Origin: Streptomyces sp. NBC_01197
GTDB lineage: Bacteria; Actinomycetota; Actinomycetes; Streptomycetales; Streptomycetaceae
DNA length: 64,000 bases
Assembly: GCF_036010505.1 (NCBI RefSeq)
Contig: NZ_CP108569.1
Coordinates: 4,692,001 to 4,756,000, forward strand
Direction: 5' to 3'
The notes beneath the pieces are model-generated. The model had not been told where the DNA came from, ran no database searches, and saw nothing but the letters and a program-made list of their open reading frames with translations. Below are positions 1 to 64,000 of the stretch, in pieces (position 1 is the stretch's first letter; each line of letters starts with the position of its first letter). Position numbers and translations under genes: made by a program.

Positions 1-159
1 GTGCCGGGTGGGCGCCGGCCGGCACCCGGTGCCGGGCCGGGCGGGGCCAGTGAGCGGGCCGGGCTGGGCCGGACGGGGCCGATCGGGCCGGGGAAAGCCG
101 GTCGCGGGTCTGCGCAATGGCACGGCGGGCTGTCGGAGGTGGCCGGTAGGCTTCCCGTC

Positions 160-1194
160 ATGGCCAGGCCGAGCAAGCGCACCACCCTCCGCGAGGTGGC
201 AGAGGCCACCGGCCTCTCCACTGCCGCCGTCTCGTACGCCCTGCGCGGCAAACAGGTCTCCAAGGAGACCGAGGAGCGGGTCCGCAAGGCCGCCGCCGAG
301 CTGGGGTACGAGGCGGATCCCATCGCCCGCGCCCTCGCCAGCGGCCGTACGAGCATGGTCGGTGTCCTCGCGGGTGACCTCCAGGACCTCTGGCAGCAGC
401 AGTTGATGGCGGCGATAGGGCGCGAACTCCTGGCGGGGGACCGCTATGCGCTGATCCTCGACGCGGGCGGCGACCCCGCACGGGAGCTCGTCCTCGCCAA
501 GCAGCTCCGCGACCAGCGGGTGGACGGTCTGCTCGTCTCGCCCGTCGACCCGTCGGCCGAGGGGTGGGCGAAGATCGCCGACGTGGTGCCGGTGGTCTCC
601 ATCGGTGACTCGCTCCAGCAGGCCAGGACCGCCGGGGAGGTGCTCTTCGACAACCGGGCCGGGATCGACGCGGTGCTCGCGTATCTGGGCCGGCTCGGAC
701 ACCGGCGGGTGACGGTGCTGACCCCGACGGGGCCCAGCACCCCCGACCGCCCCGCCGACGTCTATGTGCGCGAGGCGGCGGGCCGGCTCGGGCTCGATGT
801 CGAAGTGGTGCCGTGCGCACAGGAGTTGGGCGAGGCGACCGGGGTGGCGCGCGGAGTGGTGGACGGCCGCTCCACCGCGGTGTTCTGCTTCTCGGACTCG
901 ATCGCGTACGGGGTGTACGCGGCGGCCGCCGAAGCGGGCCTGGCGATCGGCCGGGACCTGTCGGTGGTCGGCTTCGACGACCACCCGGTCTCCCGGGTCC
1001 TGACGCCCGCGCTGACGACCCTGGACTGGGGCCTCGCGGAGATCGCGGCGGAGGCGGCGCGGCTGGCCGTGGCGGCGATCGAGGGGCGGCGGGTGCGGCG
1101 CAAGCGGATTCTGTGCGCGCCGCGGCTGGTGGAGCGCGGGTCGGCTGCGGGGGCGATGCCCCCGGGCCCCCGGCACTCGAACTCCCCCAGCTGA
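160..1194 (+). CDS. LacI-family transcriptional regulator
   Basis: Predicted DNA-binding repressor of the LacI/GalR family, about 344 residues. The N-terminus (TLREVAEATGLSTAAVSYALRG) is a typical LacI helix-turn-helix and hinge. The rest is a periplasmic-binding-protein-like effector domain with GVLAGDLQDLW near residue 65 and the late VVGFDDHPVSRVLTPALTTL motif. I chose the ATG at 160 because the family starts a few residues before this helix-turn-helix; the open frame upstream to base 1 encodes only low-complexity G/R/A/P sequence. The effector is unknown, but sugars are usual for the family. The last 15-20 codons are P/G/S-rich and lie in a palindromic dispersed repeat, so the C-terminus may have been overrun by that repeat. 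Nothing ties it to the osmoprotectant transporter beyond proximity. Confidence 0.88.
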   Translation: MARPSKRTTLREVAEATGLSTAAVSYALRGKQVSKETEERVRKAAAELGYEADPIARALASGRTSMVGVLAGDLQDLWQQQLMAAIGRELLAGDRYALILDAGGDPARELVLAKQLRDQRVDGLLVSPVDPSAEGWAKIADVVPVVSIGDSLQQARTAGEVLFDNRAGIDAVLAYLGRLGHRRVTVLTPTGPSTPDRPADVYVREAAGRLGLDVEVVPCAQELGEATGVARGVVDGRSTAVFCFSDSIAYGVYAAAAEAGLAIGRDLSVVGFDDHPVSRVLTPALTTLDWGLAEIAAEAARLAVAAIEGRRVRRKRILCAPRLVERGSAAGAMPPGPRHSNSPS

Positions 1195-1414
1195 CGCTGG
1201 GAGGGGCCCCTGGACGGGCTTGGACGCGACCTCAAGCGCCGGGCGGCTCGGTTCGGCCTGGAAGCCGTTCTCCTGACGGATGTGATTCGTTGGTTTTCGC
1301 TGGTCAGGGATGTTCTCGGGTTGTTGAGGGGGCCGGTGGGGGCCTTCTGTGGCCTCAGGTTTGAAAAGTCAAGCCTGAGGCCAGGAGGCACCTCCCAGCG
1401 ATAGCAGGGGAAGA
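1156..1414. repeat. Inverted pair of Streptomyces-type short palindromic repeats
   Basis: Bases about 1177-1211 contain CTCCCCCAGC-TGAC-GCTGGGAGG-type sequence. Bases about 1385-1414 carry a similar sequence in the opposite orientation (GGCACCTCCCAGCGATAGC). From memory such elements are dispersed in streptomycete genomes, often at gene ends. The first copy contains the stop codon of the LacI-type gene. Confidence 0.45.
1350..1383. terminator. Rho-independent-type hairpin between convergent genes
   Basis: A 14-bp stem with one G-U pair (TGGCCTCAGGTTTG against CAAGCCTGAGGCCA) encloses a 6-base loop (AAAAGT). It lies between the 3' end of the LacI-type gene and the 3' end of the converging ABC-transporter operon, so it could serve both. 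Confidence 0.65.
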
Positions 1415-1460
1415 GGGGGGTTGCGGACCGGGCCCGGGGCAGCGCCCCGGAACGGCAGCG

Positions 1461-2390
1461 CTACGCCATCAGCCTGTGCCGCTTCAGCCACGCGTCCGCG
1501 ACTCGGTCCGGGTCCTGCTTCTCCTTGTCGACCAGCCGGTTCAGCTTCGTCAGCTCCTCCGTCGTCAGCGCGTTGCCCAGCAGGGCCAGTGCCTTGCGGA
1601 CCTTGCCGTCCGCCTTGCGGGCGGCGATCAGCGGGACGATGTGCTGCGCGGGCACCAGGTGCTTCGGGTCCTCCAGGACCACCCAGTGGTTCGCCGCGAC
1701 ATCAACGTCCGTCGTGAAGACGTTGGCGACATCCACATCACCCTTCTTCAGCGCGCCCTTGACCAGCGGGCCCGACGAGTCCAGCGCCTTGAACTCCTTG
1801 AACTCCACGCCGTACTGGTCCTTCAGGCCGACGACCCCGACCACCCGCTTCTGCATCTCGGCCGCCGCGCCGAACACCAGCTTGCCGTTGGCCTTCTTCA
1901 GGTCGGCGAGGGTCTTGAGGCCGTACTTGTCGGCCGTCTCCTGGGTCACCGCGAAGCTGTCGCGGTCCTCGGCCGCCGCGTACGGCAGGACCTCCAGACT
2001 CGCGGGCAGTACAGCGGCCAGCGCGTTCTGCATGGCGCCCGCCTCCGTCTCGGTGGCCTTCTTGTTCAGATAGAGCAGCAGACTGCCCTGGTACTCGGGG
2101 AGCAGATCGATGTCGCCCCCCTTCAGCGCGGGGACGATGATCTCGCGGGAGCCCAGATTGGGCTTGACCGTGGACTTGATGCCCGCGGCCTTGAGTGCCC
2201 CCGCGTAGAGGTAGCCGAGTATCTGGTTCTCGGTGAAGTTGGCGGTGCCGATGACCAGCCCGCCCGAGCTGCTTCCGGCGTCGCCGCCGGAGCTGTCCCC
2301 GTTGAGGGATGTGATGCCGGAGGAGCAGGCGGCGAGCATGGGCGCGGATGCGCCGGCCAGCAGGGTGGTGAGTGCGGTACGTCGGTTCAT
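1461..2390 (-). CDS. Osmoprotectant ABC transporter substrate-binding lipoprotein (OpuCC/ProX-like)
   Basis: Predicted membrane-anchored receptor for glycine betaine, choline or a related quaternary amine. The start at 2390 gives a lipoprotein signal: MNRRTAL, a hydrophobic stretch and a lipobox LAAC with Cys22. The two arginines could also direct Tat export. The mature part has the OpuAC fold hallmarks: VIGTANFTENQILGYLYAGAL, then LGSREIIVPALKGGDIDLLPEYQGSLL, then VLEDPKHLVPAQHIVPLI near the C-terminus. The length of 309 residues is normal. It is the last gene of the four-gene importer operon, 16 bases after its permease. An upstream extension of the same frame overlaps the permease gene and was discarded. 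Confidence 0.9.
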   Translation of the reverse strand: MNRRTALTTLLAGASAPMLAACSSGITSLNGDSSGGDAGSSSGGLVIGTANFTENQILGYLYAGALKAAGIKSTVKPNLGSREIIVPALKGGDIDLLPEYQGSLLLYLNKKATETEAGAMQNALAAVLPASLEVLPYAAAEDRDSFAVTQETADKYGLKTLADLKKANGKLVFGAAAEMQKRVVGVVGLKDQYGVEFKEFKALDSSGPLVKGALKKGDVDVANVFTTDVDVAANHWVVLEDPKHLVPAQHIVPLIAARKADGKVRKALALLGNALTTEELTKLNRLVDKEKQDPDRVADAWLKRHRLMA

Positions 2391-2406
2391 CTCGGGTCTC
2401 CAGAAG

Positions 2407-3078
2407 TCAGCGGGCGGTGTCGGGTCGGCCGCGCAGCAGCAGCCGCTGCACCCCGCCCAGGGCCAGGTCGGCGATGACGGCCAGGACGGCGACGAGCACC
2501 GCTCCGCCGAGCACCTGCACCAGGTCTCGCTGGGCGAGCCCGTCGAACACGTACCGGCCCAGGCCGCCGAAGCTGACATAGGCGGCGATGGTGGCGGTGG
2601 CCACGACCTGCACGGTCGCCAGCCGGATGCCGGTCATGATCAGGGGCAGCGCGAGCGGGAGTTCGACCTGCCAGAGGATCTGGTGGCCGCGGAGCCCCAC
2701 CCCTTTCGCCGCGTCCTTGACCTCCGGGTCGACGGCGGCCATGCCGGCGTAGGTGTTGGTGATGATCACCGGCACGGCGAGGGCGACCAGGGAGATGTAC
2801 ACCGGCCAGATGGAGAGCCCGCCCGCGAGGAAGACCAGGGTCACCAGGCCGACGGTGGGCAGCGCGCGGCCGAACGACGCCAGGTTGACCGCGATGAACG
2901 CGCCCCGCCCGGTGTGGCCGATCAGCATGCCGATGGGGAGCGCGATGACGGCCGCGACGACGGTGGCGAGCAGTGAGTACTGCAGGTGCTCGACCAGCCG
3001 GTGCGCGATGCCTGCCTGGCCGGACCACTGGGCGGAGCTGGTGAGCCAGGACGCGAGGTTCTTGAGGAGTTCCAGCAT
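2407..3078 (-). CDS. Osmoprotectant ABC transporter permease (OpuCD/ProW-like)
   Basis: Inner-membrane subunit of the quaternary-amine importer, 223 residues with about six hydrophobic segments. It has the binding-protein-dependent permease signature in its central loop (EVKDAAKGVGLRGHQILWQVELPLALPLIMTGIR), which contacts the ATPase. It starts 3 bases after the stop of the other permease, so the two are probably co-translated. Both permeases share the same family signature and presumably form a heterodimer, as in OpuC. Confidence 0.9.
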   Translation of the reverse strand: MLELLKNLASWLTSSAQWSGQAGIAHRLVEHLQYSLLATVVAAVIALPIGMLIGHTGRGAFIAVNLASFGRALPTVGLVTLVFLAGGLSIWPVYISLVALAVPVIITNTYAGMAAVDPEVKDAAKGVGLRGHQILWQVELPLALPLIMTGIRLATVQVVATATIAAYVSFGGLGRYVFDGLAQRDLVQVLGGAVLVAVLAVIADLALGGVQRLLLRGRPDTAR

Positions 3079-3081
3079 GGG

Positions 3082-3741
3082 TCAGGCGCCCCTCTTCATG
3101 GAATGGCGCTGCCTGGTCCAGGGCGTGCACAGCCACTGGACGGTGACGAGCAGCGCGTCCGCCACCAGGGCGAGCAGCAGGGTCAGGATCACTCCGGCGA
3201 CGACCGGGGTGGGGTAGTTGCGCTGGAAGCCGTCGGTGAAGAGCTGGCCGAGGCCGCCGTACCCGATGTAGCTGGCGACGCTCACCAGCGAGATCGTCAT
3301 CACCGTGGAGACCCGGATACCGGCCATGATCACCGGGAGCGCCAGCGGCAGTTCCACGGTGAGCAGGGTGCGCAGCGGCCGGGTGCCCATGGCGGTGGAC
3401 GCTTCGCGCACCTTGGCGGGCACCGCGTCCAGGCCCTCGACGGTGTTCCGTACGAGCACCACCAGGGTGTACGCGGTCAGGCCGGTGATCGCCGTCGTCC
3501 GGGTGAGCCCGGTGATGGGCAGCAGCAGGACGAAGAAGGCCAGCGACGGGATCGTGTAGAGGATGTTCGAGAGTCCGAGTACGAAGCCGCGGAGCGCCCG
3601 GACCCGGTGGGCGAGCACTGCCAGCGGGAGTGCGATCAGCAGGCCGATGAGGACGGCGGGCACCGCGGTGGAGAGATGGTCCGCGGTGAGGTGCGCCATC
3701 TCGCCGGTGTGGTCGGGGAACCAGCCCCAGTCGACGGTCAT
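3082..3741 (-). CDS. Osmoprotectant ABC transporter permease (OpuCB/ProW-like)
   Basis: Second inner-membrane subunit, 219 residues starting MTVDWGWFPDHTGEMAHL, with about six membrane segments. The EAA loop reads VREASTAMGTRPLRTLLTVELPLALPVIMAGIR. The start at 3741 makes an ATGA overlap with the ATPase stop, a classic sign of translational coupling. A much longer frame to 4878 is antisense-like noise over the ATPase gene and was not used. The overlap fixes the gene order ATPase-permease-permease-binding protein. Confidence 0.9.
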   Translation of the reverse strand: MTVDWGWFPDHTGEMAHLTADHLSTAVPAVLIGLLIALPLAVLAHRVRALRGFVLGLSNILYTIPSLAFFVLLLPITGLTRTTAITGLTAYTLVVLVRNTVEGLDAVPAKVREASTAMGTRPLRTLLTVELPLALPVIMAGIRVSTVMTISLVSVASYIGYGGLGQLFTDGFQRNYPTPVVAGVILTLLLALVADALLVTVQWLCTPWTRQRHSMKRGA

Positions 3742-4871
3742 GCGGCGGTACCGGTCTTCGCGGGGGTGTCGCCTGCGGCTCCCGCGCTCGTGTGGGCCTC
3801 GCCTGCACGGTCGTGGATCGCGTCGCGCGAGGTGACGCCGGTCAGTGCGCCGTCGGCGTCCACCCGGGCCACCAGGCCGGCCGGGGACGAGACGGACTCG
3901 TTGAGCGCCGAGAGCAGCGAGTCGGTGTCGCGCAGCGCCCGGACGGGCAGCAGCGGGGCGTCGCCCGCGGTCCCGGCCGCTGGTGCGGTGTCCGCGTCGA
4001 GCCAGCCGAGCGGCCTGTTGTCGGCGGACGCCACAAGCTGCCAGCGGCCCGAGCCCTTCCCCTCCGATATTCGCTCGTCGGCGCGGATGACCGGGGCGGG
4101 GGTCTGGGGTATCCCCGCGAGCGTGGAGAGGGACAGCAGCTTCAGTCCGCGCTCGGCGCCGAGGAAGTCGGCCACGAAGTCGTCGGCGGGCCGGGCGAGC
4201 AGTTCGGCGGGTTCGGCGCACTGGACGAGATGGCCGCCGGTACGGAAGACCGCGATGCGGTCGCCGAGCCGGACGGCCTCGTCTATGTCGTGGGTGACGA
4301 ACACGATGGTCTTGTTCAGGTCCTTCTGGAGCCGCAGCAGCTCGTCCTGGAGCTGGGTGCGGACCACCGGGTCCACCGCGCCGAACGGCTCGTCCATCAG
4401 CAGCACCGGCGGGTCGGCCGCGAGCGCGCGGGCCACCCCGACGCGCTGCTGCTGGCCTCCGGAGAGCTGGTGCGGATAGCGCTTGCCGGTGTCGGCGTTC
4501 AGCCCGACCGTCTCCAGCAGCTCCGCCGCGCGGGCGCGGGCCTTCTTGCGGCCCCAGCCGAGCAGCAGCGGCACGGTGGCCACGTTGTCCAGGATCGTCC
4601 GGTGCGGGAAGAGCCCGGACTGCTGGATGACGTACCCGATGCCGCGCCGCAGCTCGGCTGCGTCCGCTTCGAGGATGTCCTTGCCCGCGAGTCGGATGGT
4701 CCCGGACGACGGGTCGACCATGCGGTTGATCATGCGGAGTGTGGTGGTCTTGCCGCACCCGGACGATCCGACGAGGACCGTGATCTGCCCCTCCGGCAGG
4801 TCCAGGTTGAGGTCGTGGACCGCGGTGGTGCCGTTCGGGAAGCGTTTGTGCACGGCGTCGAATTTGATCAT
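3738..4871 (-). CDS. Osmoprotectant ABC transporter ATPase with CBS domains (OpuCA/ProV-like)
   Basis: Energy-coupling subunit of the quaternary-amine importer, 377 residues. The nucleotide-binding domain has Walker A GSSGCGKTT at residues 35-43, the signature LSGGQQQRVGVARAL, Walker B VLLMDEPFGAVDP and the switch histidine in FVTHD. After about residue 250 there is a divergent region and a C-terminal CBS-like segment (DTDSLLSALNESVSSPAGLVARVDADGALTGVTSRDAI). In OpuA/OpuC systems this part senses ionic strength or nucleotides. It is the first gene of the operon and is divergent from the lyase-like gene, with about 140 bases between for promoters. Confidence 0.92.
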   Translation of the reverse strand: MIKFDAVHKRFPNGTTAVHDLNLDLPEGQITVLVGSSGCGKTTTLRMINRMVDPSSGTIRLAGKDILEADAAELRRGIGYVIQQSGLFPHRTILDNVATVPLLLGWGRKKARARAAELLETVGLNADTGKRYPHQLSGGQQQRVGVARALAADPPVLLMDEPFGAVDPVVRTQLQDELLRLQKDLNKTIVFVTHDIDEAVRLGDRIAVFRTGGHLVQCAEPAELLARPADDFVADFLGAERGLKLLSLSTLAGIPQTPAPVIRADERISEGKGSGRWQLVASADNRPLGWLDADTAPAAGTAGDAPLLPVRALRDTDSLLSALNESVSSPAGLVARVDADGALTGVTSRDAIHDRAGEAHTSAGAAGDTPAKTGTAA

Positions 4872-5009
4872 CGGTCATCCCTTGCCCGGCTGCATATGGT
4901 CATGCAGAGTTCTCGGTGTCTGAATAATTTGTCAATGGGCTGCGCTGAAACACTGGTGACGCCGGTCCATCAGGCGAGACCGAATGTCGGGAAAAGGAGG
5001 CGTTCGCGC

Positions 5010-6506
5010 ATGATGTCGTACCGCACGGTGGACACCCGGACCGGCACCCCCCAGACCGGCATCGTGGTCCTCGACGGTGAGTCCCTTCCGGTCGCCGATG
5101 TGGTCCGGCTCGCCCGTGGCACGGCAAGGCCCGTACCCGGGACCGAGGCGATGAAGCGTGTCGAACAGTCCTGGGACGCGGCGCGTGAGCTCGCCGCGTC
5201 GGGCCGGGTGTACGGCCGCTCCACCGGTGTCGGCGCCAACCGTAACGAGTCGGTGCCCTCCGGCGCAGCCGCCGACCACGGACTGCGGCTGCTGCGCTCG
5301 CACGCCGGGGCCATCGGGGACCCGCTGCCGGGCCACGAAGTCAGGGCCATGCTCGCAGTACGCGCCAACCAGCTGCTCGCCGGAGGGGCCGGGCTGCGGC
5401 CCACCGTCGTCACCGCGCTCTGCGAAGCTCTGGAGTCCGGCGCCCACCCCGTCGTCAACGAGTTCGGCTCGGTCGGAACCGGCGACATCGCGGCCCTCGC
5501 CCAGATGGGCCTCGCGCTGGCCGGCGAGCATCCCTGGCAGGGCGGCCCGCCGCCCGCCGCGCTGCTCCTCGACAACAACGACGCCCTCGCCTTGATCAGC
5601 AGCAACGCCCTCACCCTCGGACAGGCAGCGCTCGCACTCGACGAGCTGCGCGCACTGGTCGACGCGACCCAGGTGGTGGCCGCGCTGTCGCTGCTCGCCG
5701 TGGACGGCTCGTTCGAGGCGTACGCGGAGCCGGTGCACGCGGCCCGCCCGCACCCCGGCTCGTACGCCGTCGCCGCCCGCAGCCGCCGGCTGCTCGGCGC
5801 GCCCGACCGGCCCACCCCGCCGCTGGGCCGCATCCAGGACCCGTACGGCTTCCGCTGTGTCCCGCAGATCCACGGGCCCGCTCAGGACGCGGCCGACCTG
5901 CTGGAACGCACCATCGCCGTCGAGATCAACTCGGCGGCCGAGAACCCGCTGATCCACGCGGAGGACATGGCTGCCTACCACCACGGCGGCTTCTACATGG
6001 CCCAGCTGGCCCTGGCGCTCGACCACTTCCGGCTGGCCCTCACCCAGACCGCCCGGCTCTCCACGTCCCGGCTCTCCGAGCTGAACGAACCCGGGTTCAC
6101 CCGGCTCAGGCCCTTCCTCGCCGACGGTGAGGCGGCGTCGTCGGGCGTGATGATCCTGGAGTACGCGGCCGGGGCGGCACTCGGTGAGTTGAGCGCCCTG
6201 TCCGCGCCCGCCTCGCTCGGGCACGCCGTACTCTCCCGCGGCGTCGAGGAACAGGCCAGCTTCGCGTCGCTCGCGGCCCGGCAGGCGCTGCGGGCCGGAC
6301 GCGCGTACCGCTATGTCGTGGGCTGCGAACTGGTCTCCGCTGTAAGGGCGTTGCGCCAGCGCGAGCTGCGGATCGACCCCGATTTGCCGGTCGGATGTGC
6401 CTTCGCCCTGGCGGACGAGGTGCTCGATCCGGATCTCGCGGACCGGCCGCTCACCGACGACGTGGAGACGGCGGCGGCGCTCCTCGACCGGTTCCATGAC
6501 CTCTGA
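5010..6506 (+). CDS. Histidine/phenylalanine ammonia-lyase superfamily protein, atypical MIO motif
   Basis: Member of the aromatic amino acid lyase family (HAL/PAL/TAL), 498 residues, the usual length for HutH. Recognisable blocks are VYGRSTGVGANRNE (Tyr68 matches the catalytic tyrosine), QDPYGFRCVPQIHG, SAAENPLIH and the helical C-terminal half. The segment that normally holds Ala-Ser-Gly, cyclised to the MIO electrophile, reads GSVGTGDIAAL at residues 153-163, so the serine is absent and the motif is one residue shorter. The usual LLNGTQ and QEDHVSM blocks are also altered (LISSNALTLG, VEEQASFASLA). It may not be an ammonia-lyase in the classical sense. The start at 5010 has AAAGGAGG about 9 bases upstream; ATG 5013 is equivalent. 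Confidence 0.8.
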   Translation: MMSYRTVDTRTGTPQTGIVVLDGESLPVADVVRLARGTARPVPGTEAMKRVEQSWDAARELAASGRVYGRSTGVGANRNESVPSGAAADHGLRLLRSHAGAIGDPLPGHEVRAMLAVRANQLLAGGAGLRPTVVTALCEALESGAHPVVNEFGSVGTGDIAALAQMGLALAGEHPWQGGPPPAALLLDNNDALALISSNALTLGQAALALDELRALVDATQVVAALSLLAVDGSFEAYAEPVHAARPHPGSYAVAARSRRLLGAPDRPTPPLGRIQDPYGFRCVPQIHGPAQDAADLLERTIAVEINSAAENPLIHAEDMAAYHHGGFYMAQLALALDHFRLALTQTARLSTSRLSELNEPGFTRLRPFLADGEAASSGVMILEYAAGAALGELSALSAPASLGHAVLSRGVEEQASFASLAARQALRAGRAYRYVVGCELVSAVRALRQRELRIDPDLPVGCAFALADEVLDPDLADRPLTDDVETAAALLDRFHDL

Positions 6507-6597
6507 GGGAACGGGCGGTGCCCCGGAGCGGGCACGTCCGGAAGGCGGCGGTTCAATGAACTCCGATGTGGAAGTGGAACTTGAGGGGGATGACGGC

Positions 6598-7434
6598 ATG
6601 AGCGACAGCCCGGCCGCACGGCTGCAACAGCTCTTCGAAGGGCACCGGCTGACACCGACCCAGCGGCGCATCGCGCACTGCATGGTGCGGCAGGCCGCCG
6701 AGGCGCCCTTCCTCTCCTCCGTCGAACTGGCCGAACTGGCCGGGGTCAGCCAGCCGTCCGTCACCCGGTTCGCGGTGGCGCTCGGCTTCGACGGCTACCC
6801 GGCGCTGCGCCGGCACCTGCGGGAGGTCGCCCCGGCCGGACGTGAGGCGGACGACGACAGCCTCAACGAGTACCAGCAGGCAGTCCACGCCGAGATGGAG
6901 AATCTGCGCCGGCTCGCCGAGGCACTGGCCGATCCCTCGCTGGTGGAACGCGCGGGCCGGCTGCTCGCTCAGTCCCCGACCCTGCCGGTACTGGGGCTGC
7001 GCGCCGCCTCCTCGCAGGCCAGGGGGTTCGCGTACTTCGCCGCCAAGGTCCACCGGGATGTCCGGCTGCTCGACGAGGGCGGCACGATGCTGGCCGACCG
7101 TATCGACGCCTCGGTACGGGCGGGGGCCACGGTGCTGCTCTGCTTCGCGCTGCCCCGCCACCCGCGTGAGGTGGTCGAGGCGCTCGCGTACGCGCAGTCG
7201 GCCGGGCTGACCGTGGTGACGGTCGCCGACTCGGCCTTCGCGCCCGTCGCCAAGCACAGCGACATCCTGATCCCCGCCGCCGTCGGTACCGGCCTTGCCT
7301 TCGACACGGTGTGCGGGCCGATGCTGCTGGGGCGGGTGCTGCTTGAGGCGATGTGCGACGACCTGCCGGAGGCGCAGTCGCGCCTGGAGGAGTTCGACAC
7401 CCGGGCGGTGGCGCGGGGGCTGTTCATGGAGTAG
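6598..7434 (+). CDS. MurR/RpiR-family transcriptional regulator
   Basis: Predicted DNA-binding regulator, 278 residues. The N-terminal RpiR helix-turn-helix covers roughly residues 5-80, with FLSSVELAELAGVSQPSVTRFAVALGFDGYPALRRHLRE. The C-terminal SIS (sugar isomerase) domain starts near residue 110 and has the glycine/serine-rich phosphosugar-type pocket (LGLRAASSQARGFAYFAAKV). I chose ATG 6598 because GAGGGGG lies about 9 bases upstream; ATG 6556 would add 14 residues with poor third-position G/C. It lies 91 bases after the lyase-like gene on the same strand and may regulate it. The ligand is unknown. Confidence 0.87.
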   Translation: MSDSPAARLQQLFEGHRLTPTQRRIAHCMVRQAAEAPFLSSVELAELAGVSQPSVTRFAVALGFDGYPALRRHLREVAPAGREADDDSLNEYQQAVHAEMENLRRLAEALADPSLVERAGRLLAQSPTLPVLGLRAASSQARGFAYFAAKVHRDVRLLDEGGTMLADRIDASVRAGATVLLCFALPRHPREVVEALAYAQSAGLTVVTVADSAFAPVAKHSDILIPAAVGTGLAFDTVCGPMLLGRVLLEAMCDDLPEAQSRLEEFDTRAVARGLFME

Positions 7435-7623
7435 CTCAGGTCATACGTGAGGAGGGTTGTAGGCCCCGGCGGGCCGGGCGCCAACGGGTTGGGCGCACAT
7501 TCGTCACAGCCGGACGCGTCGAGAGCGTCACCGGATGCGACGGGCCGGGCCATAAAGAACACTCTCAGAAACCGTCGCTAATCTCCGCTCGGTCCGGAGC
7601 AGGCGTGCGGAGGGAGTACGGAC

Positions 7624-8274
7624 GTGGGGCGCGGCAGAGCGCATACGCAGGCACAGGTGCGGGGGCAGGCGCAGACTCGGGGACAGGGTCAGGGCCGGTG
7701 GTCGGAGGGGCACGGTAAGGGCCGGCCGCGGACCGTGGCGAGAGTCGCGGTGCTGGTACGGGCCGGGGCCGCGCCGCTGTGGTGGCTGGGGCTGGTGGCC
7801 GCAGCCACCGGGGCGCTGCTGCCCGGCCTGACGGGGCGCAGGATCGGTCTCCTGGCCGGGGCCGCGCTCGCCCTGGTCACCTGCGCGCTGGTGGCCCTGG
7901 TCCGCGGGCGCAGGTTCGACCATCTGTCGAAGTCGCCCTCGCGGGCGGGCCGTTCGGACTTCCTCCAGGACCGGGCCGTGACGGTACGGAACTGGCGGCG
8001 TGCCCACCGCTGGTGGCTGCTCGTGGCCTTCGCCGCGGCGCTCGGCTCGTCGTTCGCGCTTCCCGCCGCGGGCGGGCTGACCCTCGCCGGAGCGGGCGCC
8101 GGACTCTGGCTCAAGGCGGTGCGGCTCGGCCGTCGCGAACAAGCGGACGACCTGCTCTTCTGGGTCCGTACCGACTGGATCGCACGCGGCCCGGCGGGGA
8201 AGCCGGTCAAGGGCTACAGCTCCACGGGTGTCCTCGCGGGCGACGCCGCACCCGGCGGGGCACGGCGTCGCTGA
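7624..8274 (+). CDS. Hypothetical integral membrane protein
   Basis: A 216-residue protein I do not recognise. A Gln/Gly/Arg-rich, probably cytoplasmic leader of about 35 residues is followed by hydrophobic segments near residues 40-70 (two, separated by TGRR), and another pair near 125-160. The C-terminus is basic and contains LLFWVRTDWIARGPAGKPVKGYSSTGV. GTG 7624 is preceded by GGAGGGAG at a good distance. It converges on the roadblock-type cluster, and a perfect 18-bp palindrome separates the two ends. Confidence 0.65.
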   Translation: MGRGRAHTQAQVRGQAQTRGQGQGRWSEGHGKGRPRTVARVAVLVRAGAAPLWWLGLVAAATGALLPGLTGRRIGLLAGAALALVTCALVALVRGRRFDHLSKSPSRAGRSDFLQDRAVTVRNWRRAHRWWLLVAFAAALGSSFALPAAGGLTLAGAGAGLWLKAVRLGRREQADDLLFWVRTDWIARGPAGKPVKGYSSTGVLAGDAAPGGARRR

Positions 8275-8287
8275 CAGGGCCGTGAAG

Positions 8288-8305
8288 GTGACCCGGCCGG
8301 GTCAC
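8288..8305. terminator. Perfect 18-bp palindrome at convergent gene ends
   Basis: GTGACCCGGCCGGGTCAC is fully self-complementary. It lies 14 bases after one stop and overlaps the stop codon of the converging roadblock gene. A bidirectional terminator is the simplest reading; a protein-binding site is an alternative. Confidence 0.4.
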
Positions 8306-8676
8306 ACCTCCAGCTCGGCCTCGATCTTCTTCAGCTGGTGACGGGCCATCGCGAGGTTCGCCCGGGACTTGTCCAGCGCCAGATAGAGGAACAGGCCGTT
8401 GTTCCCACGTCCCTTGAGCAGCCGGATCAGGTGGTACTGCCCGCCCAGGGTGATGAGGATGTCCTCGATCTCGTCCTTCATACCGAGGTGTTCCATGGTC
8501 CGCACCTTGGCACGCACCACATCCGTGTTCCCGGCCGCGGCCACGGCCAGATCGAGATCCTTGCCGCCGCCGAGCGTGCCGAGGGCCATTCCGCTGGTGT
8601 AGTCGACGAGGGCCACCCCGATGGTCCCCTCGATCGAGCTCATCGCGTCCTTCAGTGCGGTTTCGGTGTTCGCCAT
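8302..8676 (-). CDS. Roadblock/LC7-like protein (distal member)
   Basis: A 124-residue small alpha/beta protein resembling roadblock/LC7 domains, which dimerise and modulate small GTPases of the MglA/Cvn type. Visible features are IEGTIGVALVDYTSGMALGTLGGGKDLDLAVAAAGNTDVVRAKVRTMEHLG and DILITLGGQYHLIRLLKG with a final amphipathic helix. I chose ATG 8676 (MANTETALKDAM). An in-frame ATG at 8814 forms an ATGA overlap with the upstream gene and would add 46 Ser/Thr/Arg/Asp-rich residues, so the longer form cannot be excluded. It is the last gene of a four-gene minus-strand cluster. Confidence 0.7.
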   Translation of the reverse strand: MANTETALKDAMSSIEGTIGVALVDYTSGMALGTLGGGKDLDLAVAAAGNTDVVRAKVRTMEHLGMKDEIEDILITLGGQYHLIRLLKGRGNNGLFLYLALDKSRANLAMARHQLKKIEAELEV

Positions 8677-8810
8677 GGGAGGCGCACTTCCCTTCTTCTG
8701 GTTGGTGTCGGAGCGGGTGGTGTCAGTGCGGGTGGTGTCCGAGCGGCTGGTTTCCGATGCCGTACGGGTGCGGGCGGCTCCGGAGTGGGCGCCCCGAGAG
8801 GGTGTGCGGG

Positions 8811-9218
8811 TCATGGGCTCTCCGGTCGTGGGCTCTCCGGCCGGTCGAGGGCGCCGTCGACCAGTTCGCCGATCCGGGTGCTCGACCGGCGGGCCTCCAG
8901 ATGCAGCCGGCCCACGTTGGTACGCGGCTGGGCGAGCAGGGTGAGCACGGCGGACGGCCCCGCCGCGTACGTCGCCACATAGCCGTGCTCGCCGCGGACC
9001 AGCAGCTCACGGAAGGCGCCCTGGCCCGTCGTCTCGGTCAGCCGCTGCGCGACGCCGAGGGCCGCAGCGGTGAGCGCGGCGACGGACTCGCCCTCGGCCG
9101 ACGTGGTGTCCTGCGCCAGCACCAGGCCGTCGGCGCTCGCTGCGAGCGCCCCGCTGATCAGGGGCACCCGGGCTCTCAACCGCCGCAGTTCGTCCAGTAC
9201 TTCGGCCTCCGCGGACAT
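8811..9218 (-). CDS. Roadblock/LC7 domain protein
   Basis: A 135-residue roadblock/LC7 (MglB/CvnB-like) protein. The fold is seen in LRARVPLISGALAASADGLVLAQDT, AALTAAALGVAQRLTETTG, FRELLVRGEHGYVATYAAG and SAVLTLLAQPRTNVGRLHLEARR. Such proteins act as GAP or scaffold partners of Ras-like GTPases or sensor kinases. ATG 9218 has AGGAG about 6 bases upstream. A GTG at 9260 would form a GTGA overlap with the preceding gene but has no visible ribosome-binding site. The C-terminal PESPRPESP tail comes from a short DNA tandem duplication. No partner GTPase gene lies in this window. Confidence 0.8.
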   Translation of the reverse strand: MSAEAEVLDELRRLRARVPLISGALAASADGLVLAQDTTSAEGESVAALTAAALGVAQRLTETTGQGAFRELLVRGEHGYVATYAAGPSAVLTLLAQPRTNVGRLHLEARRSSTRIGELVDGALDRPESPRPESP

Positions 9219-9256
9219 CAGTTGTCTCCTCTCGGCGCGCTGCCGCAGAGCGCGGA

Positions 9257-10054
9257 TCACAGCGTGGCCTCCAATGCGTCTCGCAGCCGGCGGAGCAGGG
9301 CGACATCGGGGTCCGGTGCCATGTCGGCGACCGCGTCGGCGAACCGGGCGGGGACCGTGGGCGACTGCGGTACGGGTGCGCGCGGGGTCTCGACGGCGCC
9401 GGCGGCTGCCAGCCTGCGGACGTCGATGAGGGTATGGAAGGCCGGGCGGCCCAGTGCCCTGGCGATGCCGGGCGGGGTGCGGACCCCGTCCACCAGGTCG
9501 AGCACGGCGCGCTGGCGCGGGGTGACCGGGGCGTCGGAGCGGCTCGGGGCCCGTACCACCGGGGCGGTGTCGATGTCCGGGTACGGCCAGAGCCGGTCGA
9601 GCAGTTCCCGGCGGCGGGCGGCCTCCCGCTCCACCGTGTCGGCGGCGACCGGGTGCACGGTGCCGATCCAGTGGGCGACGCCGTAGCGGAAGCGGGTGGG
9701 GCCGCTGCTGGGGGCGAGGGCGAAGTACGCCGCGTCGTGCAGGGCGCCGAGGTGACAGATCTCCAGCTCGCCGTCCGCGACCTGGCCGCTCTCGACCAGG
9801 AACCGGCCGACCCGGCCGTGCGCCCCGGCCCGGTCCAGAGCCTGCTGCCATCCCTCGGGGCGCAGCCGTCCCGATGCGGTCAGCAGGACGTCTATCCCGG
9901 GGGCGGCCGGGCTCTCGGCGTGCACCACCTGGCCGTCGACCAGATAGAGGGTGCCGCGGTCACGCAGCAGGGCGCCGGTAGCGCGTTCGCCCGCGAGCCG
10001 GACGAGCATGGGCGAGACGCCCGGAGATCTGTTCGCGGTGGTCGCGGCGGCCAT
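9257..10054 (-). CDS. DUF4388/PATAN-like protein with C-terminal helical domain
   Basis: A 265-residue cytoplasmic protein. The first 60-70 residues match the style of DUF4388 (PATAN) domains: MLVRLAGERATGALLRDRGTLYLVDGQVVHAESP, followed by a helical module with GRFLVESGQVADGELE. The central part (RFRYGVAHWIGTVHPV) and a winged-helix-like stretch near residue 175 (TPRQRAVLDLVDGVRTPPGIARALG) suggest a DNA-binding or interaction domain. The start shares one base with the stop of the gene before it (TGATG), so the two are translationally coupled. In other bacteria PATAN domains occur in response regulators and gliding-motility signalling, but no receiver domain is present here. Confidence 0.65.
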   Translation of the reverse strand: MAAATTANRSPGVSPMLVRLAGERATGALLRDRGTLYLVDGQVVHAESPAAPGIDVLLTASGRLRPEGWQQALDRAGAHGRVGRFLVESGQVADGELEICHLGALHDAAYFALAPSSGPTRFRYGVAHWIGTVHPVAADTVEREAARRRELLDRLWPYPDIDTAPVVRAPSRSDAPVTPRQRAVLDLVDGVRTPPGIARALGRPAFHTLIDVRRLAAAGAVETPRAPVPQSPTVPARFADAVADMAPDPDVALLRRLRDALEATL

Positions 10055-10476
10055 CAGAGCACCAGTCGTCCGGCCAGGTCCCGCAGCCGTAACCGGGCGA
10101 GCGCCAGGTTGCCCTCGTCGCGGTCGAGCCAGAGATGCAGGAAGACGCTGCTGTCGAAGGTCGTCTCGACGAAGCGGAGGATGTGGTAGCCGGTGCGGTT
10201 GGTGACGATGACGTCCTCGACCGGAAGCCCCTCACGGGGGGCGGGCGTCGAGGCTTCCGGTATCTCGCCGGTGGCTGCCGGGGCCGGGGCGAACGCGGGT
10301 TGCTCGGCGGCCATCCGGGCCAGCTCCGCGGTCTCGGCCGCGGTCGCCTCGTGGTCGTCGTTCGGTGACTCGCCGATGGTGCCGAGTGCGAGCCCGCTGG
10401 TCCAGTCGACCACGGCGGCACCGAGGGAACCGGGCAGCCGCATGGCTTCCAGCAGACACTCATCGATTCCGGGCAC
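10054..10476 (-). CDS. Roadblock-like protein (first gene of the cluster)
   Basis: A 140-residue protein related to the distal 8302-8676 product. It starts with an equivalent helix-strand pattern (CLLEAMRLPGSLGAAVVDWTSGLALGTIGE) and ends with EDVIVTNRTGYHILRFVETTFDSSVFLHLWLDRDEGNLALARLRLRDL, against ALDKSRANLAMARHQLKKI in its relative. A Pro/Ala-rich insertion sits between the halves near residues 58-85. GTG 10476 is preceded by GGGAGGGGAG. Upstream is a 225-base spacer that should contain the promoter of the whole cluster. The function is unknown beyond the fold resemblance. Confidence 0.65.
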   Translation of the reverse strand: MPGIDECLLEAMRLPGSLGAAVVDWTSGLALGTIGESPNDDHEATAAETAELARMAAEQPAFAPAPAATGEIPEASTPAPREGLPVEDVIVTNRTGYHILRFVETTFDSSVFLHLWLDRDEGNLALARLRLRDLAGRLVL

Positions 10477-10701
10477 GCGGAACTCCCCTCCCAGCGTGGC
10501 GCGCGTGGCCGCGGGGGCGGCCGTGCTCCAGTGACGGCCAAGTTACGCAACGCTCAGTCCTCCGGGGGGAGTTCTGGCATTTTCCAGCGGAACATGCGCG
10601 GCGGGATTAGGGTCTGCGTTCCGACTGTTCGTGCGGCTTTGGCTGGGCCTGTGCCCGGTCCGGCTGCTGTGCCTGCGCCGTCGACCGGCGTGCGCCAGAG
10701 G

Positions 10702-12081
10702 TCAGAGCAGCGCGTCCGCGTGTGAACCGCCCGACTCGGCGACGATCTCTGCCACGCTCTGCGCGTCCCGCACCGTCGCGAACCGGACCCCGCGCGCGCC
10801 GGACGCGGTCTCGGCCGCAGCCCCCGCCGCGAACCCGTAAACGGCGGGCCTGGCAAGGCTGTTGTACGCATAATGGTGCGCGAAGTAGTACGCCCCGGTG
10901 TCCAGCACCGCGACGTAGTCGCCCTGTCCGAGCAGTGGCAGTTCCCGGCCCTCCGCCAGCAGGTCGCCCGCGAAGCAGGCGGGGCCCGCGATGTCCTGGG
11001 TGGTGGCGGGGGCCGTACTGGGGCGGCCCTCCTTGTCGTACGCGGCGATCCGCAGCGGCCATGAAGCGGGCGCGTACACCGTGCGGGTGGCCACCTGGAC
11101 CCCGGCGTGGGTGACCGCGATGGCCCGCCCGCCCGCCGACTTCGCGTACTCGACGCGGGCCAGGATCGTGCCGTGCTTGGCGAGCAGCGAGCGGCCGAAC
11201 TCGGTGACCAGGCCGTAGCGGCCGTCGAGCAGGCCGGGCGCCGTCGCCTTGAGGAGCCGTGCGTACTCGGCGTACGTGGGGGTCTCACCGTCCGACGAGA
11301 AGTTGACCGGGAGGCCGCCGCCGATGTCGATGGTGTCGATCTGCTGCCGGCCCGCCGCCGTGTTGATCTCCTCGGCCAGTTCGTGGACGGCCCGTACGCC
11401 CTCGGCCATGAGCGCCAGCGGTAGGCCCTGCGAGCCCGAGTGGGTGTGCAGCCGGTTCAGCCAGGGGCGGTCCAGGAAGGCGCGGACGACCCACGCGCGG
11501 GCGCCCTCGTCACGCAGCGCCACCCCGAACTTGGAGGTCGCGGTGGCCGTCGACAGCGCGCCGATGGAGCCGCCGCCGGTCTGCGGATTGACGCGCAGGC
11601 CCAGCGGTGAGGCCGTCGGGGCGGACCGGACGAGGGCGTCGAGCCTGGCCAGTTCCTGCGGGTTGTCGGCGTTCACGGCGATCCCGATGGCGAGCGCCTC
11701 GCGCAGTTCGGCGGCGGTCTTGGCGGGGGAGTCCAGGACGGTGCGCGCCGGGCGCACCCCCGCGGCGCGGGCCAGCGCCAGCTCGCCCGGGCTCGCGACC
11801 TCCGCGCCGATGCCCTCATGGGCGAGCAGCCGAAGGACGGGGACGAGCGGGGCCGCCTTCACGGCGAAGGCGTGCAGAACGGGCGTACCCGGCGGAGTGA
11901 CCTCCTCGAACGCGGCCCGCAGGGCGGCCGCGCTGCCGCGGATGCCGTGGATGTCCAGCAGCCCGACGACGGGACTGTCCGGCCCGGCCAGCCCGGTCGC
12001 CACCGCGGCCCGCACCGCCTGCTCACGCCGGGCGGCGGCGCCCGTATCGGAACCCGTTTCAGAACCCGTTTCAGAAGCCAT
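10702..12081 (-). CDS. PLP-dependent fold-III decarboxylase (diaminopimelate/ornithine decarboxylase family)
   Basis: Cytosolic amino-acid decarboxylase family, 459 residues. The TIM-barrel half contains the Schiff-base lysine in VLHAFAVKAAPLVPVLR, LHTHSGSQ, the phosphate-binding IDIGGGLPV and VTEFGRSL. The C-terminal beta domain has GPACFAGD, the position of the catalytic cysteine in GPxC of ornithine decarboxylases, and DTGAYYFAHHYAYN. Automatic annotation would call it LysA, but GPACFAGD and its location beside the hut operon leave the substrate open. The N-terminus has a tiny SETGSETGSDTG repeat. It is divergent from hutU and shares the symmetrical promoter/operator region, so common regulation is likely. 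Confidence 0.8.
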   Translation of the reverse strand: MASETGSETGSDTGAAARREQAVRAAVATGLAGPDSPVVGLLDIHGIRGSAAALRAAFEEVTPPGTPVLHAFAVKAAPLVPVLRLLAHEGIGAEVASPGELALARAAGVRPARTVLDSPAKTAAELREALAIGIAVNADNPQELARLDALVRSAPTASPLGLRVNPQTGGGSIGALSTATATSKFGVALRDEGARAWVVRAFLDRPWLNRLHTHSGSQGLPLALMAEGVRAVHELAEEINTAAGRQQIDTIDIGGGLPVNFSSDGETPTYAEYARLLKATAPGLLDGRYGLVTEFGRSLLAKHGTILARVEYAKSAGGRAIAVTHAGVQVATRTVYAPASWPLRIAAYDKEGRPSTAPATTQDIAGPACFAGDLLAEGRELPLLGQGDYVAVLDTGAYYFAHHYAYNSLARPAVYGFAAGAAAETASGARGVRFATVRDAQSVAEIVAESGGSHADALL

Positions 12082-12127
12082 GTGATCCAGCCAATCATCG
12101 ACCGGGGCGGGGTGGGACGCCCGACTG

Positions 12128-12169
12128 TATTGACTAGTTCTATTCAGCTCGTCAATATGTGAATAGAAC
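12128..12169. promoter_or_regulatory. Divergent hut promoter region with symmetrical operator candidate
   Basis: An AT-rich island in a GC-rich genome. GTTCTATTCA at 12137-12146 is matched by TGAATAGAAC at 12160-12169, a perfect 10-bp inverted repeat with a 13-base spacer. TATTGAC at 12128-12134 is matched by GTCAATA at 12151-12157. On each strand a TTGAC-like -35 is followed 17 bases later by a CAATAt/c hexamer, so both directions could carry a promoter overlapping the dyad. A repressor bound here would control hutU and the decarboxylase together. The binding protein is not identified. Confidence 0.6.
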
Positions 12170-12200
12170 GTGTAACAGTGTGGGATCGAGGAGGCAGACC

Positions 12201-13865
12201 ATGTCAGGACCCCGGCCGGTACGGGCCCCGCGCGGTACGGAGCTGAGCACCCTGGGATGGCAGCAGGAAGCCGCCCTGCGCATGCTCCAGAACAACCTGG
12301 ACCCGGAAGTCGCCGAGCACCCCGACAAGCTCGTCGTCTACGGCGGCACCGGCAAGGCCGCCCGCGACTGGCGCTCCTTCGACGCCATGGTGCGCACGCT
12401 GAAGACGCTCAAGCAGGACGAGACGATGCTCGTCCAGTCGGGTCGCCCCGTCGGCGTGATGCAGACCCACGAGTGGGCCCCGCGGGTGCTCATCGCCAAC
12501 TCCAACCTGGTGGGCGACTGGGCCAACTGGGAGGAGTTCCGGCGGCTCGAATCGCTCGGGCTCACCATGTACGGCCAGATGACGGCCGGCTCCTGGATCT
12601 ACATCGGGACCCAGGGCATCCTCCAGGGCACCTACGAGACCTTCGCCGCCGTCGCCGCCAAGCGCTTCAACGGCACCCTCGCCGGGACGATCACGCTCAC
12701 CGCCGGCCTCGGCGGCATGGGCGGCGCCCAGCCGCTCGCCGTGACGATGAACGACGGTGTCGCCATCTGCATCGACGTCGACCCGCGCGCCATCGACCGC
12801 CGGATCGAGCACCGCTACCTGGACGTCCGCGCGAACTCCCTTGAGCACGCGCTCCAGCTCGCCGTCGAGGCGCGCGACGCCCGCAAGCCGCTCTCCATCG
12901 GCCTCCTCGGCAACGCGGCCGAACTGCTGCCCCGGATGCTCGCCGAGGGTGCGCCGATCGACATCGTGACGGACCAGACCTCCGCCCACGACCCGCTCGC
13001 CTACCTGCCGCTCGGCATCGACTTCGACGACATGGCCGCGTACGCCGCCGAGAAGCCCGCCGACTTCACGGTCCGCGCCCGCGAGTCGATGGCCCGGCAC
13101 GTCGAGGCCATGGTCGGCTTCATGGATGCGGGGGCCGAGGTCTTCGACTACGGCAACTCCATCCGCGGTGAGGCCCAGCTCGCCGGTTACAGCAGGGCGT
13201 TCGACTTCCCCGGCTTCGTGCCCGCCTATATCCGCCCGCTCTTCTGCGAGGGCAAGGGCCCGTTCCGCTGGGCCGCTCTCTCCGGTGAGGCCGCGGACAT
13301 CCACAAGACGGACAAGGCGCTCCTGAAGCTCTTCCCCGAGAACGAGTCGCTGCACCGCTGGATCAAGATGGCCGGTGAGCGCGTCCACTTCCAGGGCCTG
13401 CCCGCCCGCATCTGCTGGCTGGGCCAGGGCGAGCGCGACAAGGCCGGCGCCCTCTTCAACGACATGGTCGCCGACGGCACCCTCGCCGCCCCGCTGGCCA
13501 TCGGCCGCGACCACCTCGACTGCGGCTCGGTCGCCTCCCCGTACCGCGAGACCGAGGCCATGCTCGACGGCTCCGACGCCATCGCCGACTGGCCGCTGCT
13601 CAACGCCATGGTCAACGTCGCCTCCGGTGCCTCGTGGGTCTCCATCCACCACGGCGGCGGGGTCGGCATGGGCCGCTCCATCCACGCCGGACAGGTCTCC
13701 GTCGCCGACGGCACCCCGCTCGCGGGCGAGAAGATCCGCCGGGTGCTCACCAATGACCCGGGCATGGGCGTCATCCGCCATGTCGACGCCGGATACGACA
13801 TCGCCGAGCGGGTCGCCGACGAGCGCGGCGTCCGCGTGCCGATGCGCGAGGGCGGTACGCAGTGA
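12201..13865 (+). CDS. hutU: Urocanate hydratase
   Basis: Cytosolic urocanase, the second step of histidine degradation: urocanate plus water to 4-imidazolone-5-propionate, with NAD+ as electrophile. The length of 554 residues is standard. Diagnostic blocks are [14 protein letters not shown], the Rossmann-like [19 protein letters not shown] with acidic IDVDP, the active-site cysteine segment [22 protein letters not shown] and [19 protein letters not shown] 12201 has GAGGAGG about 6 bases upstream; an earlier in-frame ATG at 12159 lies in the operator region. It is the first gene of a four-gene operon, and its stop overlaps the next start (GTGA). Confidence 0.96.
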
Positions 13866-15082
13866 CCTCCTCGTTCCAAGAGATGTGGGCGGAGCTGCTG
13901 CCCATCGGCCGCAGCTCCGAGTCCGGCGGGTACCGCCGGTACGCCTGGACCGGTGCCGACGCCGACTGCCGCGCCTGGTTCAAGGACCAGGCCCTGGCCC
14001 GCGGTCTCACATACGAACTCGACCGCAACGGCAACCAGTGGGCCTGGCTTGGCGACCCGCTGGGCACCGACGCCGTCGTCACCGGCTCGCACCTGGACTC
14101 CGTACCGGACGGCGGCGCCTTCGACGGGCCCCTCGGGGTGGTCTCCTCCTTCGCCGCGCTCGACGAACTCCGCCGGAGGGGAGCCGAGTTCACCAGGCCG
14201 CTGGCGATCAGCAACTTCGGCGACGAGGAAGGCGCCCGCTTCGGGCTCGCCTGCGTAGGCTCCCGGCTCACCGCGGGACAGCTCACCGTCGACAAGGCCC
14301 ACCAGCTCCGTGACGGCGACGGCGTCTCGCTGCCCGACGCCATGGAGCAGGCCGGGTACGACCCCGCCACCATCGGCGCCGACCCCCAGCGGCTGGCCAG
14401 GATCGGCGCGTTCGTCGAGCTCCATGTGGAGCAGGGCCGCGCCCTCGACCTCAGCGGCGACCCGGTCGGCATCGCATCGGCGATCTGGCCGCACGGCCGC
14501 TGGCGGTACGACTTCCACGGCGAGGCCAACCACGCCGGGACGACCCGGCTGGTGGACCGCCGCGACCCGATGCTGACATACGCCGAGACTGTCCTGGCCG
14601 CCCGCCGCCAGGCGGAACTCGCCGGCGCCGTGGCCACCTTCGGCAAGGTCTCCGTCGAGCCGAACGGCGTCAACGCGATCCCCTCCCTGGTGCGCGGCTG
14701 GCTCGACTCGCGCGCCGCCGACCAGTCGACGCTGGACACGGTCATCGCCGGTATCGAGCAGGCCGCCAGGGAACGCGGCGAGCGGGACGGCGTGGACGTC
14801 CGCGTCACCCGGGAGTCCTTCACCCCCGTCGTCGAGTTCGAGCACACCCTGCGCGACGAGCTCCGCAAGATCCTCGGCGGCGACGCCACCGACGTGCCCG
14901 TTCTCGGAACGGGCGCGGGACACGACGCCGGAATCCTCTCCGCGTCCGTCCCGACCGCCATGCTGTTCGTACGCAACCCCACGGGTGTGTCGCACTCCCC
15001 GGCGGAGACCGCCGGTGAGGACGACTGCCTGGCCGGGGTGACCGCACTCGCCGATGTACTGGAGGGCCTGGCGTGCAGGTGA
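13862..15082 (+). CDS. M20-family Zn amidohydrolase (allantoate amidohydrolase-like; possible N-formylglutamate deformylase)
   Basis: Dinuclear-metal hydrolase of the M20/ArgE-AllC family, 406 residues. Metal ligands are visible in [20 protein letters not shown] (His, Asp), [11 protein letters not shown] (Glu pair), [10 protein letters not shown] (His) and [14 protein letters not shown] (His). Between them lies the dimerisation domain with the substrate-binding [12 protein letters not shown] and PNGVNAIPS. By sequence it would be named allantoate amidohydrolase. It sits inside hutU-hutF-hutI, overlapping hutU by 4 bases and hutF by 10. The pathway there makes N-formylglutamate and no HutG-type deformylase is encoded nearby, so the inference is that this enzyme hydrolyses N-formylglutamate to glutamate and formate. 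Confidence 0.82.
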
Positions 15083-16422
15083 CGTACTGGCTGGAACACG
15101 CCTGGCTCGACACACATGTCGAGCCAGGCGTCGTCCTGGAGACCGGCCAGGGCCGGATCACGGCCGTCCGCAAGGAGGTGCCGGCCCCGCCGCCCGGTGC
15201 GACGGCCCTGCGCGGTCTGACCATCCCGGGCCTGGCGAACGCCCACAGCCACGCCTTTCACCGCGCCCTGCGGTCCGCAGCCCAGGTCGGCTCCGGCACC
15301 TTCTGGACCTGGCGCGACGTCATGTACGGCGTGGCCGCCCGGCTGACCCCGGACACCTACCACGCGCTCGCCCGCGCGGTGTACGCCGAGATGGCGATGG
15401 CCGGGATCACCGTGGTCGGTGAATTCCACTATGTGCACCACACGCCGGGCGGCGCCCCCTACGACGATCCGAACGCGATGGGCGAGGCGCTGATCGCCGC
15501 CGCCGCCGACGCCGGCATCCGCATCACCCTCCTCGACACCGCCTACCTGGCGTCCGGGATGATCGACAAGTACCGCAGCGCGGAGCCCGAGAAGCACCAG
15601 CTGCGCTTCTCCGACGGCTCGGCGCAGAGCTGGGCCGAGCGGGCCTCCCTGCTGAAGGACCGCGATCACGCCCGGATCGGCGCGGCCGTCCACTCCGTGC
15701 GGGCGGTCCCGGCCGACCAGCTCGCCACCGTGGCCGCGTGGGCCGAGAGCCGGCAGGCCCCGCTGCACGTCCACCTCTCGGAGCAGACCGCCGAGAACGA
15801 GTCCTGCCTTGCGGCGCACGGCTGCACGCCCACCCGGCTGCTCGCCGACCACGGAGTGCTCGGGCCCCGCACCGTCGGCGTCCACAACACGCACCTCACC
15901 GACGAGGACATCAGCCTCCTCGGCTCCTCGGGGACCGGCACCTGTATGTGCCCCACCACCGAACGCGACCTCGCCGACGGCATCGGCCCCGCCGTCCGGC
16001 TCCAGCACGCGGGCAGCCCGCTCTCCCTGGGCAGCGACAGCCACGCCGTGATCGACATCCTCGAAGAGGCGCGCGCCCTGGAGCTCAACGAACGACTGCG
16101 CTCGCGCACCCGCGGCCACTGGACGGCGGCGGCCCTGCTGCGCGCGGCCACCTTGGACGGGCACGGCGCGCTCGGCTGGTCCGAGGGCGGCGTCATCGAG
16201 ACCGGCGCGCTCGCCGACCTCACGACGATCGCACTCGACACGGTCAGAACAGCGGGCCCCGTACCGCGACTCGGAGCGGAGACCGCGGTATTCGCCGGCT
16301 CCGCAGCGGACGTACGCCACACGGTCGTGGGCGGCCGCCATGTCGTACGCGACGGAGTCCACGCACTGGTCCCGGACGTCCCGCACGCGCTGGCCGAGTC
16401 GATCGCGGCGCTGCGTCCCTGA
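15073..16422 (+). CDS. hutF: Formimidoylglutamate deiminase
   Basis: Cytosolic Zn-dependent amidohydrolase-superfamily enzyme, N-formimidoyl-L-glutamate plus water to N-formyl-L-glutamate plus ammonia. It is the fourth step in organisms that go through N-formylglutamate. It has 449 residues. Metal ligands: NAHSHAFHRAL (HxH), HVHLSEQ (His), and LGSDSHAVIDILEEARALEL (Asp plus the HutF-type substrate region). FTWRDVMY-like TFWTWRDVMYG is typical of HutF. GTG 15073 overlaps the previous stop by 10 bases; GTG 15079, a GTGA overlap, is an equally good start and would remove two residues. Located between the M20 gene and hutI in one operon. Confidence 0.92.
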   Translation: MQVTYWLEHAWLDTHVEPGVVLETGQGRITAVRKEVPAPPPGATALRGLTIPGLANAHSHAFHRALRSAAQVGSGTFWTWRDVMYGVAARLTPDTYHALARAVYAEMAMAGITVVGEFHYVHHTPGGAPYDDPNAMGEALIAAAADAGIRITLLDTAYLASGMIDKYRSAEPEKHQLRFSDGSAQSWAERASLLKDRDHARIGAAVHSVRAVPADQLATVAAWAESRQAPLHVHLSEQTAENESCLAAHGCTPTRLLADHGVLGPRTVGVHNTHLTDEDISLLGSSGTGTCMCPTTERDLADGIGPAVRLQHAGSPLSLGSDSHAVIDILEEARALELNERLRSRTRGHWTAAALLRAATLDGHGALGWSEGGVIETGALADLTTIALDTVRTAGPVPRLGAETAVFAGSAADVRHTVVGGRHVVRDGVHALVPDVPHALAESIAALRP

Positions 16423-16454
16423 CCCCGTACCCGTACACGTAGGAGCACACCGCG

Positions 16455-17633
16455 ATGACGAACCCCGCCACCGCCCTCACCCACATCGGCAGTCTGGTCA
16501 CCAACGACCCCTCCCTCGGGGACGGATCCCCGCTCGGTCTGATCCAGGACGCGGCGCTCGTCATCGACGGCGACCGCATTGCCTGGGTCGGTGAATCCAG
16601 CAAAGCACCCGCCACTGACAACGCGGTCGACGCGGGCGGCCGGGCGGTGATCCCGGGGTTCGTCGACTCGCACTCGCACCTGGTCTTCGCGGGCGACCGG
16701 ACGGCCGAGTTCAACGCGCGCATGTCGGGCCGCAGTTACTCGGCGGGCGGCATCCGCACCACGGTCGCCGCCACCCGCGAGGCCACCGACGAACAGCTGT
16801 CGGCGAACGTCGCGGCGTACCTCCACGAGGCGCTCCGCCAGGGCACCACCACGCTGGAGACGAAATCCGGCTACGGCCTGACCGTCCAGGACGAGGCACG
16901 GGCCCTGCGGATCGCGGCCCGCCACACCGAAGAGGTCACCTACCTGGGCGCCCACATCGTCCCGCCCGACTACGCCGACGACCCCGACGGGTACGTCGCC
17001 CTGGTCACCGGCGAGATGCTCGACGCCTGCGCGCCGCACGCGCGCTGGATCGACGTGTTCTGCGAGAAGGGCGCCTTCGACGGGGACCAGGCCCGCGCGA
17101 TCCTCACCGCGGGACGGGCCAGGGGCCTGCATCCGCGCGTCCACGCCAACCAGCTCGGTTACGGGCCGGGAGTCCAGCTCGCCGTCGAGCTGGACGCCGC
17201 TTCGGCCGACCACTGCACCCATCTCACCGACGAGGACGTCACGGCCCTGGCCGACGGCGACACCGTGGCCACGCTGCTGCCGGGCGCCGAGTTCTCCACC
17301 CGCGCAGCCTGGCCGGACGCCCGCAGACTCCTCGACGCGGGGGTGACGGTCGCGCTCTCCACCGACTGCAACCCGGGCTCGTCGTTCACGTCCTCCATGC
17401 CGTTCTGTATCGCCCTGGCGGTACGGGACATGGGGATGAGCCCGGACGAGGCGCTCTGGGCGGCAACGGCGGGCGGCGCGCAGGCGCTGCGCCGTACGGA
17501 CATCGGCCGGCTCGTGCCGGGGGCCAGGGCGGACCTGACACTGCTCGACGCCCCGTCCCACGTCCACCTCGCCTACCGGCCCGGTGTCCCGCTGGTCTCG
17601 GGGGTGTGGCAGCGCGGAACCCGGGTGGTCTGA
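16455..17633 (+). CDS. hutI: Imidazolonepropionase
   Basis: Cytosolic metal-dependent hydrolase, third step of histidine degradation: 4-imidazolone-5-propionate plus water to N-formimidoyl-L-glutamate. It has 392 residues, normal for the family. Landmarks: [22 protein letters not shown] (metal HxH and substrate Arg), [21 protein letters not shown] (His), ASADHCTHL (His) and [18 protein letters not shown] (Asp). ATG 16455 has TAGGAG 9 bases upstream. It closes the hut operon and is followed by two strong hairpins. The absence of hutH from the operon matches streptomycetes, where hutH is usually elsewhere. Confidence 0.96.
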
Positions 17634-17651
17634 CCCGGCCGAAACTCACTC

Positions 17652-17689
17652 AGCCCGCGTACGCCGTTCACGACCGGCGTACGCGGGCT
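17652..17689. terminator. Hairpin after hutI
   Basis: A perfect 14-bp stem (AGCCCGCGTACGCC and its complement) with a 10-base loop starts 18 bases after the hutI stop. No T-run follows, as is usual in this GC range. Confidence 0.6.
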
Positions 17690-17760
17690 TGAACGCGCGC
17701 CGTAACGCCCCGTAGCCCGGTAGCTCCGTACGCGGCCCGTACGTACCGGCTCCGCACGCG

Positions 17761-17795
17761 GAAGAGCCGGTCCCGGCGAGCGGGACCGGCTCTTC
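17761..17795. terminator. Strong bidirectional hairpin between hutI and the sigma-factor gene
   Basis: A perfect 15-bp stem (GAAGAGCCGGTCCCG, loop GCGAG, complement) sits between the converging hut operon and the sigma gene. The 5' arm starts with A and the 3' arm ends in CTTC, so it should act in both directions. Confidence 0.75.
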
Positions 17796-17848
17796 CGCCG
17801 AGGCGCTGCCCGGCCGTGTGCCGGACGGACGCTCCTCGCGACGGTGCC

Positions 17849-18730
17849 TCACTGCTCCAGGGTCAGCCCCTTGCGCAGCTTCACCAGGGTGCGCGACAGC
17901 AGCCGCGACACGTGCATCTGCGAGATGCCCAGCTCTTCGCCGATCTCCGACTGCGTCATGTTGGCGACGAAGCGCAGCGACAGGATCTGCCGGTCGCGCG
18001 AGGGGAGCCCGGCTATGAGGGGCTTGAGCGACTCGATGTACTCGACGCCTTCGAGGTCGTGGTCCTCGTAGCCGATCCGGTCGGCCAGCGCGCCCTCGGA
18101 CTCGTCCTCCTCGGGCTGGGCGTCGAGCGAGCTCGCGGTGTACGCGTTGCTCGCCGCCATCCCTTCGACGACCTCTTCCTTGGTCAGGTCGAGGCGTGCG
18201 GCGAGTTCCGCCACGGTCGGGGCGCGGTCGAGCTGCTGGGCGAGCTCGTCGCCTGCCTTGGCGAGGTCGAGACGGAGCTCCTGGAGACGGCGCGGTACCC
18301 GCACCGACCAGGACGTGTCACGGAAGAAGCGCTTGATCTCGCCGATGATCGTCGGCATCGCGAACGTGGGGAATTCCACGCCTCTGCTGAGCTCGAAGCG
18401 GTCTATCGCCTTGATCAGCCCGATCGTGCCGACCTGGATGATGTCTTCCATCGGTTCGCTGCGTGAGCGGAACCGGGAGGCGGCGAACTTGACCAGGGCC
18501 AGGTTGAGCTCGACGAGCGTGTTACGGACATATGCGTACTCGTGCGTTCCCTCTTCGAGGGACTCCAGCCGCGAGAAGAGCGTCTTCGACAGGGCCCTGG
18601 CGTCCAGCGGGCCCACTTCGCCGTACGGCGGAATCTCAGGAAAATCCTCGATTCCGGACTCGATCCGGTGGGGCTGGGTAGGACGTGCAGTCGACGCATC
18701 GCTGCGGGATTCGTCGAGCCGGGGTGACAT
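17849..18730 (-). CDS. sigI: SigB/SigF-family RNA polymerase sigma factor (SigI-like)
   Basis: Alternative group-3 sigma factor of the SigB/F/G type, 293 residues, directing RNA polymerase to stress or development promoters. Region 2 is clear (MEDIIQVGTIGLIKAIDRFELSRGVEFPTFAMPTIIGEIKRFFRDTSWSVRVPRRLQEL). Region 3 follows (TVAELAARLDLTKEEVVEG), then region 4 with the helix-turn-helix (LPSRDRQILSLRFVANMTQSEIGEELGISQMHVSRLLSRTL). I chose ATG 18730 because GGAGG lies 5 bases before it; ATGs at 18742 and 18754 are possible. It is divergent from an anti-anti-sigma and an anti-sigma gene, the arrangement of sigI-arsI-prsI in Streptomyces coelicolor. The symbol rests on that context. Confidence 0.85.
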   Translation of the reverse strand: MSPRLDESRSDASTARPTQPHRIESGIEDFPEIPPYGEVGPLDARALSKTLFSRLESLEEGTHEYAYVRNTLVELNLALVKFAASRFRSRSEPMEDIIQVGTIGLIKAIDRFELSRGVEFPTFAMPTIIGEIKRFFRDTSWSVRVPRRLQELRLDLAKAGDELAQQLDRAPTVAELAARLDLTKEEVVEGMAASNAYTASSLDAQPEEDESEGALADRIGYEDHDLEGVEYIESLKPLIAGLPSRDRQILSLRFVANMTQSEIGEELGISQMHVSRLLSRTLVKLRKGLTLEQ

Positions 18731-18978
18731 GGTGTCCTCCATGGTTCTCGGCATATGGCTGCCGATGCCTGTGTTCAGCGGTGTAGCGGCGCCTCCGAAG
18801 CCGACCGTGTTCGAATGATGTCGCTACTACCCCTACCGGCTGGCGATGGCCAAGCGCAAGTGTTAAATGTCCGTATTGATAAGGTTTGTTGGGGTTGTTC
18901 GGCTACCGGTCGACGTGCGAAAGGCGTAGTCTTCGTCGCACGTCAGCGACATCTCCAAGACGGCGAAGAGGAACGGAC

Positions 18979-19347
18979 ATGGACCGCGGGACGGTCGGCA
19001 GCACAAACCGGGGCCGGCTTCAGGTCGAAGTCAGGTCCGTTGACCGGAGTGAGGTGGTGACTCCGGCAGGTGAGCTCGATCACCACACTGCCGAATTGCT
19101 GAGCGAGCCGCTGGACGACGCGCTGGAGCGGGGCCGGTCGAGGCTGGTCATCGACTGCTCCCAGCTGGAATTCTGTGACTCCACCGGCCTGAACGTGCTC
19201 CTCGGGGCCCGTCTCAAGGCGGAGGCCGCCGGGGGAGGGGTTCACCTGGCCGGGATGCTTCCCGTGGTGGCCAGAGTGTTCGAGATCACAGGCGCCGAGG
19301 CAGTCTTCACCGTGCACGATTGTCTCGAAGACGCGCTGCGCGACTGA
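18979..19347 (+). CDS. arsI: STAS-domain anti-sigma factor antagonist (ArsI-like)
   Basis: A 122-residue single STAS domain. The conserved loop reads LEFCDSTGLNVLLGARL, with Ser68 in the DSTG motif as the likely phosphorylation site. The start of the fold is EVVTPAGELDHHTAELLSEPL. In partner switching the unphosphorylated protein binds the anti-sigma kinase and frees the sigma factor. ATG 18979 has AGAGG about 8 bases upstream; the longer frame from 18886 is Arg/Ser-rich and not conserved-looking. It lies immediately upstream of the kinase-like gene, and a short hairpin (19363-19387) sits in the 117-base spacer. Confidence 0.85.
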   Translation: MDRGTVGSTNRGRLQVEVRSVDRSEVVTPAGELDHHTAELLSEPLDDALERGRSRLVIDCSQLEFCDSTGLNVLLGARLKAEAAGGGVHLAGMLPVVARVFEITGAEAVFTVHDCLEDALRD

Positions 19348-19362
19348 TCCGCACACTCTGTA

Positions 19363-19387
19363 GAAAGAAAAGAGTGTTGTCACCATT
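19363..19387 (+). promoter_or_regulatory. Small hairpin in the arsI-prsI spacer
   Basis: ACACTCT and AGAGTGT form a 7-bp stem around an 11-base A-rich loop between the two regulator genes. It could attenuate read-through or mark an internal promoter element. The evidence is only the inverted repeat. Confidence 0.3.
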
Positions 19388-19464
19388 AGGCAGGGCAGGA
19401 GTCCCTCCGCAATCTCTGTACCGCTGACTTTTTTGAACCGGTGAATCGGTGAGGTGAAGCGCTG

Positions 19465-19956
19465 ATGAGCACCACCCGGCAGCAGCCGCCGGGGGACCTC
19501 GGTCCCGAGCGCGACGACGCCGGACCAGCCTTTGCCGAGTCCGCCGAAGGCCGCAGTCGCACGCTCTCCCTGCAGAGCGCGAGCGGCATCGTTCCCCTGG
19601 CGCGTGATTTCACGCGCCAGGCGCTGTACGACTGGGCCTGGCTGCCCGCCGAGAGCGCCGACCGCCGTGCCGCGGCGGAGGACGTCCTGCTGGTCGTGTC
19701 CGAGCTGGTCACCAACGCGTGCCTGCACGCCGAGGGCCCCGAGGAGCTTCGCGTCTCGTACGGGCAGAAGGTGCTCCGTCTTGAGGTCGTCGACCGCGGC
19801 GCGGGCCAGCCCGCACCGCGCAGCCCGCACCGGGCGGGCCGGCCCGGCGGGCACGGCATGTTCATCGTGGAGCGGCTCTGCCTCGACTGGGGCGTGGTCC
19901 GTACTCCCGGCAGGCCAGGCAAGATGGTCTGGGCCGAGCTGGCCGCACCGGCTTAA
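19465..19956 (+). CDS. prsI: ATP-binding anti-sigma factor / serine kinase (RsbW/PrsI-like)
   Basis: A 163-residue GHKL-fold protein of the RsbW/SpoIIAB kind. After an Asp/Glu-rich N-terminus of about 35 residues come the N box VVSELVTNACLHAEGP (Glu80, Asn84), the G1 box VVDRGAG (Asp110) and the G2 box GRPGGHGMFIVERL (about residues 126-139). Such proteins bind a SigB-type sigma factor and phosphorylate the STAS antagonist. Context points to the divergent sigma factor as target and the upstream STAS protein as substrate. GGTGAGG precedes the ATG by about 9 bases. Confidence 0.85.
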   Translation: MSTTRQQPPGDLGPERDDAGPAFAESAEGRSRTLSLQSASGIVPLARDFTRQALYDWAWLPAESADRRAAAEDVLLVVSELVTNACLHAEGPEELRVSYGQKVLRLEVVDRGAGQPAPRSPHRAGRPGGHGMFIVERLCLDWGVVRTPGRPGKMVWAELAAPA

Positions 19957-20102
19957 CTTCCCCCTCTTCTCCTCTTCCCCTGAGCGCACCGATCCGGTGC
20001 GCTCTTTGTCTTCCCTCGGCAAGGGCTCCGGCGTACCTTGAGCGCCCAATCTGATGTGTCGTCAGTAACTTAGCGGCGGCATCCGGCATAAGGGGTTTCG
20101 AG

Positions 20103-20804
20103 GTGTCGTACCAGAAGCGGACAGCGTTTGCGCTGGCGGCGGCCGTCGCGGGCTCGGTGGTGCTGATGACCGCACCGGCAGCCCAGGCCGACGTGGTGGA
20201 CGTCAACTACCAGTGCAAGACGCCGATCGGTAACAAGGGAGCCGTCTCGCCCATCGACATCAAGGGCGTCAAGAGCGGCAGCGGCTACACCCTCACCATG
20301 TCCTTCCAGAAAGGCGTCTCGTCCAGCCCGGTCGAACTGGGCAAGGGCGCCATGAAGCCCAGCGCGCTCATCAAGCTGGGCGGCGCCGAGAGCGGAACGG
20401 TCCCGGTCTCGGGACCCACCAACCCGGCGGCCATACCCGCCAACTCGCCCATCAAGATCAGCGATCTGTCGGGCACCTACACGCCCCACAAGAGCGGCAA
20501 GGTCACCTTCACCGCGTCGACGCTGACCATCAAGGCGCTCGGTACGACGACCACCTGTACTCCGTCCAACAGCCCCAAGCCCTCACTGGAACTGACGGTC
20601 GCCGGATCGGGCGGCGGCGGTACGAGCGGGGGCAGCGGCTCCAGTACGAGCGGTGGTTCCTCGCAGAGCACATCGGGCGGCAGCCTGCCGAAGACCGGGC
20701 CGCTCGACTCCACGATGGCGCTCGGCACGCTCGGCGGGACCGTGCTGCTCAGCGGGGCCGCGGGGGTGCTGTGGCTGACCCGGCGGGGCCAGCGGTCCGC
20801 CTGA
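20103..20804 (+). CDS. Secreted surface protein with LPKTG-type sorting signal
   Basis: A 233-residue exported protein. Its signal peptide (TAFALAAAVAGSVVLMTAPAAQA, cleavage near residue 29) is followed by one beta-rich domain of about 130 residues bounded by two cysteines (YQCKTPIG to TTTCTP). A Gly/Ser-rich linker and the C-terminal LPKTG, a hydrophobic segment and RRGQR complete a sortase cell-wall anchor. The domain is homologous to the second domain of the protein encoded at 22968-24374. It is the first gene of a four-gene set, with GTG 20103 after GAGG. The biochemical role is unknown. Confidence 0.75.
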   Translation: MSYQKRTAFALAAAVAGSVVLMTAPAAQADVVDVNYQCKTPIGNKGAVSPIDIKGVKSGSGYTLTMSFQKGVSSSPVELGKGAMKPSALIKLGGAESGTVPVSGPTNPAAIPANSPIKISDLSGTYTPHKSGKVTFTASTLTIKALGTTTTCTPSNSPKPSLELTVAGSGGGGTSGGSGSSTSGGSSQSTSGGSLPKTGPLDSTMALGTLGGTVLLSGAAGVLWLTRRGQRSA

Positions 20805-20851
20805 CACCTGCCGGGACCAGGGAGGCGGTCCAAGCAACAGGGAGTTCTCTC

Positions 20852-21856
20852 ATGCTCACGCGCAACATCCGTTCCGCCGTGCTCACGGCTGCCGTACTGC
20901 TCTGCTCCGCCGTACCCGCGCTCGTACCCGCGGCCGCGGCGGAACCGGCGGCCGGCGGCTCCGGCTGGACGGCGGCGCCCGCGTCCGGCGCGGGGACCAG
21001 ACCCAGCGCCGACGGCCGGCCGTACTTCTATCTGGAGGGTGCGCCGGGGACCGTCCTGGAGGACACCCTGGCGCTGACCAATCCGGGGAAGAAGGCCGTG
21101 ACCGTACGGCTGCGGGGGGCCGAGGCGGACAACACGGCTTCCGGTGGGTCCGCGTTCCGCACCACGGGCCACTCCTGGATCACTCCGGCCGCCCGCACGG
21201 TGAAGGTCCCGGCGCGCACCAGCGCCCGGGTCCCCTTCAGCGTCACGGTCCCCGCCACCGCAGAACCGGGCGACCACCCGGCCGCGATCGTGGCGGCGGC
21301 AGGCGGGCGCGAGGCCGGGGTGCGGGTCCAGCTACGGGTGAGCGGACCGACGCTCTCGGCGCTGACCGTCGAGGACGTCCGGGTCGACAAGGGCCGGGGG
21401 CTGATCCACTACACGCTGGTGAACCGCGGCAACACCGCCCTCACCCCGCACCTCGATGTACGTACCGACGGCCTCATCAGCGGCGCTCACCACATCGCCG
21501 GGCGCACGCTGCCGGTGGAACTGCTGCCCGGACGGCGCGCACGGCTCACGGAGAGGTGGCCGCATCCGCCGGCGCTCGACTCGGCGTCCGTGCACCTCAC
21601 GGTGGCGGCCGGGGGCGGAGCACGCGGGACGGGGACCGTGTCCGCGGTGTTCGTGCCGTGGTGGCGCGTGGCGGGGGCTGTGGTCCTGGTGCTCGCGGGT
21701 ACGGGCGGCTGGTCCGCCGTACGGCGCAGACGCCGGGAAGAGGGGCCGGGCGCCGGCCCGGACCCGTACGCAAGCGACAGCGGCACCGGCGGCAGCGGCA
21801 CCAGGGACACGGAGTACACCGACAGCGAACCGGCGACGGCGGGAGCGGCAACGTGA
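20852..21856 (+). CDS. DUF916/WxL-interacting-type membrane-anchored surface protein
   Basis: A 334-residue exported protein. A signal peptide (SAVLTAAVLLCSAVPALVPAAAA) is followed by an immunoglobulin-like segment in the style of DUF916: YFYLEGAPGTVLEDTLALTNPGKKAVTVRL. A second beta domain begins near LTVEDVRVDKGRGLIHYTLVNRGNTAL. One membrane helix (WWRVAGAVVLVLAGTGGWSAV) and a charged cytoplasmic tail end the protein. In Firmicutes, DUF916 proteins bind peptidoglycan and partner WxL proteins. ATG 20852 has GGGAG about 8 bases upstream; its stop overlaps the next start (GTGA). Confidence 0.75.
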   Translation: MLTRNIRSAVLTAAVLLCSAVPALVPAAAAEPAAGGSGWTAAPASGAGTRPSADGRPYFYLEGAPGTVLEDTLALTNPGKKAVTVRLRGAEADNTASGGSAFRTTGHSWITPAARTVKVPARTSARVPFSVTVPATAEPGDHPAAIVAAAGGREAGVRVQLRVSGPTLSALTVEDVRVDKGRGLIHYTLVNRGNTALTPHLDVRTDGLISGAHHIAGRTLPVELLPGRRARLTERWPHPPALDSASVHLTVAAGGGARGTGTVSAVFVPWWRVAGAVVLVLAGTGGWSAVRRRRREEGPGAGPDPYASDSGTGGSGTRDTEYTDSEPATAGAAT

Positions 21857-22971
21857 AGATCGAACCCGCCCGGTGGCTGCGGGCACTCGGGAGCTGGGGG
21901 GCCGCCCTGGCCTTCCTCCTGGCGCTGCTCCCCGTCCTGGTCGTGTCCCCGGCCACCGGCGCCGCCGCGGCCGGCCGGCCCGGCGCCACGCTCTCCCAGC
22001 AACAGGCGGGCAAGGGCGGCGACATCACCGTCAGGGGCACGGGCTGGCGTCCGGACGCGCTGCTCATGATGCTGATCTGCGGTCAGGCCACCCCGGCCCG
22101 CGGCGTGATCGGCGGCACCAACTCCTGTGCCAACTCCGAGGGACGCGCCGTCACCACCGACTCCGAGGGTGGCTTCAGCAAGAAGTTGCCGGTCGCCGAG
22201 CCGCCCAAGCCCTGCCCGTGCGTGGTGCACATCGCGACCGTGACCGGTGAACAGGCCGCGGCCGACGTGGTGTTCAAGGTCGCGGGACATCCGGTCGCGG
22301 CCCTGCCGAAACCCTCGCCCGGGCGGCTGGCGGTCCTGTCCGACGCCCGTCTCGAAGGGTCGAGCGGGGTCCTCACCTGGTTCGGGGCGCCACCGAGCCG
22401 GACCATCGTCTTCACCGTGGGCAACCTCGGCTCGACGCCCGTCAAGGACCCGCTCTTCTCCCTCGGCACCTCGCACGGCGTGTTCGCCCCGCAGTGGCAG
22501 GACGGCCAGTGGCACGGCACCGTCGCACCTGGCAAGAAGGCGCAGATCAGACTGGACGCCGAACTGTCGGCGGGCGCCCACGGCGACTACCAGGTCGCGG
22601 TGAAGTACGCCGGCAAGGTGCTGGTCGAGCAGCCCTGGGGGGTGGGCCGCCCGTGGGGCGTCACGTTCTTCTGGCTGCTGCTGTGCGTGGTCGTACCGGC
22701 CGCCGTGTTCCGTATCGGCATGGCGGTCGTCGACAAGGTCAGGCCGCGGGGCGCACGCGGTACGGCCGGTGGCGCCGGCCGCCACCGGAACGCGCTGCTG
22801 CCCGGACTCACCGTGAGAATGCCCGCGTTCCGCAGGCCCGGGCGGGCGGCGTCGCCGTCCGGTGACGGGCCGCCCTCTACGACCACGGTTCTGCCGTGGT
22901 TCACCCCGGACACCGCACCGTCTGAGAACCACCCGGCCGAGAAGCACCCGACGACGAAGGGAAACTCGTGA
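21853..22971 (+). CDS. Exported membrane-anchored protein with IPT/neocarzinostatin-like domain
   Basis: A 372-residue protein with a signal helix (AALAFLLALLPVLVVSPATGAAAA). The next domain begins GKGGDITVRGTGWRPDALLMMLICG and carries paired cysteines, resembling neocarzinostatin/IPT beta-sandwiches often seen in actinobacterial surface proteins. A second beta segment (SSGVLTWFGAPPSRTIVFTVGNLG) precedes a single membrane helix (VTFFWLLLCVVVPAAVFRI) and a basic cytoplasmic tail of about 90 residues. GTGA overlaps on both sides show coupled translation with the DUF916 gene and the sortase-substrate gene. The function is unknown. Confidence 0.7.
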   Translation: MKIEPARWLRALGSWGAALAFLLALLPVLVVSPATGAAAAGRPGATLSQQQAGKGGDITVRGTGWRPDALLMMLICGQATPARGVIGGTNSCANSEGRAVTTDSEGGFSKKLPVAEPPKPCPCVVHIATVTGEQAAADVVFKVAGHPVAALPKPSPGRLAVLSDARLEGSSGVLTWFGAPPSRTIVFTVGNLGSTPVKDPLFSLGTSHGVFAPQWQDGQWHGTVAPGKKAQIRLDAELSAGAHGDYQVAVKYAGKVLVEQPWGVGRPWGVTFFWLLLCVVVPAAVFRIGMAVVDKVRPRGARGTAGGAGRHRNALLPGLTVRMPAFRRPGRAASPSGDGPPSTTTVLPWFTPDTAPSENHPAEKHPTTKGNS

Positions 22972-24374
22972 TCAGACAACGGAGGATGAGCGCGGCAGGA
23001 TTCGCGCTGATGCTCGGCGGTGCGGGGATCATGCTGGCCGCGGGCCCCGCGCAGGCCGCGGACGTCTCGTACAAGACCGAGTGCATACCGCCCTCGATTT
23101 CCGGCTTGCCGCCCATCGAGGGCACGACCGCCGTGGCGATCACCGCGCCCGCCACGGCGAAGGTGGGCGACGAGGTCGACGTCGTGTGGAAGACGGTCTC
23201 GGCCGCCTCCAAGAACCCCGACATCCTCAATCTGGACGCCAACACCGTGCAGCCGACCGGCACGGTCAAGGTCGGCGGGGCCCAGACAGCGGACCTGGCC
23301 GTGCAGGGGCCCCGGACCAACCCGCCCATCCCCAAGGGCGCCCCGATGGTCCTCTCCGACATGACGGCCAAGCTGAAGCTGACCAAGGCCGGGGACGTCA
23401 CGCTGACGGCCGACAAGTACAACATCAACGTCAGCAAGCCGATCTCCACGGACACCAAGTGCTCGCCCAAGGAGACGGTGAAGCCGTCGACCACCATCAA
23501 GGTCACGGACGGCGGGGGGACGACCACCGGCGGGACCACGACGGGCGGAACGACCACCGGCGGCACGACGGCCGGGACGACCACCGGCGGCACGACGGCC
23601 GGGACGACCACCGGCGGTACCACCACGGGCGGTACGACGGCCGGCACCACCACCGGCGGTACGAGCACCGGCGGGTCCACCACAGGCGGCAGCACCACGG
23701 GCGGCACCGGGGGCGCGACCGATTTCCCCGGCAAGCAGGTCTCCGTCGCCTACGCCTGCAAGACGCCCATCGGCGACAAGAACGCCACATCGCCGGTGCA
23801 GATCAACGCCAAGAAGAGCGGGGGGAACTACGGCCTCACCGTGAAGTTCAGCAAGTCCGTGATGGACAGCCCGGCCGACATCCCCGCCGGTTCGGTCGTC
23901 CCGTCCATGGACGTCAAACTGGGCGGCTCCGACAAGGGCACGGTCCATGTGGTGGGCCCGGCCAACAAGTCGGCCATCAAGTCGGGGGCGCCCATCGTGA
24001 TCCCCGACCTGACCGGCACGTACAAGCCGGGCGCCAGCGGCAAGACGACGCTCAGCCCCGGCGTACTGACCGTCAAGGCGCTCGGTACGACCACCACCTG
24101 CACCCCGCCGGGGAACGTCGCCGTCTCACTGCAACTGGACACGTCGGCCCAGCCGGGCGGCGCGTCGGGTGGCACGTCGACCGGCGGTACCACCGGCGGC
24201 ACGGCGACGGGCGGCTCGGGCGGCAGCACCAGCACCAGCGGTGGCCTCGCCGAGACCGGTGCGAGTGACAACGGCGGTCTGCGGGCGCTCGGCCTGGTGG
24301 CCGGCACGGTGATCCTGCTGGGCGGCGCGGTGTTCACCTTCACCCCGTGGAGGAGGCTGCGCGGCACTCGCTGA
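22968..24374 (+). CDS. Two-domain surface protein with Thr/Gly repeat and LAETG sorting signal
   Basis: A 468-residue exported protein with a signal peptide ending near AQAA (residue 30). A first domain (YKTECIPP to TDTKCSP) is joined to a second by a Thr-Gly-Gly repeat at about residues 184-247. The second domain (YACKTPIGDKNATSP to TTTCTPP) is clearly homologous to the single domain of the 20103-20804 protein; both share KTPIG, LGG, SGTYxP-like DLTGTYKP and VKALGTTTTCTP. The C-terminus is LAETG, a hydrophobic helix and RRLRGTR, the LAxTG form favoured by class E sortases. It is last in the surface operon. Confidence 0.75.
   Translation: MIRQRRMSAAGFALMLGGAGIMLAAGPAQAADVSYKTECIPPSISGLPPIEGTTAVAITAPATAKVGDEVDVVWKTVSAASKNPDILNLDANTVQPTGTVKVGGAQTADLAVQGPRTNPPIPKGAPMVLSDMTAKLKLTKAGDVTLTADKYNINVSKPISTDTKCSPKETVKPSTTIKVTDGGGTTTGGTTTGGTTTGGTTAGTTTGGTTAGTTTGGTTTGGTTAGTTTGGTSTGGSTTGGSTTGGTGGATDFPGKQVSVAYACKTPIGDKNATSPVQINAKKSGGNYGLTVKFSKSVMDSPADIPAGSVVPSMDVKLGGSDKGTVHVVGPANKSAIKSGAPIVIPDLTGTYKPGASGKTTLSPGVLTVKALGTTTTCTPPGNVAVSLQLDTSAQPGGASGGTSTGGTTGGTATGGSGGSTSTSGGLAETGASDNGGLRALGLVAGTVILLGGAVFTFTPWRRLRGTR
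23517..23708 (+). repeat. In-frame GGT/ACC-rich minisatellite encoding Thr-Gly-Gly linker
   Basis: Imperfect tandem 12-18 bp units of the type ACCACCGGCGGC run for about 190 bases and keep frame. They encode TTTGG, TTAG and TSTGG variants. This is a flexible wall-spanning linker, likely to vary in length between strains. Confidence 0.8.
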
Positions 24375-24462
24375 CCCCCGGGCACAGGGCACCGGGTCCG
24401 CCGCCGTCCTGGGGAGGGCCCGGCGCGTACCGGAGGGCTCCCGAAGCTGAGCGCGTACGGGA

Positions 24463-24499
24463 CAGGCCCCGCCGCACCTGACCGGTGCGGCGGGGCCTG
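24463..24499. terminator. Strong hairpin between the surface operon and the peptide transporter
   Basis: A perfect 16-bp stem (CAGGCCCCGCCGCACC, loop TGACC, complement) lies between two converging genes, with AAAAAC just beyond. It is likely a shared terminator. Confidence 0.75.
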
Positions 24500-24529
24500 C
24501 GTACAAAAACAGGTCGAGCGCGGACCGCG

Positions 24530-26011
24530 TCAGCGGACCTCGCCCATGAGGTCCTTGACCTTGCGTCGGTACATCCAGATCGCTATCGCCGCGACCACCG
24601 CGAGCGCCGCCTCAAGACCGACGATGCCGGACTTGTTGAGGTTCACACCGGCCAGCGACATCAGGCTGGTGAAGCAGTCACCCGCCGTGACGGCGAGGAA
24701 CCACACACCCATCATCTGGCTGGCGTACTTCGCCGGGGCCATCTTCGTGGTCACCGAGAGGCCGACCGGGGAGAGGCAGAGCTCACCGACGGTCTGGATG
24801 AAGTAGACCGCCACCAGCCACATCGGGCTGACCTTCGAGCCGTCCGTGGTCGACATCAGCGGCAGCATGAAGACGAAGAACGAGATGCCGATCAGGAAGA
24901 GGCCCGAGACGAACTTGACGACCGTGCTGGGCTCCTTGCCCCTCTTGTTGAGGGCCAGCCAGATCCAGGCGACGACCGGGGCCAGCGCCATGATGAACAC
25001 CGGGTTCACCGACTGGTACCAGGAGGTCGGGAAGTGGAAGCCGAGCAGGCTGTTCGTCGTGGAGTTCTCACCGAAGAGCGACATCGTGGAGCCGCCCTGG
25101 TCGTAGATCATCCAGAAGACGGCCGCGGCCACGAAGAACCAGATGTACCCGGACATCTTCTTCTGCTCGTGGCCCGACAGGTCCCGGTCGCGCTTGATGC
25201 GCACCAGGACGCCGATCGGGATGAGCAGACCGAGCACGGTGATCGGGTAGAGCGCCCAGTTCTGGGTGAACGCTCCGCTGAAGACCACGCCGCCGTAGAA
25301 GACCGCGGCGATGATCAGGCAGATCAGGCCCTTGGTCAGGGTCGAGCTGCGCTCCTGCGCCGACAGCGGCTTCGGGACGACGCTGCTGCGCGCGTTCAGG
25401 TGGCGGGTGCCGACCAGGAACTGGATCAGGCCCATCGCCATGCCGAGCGCCGCGAGGGCGAAGCCGAGGTGCCAGTTGACGTTCTCGCCGACCGTGCCGA
25501 TGACCAGCGGCGCCAGGAAGGCACCGAGGTTGATGCCCATGTAGAAGACGGTGAAGCCACCGTCGCGGCGCGGGTCGTCGGGGCCCTTGTACAGGTGGCC
25601 GACCATCGTGGAGATGTTGGCCTTCAGTAGCCCGGAACCGAACGCGACGAGCGCCAGACCCGCGAAGAACGCACCCGTGCTGGGCAGCGCCAGAGTGAGA
25701 TGCCCGACCATGATGACCGAGGCCGCGATGGCGACCGTCTTACGGGGCCCCCAGACGCGGTCGCCGAACCAGCCGCCGGGCATGGCGAGCAGGTAGACCA
25801 TCGCCAGGTAGATCGAGTAGATCGCCGTGGCGGTGGCCGCGCTCAGGTGCGGACCGCTGTTGGACACCAGGTACAGCGGGAGCAGAGCCCTCATGCCGTA
25901 GAAGCTGAAACGCTCCCACATCTCGGTCATGAAGAGCGTTGCCAGGCCGCGGGGGTGTCCGAAGAAGGTCTTTTCCGGGGTCTCCGGAGCCTTCGTCAGG
26001 CTTGACGCCAT
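24530..26011 (-). CDS. POT/PTR-family proton-dependent oligopeptide transporter
   Basis: Inner-membrane MFS transporter for di- and tripeptides, 493 residues with about 12-14 helices. It has the POT hallmark FFGHPRGLATLFMTEMWERFSFYGMRALLPLYL with the ExxERFxYY-like ERFSFYG motif in helix 1. PTR2 signatures follow (GGWFGDRVWGPRKT, and FTVFYMGINLGAFLAPL). GELCLSPVGLSVTTKMAP is the typical late helix. I chose ATG 26011 because AAGGAA precedes it and the family starts just before this motif; the longer frame to 26242 is Pro/Arg-rich noise. It stands alone and converges on the surface operon. Confidence 0.93.
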   Translation of the reverse strand: MASSLTKAPETPEKTFFGHPRGLATLFMTEMWERFSFYGMRALLPLYLVSNSGPHLSAATATAIYSIYLAMVYLLAMPGGWFGDRVWGPRKTVAIAASVIMVGHLTLALPSTGAFFAGLALVAFGSGLLKANISTMVGHLYKGPDDPRRDGGFTVFYMGINLGAFLAPLVIGTVGENVNWHLGFALAALGMAMGLIQFLVGTRHLNARSSVVPKPLSAQERSSTLTKGLICLIIAAVFYGGVVFSGAFTQNWALYPITVLGLLIPIGVLVRIKRDRDLSGHEQKKMSGYIWFFVAAAVFWMIYDQGGSTMSLFGENSTTNSLLGFHFPTSWYQSVNPVFIMALAPVVAWIWLALNKRGKEPSTVVKFVSGLFLIGISFFVFMLPLMSTTDGSKVSPMWLVAVYFIQTVGELCLSPVGLSVTTKMAPAKYASQMMGVWFLAVTAGDCFTSLMSLAGVNLNKSGIVGLEAALAVVAAIAIWMYRRKVKDLMGEVR

Positions 26012-26477
26012 GGTCGTTCCTTGCTTTTCGGGACGCGTCGCAGATCGGTGACGCGCCCGGTGGGGGGGTGGCCGGCACCGGCATGGTCCGTCCCCGCCCC
26101 ACGCCTGAGGGGCCAGCCGGATGTGATCCGTACCGAAGGGGGAGACCACACCGGGATCCACGCTCCGCGCGCTTCCTCGCACACAGGGCCCGGCCGCTAG
26201 GTCATTCACTGTCCAAGCGGCCGAAATGCCGACCGCGCACACAATAAGGGGGCCTTTGCCGCCTCATGGCAGGCCAAAGAACCTCAAGTACTGCTTGAGG
26301 CGTCTCGCCACCATAAAGAGGCAGCTGCGGCATTTGAAAGGGTTTGAGACATGGATCACAGGTGAATGCCGGAACCGGCCACTGTATTCGAAGGTGGCAA
26401 TCCGTATGACCGCCCAGACCCGCAGCCCTCCGCGATCACCTCACGAGCACGACCCGTCGCGGTCTACCATCACCTTC
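26012..26477. other. Divergent intergenic region with palindrome
   Basis: No convincing gene. It should hold promoters for the leftward transporter and the rightward response regulator. It is less GC-rich than its surroundings between about 26240 and 26400. CCTCAAG-TACTG-CTTGAGG at 26282-26300 is a 7-bp inverted repeat with a 5-base spacer, an operator-sized site. Confidence 0.5.
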
Positions 26478-27155
26478 ATGACCCGTGTACTGCTCGCCGA
26501 GGACGACGCATCCATCTCGGAGCCGCTGGCCCGCGCACTGCGTCGGGAGGGTTACGAGGTCGAGGTGCGGGAAGACGGACCGACCGCGCTCGACGCCGGC
26601 CTTCAAGGAGGGATCGACCTGGTCGTCCTGGATCTGGGCCTGCCCGGCATGGACGGCCTGGAGGTGGCCAGGCGGCTGCGCGCCGACGGGCACACCGTGC
26701 CCGTCCTGGTGCTCACCGCCCGCGCCGACGAGGTCGACACGGTGGTCGGCCTGGACGCCGGTGCCGACGACTACGTCACCAAGCCGTTCCGGCTCGCCGA
26801 ACTGCTGGCGCGGGTACGGGCCCTGCTGCGGCGCGGCGCCGCCGAGACCACCCCGCAGCCCGCCACCCACGGCGTACGGATCGACGTCGAGTCGCACCGG
26901 GCCTGGATGGGTGACGAGGAACTCCAGCTGACGGCAAAGGAGTTCGACCTGCTGCGGGTCCTGGTCAGGGACGCAGGCCGGGTCGTCACCCGCGACCAGC
27001 TGATGCGCGAGGTCTGGGACACCACCTGGTGGTCGTCCACCAAGACGCTCGACATGCACATCTCCTGGCTGCGCAAGAAGCTCGGCGACGACGCGGCGAA
27101 CCCGCGCTACATCGCCACCGTGCGGGGCGTCGGCTTCCGCTTCGAGAAGAGCTGA
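26478..27155 (+). CDS. OmpR/PhoB-type response regulator
   Basis: A 225-residue DNA-binding response regulator. The receiver domain has Asp9/Asp10, the phosphoacceptor Asp52 in VVLDLGLPGMDG, Thr80 and Lys102 in DDYVTKPF. The C-terminal winged helix carries LTAKEFDLLRVLVRDAGRVVTRDQLMREVWDTTWWSSTKTLDMHISWLRKKLGD and ends with YIATVRGVGFRFE. ATG 26478 starts the family-typical MTRVLLAEDD; earlier in-frame codons are not conserved-looking. Its cognate kinase begins 75 bases downstream. Confidence 0.93.
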   Translation: MTRVLLAEDDASISEPLARALRREGYEVEVREDGPTALDAGLQGGIDLVVLDLGLPGMDGLEVARRLRADGHTVPVLVLTARADEVDTVVGLDAGADDYVTKPFRLAELLARVRALLRRGAAETTPQPATHGVRIDVESHRAWMGDEELQLTAKEFDLLRVLVRDAGRVVTRDQLMREVWDTTWWSSTKTLDMHISWLRKKLGDDAANPRYIATVRGVGFRFEKS

Positions 27156-27230
27156 GGCGGGAGCCACAAGGCGAGGCCGCGGGCGTAGAACCGTCCCGGT
27201 CCCGGGGGCGGCGACTGCGACACTTGCCGT

Positions 27231-28514
27231 ATGCGCCGCCGACTCATCAACTCCACGCTCGCCGTCGTACTCGTCGTGATCGCCGTCTTCGGCGTCTCAC
27301 TCGTCATCGTCGAGACGCGCACCATCAGCAGCAGTGCTCAGGAGAGCGTGGACTCCGAGGCGCTGCGTCTCGCGAGCATCGTCGAGAGCCGGATCGTCGG
27401 CAACGAACGGGTCACCGGGTCTGTCCTGCACGACCAGGTCGAGGCCCACCGCTACGCGGTGATCAAGGTCCCCGGCCGGGACACCGTCAGGCTCGGCACC
27501 GAGCCCGAGGGTAGCGTCATCCGGTCCAGGGCGACCGGCGCCCACGGCGAGGAGGTCACGGTCGAGGAAGCGGGCTCCACCGTGACCCGAGAGGTCGGCC
27601 GGACCCTGCTCATCATCGGCGCGGTGGCCCTCCTGGCGATCGTCTCGGCGGTGCTCCTCGCCGTACGCCAGGCCAACAAGCTCACCTCGCCGCTCACCGA
27701 CCTGGCCGAGACCGCCGAACGCCTCGGCTCCGGTGACCCGCGCCCCCGGCACAAGCGGTACGCGGTGCCAGAGCTGGACCGGGTCGCCGATGTGCTCGAC
27801 TCGTCGGCCGAGCGGATCACCAGGATGCTGACCGCCGAGCGCCGGCTGGCCGCCGACGCGTCGCACCAGCTCCGTACGCCGCTGACCGCGCTCTCCATGC
27901 GCCTTGAGGAGATCACCCTCACCGAGGACCTGGGCACGGTGAAGGAGGAGGCGACCATCGCGCTGACCCAGGTCGAGCGGCTGACGGACGTCGTGGAGCG
28001 GCTGCTGACCAACTCCCGCGACCCGCGCACCGGCTCCGCCGTCACCTTCGATCTGGACGAGGTCGTCACCCAGCAGCTCCAGGAGTGGCGCCCGGCGTAC
28101 CGCAGCGCGGGGCGCGCGATCGTACGGTCGGGGAAGCGCGGGCTGCGGGCCATCGGTACGCCCGGCGCGGTGGCCCAGGTGATGGCCGCCCTGATCGAGA
28201 ACTCGCTGATGCACGGCGGCGGCACCGTCGCGGTGCGTACACGGGTCACCGGCACCCAGACGGTCGTCGAGGTGACCGACGAGGGGCCCGGTGTGCCGTC
28301 CGACCTCGGGGCGCGGATCTTCGAGCGGACCATCAGTGGCCGCAACTCCACCGGTATCGGCCTCGCCGTGGCCCGTGACCTGGCGGAGGCGGACGGCGGA
28401 CGGCTCGAAATGCTCCAGCAGTACCCGCCGGTCTTCGCGCTCTTCCTGAGCCGGGTGTCGAAGAACCCGCCGCAGCAGAACAGCGCCCCCGACCCGCAGC
28501 CGACGATCCGGTGA
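27231..28514 (+). CDS. Membrane sensor histidine kinase
   Basis: A 427-residue kinase paired with the preceding regulator. Two membrane helices (residues about 7-27 and 124-145) flank an extracytoplasmic sensor of about 95 residues. HAMP-like sequence follows, then a HisKA domain with His212 in ADASHQLRTPLTALSMRLEE. The HATPase domain has N box ALIENSLMHGG, VTDEGPGVP and a compact G2 box GRNSTGIGLAVARDLAEADGG. The signal is unknown. The compact, two-helix design is typical of envelope-stress kinases of actinobacteria. Confidence 0.92.
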   Translation: MRRRLINSTLAVVLVVIAVFGVSLVIVETRTISSSAQESVDSEALRLASIVESRIVGNERVTGSVLHDQVEAHRYAVIKVPGRDTVRLGTEPEGSVIRSRATGAHGEEVTVEEAGSTVTREVGRTLLIIGAVALLAIVSAVLLAVRQANKLTSPLTDLAETAERLGSGDPRPRHKRYAVPELDRVADVLDSSAERITRMLTAERRLAADASHQLRTPLTALSMRLEEITLTEDLGTVKEEATIALTQVERLTDVVERLLTNSRDPRTGSAVTFDLDEVVTQQLQEWRPAYRSAGRAIVRSGKRGLRAIGTPGAVAQVMAALIENSLMHGGGTVAVRTRVTGTQTVVEVTDEGPGVPSDLGARIFERTISGRNSTGIGLAVARDLAEADGGRLEMLQQYPPVFALFLSRVSKNPPQQNSAPDPQPTIR

Positions 28515-28533
28515 CCGGGGCTGCCGGCAGGCC

Positions 28534-29013
28534 CTACTCCGGGCCGGCCTCCACCAGGGCCCCGGCAGCCGGGGCCGGCGCGGCCAGCGCCCGGAACACC
28601 CAGGTGCGGTAGGACCAGAAGCGGAAGAGCGTCGCGACGGCGATACCGAGGAACTTGAAGAAGTTGCTCTGCAGCGGGGAGTTCCAGTCGGCGCCGTAGG
28701 TCGCCGCGTAGAGGATCCCGTTCTCGATGACCGCCCCGACCAGGCTGAACAGCAGGAAAAGACCCATCTCCCGGGCGCGGCCGCTCTTCTCGCGGTCCCG
28801 GTAGGCGAAGTACCGCAGGCCCACGTAGTTGAAGACGACCGCGATGACGGTCGCCAGCACACTGGCCCGTACCACCTGCAGTGAGGTCGTGTGGCGGAGC
28901 AGGTTGAACGCCGCCATGTTGACCAGCAGGCCGAGGGCGCCCACCGCGCCGAACTTGGCGACCTCGCGCCAGAGCCGCTGCACCCGCGTCCGCATCCCGC
29001 CGGAATCGCTCAT
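28534..29013 (-). CDS. GtrA-family membrane protein
   Basis: A 159-residue protein with four membrane helices. Family features: FGAVGALGLLVNMAAFNLLRH in helix 1, VFNYVGLRYFAYRDR after helix 2 and KFLGIAVATLFRFWSYRTWVFR at the end. GtrA proteins are thought to help move polyprenyl-linked sugars across the membrane for envelope glycosylation. It converges on the sensor kinase gene and is divergent from purK. It fits the envelope theme of the region, but its partner glycosyltransferase is not adjacent. Confidence 0.88.
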   Translation of the reverse strand: MSDSGGMRTRVQRLWREVAKFGAVGALGLLVNMAAFNLLRHTTSLQVVRASVLATVIAVVFNYVGLRYFAYRDREKSGRAREMGLFLLFSLVGAVIENGILYAATYGADWNSPLQSNFFKFLGIAVATLFRFWSYRTWVFRALAAPAPAAGALVEAGPE

Positions 29014-29174
29014 GGTGGTGGAAAGCCCCGTTCGGTCGATGGAGTCAGCGTTCGGTCGAGTGTGTCGTCGGGTGGGTCAACGCGACCATGCTAGCCAGTG
29101 GTCCGTTCGGGTGCCCGCCCAAGGCTGTGACGTGCTGGCATGCGGGCCAGGGGCCTGCGGATACCCTGGGGTAC

Positions 29175-30326
29175 GTGACGTTCCCCGTAGTCGGCATGGT
29201 CGGTGGCGGACAGCTCGCCCGGATGACCCACGAGGCGGGTATTCCCCTCGGCCTTAAATTCAAGCTGCTCAGTGACACCCCGCAGGACTCGGCGGCCCAG
29301 GTGGTCAGCGAAGTCGTCGTCGGCGACTACCGCGACCTGGAGACGCTGCGCGCCTTCGCGCGCGGCTGCGACGTGATCACCTTCGACCACGAGCATGTGC
29401 CCACCGAGCACCTGCGCGCCCTGGAGGCGGACGGCATCCCCGTCCGGCCAGGCCCGGACGCGCTGGTGCACGCCCAGGACAAGGGGGTGATGCGCGAGCG
29501 GCTCACCGCGATCGGGGCCCCCTGCCCCCGCCACCGCATCGTCTCCGACCCGGCCGACGCGGTCGCCTTCGCGGACGAGGCGGGCGGCTTCCCGGTCATC
29601 CTCAAGACGGTCCGGGGCGGCTATGACGGCAAGGGCGTCTGGTTCGTACGCTCCCTCGCGGACGCCGAAGCCCCCTTCAAGGCGGGCGTCCCGGTGCTGG
29701 CCGAGGAGAAGGTCGACTTCGTACGGGAGCTGGCGGCGAACGTCGTACGCTCCCCGCACGGCCAGGCCGTGGCCTACCCGGTGGTCGAGTCCCAGCAGGT
29801 CGACGGGGTCTGCGACACCGTGATCGCCCCCGCGCCCGGCATCAGCGAGGAGCTGGCGGGCGAGGCCCAGCAGCTCGCCCTGCGGATCGCCGCCGAGCTG
29901 GACGTGACCGGCCACCTCGCGGTCGAACTCTTCGAGGTCCGCGGACCCGACGGCACGCCGGGCATCCTCGTCAACGAGCTGGCGATGCGCCCGCACAACT
30001 CCGGCCACTGGACCCAGGACGGCGCGATCACCTCGCAGTTCGCCAACCATGTGCGCGCGGTCCTGGACCTGCCGCTCGGCGATCCGCGCCCGCGCGCCCG
30101 CTGGACGGTCATGTGCAACGTCCTGGGCGGCGACTTCCCGGACATGTACCAGGCCTATCTGCACTGCATGGCCCGCGACCCCCAACTCAAGATCCACATG
30201 TACGGCAAGGACGTGAAGCCGGGGCGCAAGGTCGGCCACGTCAACACCTACGGCGACGACCTCGACGACGTGCTGGAACGCGCCCGTCATGCCGCCGGAT
30301 ACCTGCGAGGGACGATCACCGAATGA
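29175..30326 (+). CDS. purK: 5-(carboxyamino)imidazole ribonucleotide synthase
   Basis: Cytosolic ATP-grasp enzyme of purine synthesis: AIR plus bicarbonate plus ATP to N5-CAIR. It has 383 residues. Motifs: [13 protein letters not shown] at the N-terminus, [23 protein letters not shown] (ATP-grasp glycine loop), and the metal site ELFEV to [18 protein letters not shown] 29175 was chosen because the family starts immediately before this glycine-rich motif; GGGG lies just upstream. The stop overlaps the purE start (ATGA), so the two are produced together. Confidence 0.96.
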
Positions 30327-30874
30327 CCTCTCCGTCAGCTCCCGCGGCCTCTGCCGCTCCCGTGGTCGGCATCGTGATGGGCTCGGACTCCGACTGGCCC
30401 GTCATGGAGGCAGCGGCCAAGGCCCTGGACGAGTTCGGGGTGGCGTACGAGGTGGACGTCGTCTCCGCCCACCGGATGCCGCGCGAGATGATCGCGTACG
30501 GCGAGCACGCCGACGGACGGGGGCTCCGGGCGATCATCGCGGGCGCCGGGGGAGCGGCCCATCTGCCGGGGATGCTGGCCTCGGTCAGCCCGCTGCCGGT
30601 CATCGGCGTTCCGGTGCCGCTGAAGTACCTGGACGGCATGGACTCCCTGTTGTCCATCGTGCAGATGCCGGCCGGCGTCCCCGTGGCGACCGTCTCGGTG
30701 GGCGGCGCGCGCAACGCGGGGCTGCTCGCCGTGCGCATCCTGGCCGCGTCCGACCCGCAACTCCAGGACAAGATGCGGGAGTTCCAGCAGAAGCTGAACG
30801 ACGAAGCGACGGAGAAGGGCACCCGGCTGCGCGCCAGGGCGGCGGGCGCGGAGACCTTCGGATTCGGAAAGTAG
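30323..30874 (+). CDS. purE: N5-carboxyaminoimidazole ribonucleotide mutase
   Basis: Class I PurE, converting N5-CAIR to CAIR in purine synthesis. It has 183 residues and assembles as an octamer in the family. Signature blocks: [25 protein letters not shown] with the catalytic histidine, [14 protein letters not shown] and [41 protein letters not shown]. It overlaps purK by 4 bases and is followed by a dipeptidase gene after 9 bases. Confidence 0.96.
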
Positions 30875-30883
30875 GCGGCTCCC

Positions 30884-32071
30884 ATGAGCAATCACCTCAC
30901 CGAAGCGCTGGACCTGCTCGCCGAGTACCCGGTCGTGGACGGCCACAACGACCTGCCCTGGGCACTGCGCGAGAACGTCCGGTACGACCTGGACGCGCTG
31001 GACATCGCCCGGGACCAGACGGGCCATCTCCACACCGACCTGCACCGGCTGCGCAAGGGCGGCGTCGGCGCGCAGTTCTGGTCGGTCTACGTCCGCAGCG
31101 ACATGGCGGGCGAGGACGCGGTCAGCGCGACGCTGGAGCAGATCGACGCGGTGGACCAGCTGCTCACCCGCTACCCCGGTGACCTGGTCCGCGCGCTGAC
31201 CGCCGACGACATGGAGAAGGCCAGGAGCCAGGGCCGCATCGCGTCCCTGATGGGCGCCGAGGGCGGCCACTCCATCAACAACTCGCTGGGCACCCTGCGC
31301 GCCCTGCACACGCTGGGCGTCCGCTACATGACGCTCACGCACAACGACAACATCGCCTGGGCGGACTCCGCGACCGACGTCGTGAAGGCCCGCGGACTGA
31401 CCGCCTTCGGCCACGAGGTGGTCCGCGAGATGAACCGCACCGGCATGCTGGTGGACCTCTCGCACGTGGCGGCGTCCACGATGCGCGACGCGCTGGCGAC
31501 CTCCACGGCGCCGGTGATCTTCTCGCACTCCTCGTCACGTGCGGTCTGCGACCACCCGCGCAACATCCCGGACGACGTCCTCGCACTGCTCCCGGCGAAC
31601 GGCGGCATCGCGATGGCCACGTTCGTACCGAAGTTCATCCTCCCCGAGGCGGTCGCCTGGACCGCCCGCGCGGACGAGAACATGCGCACCCACGGGCTGC
31701 ACCACCTGAACACCACGCCCGCGGGGCTGAAGGTCCAGCGCGCTTTCGAGGAGGCGCACCCCCGCCCGATGGCCACCGCGTCGACGGTCGCCGACCACCT
31801 GGACCACATGCGTGAGGTGGCGGGCGTCGACCACATCGGCATCGGCGGCGACTACGACGGCACGGCTTTCACCCCGGCCGGCCTGGAGGACGTGGCGGGC
31901 TACCCGAACCTGATCGGTGAGCTGATCGGCCGCGGCTGGTCGAAACCCGACCTGGCGAAGCTGACCTGGCAGAACGCGGTACGGGTGCTGCGCGCCGCGG
32001 AGGACGTGGCCCGCGGCCTCCAGGCCGAGCGCGGCCCGTCCAACGCGACTCTGGCCGACCTGGACGGCTGA
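30884..32071 (+). CDS. Renal-dipeptidase-like M19 metallopeptidase
   Basis: A 395-residue amidohydrolase-fold dipeptidase with a binuclear Zn site. Visible ligands: [11 protein letters not shown] (HxD), [12 protein letters not shown] (bridging Glu), VDLSHVA (His) and [16 protein letters not shown] (His). A late Asp is in [10 protein letters not shown]. Known members cleave dipeptides, including those with a D-residue at the C-terminus. There is no signal peptide, so it is cytoplasmic. It follows purE by 9 bases and may share its transcript, which ends at the hairpin at 32077-32109. Confidence 0.93.
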
Positions 32072-32076
32072 ATGGA

Positions 32077-32109
32077 TGGCCGGCCCGGGGGAGAATCCCG
32101 GGCCGGCCA
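32077..32109. terminator. Hairpin between convergent dipeptidase and UDP-glucose dehydrogenase genes
   Basis: A perfect 13-bp stem (TGGCCGGCCCGGG and complement) with the loop GGAGAAT lies 5 bases after the dipeptidase stop. It is likely to work for both converging genes. Confidence 0.75.
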
Positions 32110-32163
32110 CCGTGCTCAGCAGACGCAGAGACAGAACGGGTGCCCGGCGGGATCCGCGTACAC

Positions 32164-33507
32164 CTAAGCCCGCGGGCGCCCCATCGCCCGGTACACCCAG
32201 CCGGCCTCCCGCCAAGCGACCGGGTCCAGCGCGTTGCGGCCGTCCAGCAGTATCCGCTCGGAGGCCACCGCGCCCAGTGCCGCCGGGTCCAGCTCGCGGA
32301 ACTCGCGCCACTCCGTGAGGTGCAGGACGACATCCGCGCCGCGTACCGCGTCCAGCGCGGTCTCCGCGTAGCCGAGCGTCGGGAAGAGACGGCGGGCGTT
32401 CTCCATGCCCTTCGGGTCGTAAACCGTGACCTGGCCGCCCTGGAGGTGGATCTGGCCCGCGACGTTCAGCGCGGGGGAGTCCCGTACGTCGTCCGAGTCC
32501 GGCTTGAAGGTCGCGCCGAGCACCGCGACCCGCTTGCCAAGGAACGAGCCGCCGCCCACGGCCTCCCGCGCCAGCTCCACCATGTGGCCGCGGCGGCGCA
32601 TGTTGACCGAGTCGACCTCGCGGAGGAAGGTCAGCGCCTGGTCGGCGCCCAGTTCGCCGGCGCGGGCCATGAAGGCCCTGATGTCCTTGGGCAGACACCC
32701 GCCGCCGAAGCCGATCCCGGCCCGCAGGAACTTCTTGCCGATGCGCTCGTCGTGCCCGAGTGCTTCCGCGAGCTTCGCGACGTCGCCGTCGGCGGCCTCG
32801 CAGACCTCGGCCATCGCGTTGATGAAGGAGATCTTCGTGGCGAGGAAGGAGTTCGCGGCGGTCTTCACCAGCTCGGCCGTGGGGAAGTCGGTCACCACGA
32901 ACGGCGACCCCTCGCCCACCGGCCCCGCGTACACCTCGCGCAGCAGCTTCTCGGCCCCCACGCTCTCCACGCCGACGACGATCCGGTCGGGGTGCAGGGT
33001 GTCCTTGACGGCGAAGCCCTCCCGCAGGAACTCCGGGTTCCACGCCAGCTCCACACCCGCACCGGCGGGCGCAAGATCCCGGAGCACCCCGGCGAGCCTG
33101 GCCGCGCTGCCGACCGGCACGGTCGACTTGCCGACGACCAGCGCGTTCGCCTTCAGATGCGGCGCGAGCCAGCGGAAGGCGTTGTCGACGTACGACATGT
33201 CGCAGGCGTACTCGCCGTGCTTCTGCGGGGTGTTGCAGCACACGAAGTGCACATCGCCGAACCCGCCCGCCTCCTCCCACGACGTGGTGAAGCGCAGCCG
33301 CCCGGTCGACCCCTGGATCCCCGCGACGTGCCGCTGCAGAAGCTCTTCGAGTCCGGGCTCGTACATGGGGACGCGCCCCTGCGAGAGCATCTCGATCTTC
33401 TCGTGGACGATGTCCAGACCGAGCACATCGAATCCCAGCTCAGCCATGGCCGCGGCGTGGGTGGCACCGAGATAACCGGTACCGATCACGGTGATTTTCA
33501 GGGCCAT
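32164..33507 (-). CDS. UDP-glucose 6-dehydrogenase
   Basis: NAD-dependent oxidation of UDP-glucose to UDP-glucuronate, a precursor of envelope polysaccharides. It has 447 residues. The N-terminal Rossmann domain starts MALKITVIGTGYLGATHAAAMAELG. KSTVPVGSA and NPEFLREGFAV follow, then the catalytic cysteine loop FGGGCLPKDIRAF. The C-terminal UDP-binding domain has LGATFKPDSDDVRDSPAL. ATG 33507 is preceded by GGAG (reverse strand) about 6 bases away. It is divergent from the acyl-CoA dehydrogenase with a 160-base shared control region. Confidence 0.94.
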   Translation of the reverse strand: MALKITVIGTGYLGATHAAAMAELGFDVLGLDIVHEKIEMLSQGRVPMYEPGLEELLQRHVAGIQGSTGRLRFTTSWEEAGGFGDVHFVCCNTPQKHGEYACDMSYVDNAFRWLAPHLKANALVVGKSTVPVGSAARLAGVLRDLAPAGAGVELAWNPEFLREGFAVKDTLHPDRIVVGVESVGAEKLLREVYAGPVGEGSPFVVTDFPTAELVKTAANSFLATKISFINAMAEVCEAADGDVAKLAEALGHDERIGKKFLRAGIGFGGGCLPKDIRAFMARAGELGADQALTFLREVDSVNMRRRGHMVELAREAVGGGSFLGKRVAVLGATFKPDSDDVRDSPALNVAGQIHLQGGQVTVYDPKGMENARRLFPTLGYAETALDAVRGADVVLHLTEWREFRELDPAALGAVASERILLDGRNALDPVAWREAGWVYRAMGRPRA

Positions 33508-33667
33508 CAGGGAGCTCCAGGGGGGCGTACGGGATCGGTTGCGCGCCCGAGCATAGTCGGGGCGCCCGGTGCCCGGCCCGACCCCTGTCGTGCAGCTCAC
33601 GTATCCCTGTGGGCGGGCAGCCTCTAAAATCTAGTTACTTAACGGTAGTTAGCATCTTGGGGAGTGA

Positions 33668-34831
33668 GTGACCTTGGCAGGTTCGCCCGATTTCGACCTG
33701 TACCGCCCGGCCGAGGAGCACGACATGCTCCGCGACTCGGTGCGTGCCTTGGCTGAGGCGAAGATCGCGCCCTTCGCCGCCGCGGTGGACGAGGAAGCCC
33801 GCTTCCCGCAGGAGGCGCTGGACGCGCTGACAGCTGCCGACCTGCACGCCGTGCACGTACCCGAGGAGTACGGCGGCGCCGGGGCCGACGCGCTCGCCAT
33901 GGTCATCGTGATCGAGGAGGTGGCCCGCGTCTGCGCGTCCTCCTCGCTGATCCCGGCCGTCAACAAGCTGGGCTCGCTCCCGGTGATCCTGTCGGGCTCC
34001 GAGGACCTCAAGAAGAAGTACATGAGCCGCCTGGCCAGGGGCGAGGGCATGTTCTCGTACTGCCTGAGCGAGCCCGACGCGGGTTCGGACGCGGCGGGCA
34101 TGAAGACCAGGGCCGTGCGCGACGGGGACTTCTGGGTGCTCAACGGCGTGAAGCGCTGGATCACCAACGCGGGTGTCTCCGAGTACTACACGGTGATGGC
34201 CGTCACCGACCCCACCAAGCGCTCCAAGGGCATCAGCGCCTTCGTGGTCGAGAAGTCCGACGAGGGGGTCTCCTTCGGCGCCCCCGAGAAGAAGCTCGGC
34301 ATCAAGGGCTCCCCGACCCGTGAGGTCTACCTCGACAACGTTCGCCTCCCCGCCGACCGGATGATCGGCGAGGAGGGCACAGGCTTCGCCACGGCGATGA
34401 AGACCCTGGACCACACCCGCATCACGATCGCAGCCCAGGCCATCGGCATCGCGCAGGGCGCCCTCGACTACGCCAAGGGCTACGTCCAGGAGCGCAAGCA
34501 GTTCGGCAAGCCGATCGGCGACTTCCAGGGCATCCAGTTCATGCTCGCGGACATGGCGATGAAGCTCGAAGCGGCCCGCCAGCTCACCTACTCGGCCGCC
34601 GCGAAGTCGGAACGCCTCGACGGCGACCTGACGTTCTTCGGCGCGGCCGCCAAGTGCTTCGCGTCGGACGTCGCGATGGAGGTCACGACGGACGCGGTCC
34701 AGCTCCTCGGCGGGTACGGCTACACGCGCGACTACCCGGTGGAGCGCATGATGCGCGACGCGAAGATCACGCAGATTTATGAGGGAACGAATCAAGTCCA
34801 GCGCATCGTGATGGCGCGGAACCTGCCGTAG
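33668..34831 (+). CDS. Acyl-CoA dehydrogenase
   Basis: FAD-dependent short/medium-branched-chain type acyl-CoA dehydrogenase, 387 residues. It oxidises an acyl-CoA to the 2-enoyl-CoA. Family blocks: FSYCLSEPDAGSDAAGMKT, LNGVKRWITNAG, ERKQFGKPIGDFQGIQFMLADMA, LLGGYGYTRDYPVERMMRDAKI and YEGTNQVQRIV, whose Glu is the catalytic base. GTG 33668 sits only 4 bases after GGGGAG. A TTG at 33674 has better spacing and would give LAGSPDFDLYRP, so the start is uncertain by two codons. The substrate cannot be read from sequence. Confidence 0.93.
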   Translation: MTLAGSPDFDLYRPAEEHDMLRDSVRALAEAKIAPFAAAVDEEARFPQEALDALTAADLHAVHVPEEYGGAGADALAMVIVIEEVARVCASSSLIPAVNKLGSLPVILSGSEDLKKKYMSRLARGEGMFSYCLSEPDAGSDAAGMKTRAVRDGDFWVLNGVKRWITNAGVSEYYTVMAVTDPTKRSKGISAFVVEKSDEGVSFGAPEKKLGIKGSPTREVYLDNVRLPADRMIGEEGTGFATAMKTLDHTRITIAAQAIGIAQGALDYAKGYVQERKQFGKPIGDFQGIQFMLADMAMKLEAARQLTYSAAAKSERLDGDLTFFGAAAKCFASDVAMEVTTDAVQLLGGYGYTRDYPVERMMRDAKITQIYEGTNQVQRIVMARNLP

Positions 34832-34862
34832 CGGCCACCGCCCCCTGCCCGAGCACGCCCAG

Positions 34863-34887
34863 GGAAGCCCCGGCCGCCGGGGCTTCC
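34863..34887 (+). terminator. Hairpin after the acyl-CoA dehydrogenase gene
   Basis: An 11-bp perfect stem (GGAAGCCCCGG, loop CCG, complement) begins 31 bases after the stop codon. Confidence 0.7.
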
Positions 34888-34931
34888 TCACTTCGGGCAG
34901 GGCCCTTGACCACGCTGCGCGCGCTGTACGG

Positions 34932-34962
34932 GCTGTCGCAATACGTTCAGGTATACGACAGC
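34932..34962. promoter_or_regulatory. Imperfect palindrome upstream of the 35033 gene
   Basis: GCTGTCG at 34932-34938 and CGACAGC at 34956-34962 flank AT-rich CAATAC/GTATA half-sites. It is almost a continuous 13-bp dyad, with one base missing on one side. It lies about 75 bases before the next gene, where a promoter and operator would be expected. Confidence 0.45.
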
Positions 34963-35032
34963 TCTGACCGAAGAGGACTGTATTTCCGCATTCCCCCTGC
35001 CCGGTGTCCCTGACCGTCTGCACACTGTCGCC

Positions 35033-36052
35033 ATGGAGGATCAGGAACAGCAGACGCAGACGCCGGGGCGGTTCTTCATCAATGTGCAGCGCCGGGACGA
35101 CCCCGTATCCGAAGTCACCGAGCTGGATGCGATGGCCTCGGCGCGCAAGTACGGCGAGATCGTGGTCCGGGGGCCGCTCTTCGGCTTCGCCGAGCAGCGG
35201 CGTGGTGAACGGCCCCGGTGGCGGCTGCTCGGCGGGATGGACACGGGGTATCCGCAGGACGCCCGGGACGAACTCAACTCGTATCTCTGGCTCAAGGCCA
35301 AGGACGAGACCGACGATCACCTGGAACGGCGCGAACTGCTCGCGGCGGTCGCCCGGTTGGAGACCGAGCCGCTGAACGCCGTGTCCGCCTGGGGTACGCG
35401 CTACCGCATCGTGCGCGCCGACGAGTTCGCCAGGATCGGCGGGGGCCGGCTGGAGCCGCCGAGGCCCACCGACGTCGATACGGACGGCTGGGACGAGCCG
35501 CGCGTCCGCCCGGTGCCGCGCACCAAGGGCTTCGTGATCGACCACAGCGCCGCGGTCGGGCTGACCGAGGGCCTGGACCGGGCCGGCCTGCTGCCGCTCT
35601 CGTACACCTCCCGGCGCTTCCCGCCCGACGTACTGGCGGACTCCCGGCGTGCGGTGACGACCCACCCCGGCCTGGTGCTGCTGCCGGTCGCCTTCCGGAT
35701 CATGGAGCACAAGGAGCACACCTGGTCGATGGTGGGCGCGCAGTGCGTCACCCCCCAGGAGGCGCGGCGCTGGCTGGTGCACTACCTGACCGAGTCGCTG
35801 CCGATGTTCGGGAACATCAGCGAACGGGACGCCGAGGTGTACGCACGGGCGGCCGGGCGGTTCACCCAGCAGCGCAGGCCCAATGAGCTCCGGGTGCGCG
35901 GACGTTGCTTCCAGATCGTCCGGGTGGAGCGCATGATGCGCATCGGCCCGGACGGCCCCGAGCCCCCGCGGCGCTCGGACACGGACATCCAGGAGCCCAT
36001 CAAGATCCGCCCCACCATGGACGAGTGGGGCACGATCACGCACGGGGAGTAG
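35033..36052 (+). CDS. Conserved hypothetical protein (DUF5954-like)
   Basis: A 339-residue soluble protein of streptomycete type, which I tentatively match to DUF5954. It contains two similar halves: PLFGFAEQRRGERPRWRLLGGMDTGYPQDARDELNSYLW and WGTRYRIVRADEFARIGGGRLEPPRPTDVD in the first, and VAFRIMEHKEHTWSMVGAQCVTPQEARRWLVHYL and VRGRCFQIVRVERMMRIGPDGPEPPRRSDTD in the second. This is an internal duplication. There is no signal peptide or membrane helix. It is preceded by a hairpin terminator and an operator-like palindrome, so it is probably transcribed alone. An IS derivative lies 20 bases after its stop. Confidence 0.7.
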   Translation: MEDQEQQTQTPGRFFINVQRRDDPVSEVTELDAMASARKYGEIVVRGPLFGFAEQRRGERPRWRLLGGMDTGYPQDARDELNSYLWLKAKDETDDHLERRELLAAVARLETEPLNAVSAWGTRYRIVRADEFARIGGGRLEPPRPTDVDTDGWDEPRVRPVPRTKGFVIDHSAAVGLTEGLDRAGLLPLSYTSRRFPPDVLADSRRAVTTHPGLVLLPVAFRIMEHKEHTWSMVGAQCVTPQEARRWLVHYLTESLPMFGNISERDAEVYARAAGRFTQQRRPNELRVRGRCFQIVRVERMMRIGPDGPEPPRRSDTDIQEPIKIRPTMDEWGTITHGE

Positions 36053-36141
36053 CCCGGGCGGACGGAGCAGGACAATGCAGTTGTCTTTGAGTAGCGGAGA
36101 TCGTTGCCCCGCGTGTGACGGGGTGGGGCGCGGGCCAGCGG

Positions 36142-36630
36142 GTGCGAATTGGGACCCTGACGAAGGTGTTCACCGCCGAGCTGGTCGATGCGGAGTAGCC
36201 AAGCACGACCGAGCCGAGCGGCGCCGCCGACTTCCCTGCCGGGCCGATCAGGTCGCACCGGAGGGCGTCCGGCTGGAACTGTGGGCCTACTTCGCGGTCA
36301 CCACGCGATCCGCAAGTTCGCTCACACAGCGGCGCTCGCCCGCCCCGCCGTGGACGCCGACCGCATTTCCGACCTGAAGTGCGTCCGCAGCATCCCACCC
36401 CAGCTCGGAGCGACCGACGCCAGGCTCACCCGCTCCTTCACTGAGGCCAGGCAGGAGGCACGCGCGCGCCTCCTCCCGGCCCGGCGCAATCGGGACTGCC
36501 CACGCGCGGTACAAGAAGCCGAACCGATAGCCCGTGCTGAGGACCCGCGCCAGACGCGGCACCGTGCAGCCCGGCCGTTGGGCCCACAATCAGTCCAGGA
36601 AGCCGAAGAGCACCTGCCGGGTCGAAAGGC
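36142..36630 (+). pseudogene. IS4-family-like transposase remnant (deleted, frameshifted, nonsense)
   Basis: Fragments are spread over three frames. VRIGTLTKVFTAELVDAE resembles the N-terminus and ends in TAG. KHDRAERRRRLPCR then VRLELWAYFAV follows in a second frame. HHAIRKFAHTAALARPAVDADRIS and SFTEARQEARARLLPARRNRDCPRAV, C-terminal-like, sit in a third. Finally RYKKPNR-stop-PVLRTRARRGT has TAG where a tyrosine codon would be one change away. The middle of the protein, with the catalytic acidic residues, is missing. Family assignment is from memory of streptomycete IS4 transposases. Confidence 0.7.
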
Positions 36631-36660
36631 CGACTCAGAGAAGCACCAACCCCCACCGCC

Positions 36661-37044
36661 CTAGAGCAGGTACTGGGCGTCCCCGTTCCCGAGCGACCAG
36701 TCGGCATCGGTGTTCTCGGTCAGCACGACGAACACGTTGCGGGGTTCCGTCCCCGCGTATTCCTGAGCGAGCTCGGCAATACGTCGGTACAGCGCCTGCT
36801 TCTGGGCGGCCGACCGGCCACCCCGCAAAGTGATCGCCACGTACACGATGCCGTCGTCCCGCTGCACGTCGAGGTAGGTGCCGTGACGCAAAACGCTGCG
36901 TTCCCCGTCGTGTCCGGTGAGGATCTGGAAACGATCGTCGTCCGGGATCCCCATCGTCTCGCCCAGCGCCTCCTGGACGGCGCGCCCCAATGCCTTCAAT
37001 CGCTGGGCGTCACAGCCCAGAACATCGATGCGAACGAGCGGCAT
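36661..37044 (-). CDS. 4-oxalocrotonate tautomerase-like (tautomerase_2) protein
   Basis: A 127-residue tautomerase-superfamily protein. Pro2, the catalytic base of the family after methionine removal, is present in MPLVRIDVLGC. The double beta-alpha-beta layout continues with LKALGRAVQEALGETMGIPDDDRFQILTGHD and GRSAAQKQALYRRIAELAQEYAGTEPRNVFVVLTENTDADWSLGNGDAQYL. ATG 37044 is preceded by AGGAGG at about 6 bases; a 19-residue longer form has no such site. It lies inside the inverted-repeat-bounded element and looks intact, unlike the transposase beside it. The substrate is unknown. Confidence 0.8.
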   Translation of the reverse strand: MPLVRIDVLGCDAQRLKALGRAVQEALGETMGIPDDDRFQILTGHDGERSVLRHGTYLDVQRDDGIVYVAITLRGGRSAAQKQALYRRIAELAQEYAGTEPRNVFVVLTENTDADWSLGNGDAQYLL

Positions 37045-37246
37045 GGAGCCTCCTGGGGAGATCGGCAATGCGACACCGAGTGTACGTACCAGTAGGTACA
37101 CACGACGTGCGAGTGCCGCCTAAAGCAACTGCATTGGACGGAGCAGGCCCCCGGGCCGGGGTCCGGGGGCCTGCTCCGTCTTGTCCAGCGGACCAGTTCG
37201 GGTCCAGTTCGGGCCCAAGCCGGGCCAGTTCGGGCCCAAGCCGGCG

Positions 37247-38506
37247 CTAGTTACCCGAAACCGTCACCGTGTCGTCGTCCTTCAGCTCCTGCACCAGCTG
37301 CTTGACCTTGGTCTTGTCCCAGACCAGATTGCCGCCGGTGGAGCCGGAGATCGGCATGTTCATCTGCTTGCCGTCACCGCCCGACACACCCTTCATGGCC
37401 CAGAACATGGATGCCAGGTTCCACAGGCTCATGTCCTTGTCCACGATCAGCGTGTCCAGGCCCGCGCCCATCACCGGGTAGAGCTTGAAGGGGTTCATGA
37501 TCGTGGACGGGGTGGCCGTCTGGGAGGCCAGGGCCGCCAGGAACTTCTGCTGGTTCTTCGTGCGCTGCAGGTCGCTGGCCGCGAAGGCGTGCCGGGTGCG
37601 GACGAAGGCCAGGGCCTGGCTGCCGTTGAGGGTCTGCTTGCCCGCCGGGAAGTCGGCGCCGGAGTCCTTGTCCTTGAACGCCTGCGGAATGTCCATCTGG
37701 ACCCCGCCGACCGCGTCCACGATGCTTGCGAAGCCGTCGAAACCGATCTCCGCGTAGTGGTCGATGTGCAGCCCGGTGTTGTACTCGATGGTGCGCACCA
37801 GCAGCTCCGGGCCGTCCTCCGCGTACGCGGCGTTCAGCTTCGTCTGCCGGCCGGTGTTCGGGTAGAGCTTGCCGGACGACGAGCCCTTGTACGACGGGAT
37901 CGTGACGTTCGAGTCACGGGGCAGCGAGACCATCGTGTTCCCGTGGTCACCGACGTGCAGGATGATCATGGAGTCGGTGCGCTTGCCCTCGGCGGAGCCG
38001 GTGTGCAGCTTCTTCTTGTCGGCCGCGGACATGCCGTCGCGGCTGTCCGAGCCCACGATCAGGTAGTTCGTGCCCTTGCCCGTGGCGGGACGGTCGATGA
38101 CCTTGGACAGGTCGACCTCGCGGCGCAGCTTTCCGTCGGCCCAGAAGTACGTACCGATGGAGACGCCGAGGATCGCGATCACCAGGACCAGCGCGCCGAT
38201 CTTGATGCGGCGGCGCCAGTTCGGGGGGGTGCCCGGACGTGTGGTGGGGTACGGGCCGCCAGCGCCCTGGCCGCCCTGGCCTCTCCGGCTGCCGGGGCCC
38301 GAGGGGCCACCCTGCCCGTAGACCTGGCCCGTGTTGTAGCCACTGTCGTACGCGGAGTCGTATCCGTTGTCGTAACCCTGGTCCTGCTGCTGTCCGCCGT
38401 ACTGCCGCTGGGCAGGTGGCGTCGAACGCTGCACGTGCCGCATGACCCGAGCACCGTCGGGCTGTGCGTTCTCGCTGCCGCGTCCGTAGCGGTCCCTGTC
38501 GTCCAT
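37247..38506 (-). CDS. LCP-family cell wall polymer ligase (LytR-CpsA-Psr) 1
   Basis: A 419-residue type II membrane protein of the LCP family, which transfers lipid-linked glycopolymers to peptidoglycan outside the membrane. A Gly/Gln/Tyr-rich cytoplasmic tail (residues 1-97) is followed by one helix (101-120) and the LCP domain. That domain has YLIVGSDSRDG, RTDSMIILHV, MVSLPRDS, LNAAYAEDGPELLVRTIEYNTGLHIDHYAEI and QALAFVRTRH. There is no LytR_C domain, unlike the neighbouring paralogues. ATG 38506 has a weak ribosome-binding site. It is divergent from the thioesterase gene. Confidence 0.9.
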   Translation of the reverse strand: MDDRDRYGRGSENAQPDGARVMRHVQRSTPPAQRQYGGQQQDQGYDNGYDSAYDSGYNTGQVYGQGGPSGPGSRRGQGGQGAGGPYPTTRPGTPPNWRRRIKIGALVLVIAILGVSIGTYFWADGKLRREVDLSKVIDRPATGKGTNYLIVGSDSRDGMSAADKKKLHTGSAEGKRTDSMIILHVGDHGNTMVSLPRDSNVTIPSYKGSSSGKLYPNTGRQTKLNAAYAEDGPELLVRTIEYNTGLHIDHYAEIGFDGFASIVDAVGGVQMDIPQAFKDKDSGADFPAGKQTLNGSQALAFVRTRHAFAASDLQRTKNQQKFLAALASQTATPSTIMNPFKLYPVMGAGLDTLIVDKDMSLWNLASMFWAMKGVSGGDGKQMNMPISGSTGGNLVWDKTKVKQLVQELKDDDTVTVSGN

Positions 38507-38624
38507 GTGGACCAGTGTGCCGTCACAGTGCGTATGTATTACAGGGCGGGTGTGGAATCGGGGCTGTGCTGTTGCAGAGCTGATGCAAAGTGCCGGGCTG
38601 CGGGCCCGGCCTAAGCTGGCACGT

Positions 38625-39149
38625 ATGACAGATCTTCCGGGCAAGCCCACCTCGGCCTCACGAACCACCCTGAGTCACATCATGACGGGCAATGACACCA
38701 ACCTCCTCGGTACCGTGCACGGTGGCGTGATCATGAAACTGGTGGACGACGCGGCCGGCGCCGTGGCCGGCCGGCACTCCGGCGGGCCCGCGGTCACCGC
38801 GTCGATGGACGAGATGGTCTTCCTGGAGCCGGTCCGCGTCGGTGACCTGGTCCATGTGAAGGCTCAGGTGAACTGGACCGGCCGGTCGTCGATGGAGGTC
38901 GGCGTACGGGTCCTGGCCGAGCGGTGGAACGAGTCGTCCCCGGCCCAGCAGGTCGGCAGCGCCTATCTGGTCTTCGCCGCGGTCGACGCGGACGGCAAGC
39001 CCCGGGCCGTACCGCCGGTGGTCCCCGGCAGCGAGCGCGACAAGCGGCGCTACCAGGAGGCGCAGATCCGCCGCACGCACCGGCTGGCCCGGCGCCGCGC
39101 GATCAAGGAGCTGCGGGAGCGGCACCTGGCCGACGGCATCGACGACTGA
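38625..39149 (+). CDS. Hotdog-fold acyl-CoA thioesterase
   Basis: A 174-residue acyl-CoA thioesterase of the 4HBT / YciA-BACH type. The active-site block is TNLLGTVHGGVIMKLVDDAAGAVAGRHSGG (Asn and Asp of the hotdog helix). It is followed by FLEPVRVGDLVHVKAQVNWTGRSSMEVGVRV and AYLVFAAVDADGKPRAVPPV. The Arg-rich C-terminal helix (YQEAQIRRTHRLARRRAIKEL) is common in this subgroup. ATG 38625 begins MTDLPGKPTSAS; the frame upstream overlaps the LCP start and is not conserved-looking. It is cytosolic, and its physiological acyl-CoA is unknown. Confidence 0.9.
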   Translation: MTDLPGKPTSASRTTLSHIMTGNDTNLLGTVHGGVIMKLVDDAAGAVAGRHSGGPAVTASMDEMVFLEPVRVGDLVHVKAQVNWTGRSSMEVGVRVLAERWNESSPAQQVGSAYLVFAAVDADGKPRAVPPVVPGSERDKRRYQEAQIRRTHRLARRRAIKELRERHLADGIDD

Positions 39150-39213
39150 GCGAGCGGGACGGACACGCGCCCCGGGACCGCCGGCCGACTCGCGGACCCT
39201 TACTCGCAACCCC

Positions 39214-40644
39214 TTACTTGCAGACCACCTGGTCGCCCGTGACCGCCGCGAACCTGCCCGGATCCGGCTCGTCCGCCCGGACCGGTGTCACCGTGGTGAA
39301 GTCCGACCCGAGCGTCACCTTCAGCGTGGAGCCGATCCCCGTCACCGGACGCAGCTCCGCGTGCGGCAGCGCCGCCGCCAGCGAGCGCACCGACCGGTTC
39401 CAGCGCGGGTCGTACTCGATGACCGTGCGCTTGCTGTCCGAGGTCACCGGCCCGCCCGGGACCGTGGCCGCGACCGACGAGAGGAAGCCGGTGGAGCGCA
39501 GGCTCTTGTCGGCGCGGGCGGCCAGGCCGGTGGTCGATGTGCCGTTGGACACCTGCACCCTGATCTGGTTGGGCGGCACGTCGACCTTCCGCGCCTTCGG
39601 CGCCGCCGACCGGTGAACGGCGATCGGCACGTCCGCGCGGATCTCCCTGAAGAGCTTCCCCGCCTTGACCGGGTCCCACTTCACCGTCGAGCCGATGCCC
39701 TTGACCTGGTAGTTCATCTGCCCGATGGGTACGGAGGTGAACTCCGACGACGCCGGCTCGAAGCCCCGCATCGCCTGCCCGATGGAGAGCATCTCGTCCG
39801 GGCCGAAGCCCTTGTCCGCCCGGACCGAGCCGAAGATCGTGGACGCGACATCGCGGAACTTGACCGGGTTCAGCAGGACGCCGCTGCTGGTCGTCTTGGC
39901 GATGAGGGAGGCCATGAAGCGCTGCTGGCGCTGCATCCGGCCCAGGTCGGACGCCGCGTCGAGGTGGCGGGAGCGTACGTACTGCAGCGCCTGGCCACCG
40001 TTGAGCCTGCTGGTCCCCACCGGCAGGTCGAGCCCGGTGTAGGAGTCCTTCAGCGGGCGGGCGGAGCAGATGTCGACGCCGCCGAGCACATCCACCGTCT
40101 TCATGAAGCTGGTGAAGTCGACCTCCAGATAGTGGTTGATCTGGACGCCGGTCATCTTCTCCACGGTCTGCACTGTGAGCTGGGGGCCGCCCTGGGCGTA
40201 CGCCGCGTTGAGCCGGAGCGGGTGGGCGGGGTAGCGCCTCCCGGAGGCGGGGTCGGTGCGCGCGGGTACCACCGCGTAGCTGTCCCGCGGCAGGCTCACC
40301 ACGCTCACCCGGGAGCGGTCCGCCGAGACGTGGACGAGCATGACCGTGTCGGTGCAGTGACAGGGGGCTCCGCCCAGGTGGTACTTCTTCTTCTCCGCCG
40401 GCGTGATCTTGTCGCGGCCGTCGGTGCCGACGAGGAGCACGTTCATACCGCGGCCCGGCGCGGGACGGTCCTTCATGTCCTTGAACGGGTCGATACGGCC
40501 GATGCCGTCCAGCTCGCCGATGAGCGCGTGACCGATCCCGCCGGCGCCCAGCACCAGGACGGACAGGGTGGTGGTGATGCGCATACCCCAGCGAGGGCGG
40601 GGCGGGCGGCGCGGCGGCGGCCTGCGGCGGCGGGGTGGGGGCAC
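39214..40644 (-). CDS. LCP-family cell wall polymer ligase 2 with LytR_C domain
   Basis: A 476-residue LCP protein. A short Pro/Arg-rich cytoplasmic stretch is followed by a membrane helix at 21-42 and the LCP domain: VLLVGTDGRDKITPAEKKKYHLGG, CTDTVMLVHVSADRSRVSVVSLPRDSYAVVP, LNAAYAQGGPQLTVQTVEKMTG and QALQYVRSRH. A C-terminal LytR_C domain follows (RVQVSNGTSTTGLAARADKSL to TPVR). Start: GTG 40644 keeps the basic tail; ATG 40584 would start just before the helix. It is divergent from the glycosyltransferase, as if they form a polymer-making and polymer-attaching pair. Confidence 0.88.
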   Translation of the reverse strand: MPPPRRRRPPPRRPPRPRWGMRITTTLSVLVLGAGGIGHALIGELDGIGRIDPFKDMKDRPAPGRGMNVLLVGTDGRDKITPAEKKKYHLGGAPCHCTDTVMLVHVSADRSRVSVVSLPRDSYAVVPARTDPASGRRYPAHPLRLNAAYAQGGPQLTVQTVEKMTGVQINHYLEVDFTSFMKTVDVLGGVDICSARPLKDSYTGLDLPVGTSRLNGGQALQYVRSRHLDAASDLGRMQRQQRFMASLIAKTTSSGVLLNPVKFRDVASTIFGSVRADKGFGPDEMLSIGQAMRGFEPASSEFTSVPIGQMNYQVKGIGSTVKWDPVKAGKLFREIRADVPIAVHRSAAPKARKVDVPPNQIRVQVSNGTSTTGLAARADKSLRSTGFLSSVAATVPGGPVTSDSKRTVIEYDPRWNRSVRSLAAALPHAELRPVTGIGSTLKVTLGSDFTTVTPVRADEPDPGRFAAVTGDQVVCK

Positions 40645-40777
40645 GGGGGAAACTGGGACACCTCCGCGGGGGGCGGGCAGGGGAAGCGACCACGGTAAGC
40701 CGCTGTGATCAACATCCCGGGCAGGCCACCCGGCCGCCGCGCCCGGTGTCCCTCGTTCGCGGTAACGTGACCTTCCT

Positions 40778-41800
40778 ATGGACGCCACGCCCGCCACGCC
40801 CGCTGTTTCTGTGATCATGCCGGTCCTCAACGAGGAGAGGCATCTGCGCAACTCGGTCCGCCACATCCTGGAGCAGGAGTACGACGGCGAGATGGAGGTG
40901 GTGATCGCCATCGGCCCGTCGTCCGACCGCACCGAGGAGATCGCCGCCGAGCTGGTACGGGAGGACCCCCGGGTCCACACCGTCGCCAATCCGACCGGCC
41001 GTACGCCCGCCGCGCTCAACGCAGCCATCAAGGCGTCGAGCCATCCCGTCGTGGTGCGGGTGGACGGCCACGGAATGCTCTCGCCGAACTACATCGCCAC
41101 CGCGGTCCGCCTCCTGGAGGAGACCGGCGCGATGAACGTCGGCGGGATCATGCACGCCGAAGGTGAGAACGCCTGGGAGGACGCGGTCGCCGCCGCGATG
41201 ACCTCCAAGATCGGCGTCGGCAACGCGGCGTTCCACACCGGCGGCAAGGCGGCCCCCGCCGAGACCGTCTACCTGGGTGTCTTCCGGCGCGAGGCGCTGG
41301 AGCAGCAGGGCGGGTACAACGAGGAGTTCATCCGCGCCCAGGACTGGGAGCTGAACTTCCGGATCCGCGAGGCCGGCGGCCTGATCTGGTTCTCGCCCGA
41401 GCTGCGCGTCCAGTACCGCCCGCGCCCCTCGGTCCGGGCGCTCGCCAAGCAGTACAAGGACTACGGCCGCTGGCGCCATGTCGTCGCCCGCTACCACGAG
41501 GGCTCGATCAACCTCCGCTACCTCGCCCCGCCGGCCGCGGTCTGCGCGATCGCGGCGGGCATCGTGGTCGGTGCGGCCGTCACCCCGTGGGCCTTCCTGG
41601 TGCCGGCCGGCTATGTCGCGGCCATCGTGGCGGGCTCGCTGCCGGCCGGCAAGGGGCTCTCGCCGAAGGCGCGGGTGCGGATCCCGGTGGCCCTGGCCAC
41701 CATGCACATGTGCTGGGGCTTCGGCTTCCTGACCAGCCCGCGCGCGCTGGCCCGCAAGGTCATCGCCAGCCGCCGCCCGGCGGTCCGCACCGCCGTCTGA
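40778..41800 (+). CDS. Membrane-associated family 2 glycosyltransferase
   Basis: A 340-residue GT2-type enzyme. The N-terminal GT-A domain has SVIMPVLNEERHL, IGPSSDRTEEIA, RVDGHGMLSPNYI (DxD-like DGH) and the acceptor motif AQDWELNFRIREAGG. Two to three membrane helices follow near residues 250-315. It resembles exopolysaccharide or succinoglycan-type (ExoA-like) transferases. The nucleotide sugar is unknown. It is flanked by LCP genes on both sides, which supports a role in a wall-linked polymer. A hairpin at 41808-41852 ends the gene. Confidence 0.9.
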   Translation: MDATPATPAVSVIMPVLNEERHLRNSVRHILEQEYDGEMEVVIAIGPSSDRTEEIAAELVREDPRVHTVANPTGRTPAALNAAIKASSHPVVVRVDGHGMLSPNYIATAVRLLEETGAMNVGGIMHAEGENAWEDAVAAAMTSKIGVGNAAFHTGGKAAPAETVYLGVFRREALEQQGGYNEEFIRAQDWELNFRIREAGGLIWFSPELRVQYRPRPSVRALAKQYKDYGRWRHVVARYHEGSINLRYLAPPAAVCAIAAGIVVGAAVTPWAFLVPAGYVAAIVAGSLPAGKGLSPKARVRIPVALATMHMCWGFGFLTSPRALARKVIASRRPAVRTAV

Positions 41801-41807
41801 GCGTGGA

Positions 41808-41852
41808 GAAAGGGCCGGCCCGCCCGCCGTGAGGCGGCAGGCCGGCCCTTTC
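41808..41852. terminator. Hairpin between glycosyltransferase and LCP 3
   Basis: A 13-bp perfect outer stem (GAAAGGGCCGGCC and complement) starts 8 bases after the glycosyltransferase stop. The inner part can also pair (CGCC/GGCG). It lies between converging genes. Confidence 0.7.
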
Positions 41853-41882
41853 CCGTGCTGTGCTCCGGCTTACGGACCCGGG

Positions 41883-43592
41883 TTACGAGGTCCAGGTGTA
41901 CGCCGGGTCCACATGCATGCACGCCGACTTGTCGTCCCCGTGCAGTGCGTTGGCGGAGTCCGGTGTCTTCCCGTCGTCCCCCGCGGACTTGGGGTAGACC
42001 TCGCCCGTACGCCAGTCGCTTCCGACGATCACCGTGACCCCGGTGACCTGGGTGGACTTCGTCACGGACTTCAGCGGCACGCCCATGGCCTTCGCCACCG
42101 ACTGGGCGTCGCCCTCCAGATCGGCGCTGGGGAAGAGCACCTCGGTCTTCTTCTGCGGGTCCAGCGACTGGTCGGCCACGGCGCGTGCGAAGCCCTGCCC
42201 GGTCAGCAGCGCCGCGACCGAACCGGCCCGGCCCTTCGACGGCAGCCCGCCGTCGCCCCCCGTGCCGTTCCGCACGGTGATGCCGATCTCGCCCTTGGGC
42301 GCCGCAGGATCGTCGGAGACCTTCTCGGCGGGCTTCTTCTTGGCCCCCTTGCCGTCCAGCGGGGTGTCGTCCCTGATCATCGCGAACAGCTGGTCCGCGT
42401 CGCCCGCTTTCGGGTCCACCTTCTCCTCGAACCCGGGCCGTACGGAGTTCACATTCGGCATGGTCGTCATGGTGATCCGGGACGTCGGGACCTTCTGGAA
42501 CTCCCCGGCCAGGTCGTACAGGTTCTTGACCGTCTCGATCCCGGTATCGACCTTGAGCGCATGGGTGGCCGTGTTCGCGAGGTCCATGAGCTTGCCGGGG
42601 TCGGTGAGCTTGGTGCCCTCACGCAGCTGGCGGACCATCGAATTCATGTACTCGTGCTGGGCCTTGGTCCGTACGACGTCGGTGTCCGGCCAGAATCCGT
42701 ACCGCGTCCGCAGCCACTGGAGCGCCTGCTGCCCCTTGACCGACGTGGTGCCCTTCTTCAGCTTGAGCCCCGAACCGTGGCCGTCGTGGGTGTGCGAGTA
42801 AACATTGGCGTCCACACAGACCGGCACCCCGCCGACCGCATCGGCCATGGAGACCACACCGGCGAAATCGATCTTCATGAAGTGGTCGATGTGGATGCCG
42901 GTGAGGGATTCCCAGGTGGCCACGGTGCAGCCGGGGCCGCCGCGTCCGAGAGACTCGTTGGCCAGGGTCCAGCCCGTCGCCGGATAGGTCTTGCCGTCCT
43001 CAGCCGTGCACTTGGGGATCTTCAGCACGGTGTCCCGCGGCAGGCTGACGACCGACATGTTGCTGCGGTCGGCCGAGACGTGCACCAGCATCTGCACATC
43101 CGCCAGGGGAGCGGCGCCGAAGGTGTTCTTGGCGCCGCCGAGCTTCTGGTTCTCCTTGGAGTCCCGCGCGTCCGAGCCGATCATGAGGATGTTCAGCGGG
43201 GTCTGGCCCGCCGCGTTGGCCTTCGCCTTCGGGGCCTCATGGTCGCCGAGGTTGAGGGCGCTCTTCTGCAGATTCGCGTTCAGGTGGCGGTAGTAGAGAT
43301 ATCCCGCGCCCGCGGTGCCGATGATCAGCAGTGCCGCGGCGCCCGCCACCCAGCGGAGTATTCGGCGCTTCCCACGCCGCGCGCGCCGCCGCGACGTCCG
43401 TTGTCGGTGGCTTCCGCCACCGCCCGTCGGGCCGCCGCCCGTCGGGCCGCCGCCCGTCGGGCCGCCGCCCGTCGGGCCGTCGGGCCCAGGTCTCGGGGCG
43501 CCCTGCCCGTGCAGGGCGCCGTCTTGGCCGAGTTGGCTCGCGCCCCGACTGCGAGGCCGCGTCCCCTCCCCCCGCGTGCTGCTCTTTCCCAC
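41883..43592 (-). CDS. LCP-family cell wall polymer ligase 3 with LytR_C domain
   Basis: A 569-residue LCP protein. The cytoplasmic tail contains four tandem PTGGG units (about residues 40-59) and a strongly basic block (RQRTSRRRARRGKRR) before the helix at 79-100. The LCP domain shows ILMIGSDARDSKENQKLGG, DVQMLVHVSADRSNMSVVSLPRDT, LGRGGPGCTVATWESLTGIHIDHFMKIDF and ALQWLRTRYGF. LytR_C begins near residue 445 (IGITVRNGTGG). GTG 43592 has GGGGGACC upstream. It lies 48 bases after the next LCP gene and is probably co-transcribed with it. Confidence 0.88.
   Translation of the reverse strand: MGKSSTRGEGTRPRSRGASQLGQDGALHGQGAPRPGPDGPTGGGPTGGGPTGGGPTGGGGSHRQRTSRRRARRGKRRILRWVAGAAALLIIGTAGAGYLYYRHLNANLQKSALNLGDHEAPKAKANAAGQTPLNILMIGSDARDSKENQKLGGAKNTFGAAPLADVQMLVHVSADRSNMSVVSLPRDTVLKIPKCTAEDGKTYPATGWTLANESLGRGGPGCTVATWESLTGIHIDHFMKIDFAGVVSMADAVGGVPVCVDANVYSHTHDGHGSGLKLKKGTTSVKGQQALQWLRTRYGFWPDTDVVRTKAQHEYMNSMVRQLREGTKLTDPGKLMDLANTATHALKVDTGIETVKNLYDLAGEFQKVPTSRITMTTMPNVNSVRPGFEEKVDPKAGDADQLFAMIRDDTPLDGKGAKKKPAEKVSDDPAAPKGEIGITVRNGTGGDGGLPSKGRAGSVAALLTGQGFARAVADQSLDPQKKTEVLFPSADLEGDAQSVAKAMGVPLKSVTKSTQVTGVTVIVGSDWRTGEVYPKSAGDDGKTPDSANALHGDDKSACMHVDPAYTWTS
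43426..43485 (-). repeat. 15-bp tandem repeat inside LCP 3
   Basis: GTCGGGCCGCCGCCC is repeated perfectly three times (43426-43470) and partially a fourth time. It encodes PTGGG units in the cytoplasmic tail. Copy number changes would keep the frame. Confidence 0.85.
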
Positions 43593-43640
43593 CAGGTCCC
43601 CCCTGCTACTCAGGTATTCGTATGGCCCGGTGACCTGGCG

Positions 43641-45413
43641 TCACTTGGCGCACACGCTCTTGTCGGCTTCGACCTTCTGTATGTCGGCCGGCGGCTTCGC
43701 CGGCGCCGTGATCGGCGTGCCGGCGGCCTTGAAGTCCGCCCCCAGGACGAGCGTCATCGGGGTGAGCCCGACGGAGTCCTTCGTGCCCGGCTTGAGCGCC
43801 GCCGCGGGCAGGCCCATGATGTCGGCGAGCTTGCGGGCCTGATCCGCCTGGTTCGGCGCGTAGCTGAGGGTCGTCTTGGTCAGATCCGGCTTGTAGTTGC
43901 CGCCGTTCTCCGACTTCAGTACGCCCTCGGTGTTCTGCAGCCAGGTCAGCGTGGTCTGCGCCGATCCCGGCTGGGCCCCGCCGTTGAGTACCTTGACCCG
44001 GACGTCGGAGGCGTTGGCCTGCTTCCCCTTGAGGAGCGCCTCCTGCTTGCTCGCGGCCGCGTCCTTCTTCTTCTTGACCTCGGTGAGCGAGACGTCGTCG
44101 CGCATCATCGAGAACAGCGGGTCCGCCTGGGCGTGGTTCACGACCACGGTGGCGTGGACCTTCTCCGCCGGGTTGTCCAGGACCGGCAGCGTGGTGAACG
44201 TGACGTTCTTCGGGTTCACCGACTTCAGGTCCATCGCGAGGCTCTTGAGGTGGTCGATGCTCCCGATGCCGCTGTCGACGGTGAGCGCCTTGGTCGCCGC
44301 GTTCGCCAGGTCGTAGAGCTTGGTGGGGCTGGTGAGCGTGTCGCCCGACGTCATCTTGCGTATCAGCGAGGCCAGGAACTGCTGCTGCACCTTGATGCGG
44401 TCCAGGTCGCCCTGGTTGCCGAAGCTGTGCCGGGTCCTGACGAAGGCCAGCGCCTGCTCGCCCTCGACCTTGGACTTCCCCGCCGGGAGCTTGAGATGCG
44501 ACTCCTTGTCGTCCACGGGGTGCGCCACACAGACATCGACGCCGCCCACCGCGGTGCTGAGCGTCTTGATGGCGTTGAAGTCGGCCATCATGAAGTGATC
44601 GACCGTCAGGCCGGTTATGGCCTTGACCGTCTTCATGGTGCAGCCGGGGTCGCGGTCGTCCTGGCCCAGGCTGGTGTTGAAGCGGACCTGCTGCGTACCG
44701 GGGATGGTCTTCATCGACCCGTCGGGCTGCTTGGTCTGGCAGTCCGGGATGTCGGTGATCAGGTCGCGGGGGATGGAGAGCGCGGTCGCGTTCGTCCGGT
44801 CCTTGGAGACATGGAAGAGGATGTTCGTGTCGGCGTGGCCGACGCTCCCCTTGTCGCCGTAACCCTCGTTGCCCTTGCCGGTGCGCTTGTCCGTACCGAT
44901 CAGCAGGATGTTGACGGCCCGGTCCTTGGTGGAGCCCGAAGTACCGCCGACCACATCGATCTTGTTGATGTTGTTGTTGAAGTGCTCGTAGAGCAGATAC
45001 GTGGCGACCGAGCCGCCGATGAGGACGAAGGCCGTCACACCGCCGGTCCACATCAGCGCCTTTTTCCTGCGCGACTTCTGCTGCTTGCGCTTCCGGCGGC
45101 CGGCCGCCGTCTGCGGCCCGCTCCCGGGACGGCCGTCCTGGCCGCTCCCCGCCCGGCGGCTGCGCTGTCCGGGCACGTCGCGGCGCGGCGACTGCGGCGG
45201 CGACTGCTGCTGCGAACGCCTGCGGGAGGACTGCTCCGGCAGCGAATCCCTGCGCCGTGTGCGGCCGGAAGCGGACTCGGAACTGGAAGCCGTCCTGCCC
45301 CCCGACTGCGGTCCGGAAGGGTTCAGTCGCAGTTCGTAATTGCCGGTTTCCGGGTTGAGCACCCACTGGTCTGCGGGGTCGATATCGTCCCGGCCACGGC
45401 TATGCGCGTCCAC
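43641..45413 (-). CDS. LCP-family cell wall polymer ligase 4 with LytR_C domain
   Basis: A 590-residue LCP protein. The N-terminus has DPADQWVLNPETGNYELRL, which I recall as a recurring cytoplasmic motif in actinobacterial LCP proteins. A long Ser/Gln/Arg-rich tail follows, then a helix at 119-142. The LCP domain: NILLIGTDKRTGKGNEGYGD, DTNILFHVSKDRTNATALSIPRDL, FNTSLGQDDRDPGCTMKTVKAITG and QALAFVRTRHSFG. LytR_C is near residues 475-590 (VRVKVLNGGAQPG). GTG 45413 has GGAGG 12 bases upstream, a long spacing. The DRD near residue 265 and basic RTRH match the active-site pattern of the family. Confidence 0.88.
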   Translation of the reverse strand: MDAHSRGRDDIDPADQWVLNPETGNYELRLNPSGPQSGGRTASSSESASGRTRRRDSLPEQSSRRRSQQQSPPQSPRRDVPGQRSRRAGSGQDGRPGSGPQTAAGRRKRKQQKSRRKKALMWTGGVTAFVLIGGSVATYLLYEHFNNNINKIDVVGGTSGSTKDRAVNILLIGTDKRTGKGNEGYGDKGSVGHADTNILFHVSKDRTNATALSIPRDLITDIPDCQTKQPDGSMKTIPGTQQVRFNTSLGQDDRDPGCTMKTVKAITGLTVDHFMMADFNAIKTLSTAVGGVDVCVAHPVDDKESHLKLPAGKSKVEGEQALAFVRTRHSFGNQGDLDRIKVQQQFLASLIRKMTSGDTLTSPTKLYDLANAATKALTVDSGIGSIDHLKSLAMDLKSVNPKNVTFTTLPVLDNPAEKVHATVVVNHAQADPLFSMMRDDVSLTEVKKKKDAAASKQEALLKGKQANASDVRVKVLNGGAQPGSAQTTLTWLQNTEGVLKSENGGNYKPDLTKTTLSYAPNQADQARKLADIMGLPAAALKPGTKDSVGLTPMTLVLGADFKAAGTPITAPAKPPADIQKVEADKSVCAK

Positions 45414-45632
45414 GGTTGCCTGTGTCCTCCGTCGGTGCCACGCGAGGCGCCCTCCCCCCGGGCGCTCGGTCTTTCGTCCTGCAGTGCGCGACCACATGGC
45501 CGGACGCACCGGATCGCGTCACACTATCTGCCCGGATCAATGTCCAGCGACGTCCGGGACATATTCCTTGGCGCTTACAACTGGGCATACCACCCAATCC
45601 ACATGCCCTGCGGATACGGGTTTGAGAATTGT

Positions 45633-46868
45633 TTACCCGCAGGCCGCGGCGGCCGCATTCGTGCCCGGGAAAGTGGCCTGCGGAGAAGGTGATGATTTGC
45701 CCTGCCCGCCGGCGTCCGCGGTGCCTCGGGTGCTCTCCGTGCCCGGGGCCGCCGAGGTGCCGGTGCCGCCCTTGGTCACGGTGACCGGGGCGTCATCGCG
45801 GAGCCGCTTGAAGAGCCGGTCCGCGTCCGGCTGCACGAGCTGGTCGCGGTCGCGGTCGGCGGTGTACGGCTCACGAGGCACCGTCAGGAACTGGACCCGG
45901 TGGGTGGGGATGTCGCGCATCCGCCGCGTCAGGTCGTACAGGTCCCTGAGCGTGTCCAGACCGGGGTCCGTGGTCACCGACTTGGTCGCCGCGTCCAGCA
46001 CCGGGTAGAGCCGCGCCGGGTTCAGCAGGACCCCGTTGCTCTGCACCTTCTTCACCAGCGAACCGAGGAACTCCTGCTGGCGCTGCATGCGTTCGGTGTC
46101 GCTGCCGTTGCCGATGGAGTGCCGGAGGCGTACGTATCCGAGCGCCTGCTCCCCGTTGAGCGTCTGGCGGCCCGCGGGCAGCTTGAGATGGGCGTCCTTG
46201 TCGTCCACCGGCTTCTTGAGGCAGACCTCGACGCCGTTGACCGCGTCGACCATGCCCTTGAAACCGTTGAAGTCGACCACCATGTAGTGGTCGATCCGGA
46301 TCCCGGTCATGTTCTCCACGGTGCGGACGGTGCAGGCGGTGCCGCCGAACTCGTACGCCCAGTTGAACTGCACGAACTGCTTCTGCGTACGGGTCTTGTC
46401 CGCCTTGACGCAGCTCGGCACGTGCGACATCAGGTCGCGCGGCAGGGACACCGCCGTCGCGCTCTTCTTGTCCGCGGCGAGATGCAGCAGGATCGTGGTG
46501 TCGGAACGCTGTGACCCCTCGTCCCTGCCGTACTTCTTGTTGTCGCCCGAGCGCGAGTCGGACCCGATGAGCAGGATGTTCTCGGCGCCGGCCGCGGCGG
46601 GCGTGGGGCGCTCCTTCTCGTACGCGCGCAGCTCCGCGGTCGTGGTGTTGTCCGTCTTGATGTTGTGGTCGAGCTTGTTGTAGAACCACCAGCCGGCGCC
46701 CGCGGCGACGAGCACGACGAACGAGACACCGATGGCGGCCCAGCGCATCCAGTGCCGCTTGCGCCGCTTCGGCGGCTCGGGGGCGGCGTTCGACGGATCC
46801 GTGTCCTGGCCGTCCGTCTGCGGCTCGTCGTCGGGCGTACCAGCACTGTCGGTCACGTCTGCGTCCAT
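45633..46868 (-). CDS. LCP-family cell wall polymer ligase 5
   Basis: A 411-residue LCP protein with a short acidic then basic tail (PKRRKRHWMR), a helix at about 42-63 and the LCP domain. Blocks: NILLIGSDSRSGDNKKYG, RSDTTILLHLAADKKSATAVSLPRDLM, FNWAYEFGGTACTVRTVENMTGIRIDHYMVVDF and QALGYVRLRHSIG. It lacks LytR_C and ends in a Ser/Thr/Gly-rich tail. The upstream spacer (46869-47047) is free of genes and contains its promoter. A 219-base gap separates it from LCP 4, so it may be transcribed separately. Confidence 0.9.
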   Translation of the reverse strand: MDADVTDSAGTPDDEPQTDGQDTDPSNAAPEPPKRRKRHWMRWAAIGVSFVVLVAAGAGWWFYNKLDHNIKTDNTTTAELRAYEKERPTPAAAGAENILLIGSDSRSGDNKKYGRDEGSQRSDTTILLHLAADKKSATAVSLPRDLMSHVPSCVKADKTRTQKQFVQFNWAYEFGGTACTVRTVENMTGIRIDHYMVVDFNGFKGMVDAVNGVEVCLKKPVDDKDAHLKLPAGRQTLNGEQALGYVRLRHSIGNGSDTERMQRQQEFLGSLVKKVQSNGVLLNPARLYPVLDAATKSVTTDPGLDTLRDLYDLTRRMRDIPTHRVQFLTVPREPYTADRDRDQLVQPDADRLFKRLRDDAPVTVTKGGTGTSAAPGTESTRGTADAGGQGKSSPSPQATFPGTNAAAAACG

Positions 46869-47047
46869 CCTTCACGGAGTCGGCGACGCGCTGGGCCGCC
46901 GATCGACCGGACGGACGGCTGAACCGCGCGCGGGGTTGTGCTCTCTCCTGATCATGTACCGGAGACCGCGCCGGTTCCCGGGGGCTCGTCCAGGGGTGGG
47001 CCAGACGGGTGGCCCGTCAGGGTCGGCGAGCCTGGCGCCCGCTCGCT

Positions 47048-47803
47048 TCAGTGCACGACGGAGTGCGTGACCCGCTCGCTCTCGACGCGCTTTTCGAGGC
47101 CGCCGTCGGACAGCTGCCCGAGGTTGCGGCACAGCACCACCGAGGCGCCCGCCGCGAGCGGGGCGTAGAGACCGGTCGAGAGACCGTCCCAGCTGTCGTA
47201 CGGCCGCCCCGACAGCAGCCGTGCCCCCGGGGCGAGTCCGACACCCGCCGCGTCGTGCATGGCCCGCTCCACCACCTGCGCGCCGGACAGCTCGGTTCCG
47301 CCGACCGCGAGCGCGGGTGCGGCCGGGTCGACCGGGGCGTACGGCGCGAAGCGGTCGCCCTGGCTGGGGACCTCGACCGCGTAGTCGGCGAACCCGGCCG
47401 GCGGCTGCGGGAAGCGGCCGCCGAGCGGGCGCAGCGCCAGCGCCACCCGCTCCCCGCCGCAGGCGCGCGCCTGCTCCAGGGTGTCGGGGCCGCTGACCAC
47501 CAGGTCCGCCTTGGCCGGGTCGCCGCCGATGTCGGCGAGCACGCCCACCGACGAACAGGCGAGCAGCCATACGGCGCTCTGCCAGTGCGCTGGGAGCAGC
47601 AGAGCGAGCCGGTCGCCCGGTTCCGCCGACAGCTCGCCCTGGAGCAGATTCGCGGTCTTGGCCACCCAATTGGCGAAGGTCGCCACGGAAAGTTCGACGC
47701 GCTCGCCGGTCGCATCGTCGTAGAACGTGACAAGAGGGCGCGCCGGTTCCAGGGCGAGTGCGGATCGCAGCAGGTCGGCGGGGGTGTGGTCGCTGGCAGT
47801 CAT
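47048..47803 (-). CDS. TIGR03089-type protein (N-terminal half of an AMP-binding fold)
   Basis: A 251-residue protein that looks like the first half of an adenylate-forming enzyme. It has ARPLVTFYDDATGERVELSVATFANWVAKTANLL, then LALLLPAHWQSAVWLLACSSVGVLADIGGDPAKADLVV, and PLAAGASVVLCRNLGQ. The P-loop (TSGTTG-type) motif and the C-terminal lid are absent, so it cannot be a standard acyl-CoA synthetase. Proteins of this length are known in actinobacteria as TIGR03089, so the shortness is a family trait and not a local truncation. The function is unknown. It is divergent from the amidase gene. Confidence 0.75.
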   Translation of the reverse strand: MTASDHTPADLLRSALALEPARPLVTFYDDATGERVELSVATFANWVAKTANLLQGELSAEPGDRLALLLPAHWQSAVWLLACSSVGVLADIGGDPAKADLVVSGPDTLEQARACGGERVALALRPLGGRFPQPPAGFADYAVEVPSQGDRFAPYAPVDPAAPALAVGGTELSGAQVVERAMHDAAGVGLAPGARLLSGRPYDSWDGLSTGLYAPLAAGASVVLCRNLGQLSDGGLEKRVESERVTHSVVH

Positions 47804-47940
47804 GCGGGAAGCGTACGTCGCGCGAGGTGCCGGGGACGGCTGCCTCCGCGGATTCCACGGCCGGCCGGCCACGCCGGCGAGCCGATGCGGCGTCAGTTGC
47901 GGGATGGACAGAGTCAGGTGGGTATGTCCAAATCGTTGCT

Positions 47941-49380
47941 ATGCGTGCTCCTATGACTACCTCTGTACTCTCCGCCTCGATTGCCGTGGCATGTGCCGCC
48001 GCGCTCGCCCTCCCGGCCGCCGGACCGGCCGGCGCGACCACGCCCCGCGCCGATTCGCCGGCCACGCCGTTCCCCGGCTCCACCCAGTCGCTGCGGCTCA
48101 ACCCCTCCGCCGACCGCTCCACGGACCACTCGGCCGCCGCCGCTCTGTCCAGGCAGAAGGTCAAACCGTTCTCGCTGGTCGGCGTGGTCTGGAACGACAA
48201 GAACGCCCACCTGAACGGCACCGTCCAGTTGCGGACCCGCCGCGTGGGCTCCACGGCCTGGACCGGCTGGCAGTCGGTCGAGGCCCGGAACGACGGCCAC
48301 GCGCCCGACCCCGCCACGGCGGAGGCCGAGTCCTCGGCCGTGCACGGTTCCACCGCCCCGCTCTGGGTGGGCAACTCGGACGCGGTCCAGGTCCGTGTAC
48401 ACGCCAAGGCGCCCACCGGTGCCACCCGCGCCGCGGCCACCCCGCTTCCGAAGGGGCTGCGGCTGGACCTCGTGGACCCGGGCCCCGACCCGCACCCACG
48501 ACCGGCCGACCCGACGGCAACCGATCCCACAGCGGCCAAGCCGACGCCGACTGAGCCGACGGCAACTGACCCGACGGCAGCCGACCCCACAGCGACTGAG
48601 CCGACGGCAACCGACCCGACAGCGGCCGATCCCACCGCGGCTGACCCCACGGCAGCCGGCCCGAACACCGCCGGCTCCCAGTCCGGCGATCACGCCGCCC
48701 CCACCGAACTGCCCGCCCTGAGCAAAGACGCCACCGTGGCCGAGCTGGAGGCCACGGGTGCCAAGGCGGGCCCCTACGTCGCGCCCCGGCCGCGCATCGT
48801 CACCCGTGAGGGCTGGGGCGCCGACGAGAGCGTCCGCGAGTCCGCCTTCCGCTACACGGACACCGTGAAGGTCGCGTTCGTCCACCACACCGCGACGGGC
48901 AACAACTACACGTGCGATGAGGCCCCCTCGCTGCTGCGGGGCATCTACCGCTACCACGTGAAGAGCCTCGGCTGGCGGGACATCGGATACAACTTCGTCA
49001 TCGACAAGTGCGGCACCATCTACGAGGGCCGCGCGGGCGGGATCACCAAGCCCGTGATGGGCGCCCACACTCTCGGGTTCAACTCCGACAGCACCGGCGT
49101 CGCCGTCCTCGGCACCTTCACCTCGACCGAACCGCCCGCCGCCGTCATCACCGCGCTCTCCCGTTTCACGGCGTGGAAGCTCGGGCTGACCGGCGCCGAC
49201 CCGGCCGGGAAGACCACCTTGGTGTCCGGCGGCGGCAACCGCTACCCGGAGGGCACCAAGGCGACGCTGGACGTGATCTCCGGACACCGGGACGGATTCA
49301 GCACCGAGTGCCCGGGAGACCGCCTCTACGCCAAGCTCGACGCGATCCGCAGCGCGGCCGCCCGCGACCAGGGCCGCTGA
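47941..49380 (+). CDS. Secreted PGRP-type N-acetylmuramoyl-L-alanine amidase
   Basis: A 479-residue exported peptidoglycan hydrolase cutting the bond between muramic acid and L-alanine. A signal peptide (SVLSASIAVACAAALALPAAGPAGA) is followed by a beta-rich N-terminal domain (FSLVGVVWNDKNAHL, RRVGSTAWTGWQSVEA). A Pro/Thr/Ala-rich repeat covers about residues 189-242. The PGRP amidase domain starts at RIVTREGWGADESV. Zn ligands are in VKVAFVHHTATGNNYTC (His), ISGHRDGFSTECPGD (His and Cys), and GRAGGITKPVMGAHTLGFN is typical. ATG 47941 was taken; ATG 47953 also works. Confidence 0.92.
   Translation: MRAPMTTSVLSASIAVACAAALALPAAGPAGATTPRADSPATPFPGSTQSLRLNPSADRSTDHSAAAALSRQKVKPFSLVGVVWNDKNAHLNGTVQLRTRRVGSTAWTGWQSVEARNDGHAPDPATAEAESSAVHGSTAPLWVGNSDAVQVRVHAKAPTGATRAAATPLPKGLRLDLVDPGPDPHPRPADPTATDPTAAKPTPTEPTATDPTAADPTATEPTATDPTAADPTAADPTAAGPNTAGSQSGDHAAPTELPALSKDATVAELEATGAKAGPYVAPRPRIVTREGWGADESVRESAFRYTDTVKVAFVHHTATGNNYTCDEAPSLLRGIYRYHVKSLGWRDIGYNFVIDKCGTIYEGRAGGITKPVMGAHTLGFNSDSTGVAVLGTFTSTEPPAAVITALSRFTAWKLGLTGADPAGKTTLVSGGGNRYPEGTKATLDVISGHRDGFSTECPGDRLYAKLDAIRSAAARDQGR
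48505..48666 (+). repeat. Pro-Thr repeat in the amidase
   Basis: Tandem imperfect 15-18 bp units encode ADPTA, TDPTA and TEPTA motifs, giving an extended wall-spanning linker between the two amidase domains. Codon-level similarity shows recent slippage or unequal exchange. Confidence 0.8.
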
Positions 49381-49509
49381 GTCCCGGCAGTCCGTACGGC
49401 CTGCCCGCGACGGCAACTCCGTACAGCCTGCCCGCAACCGCGCTTCACCCGTCTGCATACACTGGCCAGCCGTTCAAGGCCCGCCCCAGCAGGAAGCAGA
49501 GACGTCAAG

Positions 49510-50592
49510 GTGACAGAAGCGATTCTCCTGGTCGGCGGCAAGGGCACGCGGCTGCGGCCGCTCACGGTCAACACACCCAAACCGATGGTCCCGGCGGCGG
49601 GAGTCCCGTTCCTCACCCACCAGCTCGTCCGCGCGCGGGCCGCCGGGATCGACCACATCGTGCTCGCCACGTCGTACCTCGCGGAGGTCTTCGAGCCGTA
49701 CTTCGGCGACGGGTCCGCGCTGGGCCTGCACCTGGAGTACGTCACCGAGGAAGAACCGCTGGGTACGGGCGGCGCCATCCGTAACGTCGCGGAACGCCTG
49801 CACTCCGCGCCGGACGAGCCGGTCCTCATCTTCAACGGCGACATCCTCACCGGCCTGGACATCGAGGCACTCGTCACCACCCACGGGACCTCGGGCGCGG
49901 ACGTCTCGCTCCACCTCACACGGGTGGAGGACCCGCGCGCCTTCGGGCTCGTCCCCACGGACGTGACCGGACGGGTGACGGCCTTCCTGGAGAAGCCGCA
50001 GACACCCGAGGAGATCGTCACCGACCAGATCAACGCGGGCGCGTACGTCTTCACGCGCTCGGTCATCGACACCATCCCGGCCGGGCGCCCGGTCTCGGTG
50101 GAACGGGAGACTTTCCCCGGCCTGCTCGGCTCGGGCGCCCACCTGCAGGGCATGGTCGACTCCACGTACTGGCTCGACCTGGGCACCCCGCAGGCCTTCG
50201 TACGCGGCTCGGCCGACCTCGTACTCGGCCACGCCCCGTCCCCGGCAGTCCCGGGCCTCTGCGGCGACCGGCTGATCCTGGAAAGCGCCACGGTGGCCCC
50301 CGACGCCAAGGTGACGGGCGGCACGGTCATCGGTGCCGGCGCGGTCGTCGGCGAAGGCGCCAGGATCGACGGCAGCACGGTCCTCGACCACGCGGTCGTC
50401 GAGCCGGGCGCGGTGGTCACCGACTCGCTGATCGGCGCCGGCGCCCGGATCGGGGCCCGCTCGGTGCTGACCGGTGCGGTGATCGGCGACGGCGCACGGG
50501 TGGGCGCCGACAACGAGCTGCGCGCCGGGATAAGGATCTGGTGCGGGGCCGTGCTGCCGGACGGTGCCGTGCGTTTCTCGTCGGACCAGTAG
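49510..50592 (+). CDS. Mannose-1-phosphate guanylyltransferase-like nucleotidyltransferase
   Basis: A 360-residue sugar-1-phosphate nucleotidyltransferase. The Rossmann-like half starts EAILLVGGKGTRLRPLTVNTPKPMVPAAGVPFL, with LGTGGAIRN, VLIFNGDIL (metal Asp) and FLEKPQTPEEIVTDQINAGAYVF. The C-terminal half is a left-handed beta-helix with hexapeptides (VAPDAKVTGGTVIGAGAVVGEGARI). This layout is that of bacterial GDP-mannose pyrophosphorylases of the long type, making GDP-mannose from mannose-1-phosphate. ManB at the right edge of the window would supply that substrate. GTG 49510 has AAGG close upstream. The sugar is inferred, not proven. Confidence 0.88.
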   Translation: MTEAILLVGGKGTRLRPLTVNTPKPMVPAAGVPFLTHQLVRARAAGIDHIVLATSYLAEVFEPYFGDGSALGLHLEYVTEEEPLGTGGAIRNVAERLHSAPDEPVLIFNGDILTGLDIEALVTTHGTSGADVSLHLTRVEDPRAFGLVPTDVTGRVTAFLEKPQTPEEIVTDQINAGAYVFTRSVIDTIPAGRPVSVERETFPGLLGSGAHLQGMVDSTYWLDLGTPQAFVRGSADLVLGHAPSPAVPGLCGDRLILESATVAPDAKVTGGTVIGAGAVVGEGARIDGSTVLDHAVVEPGAVVTDSLIGAGARIGARSVLTGAVIGDGARVGADNELRAGIRIWCGAVLPDGAVRFSSDQ

Positions 50593-50602
50593 CCTCTACG
50601 GG

Positions 50603-51505
50603 GTGGCAGGACGTTTCATCGCCAGGGCCCCGGGCCCCCACTCCGCCGACCTCGCTCTGGTCCTCGGGGTACTCCGCCGTGGTCCCTGGGACCCCACGTA
50701 CCGGACGACGCCGGACGGCGCGGTGTGGCGGGCCAGCCGTACGCCGGAGGGGCCGGGCACACTCCGGATCTCGGCGGACGGGGCGGAGGCTTGGGGCCCC
50801 GGCGCCGACTGGCTGCTCGCGGGCCTTCCCGGGCTGCTCGGCGAGCTGGACGACCCGTCGGGCTTCGTACCGCGCCACCGGCTGGTCGCCGACGCGCACC
50901 GGCGCCGCCCCCACCTCAGACTCTGCCGCACCGGCCTGGTCCTGGAGTCGCTGATCCCGTCGATCCTGGAGCAGAAAGTCACGGCCGACGAGGCGTACCG
51001 CGGCTGGCGCCGGCTGCTCCGTGCGTCCGGCACACCCGCGCCGGGTCCCGCGCCCGAGCACATGTACGTCATGCCCGATCCGCGCGGCTGGTCGCTCATC
51101 CCGTCCTGGGAGTGGCACCGCGCGGGTGTCGACAACAAGCGCGCGTCCACGATCCTGCGCGCGGTACGGGTGGCCCGCCGGCTGGAAGAGGCGACGGCGA
51201 TGGCACCGGCCGACGCGGCCCGCAGGCTGGAACTGATTCCCGGCATCGGCCCCTGGACCTCGGCGGAGACGCTCCAGCGCGCCATCGGAGCACCGGACGC
51301 GGTCACGGTCGGCGACCTGCACCTGCCGGGCATCGTCGGTTACGCGCTGACGGGGCGCCGGGGCGTCGATGACGACGGGATGCTGGAACTCCTGGAACCG
51401 TACGCGGGCCAGCGCCACCGCGCGGTCCGGCTGATCCTGCTGACGGGACGGGTACCGCAGCGCCGCACACCGAAGATGCCGCGCACGGACATCGCGCGGT
51501 TGTAA
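50603..51505 (+). CDS. DNA-3-methyladenine glycosylase II-like (AlkA-type) protein
   Basis: A 300-residue base-excision DNA glycosylase of the HhH-GPD superfamily. The helix-hairpin-helix reads LELIPGIGPWTSAETLQRAIG, and the catalytic aspartate follows in DAVTVGDLHLPGIVGYAL. SLIPSILEQKVTADEAYRGWRRLL is the usual upstream helix pair. The N-terminal third is divergent. GTG 50603 is 10 bases after the preceding stop, so it is probably co-transcribed with the nucleotidyltransferase. It converges on the F420 genes. Confidence 0.85.
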   Translation: MAGRFIARAPGPHSADLALVLGVLRRGPWDPTYRTTPDGAVWRASRTPEGPGTLRISADGAEAWGPGADWLLAGLPGLLGELDDPSGFVPRHRLVADAHRRRPHLRLCRTGLVLESLIPSILEQKVTADEAYRGWRRLLRASGTPAPGPAPEHMYVMPDPRGWSLIPSWEWHRAGVDNKRASTILRAVRVARRLEEATAMAPADAARRLELIPGIGPWTSAETLQRAIGAPDAVTVGDLHLPGIVGYALTGRRGVDDDGMLELLEPYAGQRHRAVRLILLTGRVPQRRTPKMPRTDIARL

Positions 51506-51529
51506 ACCCCGCACACGCACCCCGCACCC

Positions 51530-52837
51530 TCACCGCACCGTGATGAACCCCTCCACGGCGCGCTCGGGACGCGCCACCGCAGGCGCGGCCGGATGCCCGA
51601 CCGCCACGGCCCCCATCGGCTCCCACTCCGCGGGCAGCGCCAGCACCTCCCGCACCACGTCCCGGCAGAACATCGTGGACGAGACCCAGGCGGACCCCAG
51701 CCGCTCACCCGCCAGCGCCACCAGGAAGTTCTGCACGCCCGCACCGGTCGCGACGGAGAACATCTCCCGCTCCGCCGCGTCCCGCCGGGCGTCCCCGTAC
51801 GTGTGTGAGCCGTCGAGCACCATGCAGGGCACCGCCAAGTACGGTGCCCGCCGCAGCACTTCACCGCGGCGCACCCGTTTGGCGATGGACTCGTCCGACT
51901 TGCCGTCGCGCCGCAGATCCGCGATCCACGCGTCCCGCATCGCGTCCAGCAGCCGGGTCCGCGCCGCCGCCGACTCCAGCAGGACGAAACGCCACGGCGT
52001 CGTGTGGTGCGGGGACGGCGCGGTGACCGCCGCCGCGACCGCCCGGCGCACCGCGCCCGGGTCCACCGGCTCGTCGGTGAAGTCGCGGATCGTGCGCCGC
52101 TGGGTGACCGCTTCCCGTACCGCCTCGGACGTACCGAGCCGGAACATGTCATCGGCGGCGACGCGCACCATGGCACGGGCGCGCCCGGCAGCGTCGTCGG
52201 CACCGGATGCCGTGACGACGTGCGGCAGACCGCGGACCACCGCGACCGGCAGGCCCGCGGCCTTGCCCTTCACCAGGTCGCCCGCGGCGGCCAGTTCGTC
52301 GGCGGTGGCGACGACGGTGGCGCTCAGGGGGTTGCCGTGCGCGTCCGTGCCGCCGCGCAGATCGTCGAGGACCCGCACCCCGGCGGCCCCGATCGCCACA
52401 TCGGTGAGGCCGTTGCGCCACGGGCGCCCGAAGGTGTCTGTGACGAGCACGCCCACCTCTACGCCCAGCGCGTCGCGCAGGCCCTCGCGGATCGCCCGCG
52501 CCGAACTGTCGGAGTCCTCGGGGAGCAACAGCACTGTTCCGGGAGGAGTGTTGGAGGCGTCGACCCCGGCGGCGGCCATCACCAGGCCCTGCCGGTTCTC
52601 GACGATACGGAGCGTGCCGCGCCGCGCCACCACCCGTACCGTCTCCGCGTCGATCGCCGCCTCACGGTCCTCGGCCTGCACGATCCGGCCCTCGGCCTTG
52701 GAGACGATCTTGGAGGTGACGAGGACGACATCGCCGTCCGCCAGGTCGGGCGACGCGGTGGCGATCAGCTTGGCGAGGTCGTCGCCCTGGCGTACCTCCG
52801 GCAGTCCGGGCACGGCCCAGACGCGGAAGGACGTCAT
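51530..52837 (-). CDS. fbiB: Bifunctional F420-0:gamma-glutamyl ligase / FMN reductase domain protein
   Basis: A 435-residue two-domain enzyme of coenzyme F420 synthesis, also called CofE. The N-terminal domain (1-245) adds L-glutamates to F420-0 with [46 protein letters not shown] and [22 protein letters not shown]. The C-terminal nitroreductase-like domain (250-435: [59 protein letters not shown]) reduces dehydro-F420-0 with FMNH2 in characterised FbiB. The start overlaps the fbiA stop by 4 bases (ATGA). Confidence 0.94.
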
Positions 52838-53790
52838 GCCCTGACCTCTTCGGCCAGGGTGAGCGCCTCACGTGCCATCGCCGCGGTGGCGCCCAGGTCG
52901 GTCATCATCAGCGGCACGGCCCGGCAGCGGATCCCCGCCTCCTCGACCCGGGCCACGGACGCGGCGTCGACGGTGTCGACCAGCCAGCCGTCCAGCAGAC
53001 CCGAACCGTAGTGCTCGGCCACCGCGGCCGCCGTCGAATCGACGCCGACGGCGGCGAGGACCTTGTCGGCCATCCCGCGCACGGGGGCGTCCCCGACGAT
53101 GGGCGAGAGTCCGACGACCGGCACACCCGCGTCGGCGATGGCCTCGCGGATGCCGGGCACGGCGAGGATGGTGCCGACGGAGACCACCGGATTCGACGGC
53201 GGGAAGATCACGACGTCGGCGGATGCGATGGCATCGAGGACGCCCGGCGCGGGCTTCGCCTGGTCGGCGCCGACCGGTACGACGGCCGCGGCCTCGACGG
53301 ACGCACGCAGCCGCACCCAGTACTCCTGGAAGTGAATGGCCTTGCGCTCGCCGTCGATGTCGACGGCCACATGCGTCTCGATCCGGTCGTCCGACATCGG
53401 GATGAGCCGCACCCCCGGCTGCCACCGCTCACACAGGGCCTCGGTGACGGCGCTCAGCGGATAGCCCGCGCCGAGCATCTGGGTACGGACGATGTGCGTC
53501 GCGAAGTCACGGTCGCCGAGCCCGAACCACTCGGGTCCCACGCCGTACGCGGCGAGTTCGTCCTTGACGGTGAAGGACTCGTCGGTACGCCCCCAGCCCT
53601 GCTCCTCGTTGATGCCACCGCCGAGGGTGTACATCACCGTGTCGAGATCGGGGCAGACCTTCAGCCCGAACAGATGGATGTCGTCACCGGTGTTGCCGAT
53701 GACGGTGATGTCCGCGTCAGGCGCGGCCTGCTTGAGGCCACGCAGGAATCGGGCACCACCGATGCCGCCGGCCAGAACCACAATGCGCAT
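52834..53790 (-). CDS. fbiA: 2-phospho-L-lactate / phosphoenolpyruvate transferase of F420 synthesis
   Basis: A 318-residue CofD/FbiA enzyme that joins the phospho-enolpyruvyl (or phospholactyl) guanosine donor to the deazaflavin Fo. The N-terminus has [24 protein letters not shown] and [29 protein letters not shown] with the metal-binding aspartate. [24 protein letters not shown] and [22 protein letters not shown] form the substrate site. It is first in a two-gene operon with fbiB. Its leader contains a 41-bp tandem duplication with small hairpins. Confidence 0.95.
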
Positions 53791-53799
53791 ACAGACAGT

Positions 53800-53893
53800 C
53801 TGTCAGGCGAAGCCTGATCCGTTGAGGGGTGGTGGCCGGGCGACGGGTGGGACTGTCAGGCGGAGCCTGATCCGTTGAGGGGTGGTGGCCGGG
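53800..53893. repeat. 41-bp direct repeat (period 53) in the fbiA leader
   Basis: Copies at 53800-53840 and 53853-53893 differ at one base. Each begins with a mini-hairpin, TCAGGC-GAA-GCCTGA or TCAGGC-GGA-GCCTGA, and the single change falls in the loop. Confidence 0.85.
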
Positions 53894-53937
53894 TGGGGGC
53901 GCCGCCCGGCGGCAGCTGAGGGAGAGGGGCCGGACTG

Positions 53938-54480
53938 TCAGGCCGGTACGGCGTCCTGGGTGGCCGGGACCGCGCACTGCGGGCTGTGCATCGGCATCTC
54001 GGTCAGGCCCGGGTAGTAGATGTGCAGGCTGACGGCCGCTTCCAGCGAGTCGTTGACGACCTCGTGGGCGTACCCGGGCGCGAAGACGCGCTGAGCGCCC
54101 GCGGCCAGTGACCGCCCGCCGCGTTCGGTCCGCTCGGTCAGCGTGCCGTCGAGGACGGTCAGCACACCGGACGAACGCCCGTGGCCGTGCGGCCCGCTGC
54201 CCTGTCCCGGAACCCAGCTGAGCAGCCAGACCTCGTATCCGAGCGGGACCTCCCCCGCCCGGTCGGAGCCGGGAGCCCGGGGAACGGCGCGCAGCCGGTG
54301 GTACCAGCGGGAGACCGCGTCGTACTCGACGAGGTGGGCCCACTGGCCGCGGTCCGCGGCGATGGAGCGTGCGAGTCCGGCGAACTCGGCCACCGTGGCC
54401 GGGTGCTCGCGGGCGGGCTGGAGAAGGTGCTGGACGGCGAGGATGTCGCCGGCGATCTGCAGGTCGCTGTCGCTGTTCAT
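53938..54480 (-). CDS. Cysteine dioxygenase-family cupin
   Basis: A 180-residue cupin related to type I cysteine dioxygenase, which oxidises L-cysteine to cysteine sulfinate with non-haem iron and O2. The iron-binding histidines are in GPHGHGRSSGVLTVLDG (HxH) and PGYAHEVVNDSLEAAVSLHIYYPGL (His), and VSRWYHRL and YEVWLLSWVPGQG are family blocks. Substrate specificity is not certain, since thiol dioxygenases share this fold. ATG 54480 follows a purine-poor leader. It is divergent from whiB across a 651-base spacer. Confidence 0.85.
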   Translation of the reverse strand: MNSDSDLQIAGDILAVQHLLQPAREHPATVAEFAGLARSIAADRGQWAHLVEYDAVSRWYHRLRAVPRAPGSDRAGEVPLGYEVWLLSWVPGQGSGPHGHGRSSGVLTVLDGTLTERTERGGRSLAAGAQRVFAPGYAHEVVNDSLEAAVSLHIYYPGLTEMPMHSPQCAVPATQDAVPA

Positions 54481-55131
54481 GGTGCGGGGGTTCCTCGGCA
54501 GTGAAATTGCTGGGGTGTCGCAGAGAAAGATGCAGTCAGGGCTGCGGGAAGACGCTGGAGCTCGGTGGCATCAACAGCTGGAACAGCAACAGCACGCCTG
54601 GACAGCGCTGCGGAACCCACGGGCGTGGGTCACGGAGAACGCTGCGGTCGCTGGCATGGAACCAGGAGAGCGGCTCTCGGCCTCCCTGTCAACCCACTGC
54701 CCGATTTGGCCGTAATGTTTCACCTCATCCGGTTAATCCGTCCGGAGAGAGGTTTGTTCGCCAGCCGACGCGGAGATGTGGCGCAGCAAGCCCCGCCGCA
54801 AACACCGCAGGGATCTCGTGACCGGACTGTGATCTTGATCGCTTCGGCGGGCGGAGTGCGAACGGGACCGGCCCCGGCAGAGTCTCAGTCCGAGAGGGCA
54901 TTGCTCCTCGCGGACCGGGAAGGCGCAGGTATGGGCCAGTGGCATGTGTCAGGTTTTTAGTGATTTGAACACTTTCCGCATAGCCTTGGTTCCGCAGAGT
55001 GAATAAGGGGCCCAATAGCAGATCTCGGCTTGACTGGCCCGGATCCACACACTTGTAATTTCACTCGTGTCGTTCGGCCGAAATCGGTAGCGACAGCAAC
55101 ACGGGGACGCAAAGACGGACAAGGGGCGCAC
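54481..55131. other. Long divergent region upstream of whiB
   Basis: A 651-base stretch without a convincing gene; open frames on either strand lack streptomycete third-position bias and family resemblance. G+C is lower than in flanking genes, especially 54940-55070. It contains the whiB promoter at 55030-55059 and about 70 bases of untranslated leader. Length and composition suggest several promoters or regulator sites. Confidence 0.6.
55030..55059 (+). promoter_or_regulatory. whiB vegetative-type promoter
   Basis: A -35 box TTGACT (55030-55035) and a -10 box TGTAAT (55054-55059) are separated by 18 bases and match the HrdB-type consensus well. Transcription would begin near 55066, leaving a leader of about 65 bases before whiB. 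Confidence 0.6.
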
Positions 55132-55395
55132 ATGACCGAGCTGTTCCAGCAACTGCTGGTCGAGGACGCGGATGAGGAATTCGGCTGGCAGGAGCGCGCG
55201 CTGTGCGCCCAGACCGACCCGGAGTCCTTCTTCCCCGAGAAGGGCGGTTCCACCCGCGAGGCCAAGAAGGTCTGCCTCGCCTGCGAGGTCCGCTCCGAGT
55301 GTCTTGAGTACGCCCTCGCCAACGACGAGCGGTTCGGTATCTGGGGCGGTCTGTCCGAGCGGGAGCGCCGACGACTGAAAAAGGCCGCTGTCTGA
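55132..55395 (+). CDS. whiB: Sporulation regulator WhiB (Wbl family)
   Basis: An 87-residue Wbl protein with a [4Fe-4S] cluster, required with WhiA for sporulation septation in Streptomyces. The four cluster cysteines are Cys25, Cys48, Cys51 and Cys57 (CLAC pair). GIWGG at 69-73 is the sigma-factor-facing turn, and the basic C-terminus RERRRLKKAAV binds DNA. The length and sequence fit WhiB itself from memory, not merely a paralogue. ATG 55132 begins the family-typical MTEL. It is followed by a hairpin at 55473-55511. Confidence 0.95.
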   Translation: MTELFQQLLVEDADEEFGWQERALCAQTDPESFFPEKGGSTREAKKVCLACEVRSECLEYALANDERFGIWGGLSERERRRLKKAAV

Positions 55396-55472
55396 CCGCA
55401 GGCCGACGAGCGCCGGCCGCGCTCTCCGGGCCGCCCGGCCGGGCAACCGGCCGCCGGCCCACGCACCACATC

Positions 55473-55511
55473 CGGTCCGCCGTCCGTCCCCCTGGGGCGG
55501 GCGGCGGACCG
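55473..55511 (+). terminator. Hairpin after whiB
   Basis: CGGTCCGCCG and CGGCGGACCG form a 10-bp outer stem, and the CCCC/GGGG centre can also pair. It starts about 75 bases after the whiB stop. Confidence 0.6.
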
Positions 55512-55652
55512 CTGTGCGAGTCAGCCGTTAGTGTGGGGCCCCGTCCGCGATGCACCAACGCCCCCGTGGGGCAGGTGCGTCCACCGCATCCGCACACCAG
55601 CCTTCCGGGGGGCAACGCCACCCGGACTCCGGCCGGAGGGGCCCGTACCTCG

Positions 55653-58600
55653 ATGTCCGTGCACAGCCAATCGACGGCCCCTTACGAGGCCGCAACGCCT
55701 GCGTTCGCTCCCGCGCACCCGCCCGAATTCCCGCAGCATGTCGTCACCGCCGTGCTCGTCACCCACGACGGCGCCCGCTGGCTGCCCGACGCGCTCGCCG
55801 GGCTGCTCGGGCAGGAGCGGCCCGTCCAGAACGTCGTCGCGGCCGACACCGGCAGCGCCGACGCGTCCGCGAGCCTGGTCACCGAAGCGCTCGGCGCCGA
55901 CCGGGTGTTGCATCTCGCACGCCGCACCGGCTTCGGTGCCGCCGTCGACGAGGCGGCCCGCACCGCGGGAGTCCTCACCCCCGAGGAACTGCCGTATCTG
56001 AAGCGGCCCAGCGGCTGGGACCCGGTGAGCCGCAGCTGGCGCGACGAGGCATACGACATGCCCGAACTGCCGCACGGTGAACCGGTGCAGTGGCTCTGGC
56101 TGCTCCACGACGACTGCGCCCCCGACCCCGACGCGCTCACCGAGCTGCTGCGCGTGGTCGACAACGACCCGCACGCCGTCATCGTCGGACCCAAACTGCG
56201 CGGCTGGTACGACCGTAAGCAACTGCTCGAAGTCGGCGTCTCGATCGCCAACAGCGGTCGCCGCTGGACCGGCCTCGACCGCCGCGAACAGGACCAGGGC
56301 CAGCACGACCAGGTCCGCTCGGTCCTGTCCGTCTCGACCGCCGGAATGCTCATCAGGCGGGACGTCTGGGAGGAACTGGGCGGGTTCGACCGCAGGCTGC
56401 CGCTGATGCGTGACGACGTGGACCTGTGCTGGCGCGCGCACGCCGCCGGCCACAGCGTCGTCGTCGCGCCCGATGCCGTACTGCGGCACGCGGAGGCATC
56501 GGCCCGCGAGCGCAGGCCCATCGACTGCGTGGGCCGCTCCGTCGCCAGCCCGCACCGCGTCGACAAGGCCGGCGCCGTCTACACCCTGCTCGTCAACACC
56601 CGCAGCCGCGGACTGCCGTACGTCATGCTGCGACTGGTCGTCGGCACCCTGCTGAGAGTGATCGCGTATCTGGTCGGCAAGGCGCCGGGACAGGCGCTCG
56701 ACGAGGTCGCCGGGCTCGTCGGCACCCTGCTGCGCCCCGAGCGGATCCTCGCCGCACGCCGCAAACGCGGAGTGGGCGCGGTCGAGGCGAGCGAGCTGCG
56801 GCCGCTCTTCCCACCGCCCGGAGCCACCGTCAAGGCCACCGCCGAGCAGGTGGCCGGCCATTTCGGCGGTAGCTCCGACGTAGAGGCCGGTTCGCGGCAC
56901 GGCGCCGTCGAATCCGGCCCGGGCGGTGACGACGCCGACTTCCTGGAGATCGAGCAGTTCGCCCGGCTGAAGCGGATAGCCCGCAAGCCGGCCCCCGTGC
57001 TGTTCGCCGTGCTCCTGCTGGTGTCGTTCATCGCCTGCCGGGCGCTGCTGGGCGGAGGCGCCCTCGCGGGCGGCGCCCTGCTCCCCGCGCCCGATCACGT
57101 ATCGGAGCTGTGGAACCGCTACGCCGACGTATGGCACCCCCTCGGCACCGGCGGCACCCAGACCGCCCCGCCGTATCTCGGCATCCTCGCCGTGTTCTCC
57201 ACCGTCCTGCTGGGCCACACCGGACTCGCGCTCACCCTGCTGCTGGTCTGCTCGGTCCCGCTGGCCGGTCTCACCGCGTACTTCGCCTCCCGCCCGCTCA
57301 CCGAATCGCGGCTGCTACGGGCCTGGGGAAGCATCGCGTACGCCTTCCTGCCCGCCGCCACCGGCGCCCTGGCCTCCGGGCGGCTCGGCACGGCCGTACT
57401 CGCCGTCCTGCTGCCGCTGATCGCCCGCTGCGCCGTCTCCGCCGCCGGAGTGCGCGGGGAGCGCGGAAGCTGGCGGGCCGTCTGGGCCTACGCGTTCCTG
57501 CTCACCCTCACCATGGCCTTCACGCCCGTCGTGTGGCCGCTCGCCGTCGTCATCGGGATCGCCGTCCTGGCGCTGCACCGCGACGAGCTCACGGCGTACG
57601 GACTGCGCCTCCTCGCGGTCGCCGGTACGCCCCTCCTGCTGCTGGCACCCTGGTCGCTCTCGCTTCTCGCCGGCCCTTCCGGCTTCTTCCGCGAGGCGGG
57701 CATGGAGTTCGGCAAGGGCTCGGCATCCGCGCTCGACCTGCTGGGCATGAGTCCCGGTGGTCCGAAGGCCGCGGGCGGGGCGCTGCTCATCGGAGTGGTG
57801 CTCGCCGCGCTGGCCGCCCTGCTGCGCGGGGAGCGCCAGTTCGCCATCCGCGGCGCCTGGGCGGTGGCCCTGCTGGGTCTCGTCTTCTCGGTGCTCGCCA
57901 ACAGTTCGGGCTGGGCCGGTCCCACGACGCTCGTCTACGGGCTCGCGCTGCTCGCGGCCGCCGTGCTCGGCGCGGAGGGCGCACGTGAGCGCGTGGCCAC
58001 CCAGAGCTTCGGCTGGCGGCAGCCGGTCGCCGGGCTGATCGCCGTCGCCGCGCTGCTCGCCCCGGTGATCGCCGCCTTCAGCTGGATGGTCAGCGGTGCG
58101 GACGGGCCGCTGGAGCGGCGCGACCCGGTGCAGGTCCCGGCGTTCGTCGCCGAGGAGAGCGGCACCCGAGACCAGGCCCGCACCCTGATCCTCGGCGGTA
58201 CGTCACCATCGGAGGTCTCGTACACGCTGGTACGCGGCTCGGGCGGCAGGCTCGGCGACGCCGAACTGGCCCGCGCCGGCGGCAGCAGCCCCCGCCTCGA
58301 CAAGATCGTGTCCAACCTGGTCGCGGGCTCAGGCGCCGACCAGTCCAGCCAGCTCAGCGGGTACGCCATCCGCTATCTGCTGGTCAGGGACGGCGCGCCG
58401 CGCGAGATGAGCCGGGTGCTCGACGCCACCCCGGGGCTGAGCCGGCTCAGCCAGCTGGACGGCAGCGAGCTCTGGCGCGTCGACCGGCAGGTCGCACGGG
58501 CCACGATCGTCTCCGGTACGTCGCCGGACGCGAGTTCGGAGCCGCAGTCCGTCGCCGCGGGCCCGGTGGACATCCACACCACCGTCCCGGCCGGCAAGTC

Positions 58601-59483
58601 CGGCCGCGTCCTGCGGCTCGCGGACGCCACCGCCCCGGGATGGCAGGCCACCCTGGACGGCCGCGCGCTCACCAGGACGACCGTCGACGGCTGGGCCCAG
58701 GGGTTTGAACTCCCCACACAGGGCGGGAAGCTCGACGTCACCTACGACGAGCCCCTCACCCACACCCTCTGGGTCTGGGCGCAGGTGCTGCTGGCGGTCG
58801 TGCTGCTGGTGCTCGCCCTGCCCGGCCGCCGGGAGCGGATCGACGACGACCTCCCCGACGAGGAACTCGCCGTACCCGCCGAGCCGGTGGTGGGCGAGGG
58901 CCGCAGGGCCCGCAGACTGCGCGCCGCCGCCCAGGCCGAAGCCGAGGCGGCGGGGAGCCCGGACGCGACGGACGTAACGGGCGTCATGGGCATCACGGGA
59001 GCCACGGAGGACGGCCAGGCCGGCGAACCCGGCGAGCAGAGTCCGTATGCCCCCGCCGGACACCCCGCGGCGGATCCGTCGGCCCCCGCCGCCGATGACG
59101 ACGTCGCCCCGCAGTACGGGACGGAGGTCCCGCAGCAGCCCGCATACGGCGACTGGGAGCAGCCCGCGTACGTGACGGGCGACTACAGCCAGTACCCGGC
59201 CGGGCAGTACGACAACGAAGGCCACTACGGCAACGGCGGCCCGTACGCCCCCGGCCAGTACGGCCAGGACGAGTACGGCAACGAAGTGCAGTACGGCAAC
59301 GACGGCCAGGGAGGGGGAGGCCGGCCCGGCCAGGCCGGTCACTACGCAGATGGGCAGCAGCAGTACGACCCGTACCAGCAGCAGCCCGACGGCCAGTACG
59401 ACTCGTACGGCTACGCCCTGCCGCATCAGCAGCCCCCTTACCCCGACGAGAACGAGCACCGCCCCGACGGGAGCAACCAGTGA
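55653..59483 (+). CDS. Giant membrane glycosyltransferase (GT2 domain plus multi-helix region)
   Basis: A 1,276-residue protein. An N-terminal family 2 glycosyltransferase domain (about 28-330) has VTAVLVTHDGARWLPDAL, VQWLWLLHDDCAPDPDAL (DD metal site) and MRDDVDLCWRAHAAGHSVVV. About a dozen membrane helices follow from residue 447 to 860. An extracytoplasmic beta-rich domain runs to about 1030, followed by a last helix (LWVWAQVLLAVVLLVLAL). The final 210 residues are a disordered Gln/Tyr/Gly/Pro-rich tail with QYGNE/QYGQDEYGN repeats. The donor and acceptor are unknown; WbbL/GlfT-like polyprenyl sugar transfer is plausible. ATG 55653 has GGAGGGG 11 bases before. It overlaps the next gene (GTGA). 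Confidence 0.85.
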   Translation: MSVHSQSTAPYEAATPAFAPAHPPEFPQHVVTAVLVTHDGARWLPDALAGLLGQERPVQNVVAADTGSADASASLVTEALGADRVLHLARRTGFGAAVDEAARTAGVLTPEELPYLKRPSGWDPVSRSWRDEAYDMPELPHGEPVQWLWLLHDDCAPDPDALTELLRVVDNDPHAVIVGPKLRGWYDRKQLLEVGVSIANSGRRWTGLDRREQDQGQHDQVRSVLSVSTAGMLIRRDVWEELGGFDRRLPLMRDDVDLCWRAHAAGHSVVVAPDAVLRHAEASARERRPIDCVGRSVASPHRVDKAGAVYTLLVNTRSRGLPYVMLRLVVGTLLRVIAYLVGKAPGQALDEVAGLVGTLLRPERILAARRKRGVGAVEASELRPLFPPPGATVKATAEQVAGHFGGSSDVEAGSRHGAVESGPGGDDADFLEIEQFARLKRIARKPAPVLFAVLLLVSFIACRALLGGGALAGGALLPAPDHVSELWNRYADVWHPLGTGGTQTAPPYLGILAVFSTVLLGHTGLALTLLLVCSVPLAGLTAYFASRPLTESRLLRAWGSIAYAFLPAATGALASGRLGTAVLAVLLPLIARCAVSAAGVRGERGSWRAVWAYAFLLTLTMAFTPVVWPLAVVIGIAVLALHRDELTAYGLRLLAVAGTPLLLLAPWSLSLLAGPSGFFREAGMEFGKGSASALDLLGMSPGGPKAAGGALLIGVVLAALAALLRGERQFAIRGAWAVALLGLVFSVLANSSGWAGPTTLVYGLALLAAAVLGAEGARERVATQSFGWRQPVAGLIAVAALLAPVIAAFSWMVSGADGPLERRDPVQVPAFVAEESGTRDQARTLILGGTSPSEVSYTLVRGSGGRLGDAELARAGGSSPRLDKIVSNLVAGSGADQSSQLSGYAIRYLLVRDGAPREMSRVLDATPGLSRLSQLDGSELWRVDRQVARATIVSGTSPDASSEPQSVAAGPVDIHTTVPAGKSGRVLRLADATAPGWQATLDGRALTRTTVDGWAQGFELPTQGGKLDVTYDEPLTHTLWVWAQVLLAVVLLVLALPGRRERIDDDLPDEELAVPAEPVVGEGRRARRLRAAAQAEAEAAGSPDATDVTGVMGITGATEDGQAGEPGEQSPYAPAGHPAADPSAPAADDDVAPQYGTEVPQQPAYGDWEQPAYVTGDYSQYPAGQYDNEGHYGNGGPYAPGQYGQDEYGNEVQYGNDGQGGGGRPGQAGHYADGQQQYDPYQQQPDGQYDSYGYALPHQQPPYPDENEHRPDGSNQ

Positions 59484-60994
59484 ACCGCACCGCCATCCCC
59501 CTCGCGGCGGCCGTCGCGGCCCTCGCGGCCATCACCGGTTTCGCCGTGGTCGACGCCCCGTCGGGCGCCGCCACCACGCGGCAGGCCGCCGCCCGGCTCC
59601 CCGTCGAGCGCTCCGCACTGGTCTGCCCGGCGCCCAGCACGTCGGATGTCGCCGAGACGTCGTACACCGCCTTCACCCCGGCCGGGAAGGGCGGCGGGTC
59701 CGACGGCAGCGCCGAGTTGCTGCCGTCGGTCACCGGCACGGGCGCGAAGACGAACGCCAAGGACAGCAAGGGCAAGGGCGGCGCACCGGATCAGGGGAAG
59801 CCCGTGATCTCGCTCAAGCAGCCGGGCAAGCCCGTCGTCGACCAGGAGTCCGGCGGCGATTCACCGGCGCTGATCGGTTCGGCCGACGGTCCACTGGCCC
59901 CCGGCTGGACCGTTCAGCAGACCACGACGGTCGACGCCGGCGGCTCACGCGGAGTGCTCGGCACCAACTGCACAGCACCGGACACGGACTTCTGGTTCCC
60001 GGGCGCCAGTACGGCGGCGTCCCGCCAGGACTATGTGCACCTCACCAACCCGGACGACAGCGCGGCCGTCGCCGACATCGAGCTGTACGGAAAGGACGGC
60101 GCCATCAAGTCCGAGGTGGGGGAGGGGATCACGGTCCCCGCGAAGTCGACGGTCCCGGTCCTGCTCTCCACGCTGACGCCCGATCCCGCCGACAACCTCA
60201 CCGTCCATGTCAGCACCCGTACCGGCCGGGTCGGCGCCGTGGTGCAGTCCATGGACGACAAGCTCGGCAGTGACTGGCTGCCCGCTTCCACCGCCCCGGC
60301 CGACAAGCTGGTCATCCCCGGGATCCCGGCGGACGCCACCTCCGTACGGCTGGTGGCCCTCGCCCCGGGCTCGGACGACATGGACCTCAAGGTCCAGCTG
60401 GCCGGCGCCGACGGCACGATCACCCCGGCCGGACACGAGACGCTGCACCTCAAGGCGGGCATGACCTCCTCCGCGGACCTGGGCGACGTGACCAGGGGCG
60501 CGGCGGGGTCGCTGGTGCTCTCCCCGTCGGGCGGCGGCAAGACGCCCGTGGTGGCCGCCCTGCGCGTGGTACGCGGCAAGGGCAGCAAGCAGGAGGTCGC
60601 CTTCATCCCGGCGACCGCACCGGTCGGCGACCGGGCATCGGTGGCCGACAACCGCTCCAAGGGCTCGGTGCTGTCGCTGGCGGCCCCGGGCGCCACGGCG
60701 AAGGTCAAGGTCACCTCATCGCCGGGCAGCGGCGGTGGTTCCTCGGTCGTCAAGACGTACACGGTCAAGGGCGGTACGACGCTCGCGGTCAAGCCGACCC
60801 CGCCGCCCGGACTCAAGGGCTCGTACGCGCTGACGGTCGAGCCGATGGCGGGCAGCGGCCAGTTCTACGCGTCGCGGATGCTCGAACTCCCGCAGAACGG
60901 GATCCCGATGTTCACGGTGCAGACGCTCCCGGACGACCGGGGAACGGTCTCCGTGCCGCGTGCCCAGCAGGATCTGTCACTGCTGGACGACTGA
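59480..60994 (+). CDS. DUF5719-family exported protein
   Basis: A 504-residue protein with one N-terminal hydrophobic signal or anchor (IPLAAAVAALAAITGFAVVDA), then a Lys/Gly-rich linker and beta-sandwich repeats. The repeats include DTDFWFPGASTAASRQDYVHLTNPDDSAAVADIELYGKDG and AVVQSMDDKLGSDWLPASTAPADKLVIPGIP, the block that defines DUF5719 for me. The function is unknown. The start overlaps the stop of the giant glycosyltransferase by 4 bases, and this pairing implies a joint envelope role. Confidence 0.85.
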   Translation: MNRTAIPLAAAVAALAAITGFAVVDAPSGAATTRQAAARLPVERSALVCPAPSTSDVAETSYTAFTPAGKGGGSDGSAELLPSVTGTGAKTNAKDSKGKGGAPDQGKPVISLKQPGKPVVDQESGGDSPALIGSADGPLAPGWTVQQTTTVDAGGSRGVLGTNCTAPDTDFWFPGASTAASRQDYVHLTNPDDSAAVADIELYGKDGAIKSEVGEGITVPAKSTVPVLLSTLTPDPADNLTVHVSTRTGRVGAVVQSMDDKLGSDWLPASTAPADKLVIPGIPADATSVRLVALAPGSDDMDLKVQLAGADGTITPAGHETLHLKAGMTSSADLGDVTRGAAGSLVLSPSGGGKTPVVAALRVVRGKGSKQEVAFIPATAPVGDRASVADNRSKGSVLSLAAPGATAKVKVTSSPGSGGGSSVVKTYTVKGGTTLAVKPTPPPGLKGSYALTVEPMAGSGQFYASRMLELPQNGIPMFTVQTLPDDRGTVSVPRAQQDLSLLDD

Positions 60995-61079
60995 AGGGGG
61001 ATGGTGGCGGGCCGCCGAAGGGGAACGGCGGGCCGCCGGACGGAAGCGGCCGGCCGCCGGGCTCGTCCTGCCCGTACCG

Positions 61080-61538
61080 TCAGTCCTGTCCATACCGCGG
61101 ATCGACCGACTCCGGTGCCAGGCCGAGCAGTTCGGCGACCTGCTCCACGACGACCTCGTGCACCAGCAGCGCCCGCTCGTCGCGGTTCTTGGTGCGGATC
61201 TCGACGGGACGCCGGTAGACGACGATCTGCGCGGGCCGGTCCTTCTCGGCGGAGACCGCGCTGCCGAGCGGCACTGTGGTCTCGCCGGGCCACTCGTCGA
61301 TGCTTTCGGCGCCCTCGACCCGCGGGACGTCGAGCACCAGGAAGTCGACTTCGGAGAGTTGGGGCCAGCGCCGTTCCAGGCGTTCGACGGAGTCCGCGAC
61401 CAGATCGCGGAAGGAGTCCCCGCGGCTGGTCGAGAGCGGAACCTGCGGCGGGGCCACGGGCCCGCGCATCCCCCGGCCGTGCCGGTCGCGGCGGCGCGGC
61501 CGGGGCTCGGCGGGCTGGGGCGGAAGTGAGCTGTCCAT
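61080..61538 (-). CDS. Zincin-like metallopeptidase-family protein with altered motif
   Basis: A 152-residue protein of the small zincin-like family PF06262. A basic, Pro/Arg-rich N-terminus is followed by SFRDLVADSVERLERRWPQLSEVDFLVLDVP and QIVVYRRPVEIRTKNRDERALLVHEVVVEQVAELLGLAPESVDPRYGQ. Where the family normally has HExxH, the sequence is HEVVVEQ, so the second zinc histidine is missing. Catalytic activity is doubtful. ATG 61538 (MDSSLPPQP) was chosen; 21 further in-frame residues upstream look unlike the family. It is divergent from the DUF3499 gene. Confidence 0.75.
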   Translation of the reverse strand: MDSSLPPQPAEPRPRRRDRHGRGMRGPVAPPQVPLSTSRGDSFRDLVADSVERLERRWPQLSEVDFLVLDVPRVEGAESIDEWPGETTVPLGSAVSAEKDRPAQIVVYRRPVEIRTKNRDERALLVHEVVVEQVAELLGLAPESVDPRYGQD

Positions 61539-61858
61539 CACTGACGCAGGGTAGCTCTCCGTGCGACGCGGCGAGGCCGACGGCCGTGGTGCAGCCGTCA
61601 TGTCGCGGAATGAGCATTCCGGACAGGTTCACGATCGGCGGCCGGGCTGCTTTCGATCGACGGTCTCGCACCGGCTGACTGGATATCGCCGGGGGAATGA
61701 CTGGATTTGATTCGTCACTCGCTGTATGCGCCTGCACCCGTGCAGGTCAAGCGAGTTGCCGCCGGGCCGAGTGGGGCAGGGTTCGTGCCCCGACACGGTG
61801 GAGTGACGCCGGGGCGAGTCGTCGCGGCCCGCTCAAGAGTGCGGTACCGTCCAATACC
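61539..61858. other. Divergent control region with two palindromes
   Basis: No gene seen in these 320 bases. GGAATG-AG-CATTCC (61607-61620) and CCTGCAC-CC-GTGCAGG (61731-61746) are compact inverted repeats with 2-base centres, as expected for dimeric regulators. Promoters for both flanking genes should lie here. Confidence 0.45.
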
Positions 61859-62233
61859 GTGAGCCCTGTACGTCGCTGTTCTCGCACCGCGTGCGGCCGC
61901 CCCGCCGTCGCAACGCTGACGTACGTCTACGCCGACTCGACCGCGGTTCTCGGTCCGCTCGCGACTTACGCTGAGCCCCACTGCTATGACCTGTGCGCCG
62001 AGCACGGCGAGCGGCTGACCGCCCCGCGCGGCTGGGAGGTCGTCCGTCTCACCGACGGCTCGGCCCCCGTCAGGCCCAGCGGTGACGATCTCGAAGCGCT
62101 CGCCAACGCCGTACGGGAAGCCGCCAGACCGCACGAGCGCGCACCCGAGCCCGGTAGTGGCGCCCGCCAGACCGCACAGGCCGAGAGCGGGCGACGCGGC
62201 CACCTCCGTGTACTGCGCTCTCCGGAGTCCTGA
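61859..62233 (+). CDS. DUF3499 protein
   Basis: A 124-residue actinobacterial protein. The first 60 residues form a cysteine/histidine-rich domain: VRRCSRTACGRPAVATLTYVYADSTAVLGPLATYAEPHCYDLCAEHGERLTAPRGWEVVRL. With Cys-x4-Cys and HCYDLCAEH it could hold a metal ion. The tail is charged and disordered. GTG 61859 was chosen because the family begins with this block; upstream codons are not conserved-looking. The function is unknown. The neighbourhood with manB and the zincin-like gene is typical of streptomycetes, as I recall it. Confidence 0.8.
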   Translation: MSPVRRCSRTACGRPAVATLTYVYADSTAVLGPLATYAEPHCYDLCAEHGERLTAPRGWEVVRLTDGSAPVRPSGDDLEALANAVREAARPHERAPEPGSGARQTAQAESGRRGHLRVLRSPES

Positions 62234-62318
62234 CCCCGGCTCTCACCCCCGCTTCCCGGGCCTCGCCTCCCCTCCCGCTCCCTGGGCCCCCCCCCACCGC
62301 TTCGCGGCCCCCGGCTCC

Positions 62319-62534
62319 CCGCAACTACTGGCGGCCGCCAACAGCCCGGGCGGGATCCTGGGCAAGATGATCTCTCCGCAGAACCTGACCATCACGTGCG
62401 CGGTGGTGGGTCTCAGGGGGCAGGAGGGAGCTCTGCTGCGCAGGGTGCTGCCGTGGAGTCCGGGGCTGTTCCTTGTGATGTGTCTGGTCGTCATGGCGCA
62501 GAGCAGGGCGGTCCTGAGCTGGATGCTGCCGTGA
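62319..62534 (+). pseudogene. C-terminal relic of an L-lactate permease (LldP)
   Basis: About 70 codons ending in TGA at 62534 encode PQLLAAANSPGGILGKMISPQNLTIT and later LLRRVLPWSPGLFLVMCLVVMAQSRAVLSWMLP. This matches the last helices of the LldP family, whose hallmark is AANSxGGxMGKMISPQ. The other 470 or so residues are absent: upstream sequence is a C-rich spacer right up to the DUF3499 stop. The gene has been reduced to its 3' end by a deletion. Translation from an internal ATG at 62367 would give 55 residues and no transporter. Confidence 0.75.
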
Positions 62535-62656
62535 GGGAGCGCTTGCGCCCGGCGCGCGCCGGGCGGCGGCTCCGATGTGCCGAGAGTCCCGATTCTCCCA
62601 GGTAGTTTGATGGGCGATGGGCCCGTAGGGACAGAGCGGATATCAGGAGGACCGAC

Positions 62657-64000
62657 GTGGCTGGTGCTGTCGATTTGTCGCAGGTCGTGAAGGCGTACGA
62701 CGTACGAGGTGTCGTGCCCGACCAGTGGGACGAGTCGCTGGCCGAGCTGTTCGGGGCCGCCTTCGTGCAGGTGACGGACGCGTCGGCGATCGTCGTCGGC
62801 CACGACATGCGCCCCTCGTCGCCCGGCCTGTCCGGAGCCTTCGCGCGTGGCGCGGCGGCGCGCGGCGCGGAGGTCACCCTCATCGGCCTCTGCTCCACCG
62901 ACCAGTTGTACTTCGCGTCCGGCCAATTCGACCTGCCCGGAGCGATGTTCACGGCCTCGCACAACCCGGCCCGGTACAACGGCATCAAGATGTGCCGGGC
63001 CGGGGCCTCGCCGGTCGGGCAGGACACGGGCCTGGCGGAGATCCGTACGCTCGTCGAGACCTGGTCCGCGACGGGCGCCCCCGGGGCCGCACCGACTCCC
63101 GGAACCATCACCGAGCGTGACACGTTGAAGGAGTACGCGGCCCACCTCCTCTCCCTGGTCGACCTCTCGGCGATCCGCCCGCTGAAAGTCGTGGTGGACG
63201 CGGGGAACGGCATGGGCGGACATACCGTCCCCACGGTGCTCGCCCCGCTCCCGCTCGATGTGGTCCCCCTCTACTTCGAGCTGGACGGGACATTCCCCAA
63301 CCACGAGGCCAATCCGCTGGACCCGGCGAACCTCGTCGACCTCCAGGCGAAGGTCCGCGAGACCGGCGCGGACCTCGGCCTGGCTTTCGACGGGGACGCG
63401 GACCGCTGCTTCGTCATCGACGAGCGCGGTGAGGGCGTCTCGCCGTCCGCCATCACCGCTCTGGTGGCCGCCCGCGAACTGGCCGCGCACCCCGGCGGCA
63501 CGGTCATCCACAACCTGATCACCTCCTGGTCGGTCCCCGAAGTCGTACGGGAGAACGGCGGCACCCCCGTCCGCACCCGGGTGGGGCACTCCTTCATCAA
63601 GCAGGAGATGGCCACGACCGGGGCGATCTTCGGCGGCGAGCACTCGGCGCACTACTACTTCCGCGAGTTCTGGAACGCCGACACCGGCATGCTCGCGGCG
63701 CTCCACGTCCTGGCCGCCCTGGGCAACCAGCCGGGGCCCCTCTCGGAGCTGGTCGCCCCGTACGACCGCTACACCGGATCCGGCGAGATCAACTCCGAGG
63801 TCACCGACCAGGCGGCCACCACAGCGCTGGTACGGGAGGCGTACGAACCCCGAGCCGGCATCACGACGGACGGCCTGGACGGCCTGACCGTGACGTCCGC
63901 GGACTGGTGGTTCAACCTCCGCCCGTCCAACACCGAGCCGCTGCTGAGGCTGAACGTGGAGGCACGGGACGAGGCGATGATGGCCGGGATCCGTGACGAG
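62657..64000 (+). CDS. manB: Phosphomannomutase/phosphoglucomutase (3' end beyond window)
   Basis: Alpha-D-phosphohexomutase interconverting mannose-6-phosphate and mannose-1-phosphate, and probably the glucose phosphates. 448 codons are visible without a stop, close to full length. Motifs in order: VVKAYDVRGVVPDQW, the phosphoserine loop MFTASHNPARYNGIK, the Mg site LAFDGDADRCFVID, the sugar-binding GGEHSAHYYF and the phosphate-binding RPSNTEPLLRLNVEA. GTG 62657 has CAGGAGG 6 bases upstream. It supplies the precursor for GDP-mannose and connects functionally with the nucleotidyltransferase at 49510. The final few residues lie outside the window. Confidence 0.95.
   Translation, partial: MAGAVDLSQVVKAYDVRGVVPDQWDESLAELFGAAFVQVTDASAIVVGHDMRPSSPGLSGAFARGAAARGAEVTLIGLCSTDQLYFASGQFDLPGAMFTASHNPARYNGIKMCRAGASPVGQDTGLAEIRTLVETWSATGAPGAAPTPGTITERDTLKEYAAHLLSLVDLSAIRPLKVVVDAGNGMGGHTVPTVLAPLPLDVVPLYFELDGTFPNHEANPLDPANLVDLQAKVRETGADLGLAFDGDADRCFVIDERGEGVSPSAITALVAARELAAHPGGTVIHNLITSWSVPEVVRENGGTPVRTRVGHSFIKQEMATTGAIFGGEHSAHYYFREFWNADTGMLAALHVLAALGNQPGPLSELVAPYDRYTGSGEINSEVTDQAATTALVREAYEPRAGITTDGLDGLTVTSADWWFNLRPSNTEPLLRLNVEARDEAMMAGIRDE

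Follow-up and report, generated by a model that had tools for sequence, protein, structure and literature searches.

A probable decayed IS4-subgroup transporter element with a tautomerase gene in Streptomyces, and its cargo-carrying relatives

Insertion sequences (IS) with passenger genes unrelated to transposition are described as transporter IS (tIS), and units in which IS ends surround a passenger gene without a transposase of its own are described as mobile insertion cassettes (MICs). Both are kinds already known from the passages that define them (PMC3129680, PMC9330008, PMC1196294). The account of IS231 and MIC231 describes modular cargo in IS4-family ends and reports trans-activation of MIC231 by the IS231 transposase (PMC1196294). 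In its treatment of passenger genes, a 2008 review reports such modularity only for the IS231 subgroup, where the passengers lie between the left end and the transposase (PMC2266710). For the IS4 subgroup, Table 1 and the accompanying text of that review give the terminal bases -AATR--------WTW, target duplications of 10-13 bp, and specificity that resides in the target arms (PMC2266710).

We analyzed a window of 64 kb (the whole stretch of DNA under study) from a 7.7-Mb Streptomyces genome, which contains an IS4-type unit with a tautomerase gene. Like IS231/MIC231 of the Bacillus cereus group, this unit and its relatives combine modular cargo within IS4-family ends with transposase-less cassettes, but they belong to another subgroup and have their cargo at the opposite side of the transposase; the trans-activation reported concerns MIC231 (PMC1196294). 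Several siblings fit the description of a tIS, whereas the window copy has lost its transposase and is no longer a functional IS in the sense of those definitions (PMC3129680, PMC9330008). In structure it is a MIC, with IS ends around a passenger and no transposase of its own. We found no description of this Streptomyces element family in open-licence papers.

Boundaries, contents and insertion site

The features of the locus are as follows (window positions).

35033-36052, plus strand: left neighbour, DUF5954 gene
36061-36072, plus strand: target duplication, left copy GACGGAGCAGGA, agreeing with the right copy at 11/12 positions
36073-37136: whole element, 1,064 bp, IS4 subgroup
36073-36083, plus strand: left inverted end CAATGCAGTTG, exact over 11 bp
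36073-36091: family start CAATGCAGTTGYYTTTGAG, at the left end
36142-36233, plus strand: N-terminal transposase remnant, residues ~1-31 of sibling transposase P0001, frameshift near residue 17
36234-36242: deletion junction, ~842 bp absent by comparison with siblings (their positions ~170 to ~1011), probably one event
36234-36663, plus strand: C-terminal transposase remnant
36661-36664: CTAG, in which the remnant transposase frame (plus) and the tautomerase (minus) share their stop codons
36661-37044, minus strand: passenger gene, MSAD-like tautomerase of 127 aa, open and intact
37049-37054, minus strand: ribosome-binding site AGGAGG, 4 nt before the tautomerase ATG
37081-37100, minus strand: palindrome TGTACCTACTGGTACGTACA, also conserved ahead of chromosomal homologues, a candidate operator or promoter element
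37126-37136, minus strand: right inverted end CAATGCAGTTG, exact over 11 bp
37137-37148, plus strand: right copy of the target duplication, GACGGAGCAGGC
37137-37180: terminator-like hairpin between the convergent genes, 21-nt arms, 95% complementary, the insertion target
37247-38668, minus strand: right neighbour, LytR-CpsA-Psr (LCP) gene

A sequence-only reading had described a unit of about 1.06 kb with matching 11-bp inverted ends and an 11-bp flanking repeat, both still perfect, around a wrecked transposase and an intact tautomerase. The size, the IS4 type, the passenger and the exact inverted ends all hold. The flanking repeat needs revision. Although GACGGAGCAGG is present on both sides (36061-36071 and 37137-37147), one extra A (36072) separates its left copy from the inverted end. 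Because the duplications of siblings directly adjoin the element ends (12/12 matches in 9 of 18 elements), that of the window is best read as 12 bp, GACGGAGCAGG followed by A or C, with 11/12 positions matching.

Repeats of such quality could arise by chance in a GC-rich genome with no element involved, and the window does hold 632 exact 11-nt inverted pairs spaced 300-5000 nt apart. Only two of these pairs are flanked by a 12-nt direct repeat with ≥9/12 matching positions, namely this element (11/12) and one other (10/12). The exact 11-mer CAATGCAGTTG occurs three times in the genome, and two of the occurrences are the ends of this element. The siblings described below share ends, internal homology and duplications, which refutes a chance artefact, and we give that reading practically no weight.

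The right duplication copy is also part of one arm of the 37137-37180 hairpin, and thus of the target (a 59-nt stretch folds at -49.5 kcal/mol). The element inserted into the 5′ arm; as the start of this arm was duplicated, the hairpin stands whole on the right side. We compared 18 orthologous LCP loci from the same genus, with ~1.5 kb of flank per locus. A DUF5954 neighbour was lacking in 17, and no clean empty site was found in the 18. The sole locus with DUF5954 beside LCP (L143, genome G005) has ~60 bp between the genes, and that genome has no match anywhere to the element or tautomerase DNA. The comparison fits an insertion in this lineage, although L143 is not an empty site of the same species. 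No Rfam family was detected at window positions 35900-37400.

The transposase is indeed wrecked, reduced to two frameshifted remnants without a catalytic core. The element matches siblings in two pieces, at sibling positions 1-169 and ~1011-1458, so a single ~842-bp deletion would account for most of the damage. Measured against a relative of 463 aa, the pieces cover residues ~1-31 and ~338-455, and they are mutually out of frame in places. Two frameshifts, near residues 17 and 414, come in addition to the deletion, and all three DDE residues fall within the deleted stretch.

The tautomerase frame is open, as had been noted, and its product matches PF14552 (1.6e-25), with PF14552 and PF01361 both above their cut-offs. 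Proline directly follows the initial methionine, as in the MSAD-like tautomerase superfamily. The closest solved relatives by sequence, malonate semialdehyde decarboxylases (PDB 3mjz, 5.1e-19; 2aag, 1.5e-14), match over the full length, though only with E values of this order. Pairwise dN/dS against six homologues is 0.09-0.15, a pairwise value that also spans time outside the element, and 8 of the 12 private changes in the window gene are at third positions. We infer that purifying selection kept the gene after the transposase was lost.

A protein search with the tautomerase gave 715 proteins at E ≤ 1e-30. Among the best 120 of the 715, the top matches are 90-97% identical, the named organisms among them are Streptomyces, and some of these tautomerases may themselves lie inside elements. 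We found no second tautomerase relative in the same genome. In the longest matches to chromosomal tautomerase genes, similarity sets in 26-37 nt from the right end, within the element and near the 20-bp palindrome. This palindrome, TGTACCTACTRGTATGTACA, is conserved ahead of Streptomyces tautomerase genes: for 24 of 32 distinct homologues, the 400 nt before the gene contain it with ≤3 mismatches. Among random windows of these loci the figure is 88 of 2,050, and some of these windows include the same sites. It was not found elsewhere in the genome at ≤2 mismatches. It looks like an operator for some regulator and probably serves the tautomerase gene as operator or promoter; expression of the gene is probably driven by its own promoter.

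Related elements and their cargo

We searched 392 genomes of the genus, including the genome under study, with two candidates scored per genome; 103 had a DNA match at 1e-12. Most of the matches listed cover the tautomerase part only, and a minority cover IS parts. Scanning a public genome collection for the family start CAATGCAGTTGYYTTTGAG gave 26 stretches, of which 18 are in Streptomyces (17 genomes), one in Actinomadura, one in Williamsia and six in unrelated bacteria. We examined 22 of the 26, leaving out four unrelated ones; the Williamsia stretch and the two unrelated stretches examined held no credible element. Three Streptomyces plasmids provided further elements.

The resulting table comprises 18 elements with both ends, 17 from Streptomyces (including the window copy) and one from Actinomadura, and thus 17 relatives (16 and one). 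Loci with a left end only (e.g., L115, L125, L127, L132, L133, L137, L138, L180, L182 and L183) were excluded, and a further end-to-end element of 1,739 bp at L181 stands outside the counts of 18. Genomes known by two names were counted once (G317, S. kebangsaanensis; G060, S. klenkii; G279, S. glomeratus; G217, S. durocortorensis). The same ends elsewhere and full-length IS4 relatives, for which the sequence-only reading asked, were found: some of the 17 other elements have long uninterrupted transposases.

One sibling transposase, P0001, matches Nterm_IS4 (6.6e-26) and DDE_Tnp_1 and scores above the cut-off of NCBIfam transpos_IS4_1. Its DDE residues (D119, D196 and E303) were assigned by motif position, with spacings plausible for the IS4 family, and its YREK motif is YRERWEIELAFDEIK at 296; D(60~110)D(100~150)E and Y(2)R(3)E(6)K thus occur in one ORF. 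The left end in the window, CAATGCAGTTGTCTTTGAG, fits the terminal pattern of the IS4 subgroup, and family right ends commonly read ...AARGCAACTGCATTG. The elements have common ends and target duplications of 10-12 bp, within the 10-13 bp of the subgroup. Matches between duplication copies are 12/12 in nine of the 18 elements, 11/12 in two (one being the window copy), 11/11 in two, 10/10 in one and 9/11 in one, with no clean duplication in three. The family therefore resembles the IS4 subgroup, as characterized in the review's subgroup account, in its Nterm_IS4 and DDE_Tnp_1 domains, YREK motif, terminal bases, duplication length and target-arm specificity, and differs in having cargo to the right of the transposase (PMC2266710).

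In a typical member, a DDE transposase comes first, and a cargo slot then extends from its stop codon to the ~14-bp right end. Of the 18 elements, 14 have a cargo gene to the right of the transposase region and inside the right end. The slot contents are as follows.

Window element: MSAD-like tautomerase
G308, S. roseicoloratus, TRM68416: HEAT protein (3 of 18)
S. durocortorensis, F-6492: small membrane protein (2 of 18; membrane call by eye)
WAC06614, S. zaomyceticus plasmid: bL12 C-terminal-domain (bL12-like) protein (2 of 18)
S. kebangsaanensis: DUF4262 protein
S. durocortorensis: DUF6461 protein, together with the membrane protein
S. glomeratus: beta-trefoil protein (secreted, by eye)
Streptomyces aureus NRRL B-2808: peptidoglycan-binding protein
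G041: barstar-family protein
NBC_00715 plasmid: NB-ARC/TPR protein
G147: two proteins without a family
S. klenkii, Actinomadura: bare elements without cargo
RKAG290, S. yangpuensis plasmid: slot DNA without a named gene

The largest tabulated member, on a plasmid of Streptomyces sp. NBC_00715 (L176, 3173-7804), measures 4,632 bp, and its cargo protein has 830 aa. In G041 (L106, 2784-3571), the barstar-family gene lies antisense to the transposase remnant in a unit of 788 bp without the transposase core. None of ten cargo proteins, including the tautomerase, matched a PADLOC defence family.

Transposases are open and without stops in G147, G217 and G279, match in one piece in F-6492 and Streptomyces aureus NRRL B-2808, and are annotated as one CDS in the S. 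zaomyceticus plasmid copy; all six elements carry cargo. We compared the first 1,440 bp of 12 of the 18 elements. Eleven of these backbones are mutually 83-94% identical, and that of S. klenkii is 75-77% identical to the other 11. Different cargo occurs on the 83-94% identical backbones: among the 12 compared, slots with different cargo do not cross-match and slots with shared cargo match at 82-91%. The HEAT, small membrane and bL12-like proteins recur at different sites in different species, and therefore cargo travels with the element. The S. durocortorensis slot has ~755 bp more than that of F-6492, including the DUF6461 gene, ahead of the shared membrane protein, and so cargo can stack. 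In these two elements the right end matches the left end, inverted, over 66-71 bp, which suggests that the left end of another copy may be recruited as a new right end.

The tautomerase might have inserted or recombined into a plain IS relic at this locus, after transposition, and we found no other element with the same tautomerase in the genomes and plasmid records searched. However, the gene occupies the same slot as the cargo of 13 other elements (in G041, which has no C-terminal remnant, the slot is deduced), and in the two longest matches sibling homology runs to 36663-36665, at the tautomerase stop. The right end is also intact beyond the tautomerase palindrome, and cargo travels in siblings. 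We consider this secondary association very improbable.

Target sites

The 13 elements with a clear duplication have a firm arm preference, G-rich on the left and C-rich on the right. To the left of the duplication, the nearest base is G in 13/13, the next two in 11/13 each and the fourth in 8/13, while to its right C stands at the first four positions in 12, 12, 11 and 12 of 13. In the 64 kb of the GC-rich window, the exact form GGGG-N12-CCCC occurs twice and the looser 3-of-4 form 676 times. IS186 of E. coli is not known to carry cargo. G-rich and C-rich arms frame its sites as well, the preferred site being given as GGGG(N6/N7)CCCC in the passage on its insertion, but the Streptomyces family has ~12 bp between the arms, a wider spacing (PMC6925257).

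We compared the folding of 50 nt at each site with 200 random windows of the same locus. Four of the 13 sites beat all random windows, seven were matched by at most 11 of 200 and six by at least 24. The site in the window was matched by 27 of 200, its long hairpin extending beyond the folded 50 nt, and one site was matched by 141. We infer that terminators are the target of the family. The target GCCTTCGCCGGC, or a near-identical one, has been struck repeatedly on different replicons (L118, L127, L138, L175, L180, L182, L183 and L101), and this hot spot is perhaps a common terminator hairpin. In two elements the flanks repeat each other in inverted, not direct, orientation: L174 (S. yangpuensis plasmid, 3432-5423; GCCTTCGCTGGC and GCCGGCGAAGGC) and L135 (Actinomadura, 6277-7893; GGCTCCGTGGCC and GGCCACGGAGCC). 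The arrangement looks like the outcome of recombination between two copies or of a flipped hairpin loop.

Insertion, decay and mobility

We consider it likely that the unit is a decayed IS4-subgroup transporter IS of Streptomyces that inserted in cis with its tautomerase and subsequently lost the transposase core, the tautomerase being kept under selection. The ancestor would have had a complete transposase and a tautomerase captured with its upstream palindrome and ribosome-binding site. Cut-and-paste transposition by a DDE transposase is expected for the IS4 family. By this route the ancestor would have entered one arm of the terminator-like hairpin between the DUF5954 and LCP genes. A single ~842-bp deletion after insertion would have removed the catalytic core, and the remnant would then have decayed, while purifying selection would have retained the tautomerase, whose expression is probably driven by a promoter of its own. 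This explanation is supported by siblings that combine cargo and a long uninterrupted transposase with these same ends.

The sequence-only reading had instead suggested that the unit may have moved in trans; on this view, the deleted unit was itself mobilized by a transposase, which would since have been lost. Both ends are intact, MIC231 of Bacillus is trans-activated by the IS231 transposase in the account cited (PMC1196294), and the family includes further transposase-deleted cargo units (G041, 788 bp; WAC06614, 1363 bp; S. roseicoloratus, 1713 bp). But had a cassette been mobilized in trans, the same deletion should recur at two sites or more. In the four transposase-deleted elements that we examined, no two deletions are alike, in keeping with insertion in cis and later decay. 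A fifth, the NBC_00715 plasmid element, seems to lack a ~215-bp piece, again a different deletion. Besides this copy, we found no other in the genome and no cognate transposase. Loss after insertion is favoured because of the single copy, the lack of a helper in the genome and the four different deletions. Movement in trans is thus unsupported and in our view unlikely, while the IS4-type unit with a passenger and the full-length relatives stand.

Other candidates in the genome were set aside. A near-end pair at 26.9/27.9 kb (L028 and L029, without an element match) and its mirrored counterpart at 7.60 Mb, each with one mismatch per end, look like chance. The sole Nterm_IS4 match, a transposase at C1:1.62 Mb (L172, 473-aa frame), was considered as a helper; it is 36% identical to the family, and its ends are CAACGCAGTTCAGTTAGG-like and differ by eye.

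Some results count against decay after insertion in cis. An intact transposase with the same tautomerase was found neither in the 103 of 392 genus genomes with matches, nor in 38 of 395 relatives (a set overlapping the 392, with two candidates scored per genome), nor in 12 plasmid records. Target-site folding is uneven, and the dN/dS values, being pairwise, are not confined to time inside the element. If a cognate transposase entered the cell, the decayed unit could still move.

More broadly, the elements may represent a modular IS4-subgroup gene shuttle shared by Streptomyces, with a bare relative in Actinomadura, a proposal whose chances we rate as about even. It would have a one- or two-gene slot between the transposase stop and the right end, with swapping cargo, some with its own control sites, on chromosomes and linear plasmids. 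It would target G4-N12-C4 terminator-type sites, so that cargo lands without gene breakage, and new right ends would possibly derive from inverted left ends of neighbouring copies (~70-bp inverted repeats in two elements). The window copy alone is of modest interest; the interest lies in the family. It extends cargo-carrying IS4-type elements beyond IS231 of Bacillus to another subgroup, another cargo position and the actinobacteria, measured against the review's account of passenger genes (PMC2266710). As a small natural system, the family also allows the capture and exchange of cargo and the preference for sites to be tested with short DNA, and it offers a simple route by which accessory genes pass between Streptomyces species, one or two per move.
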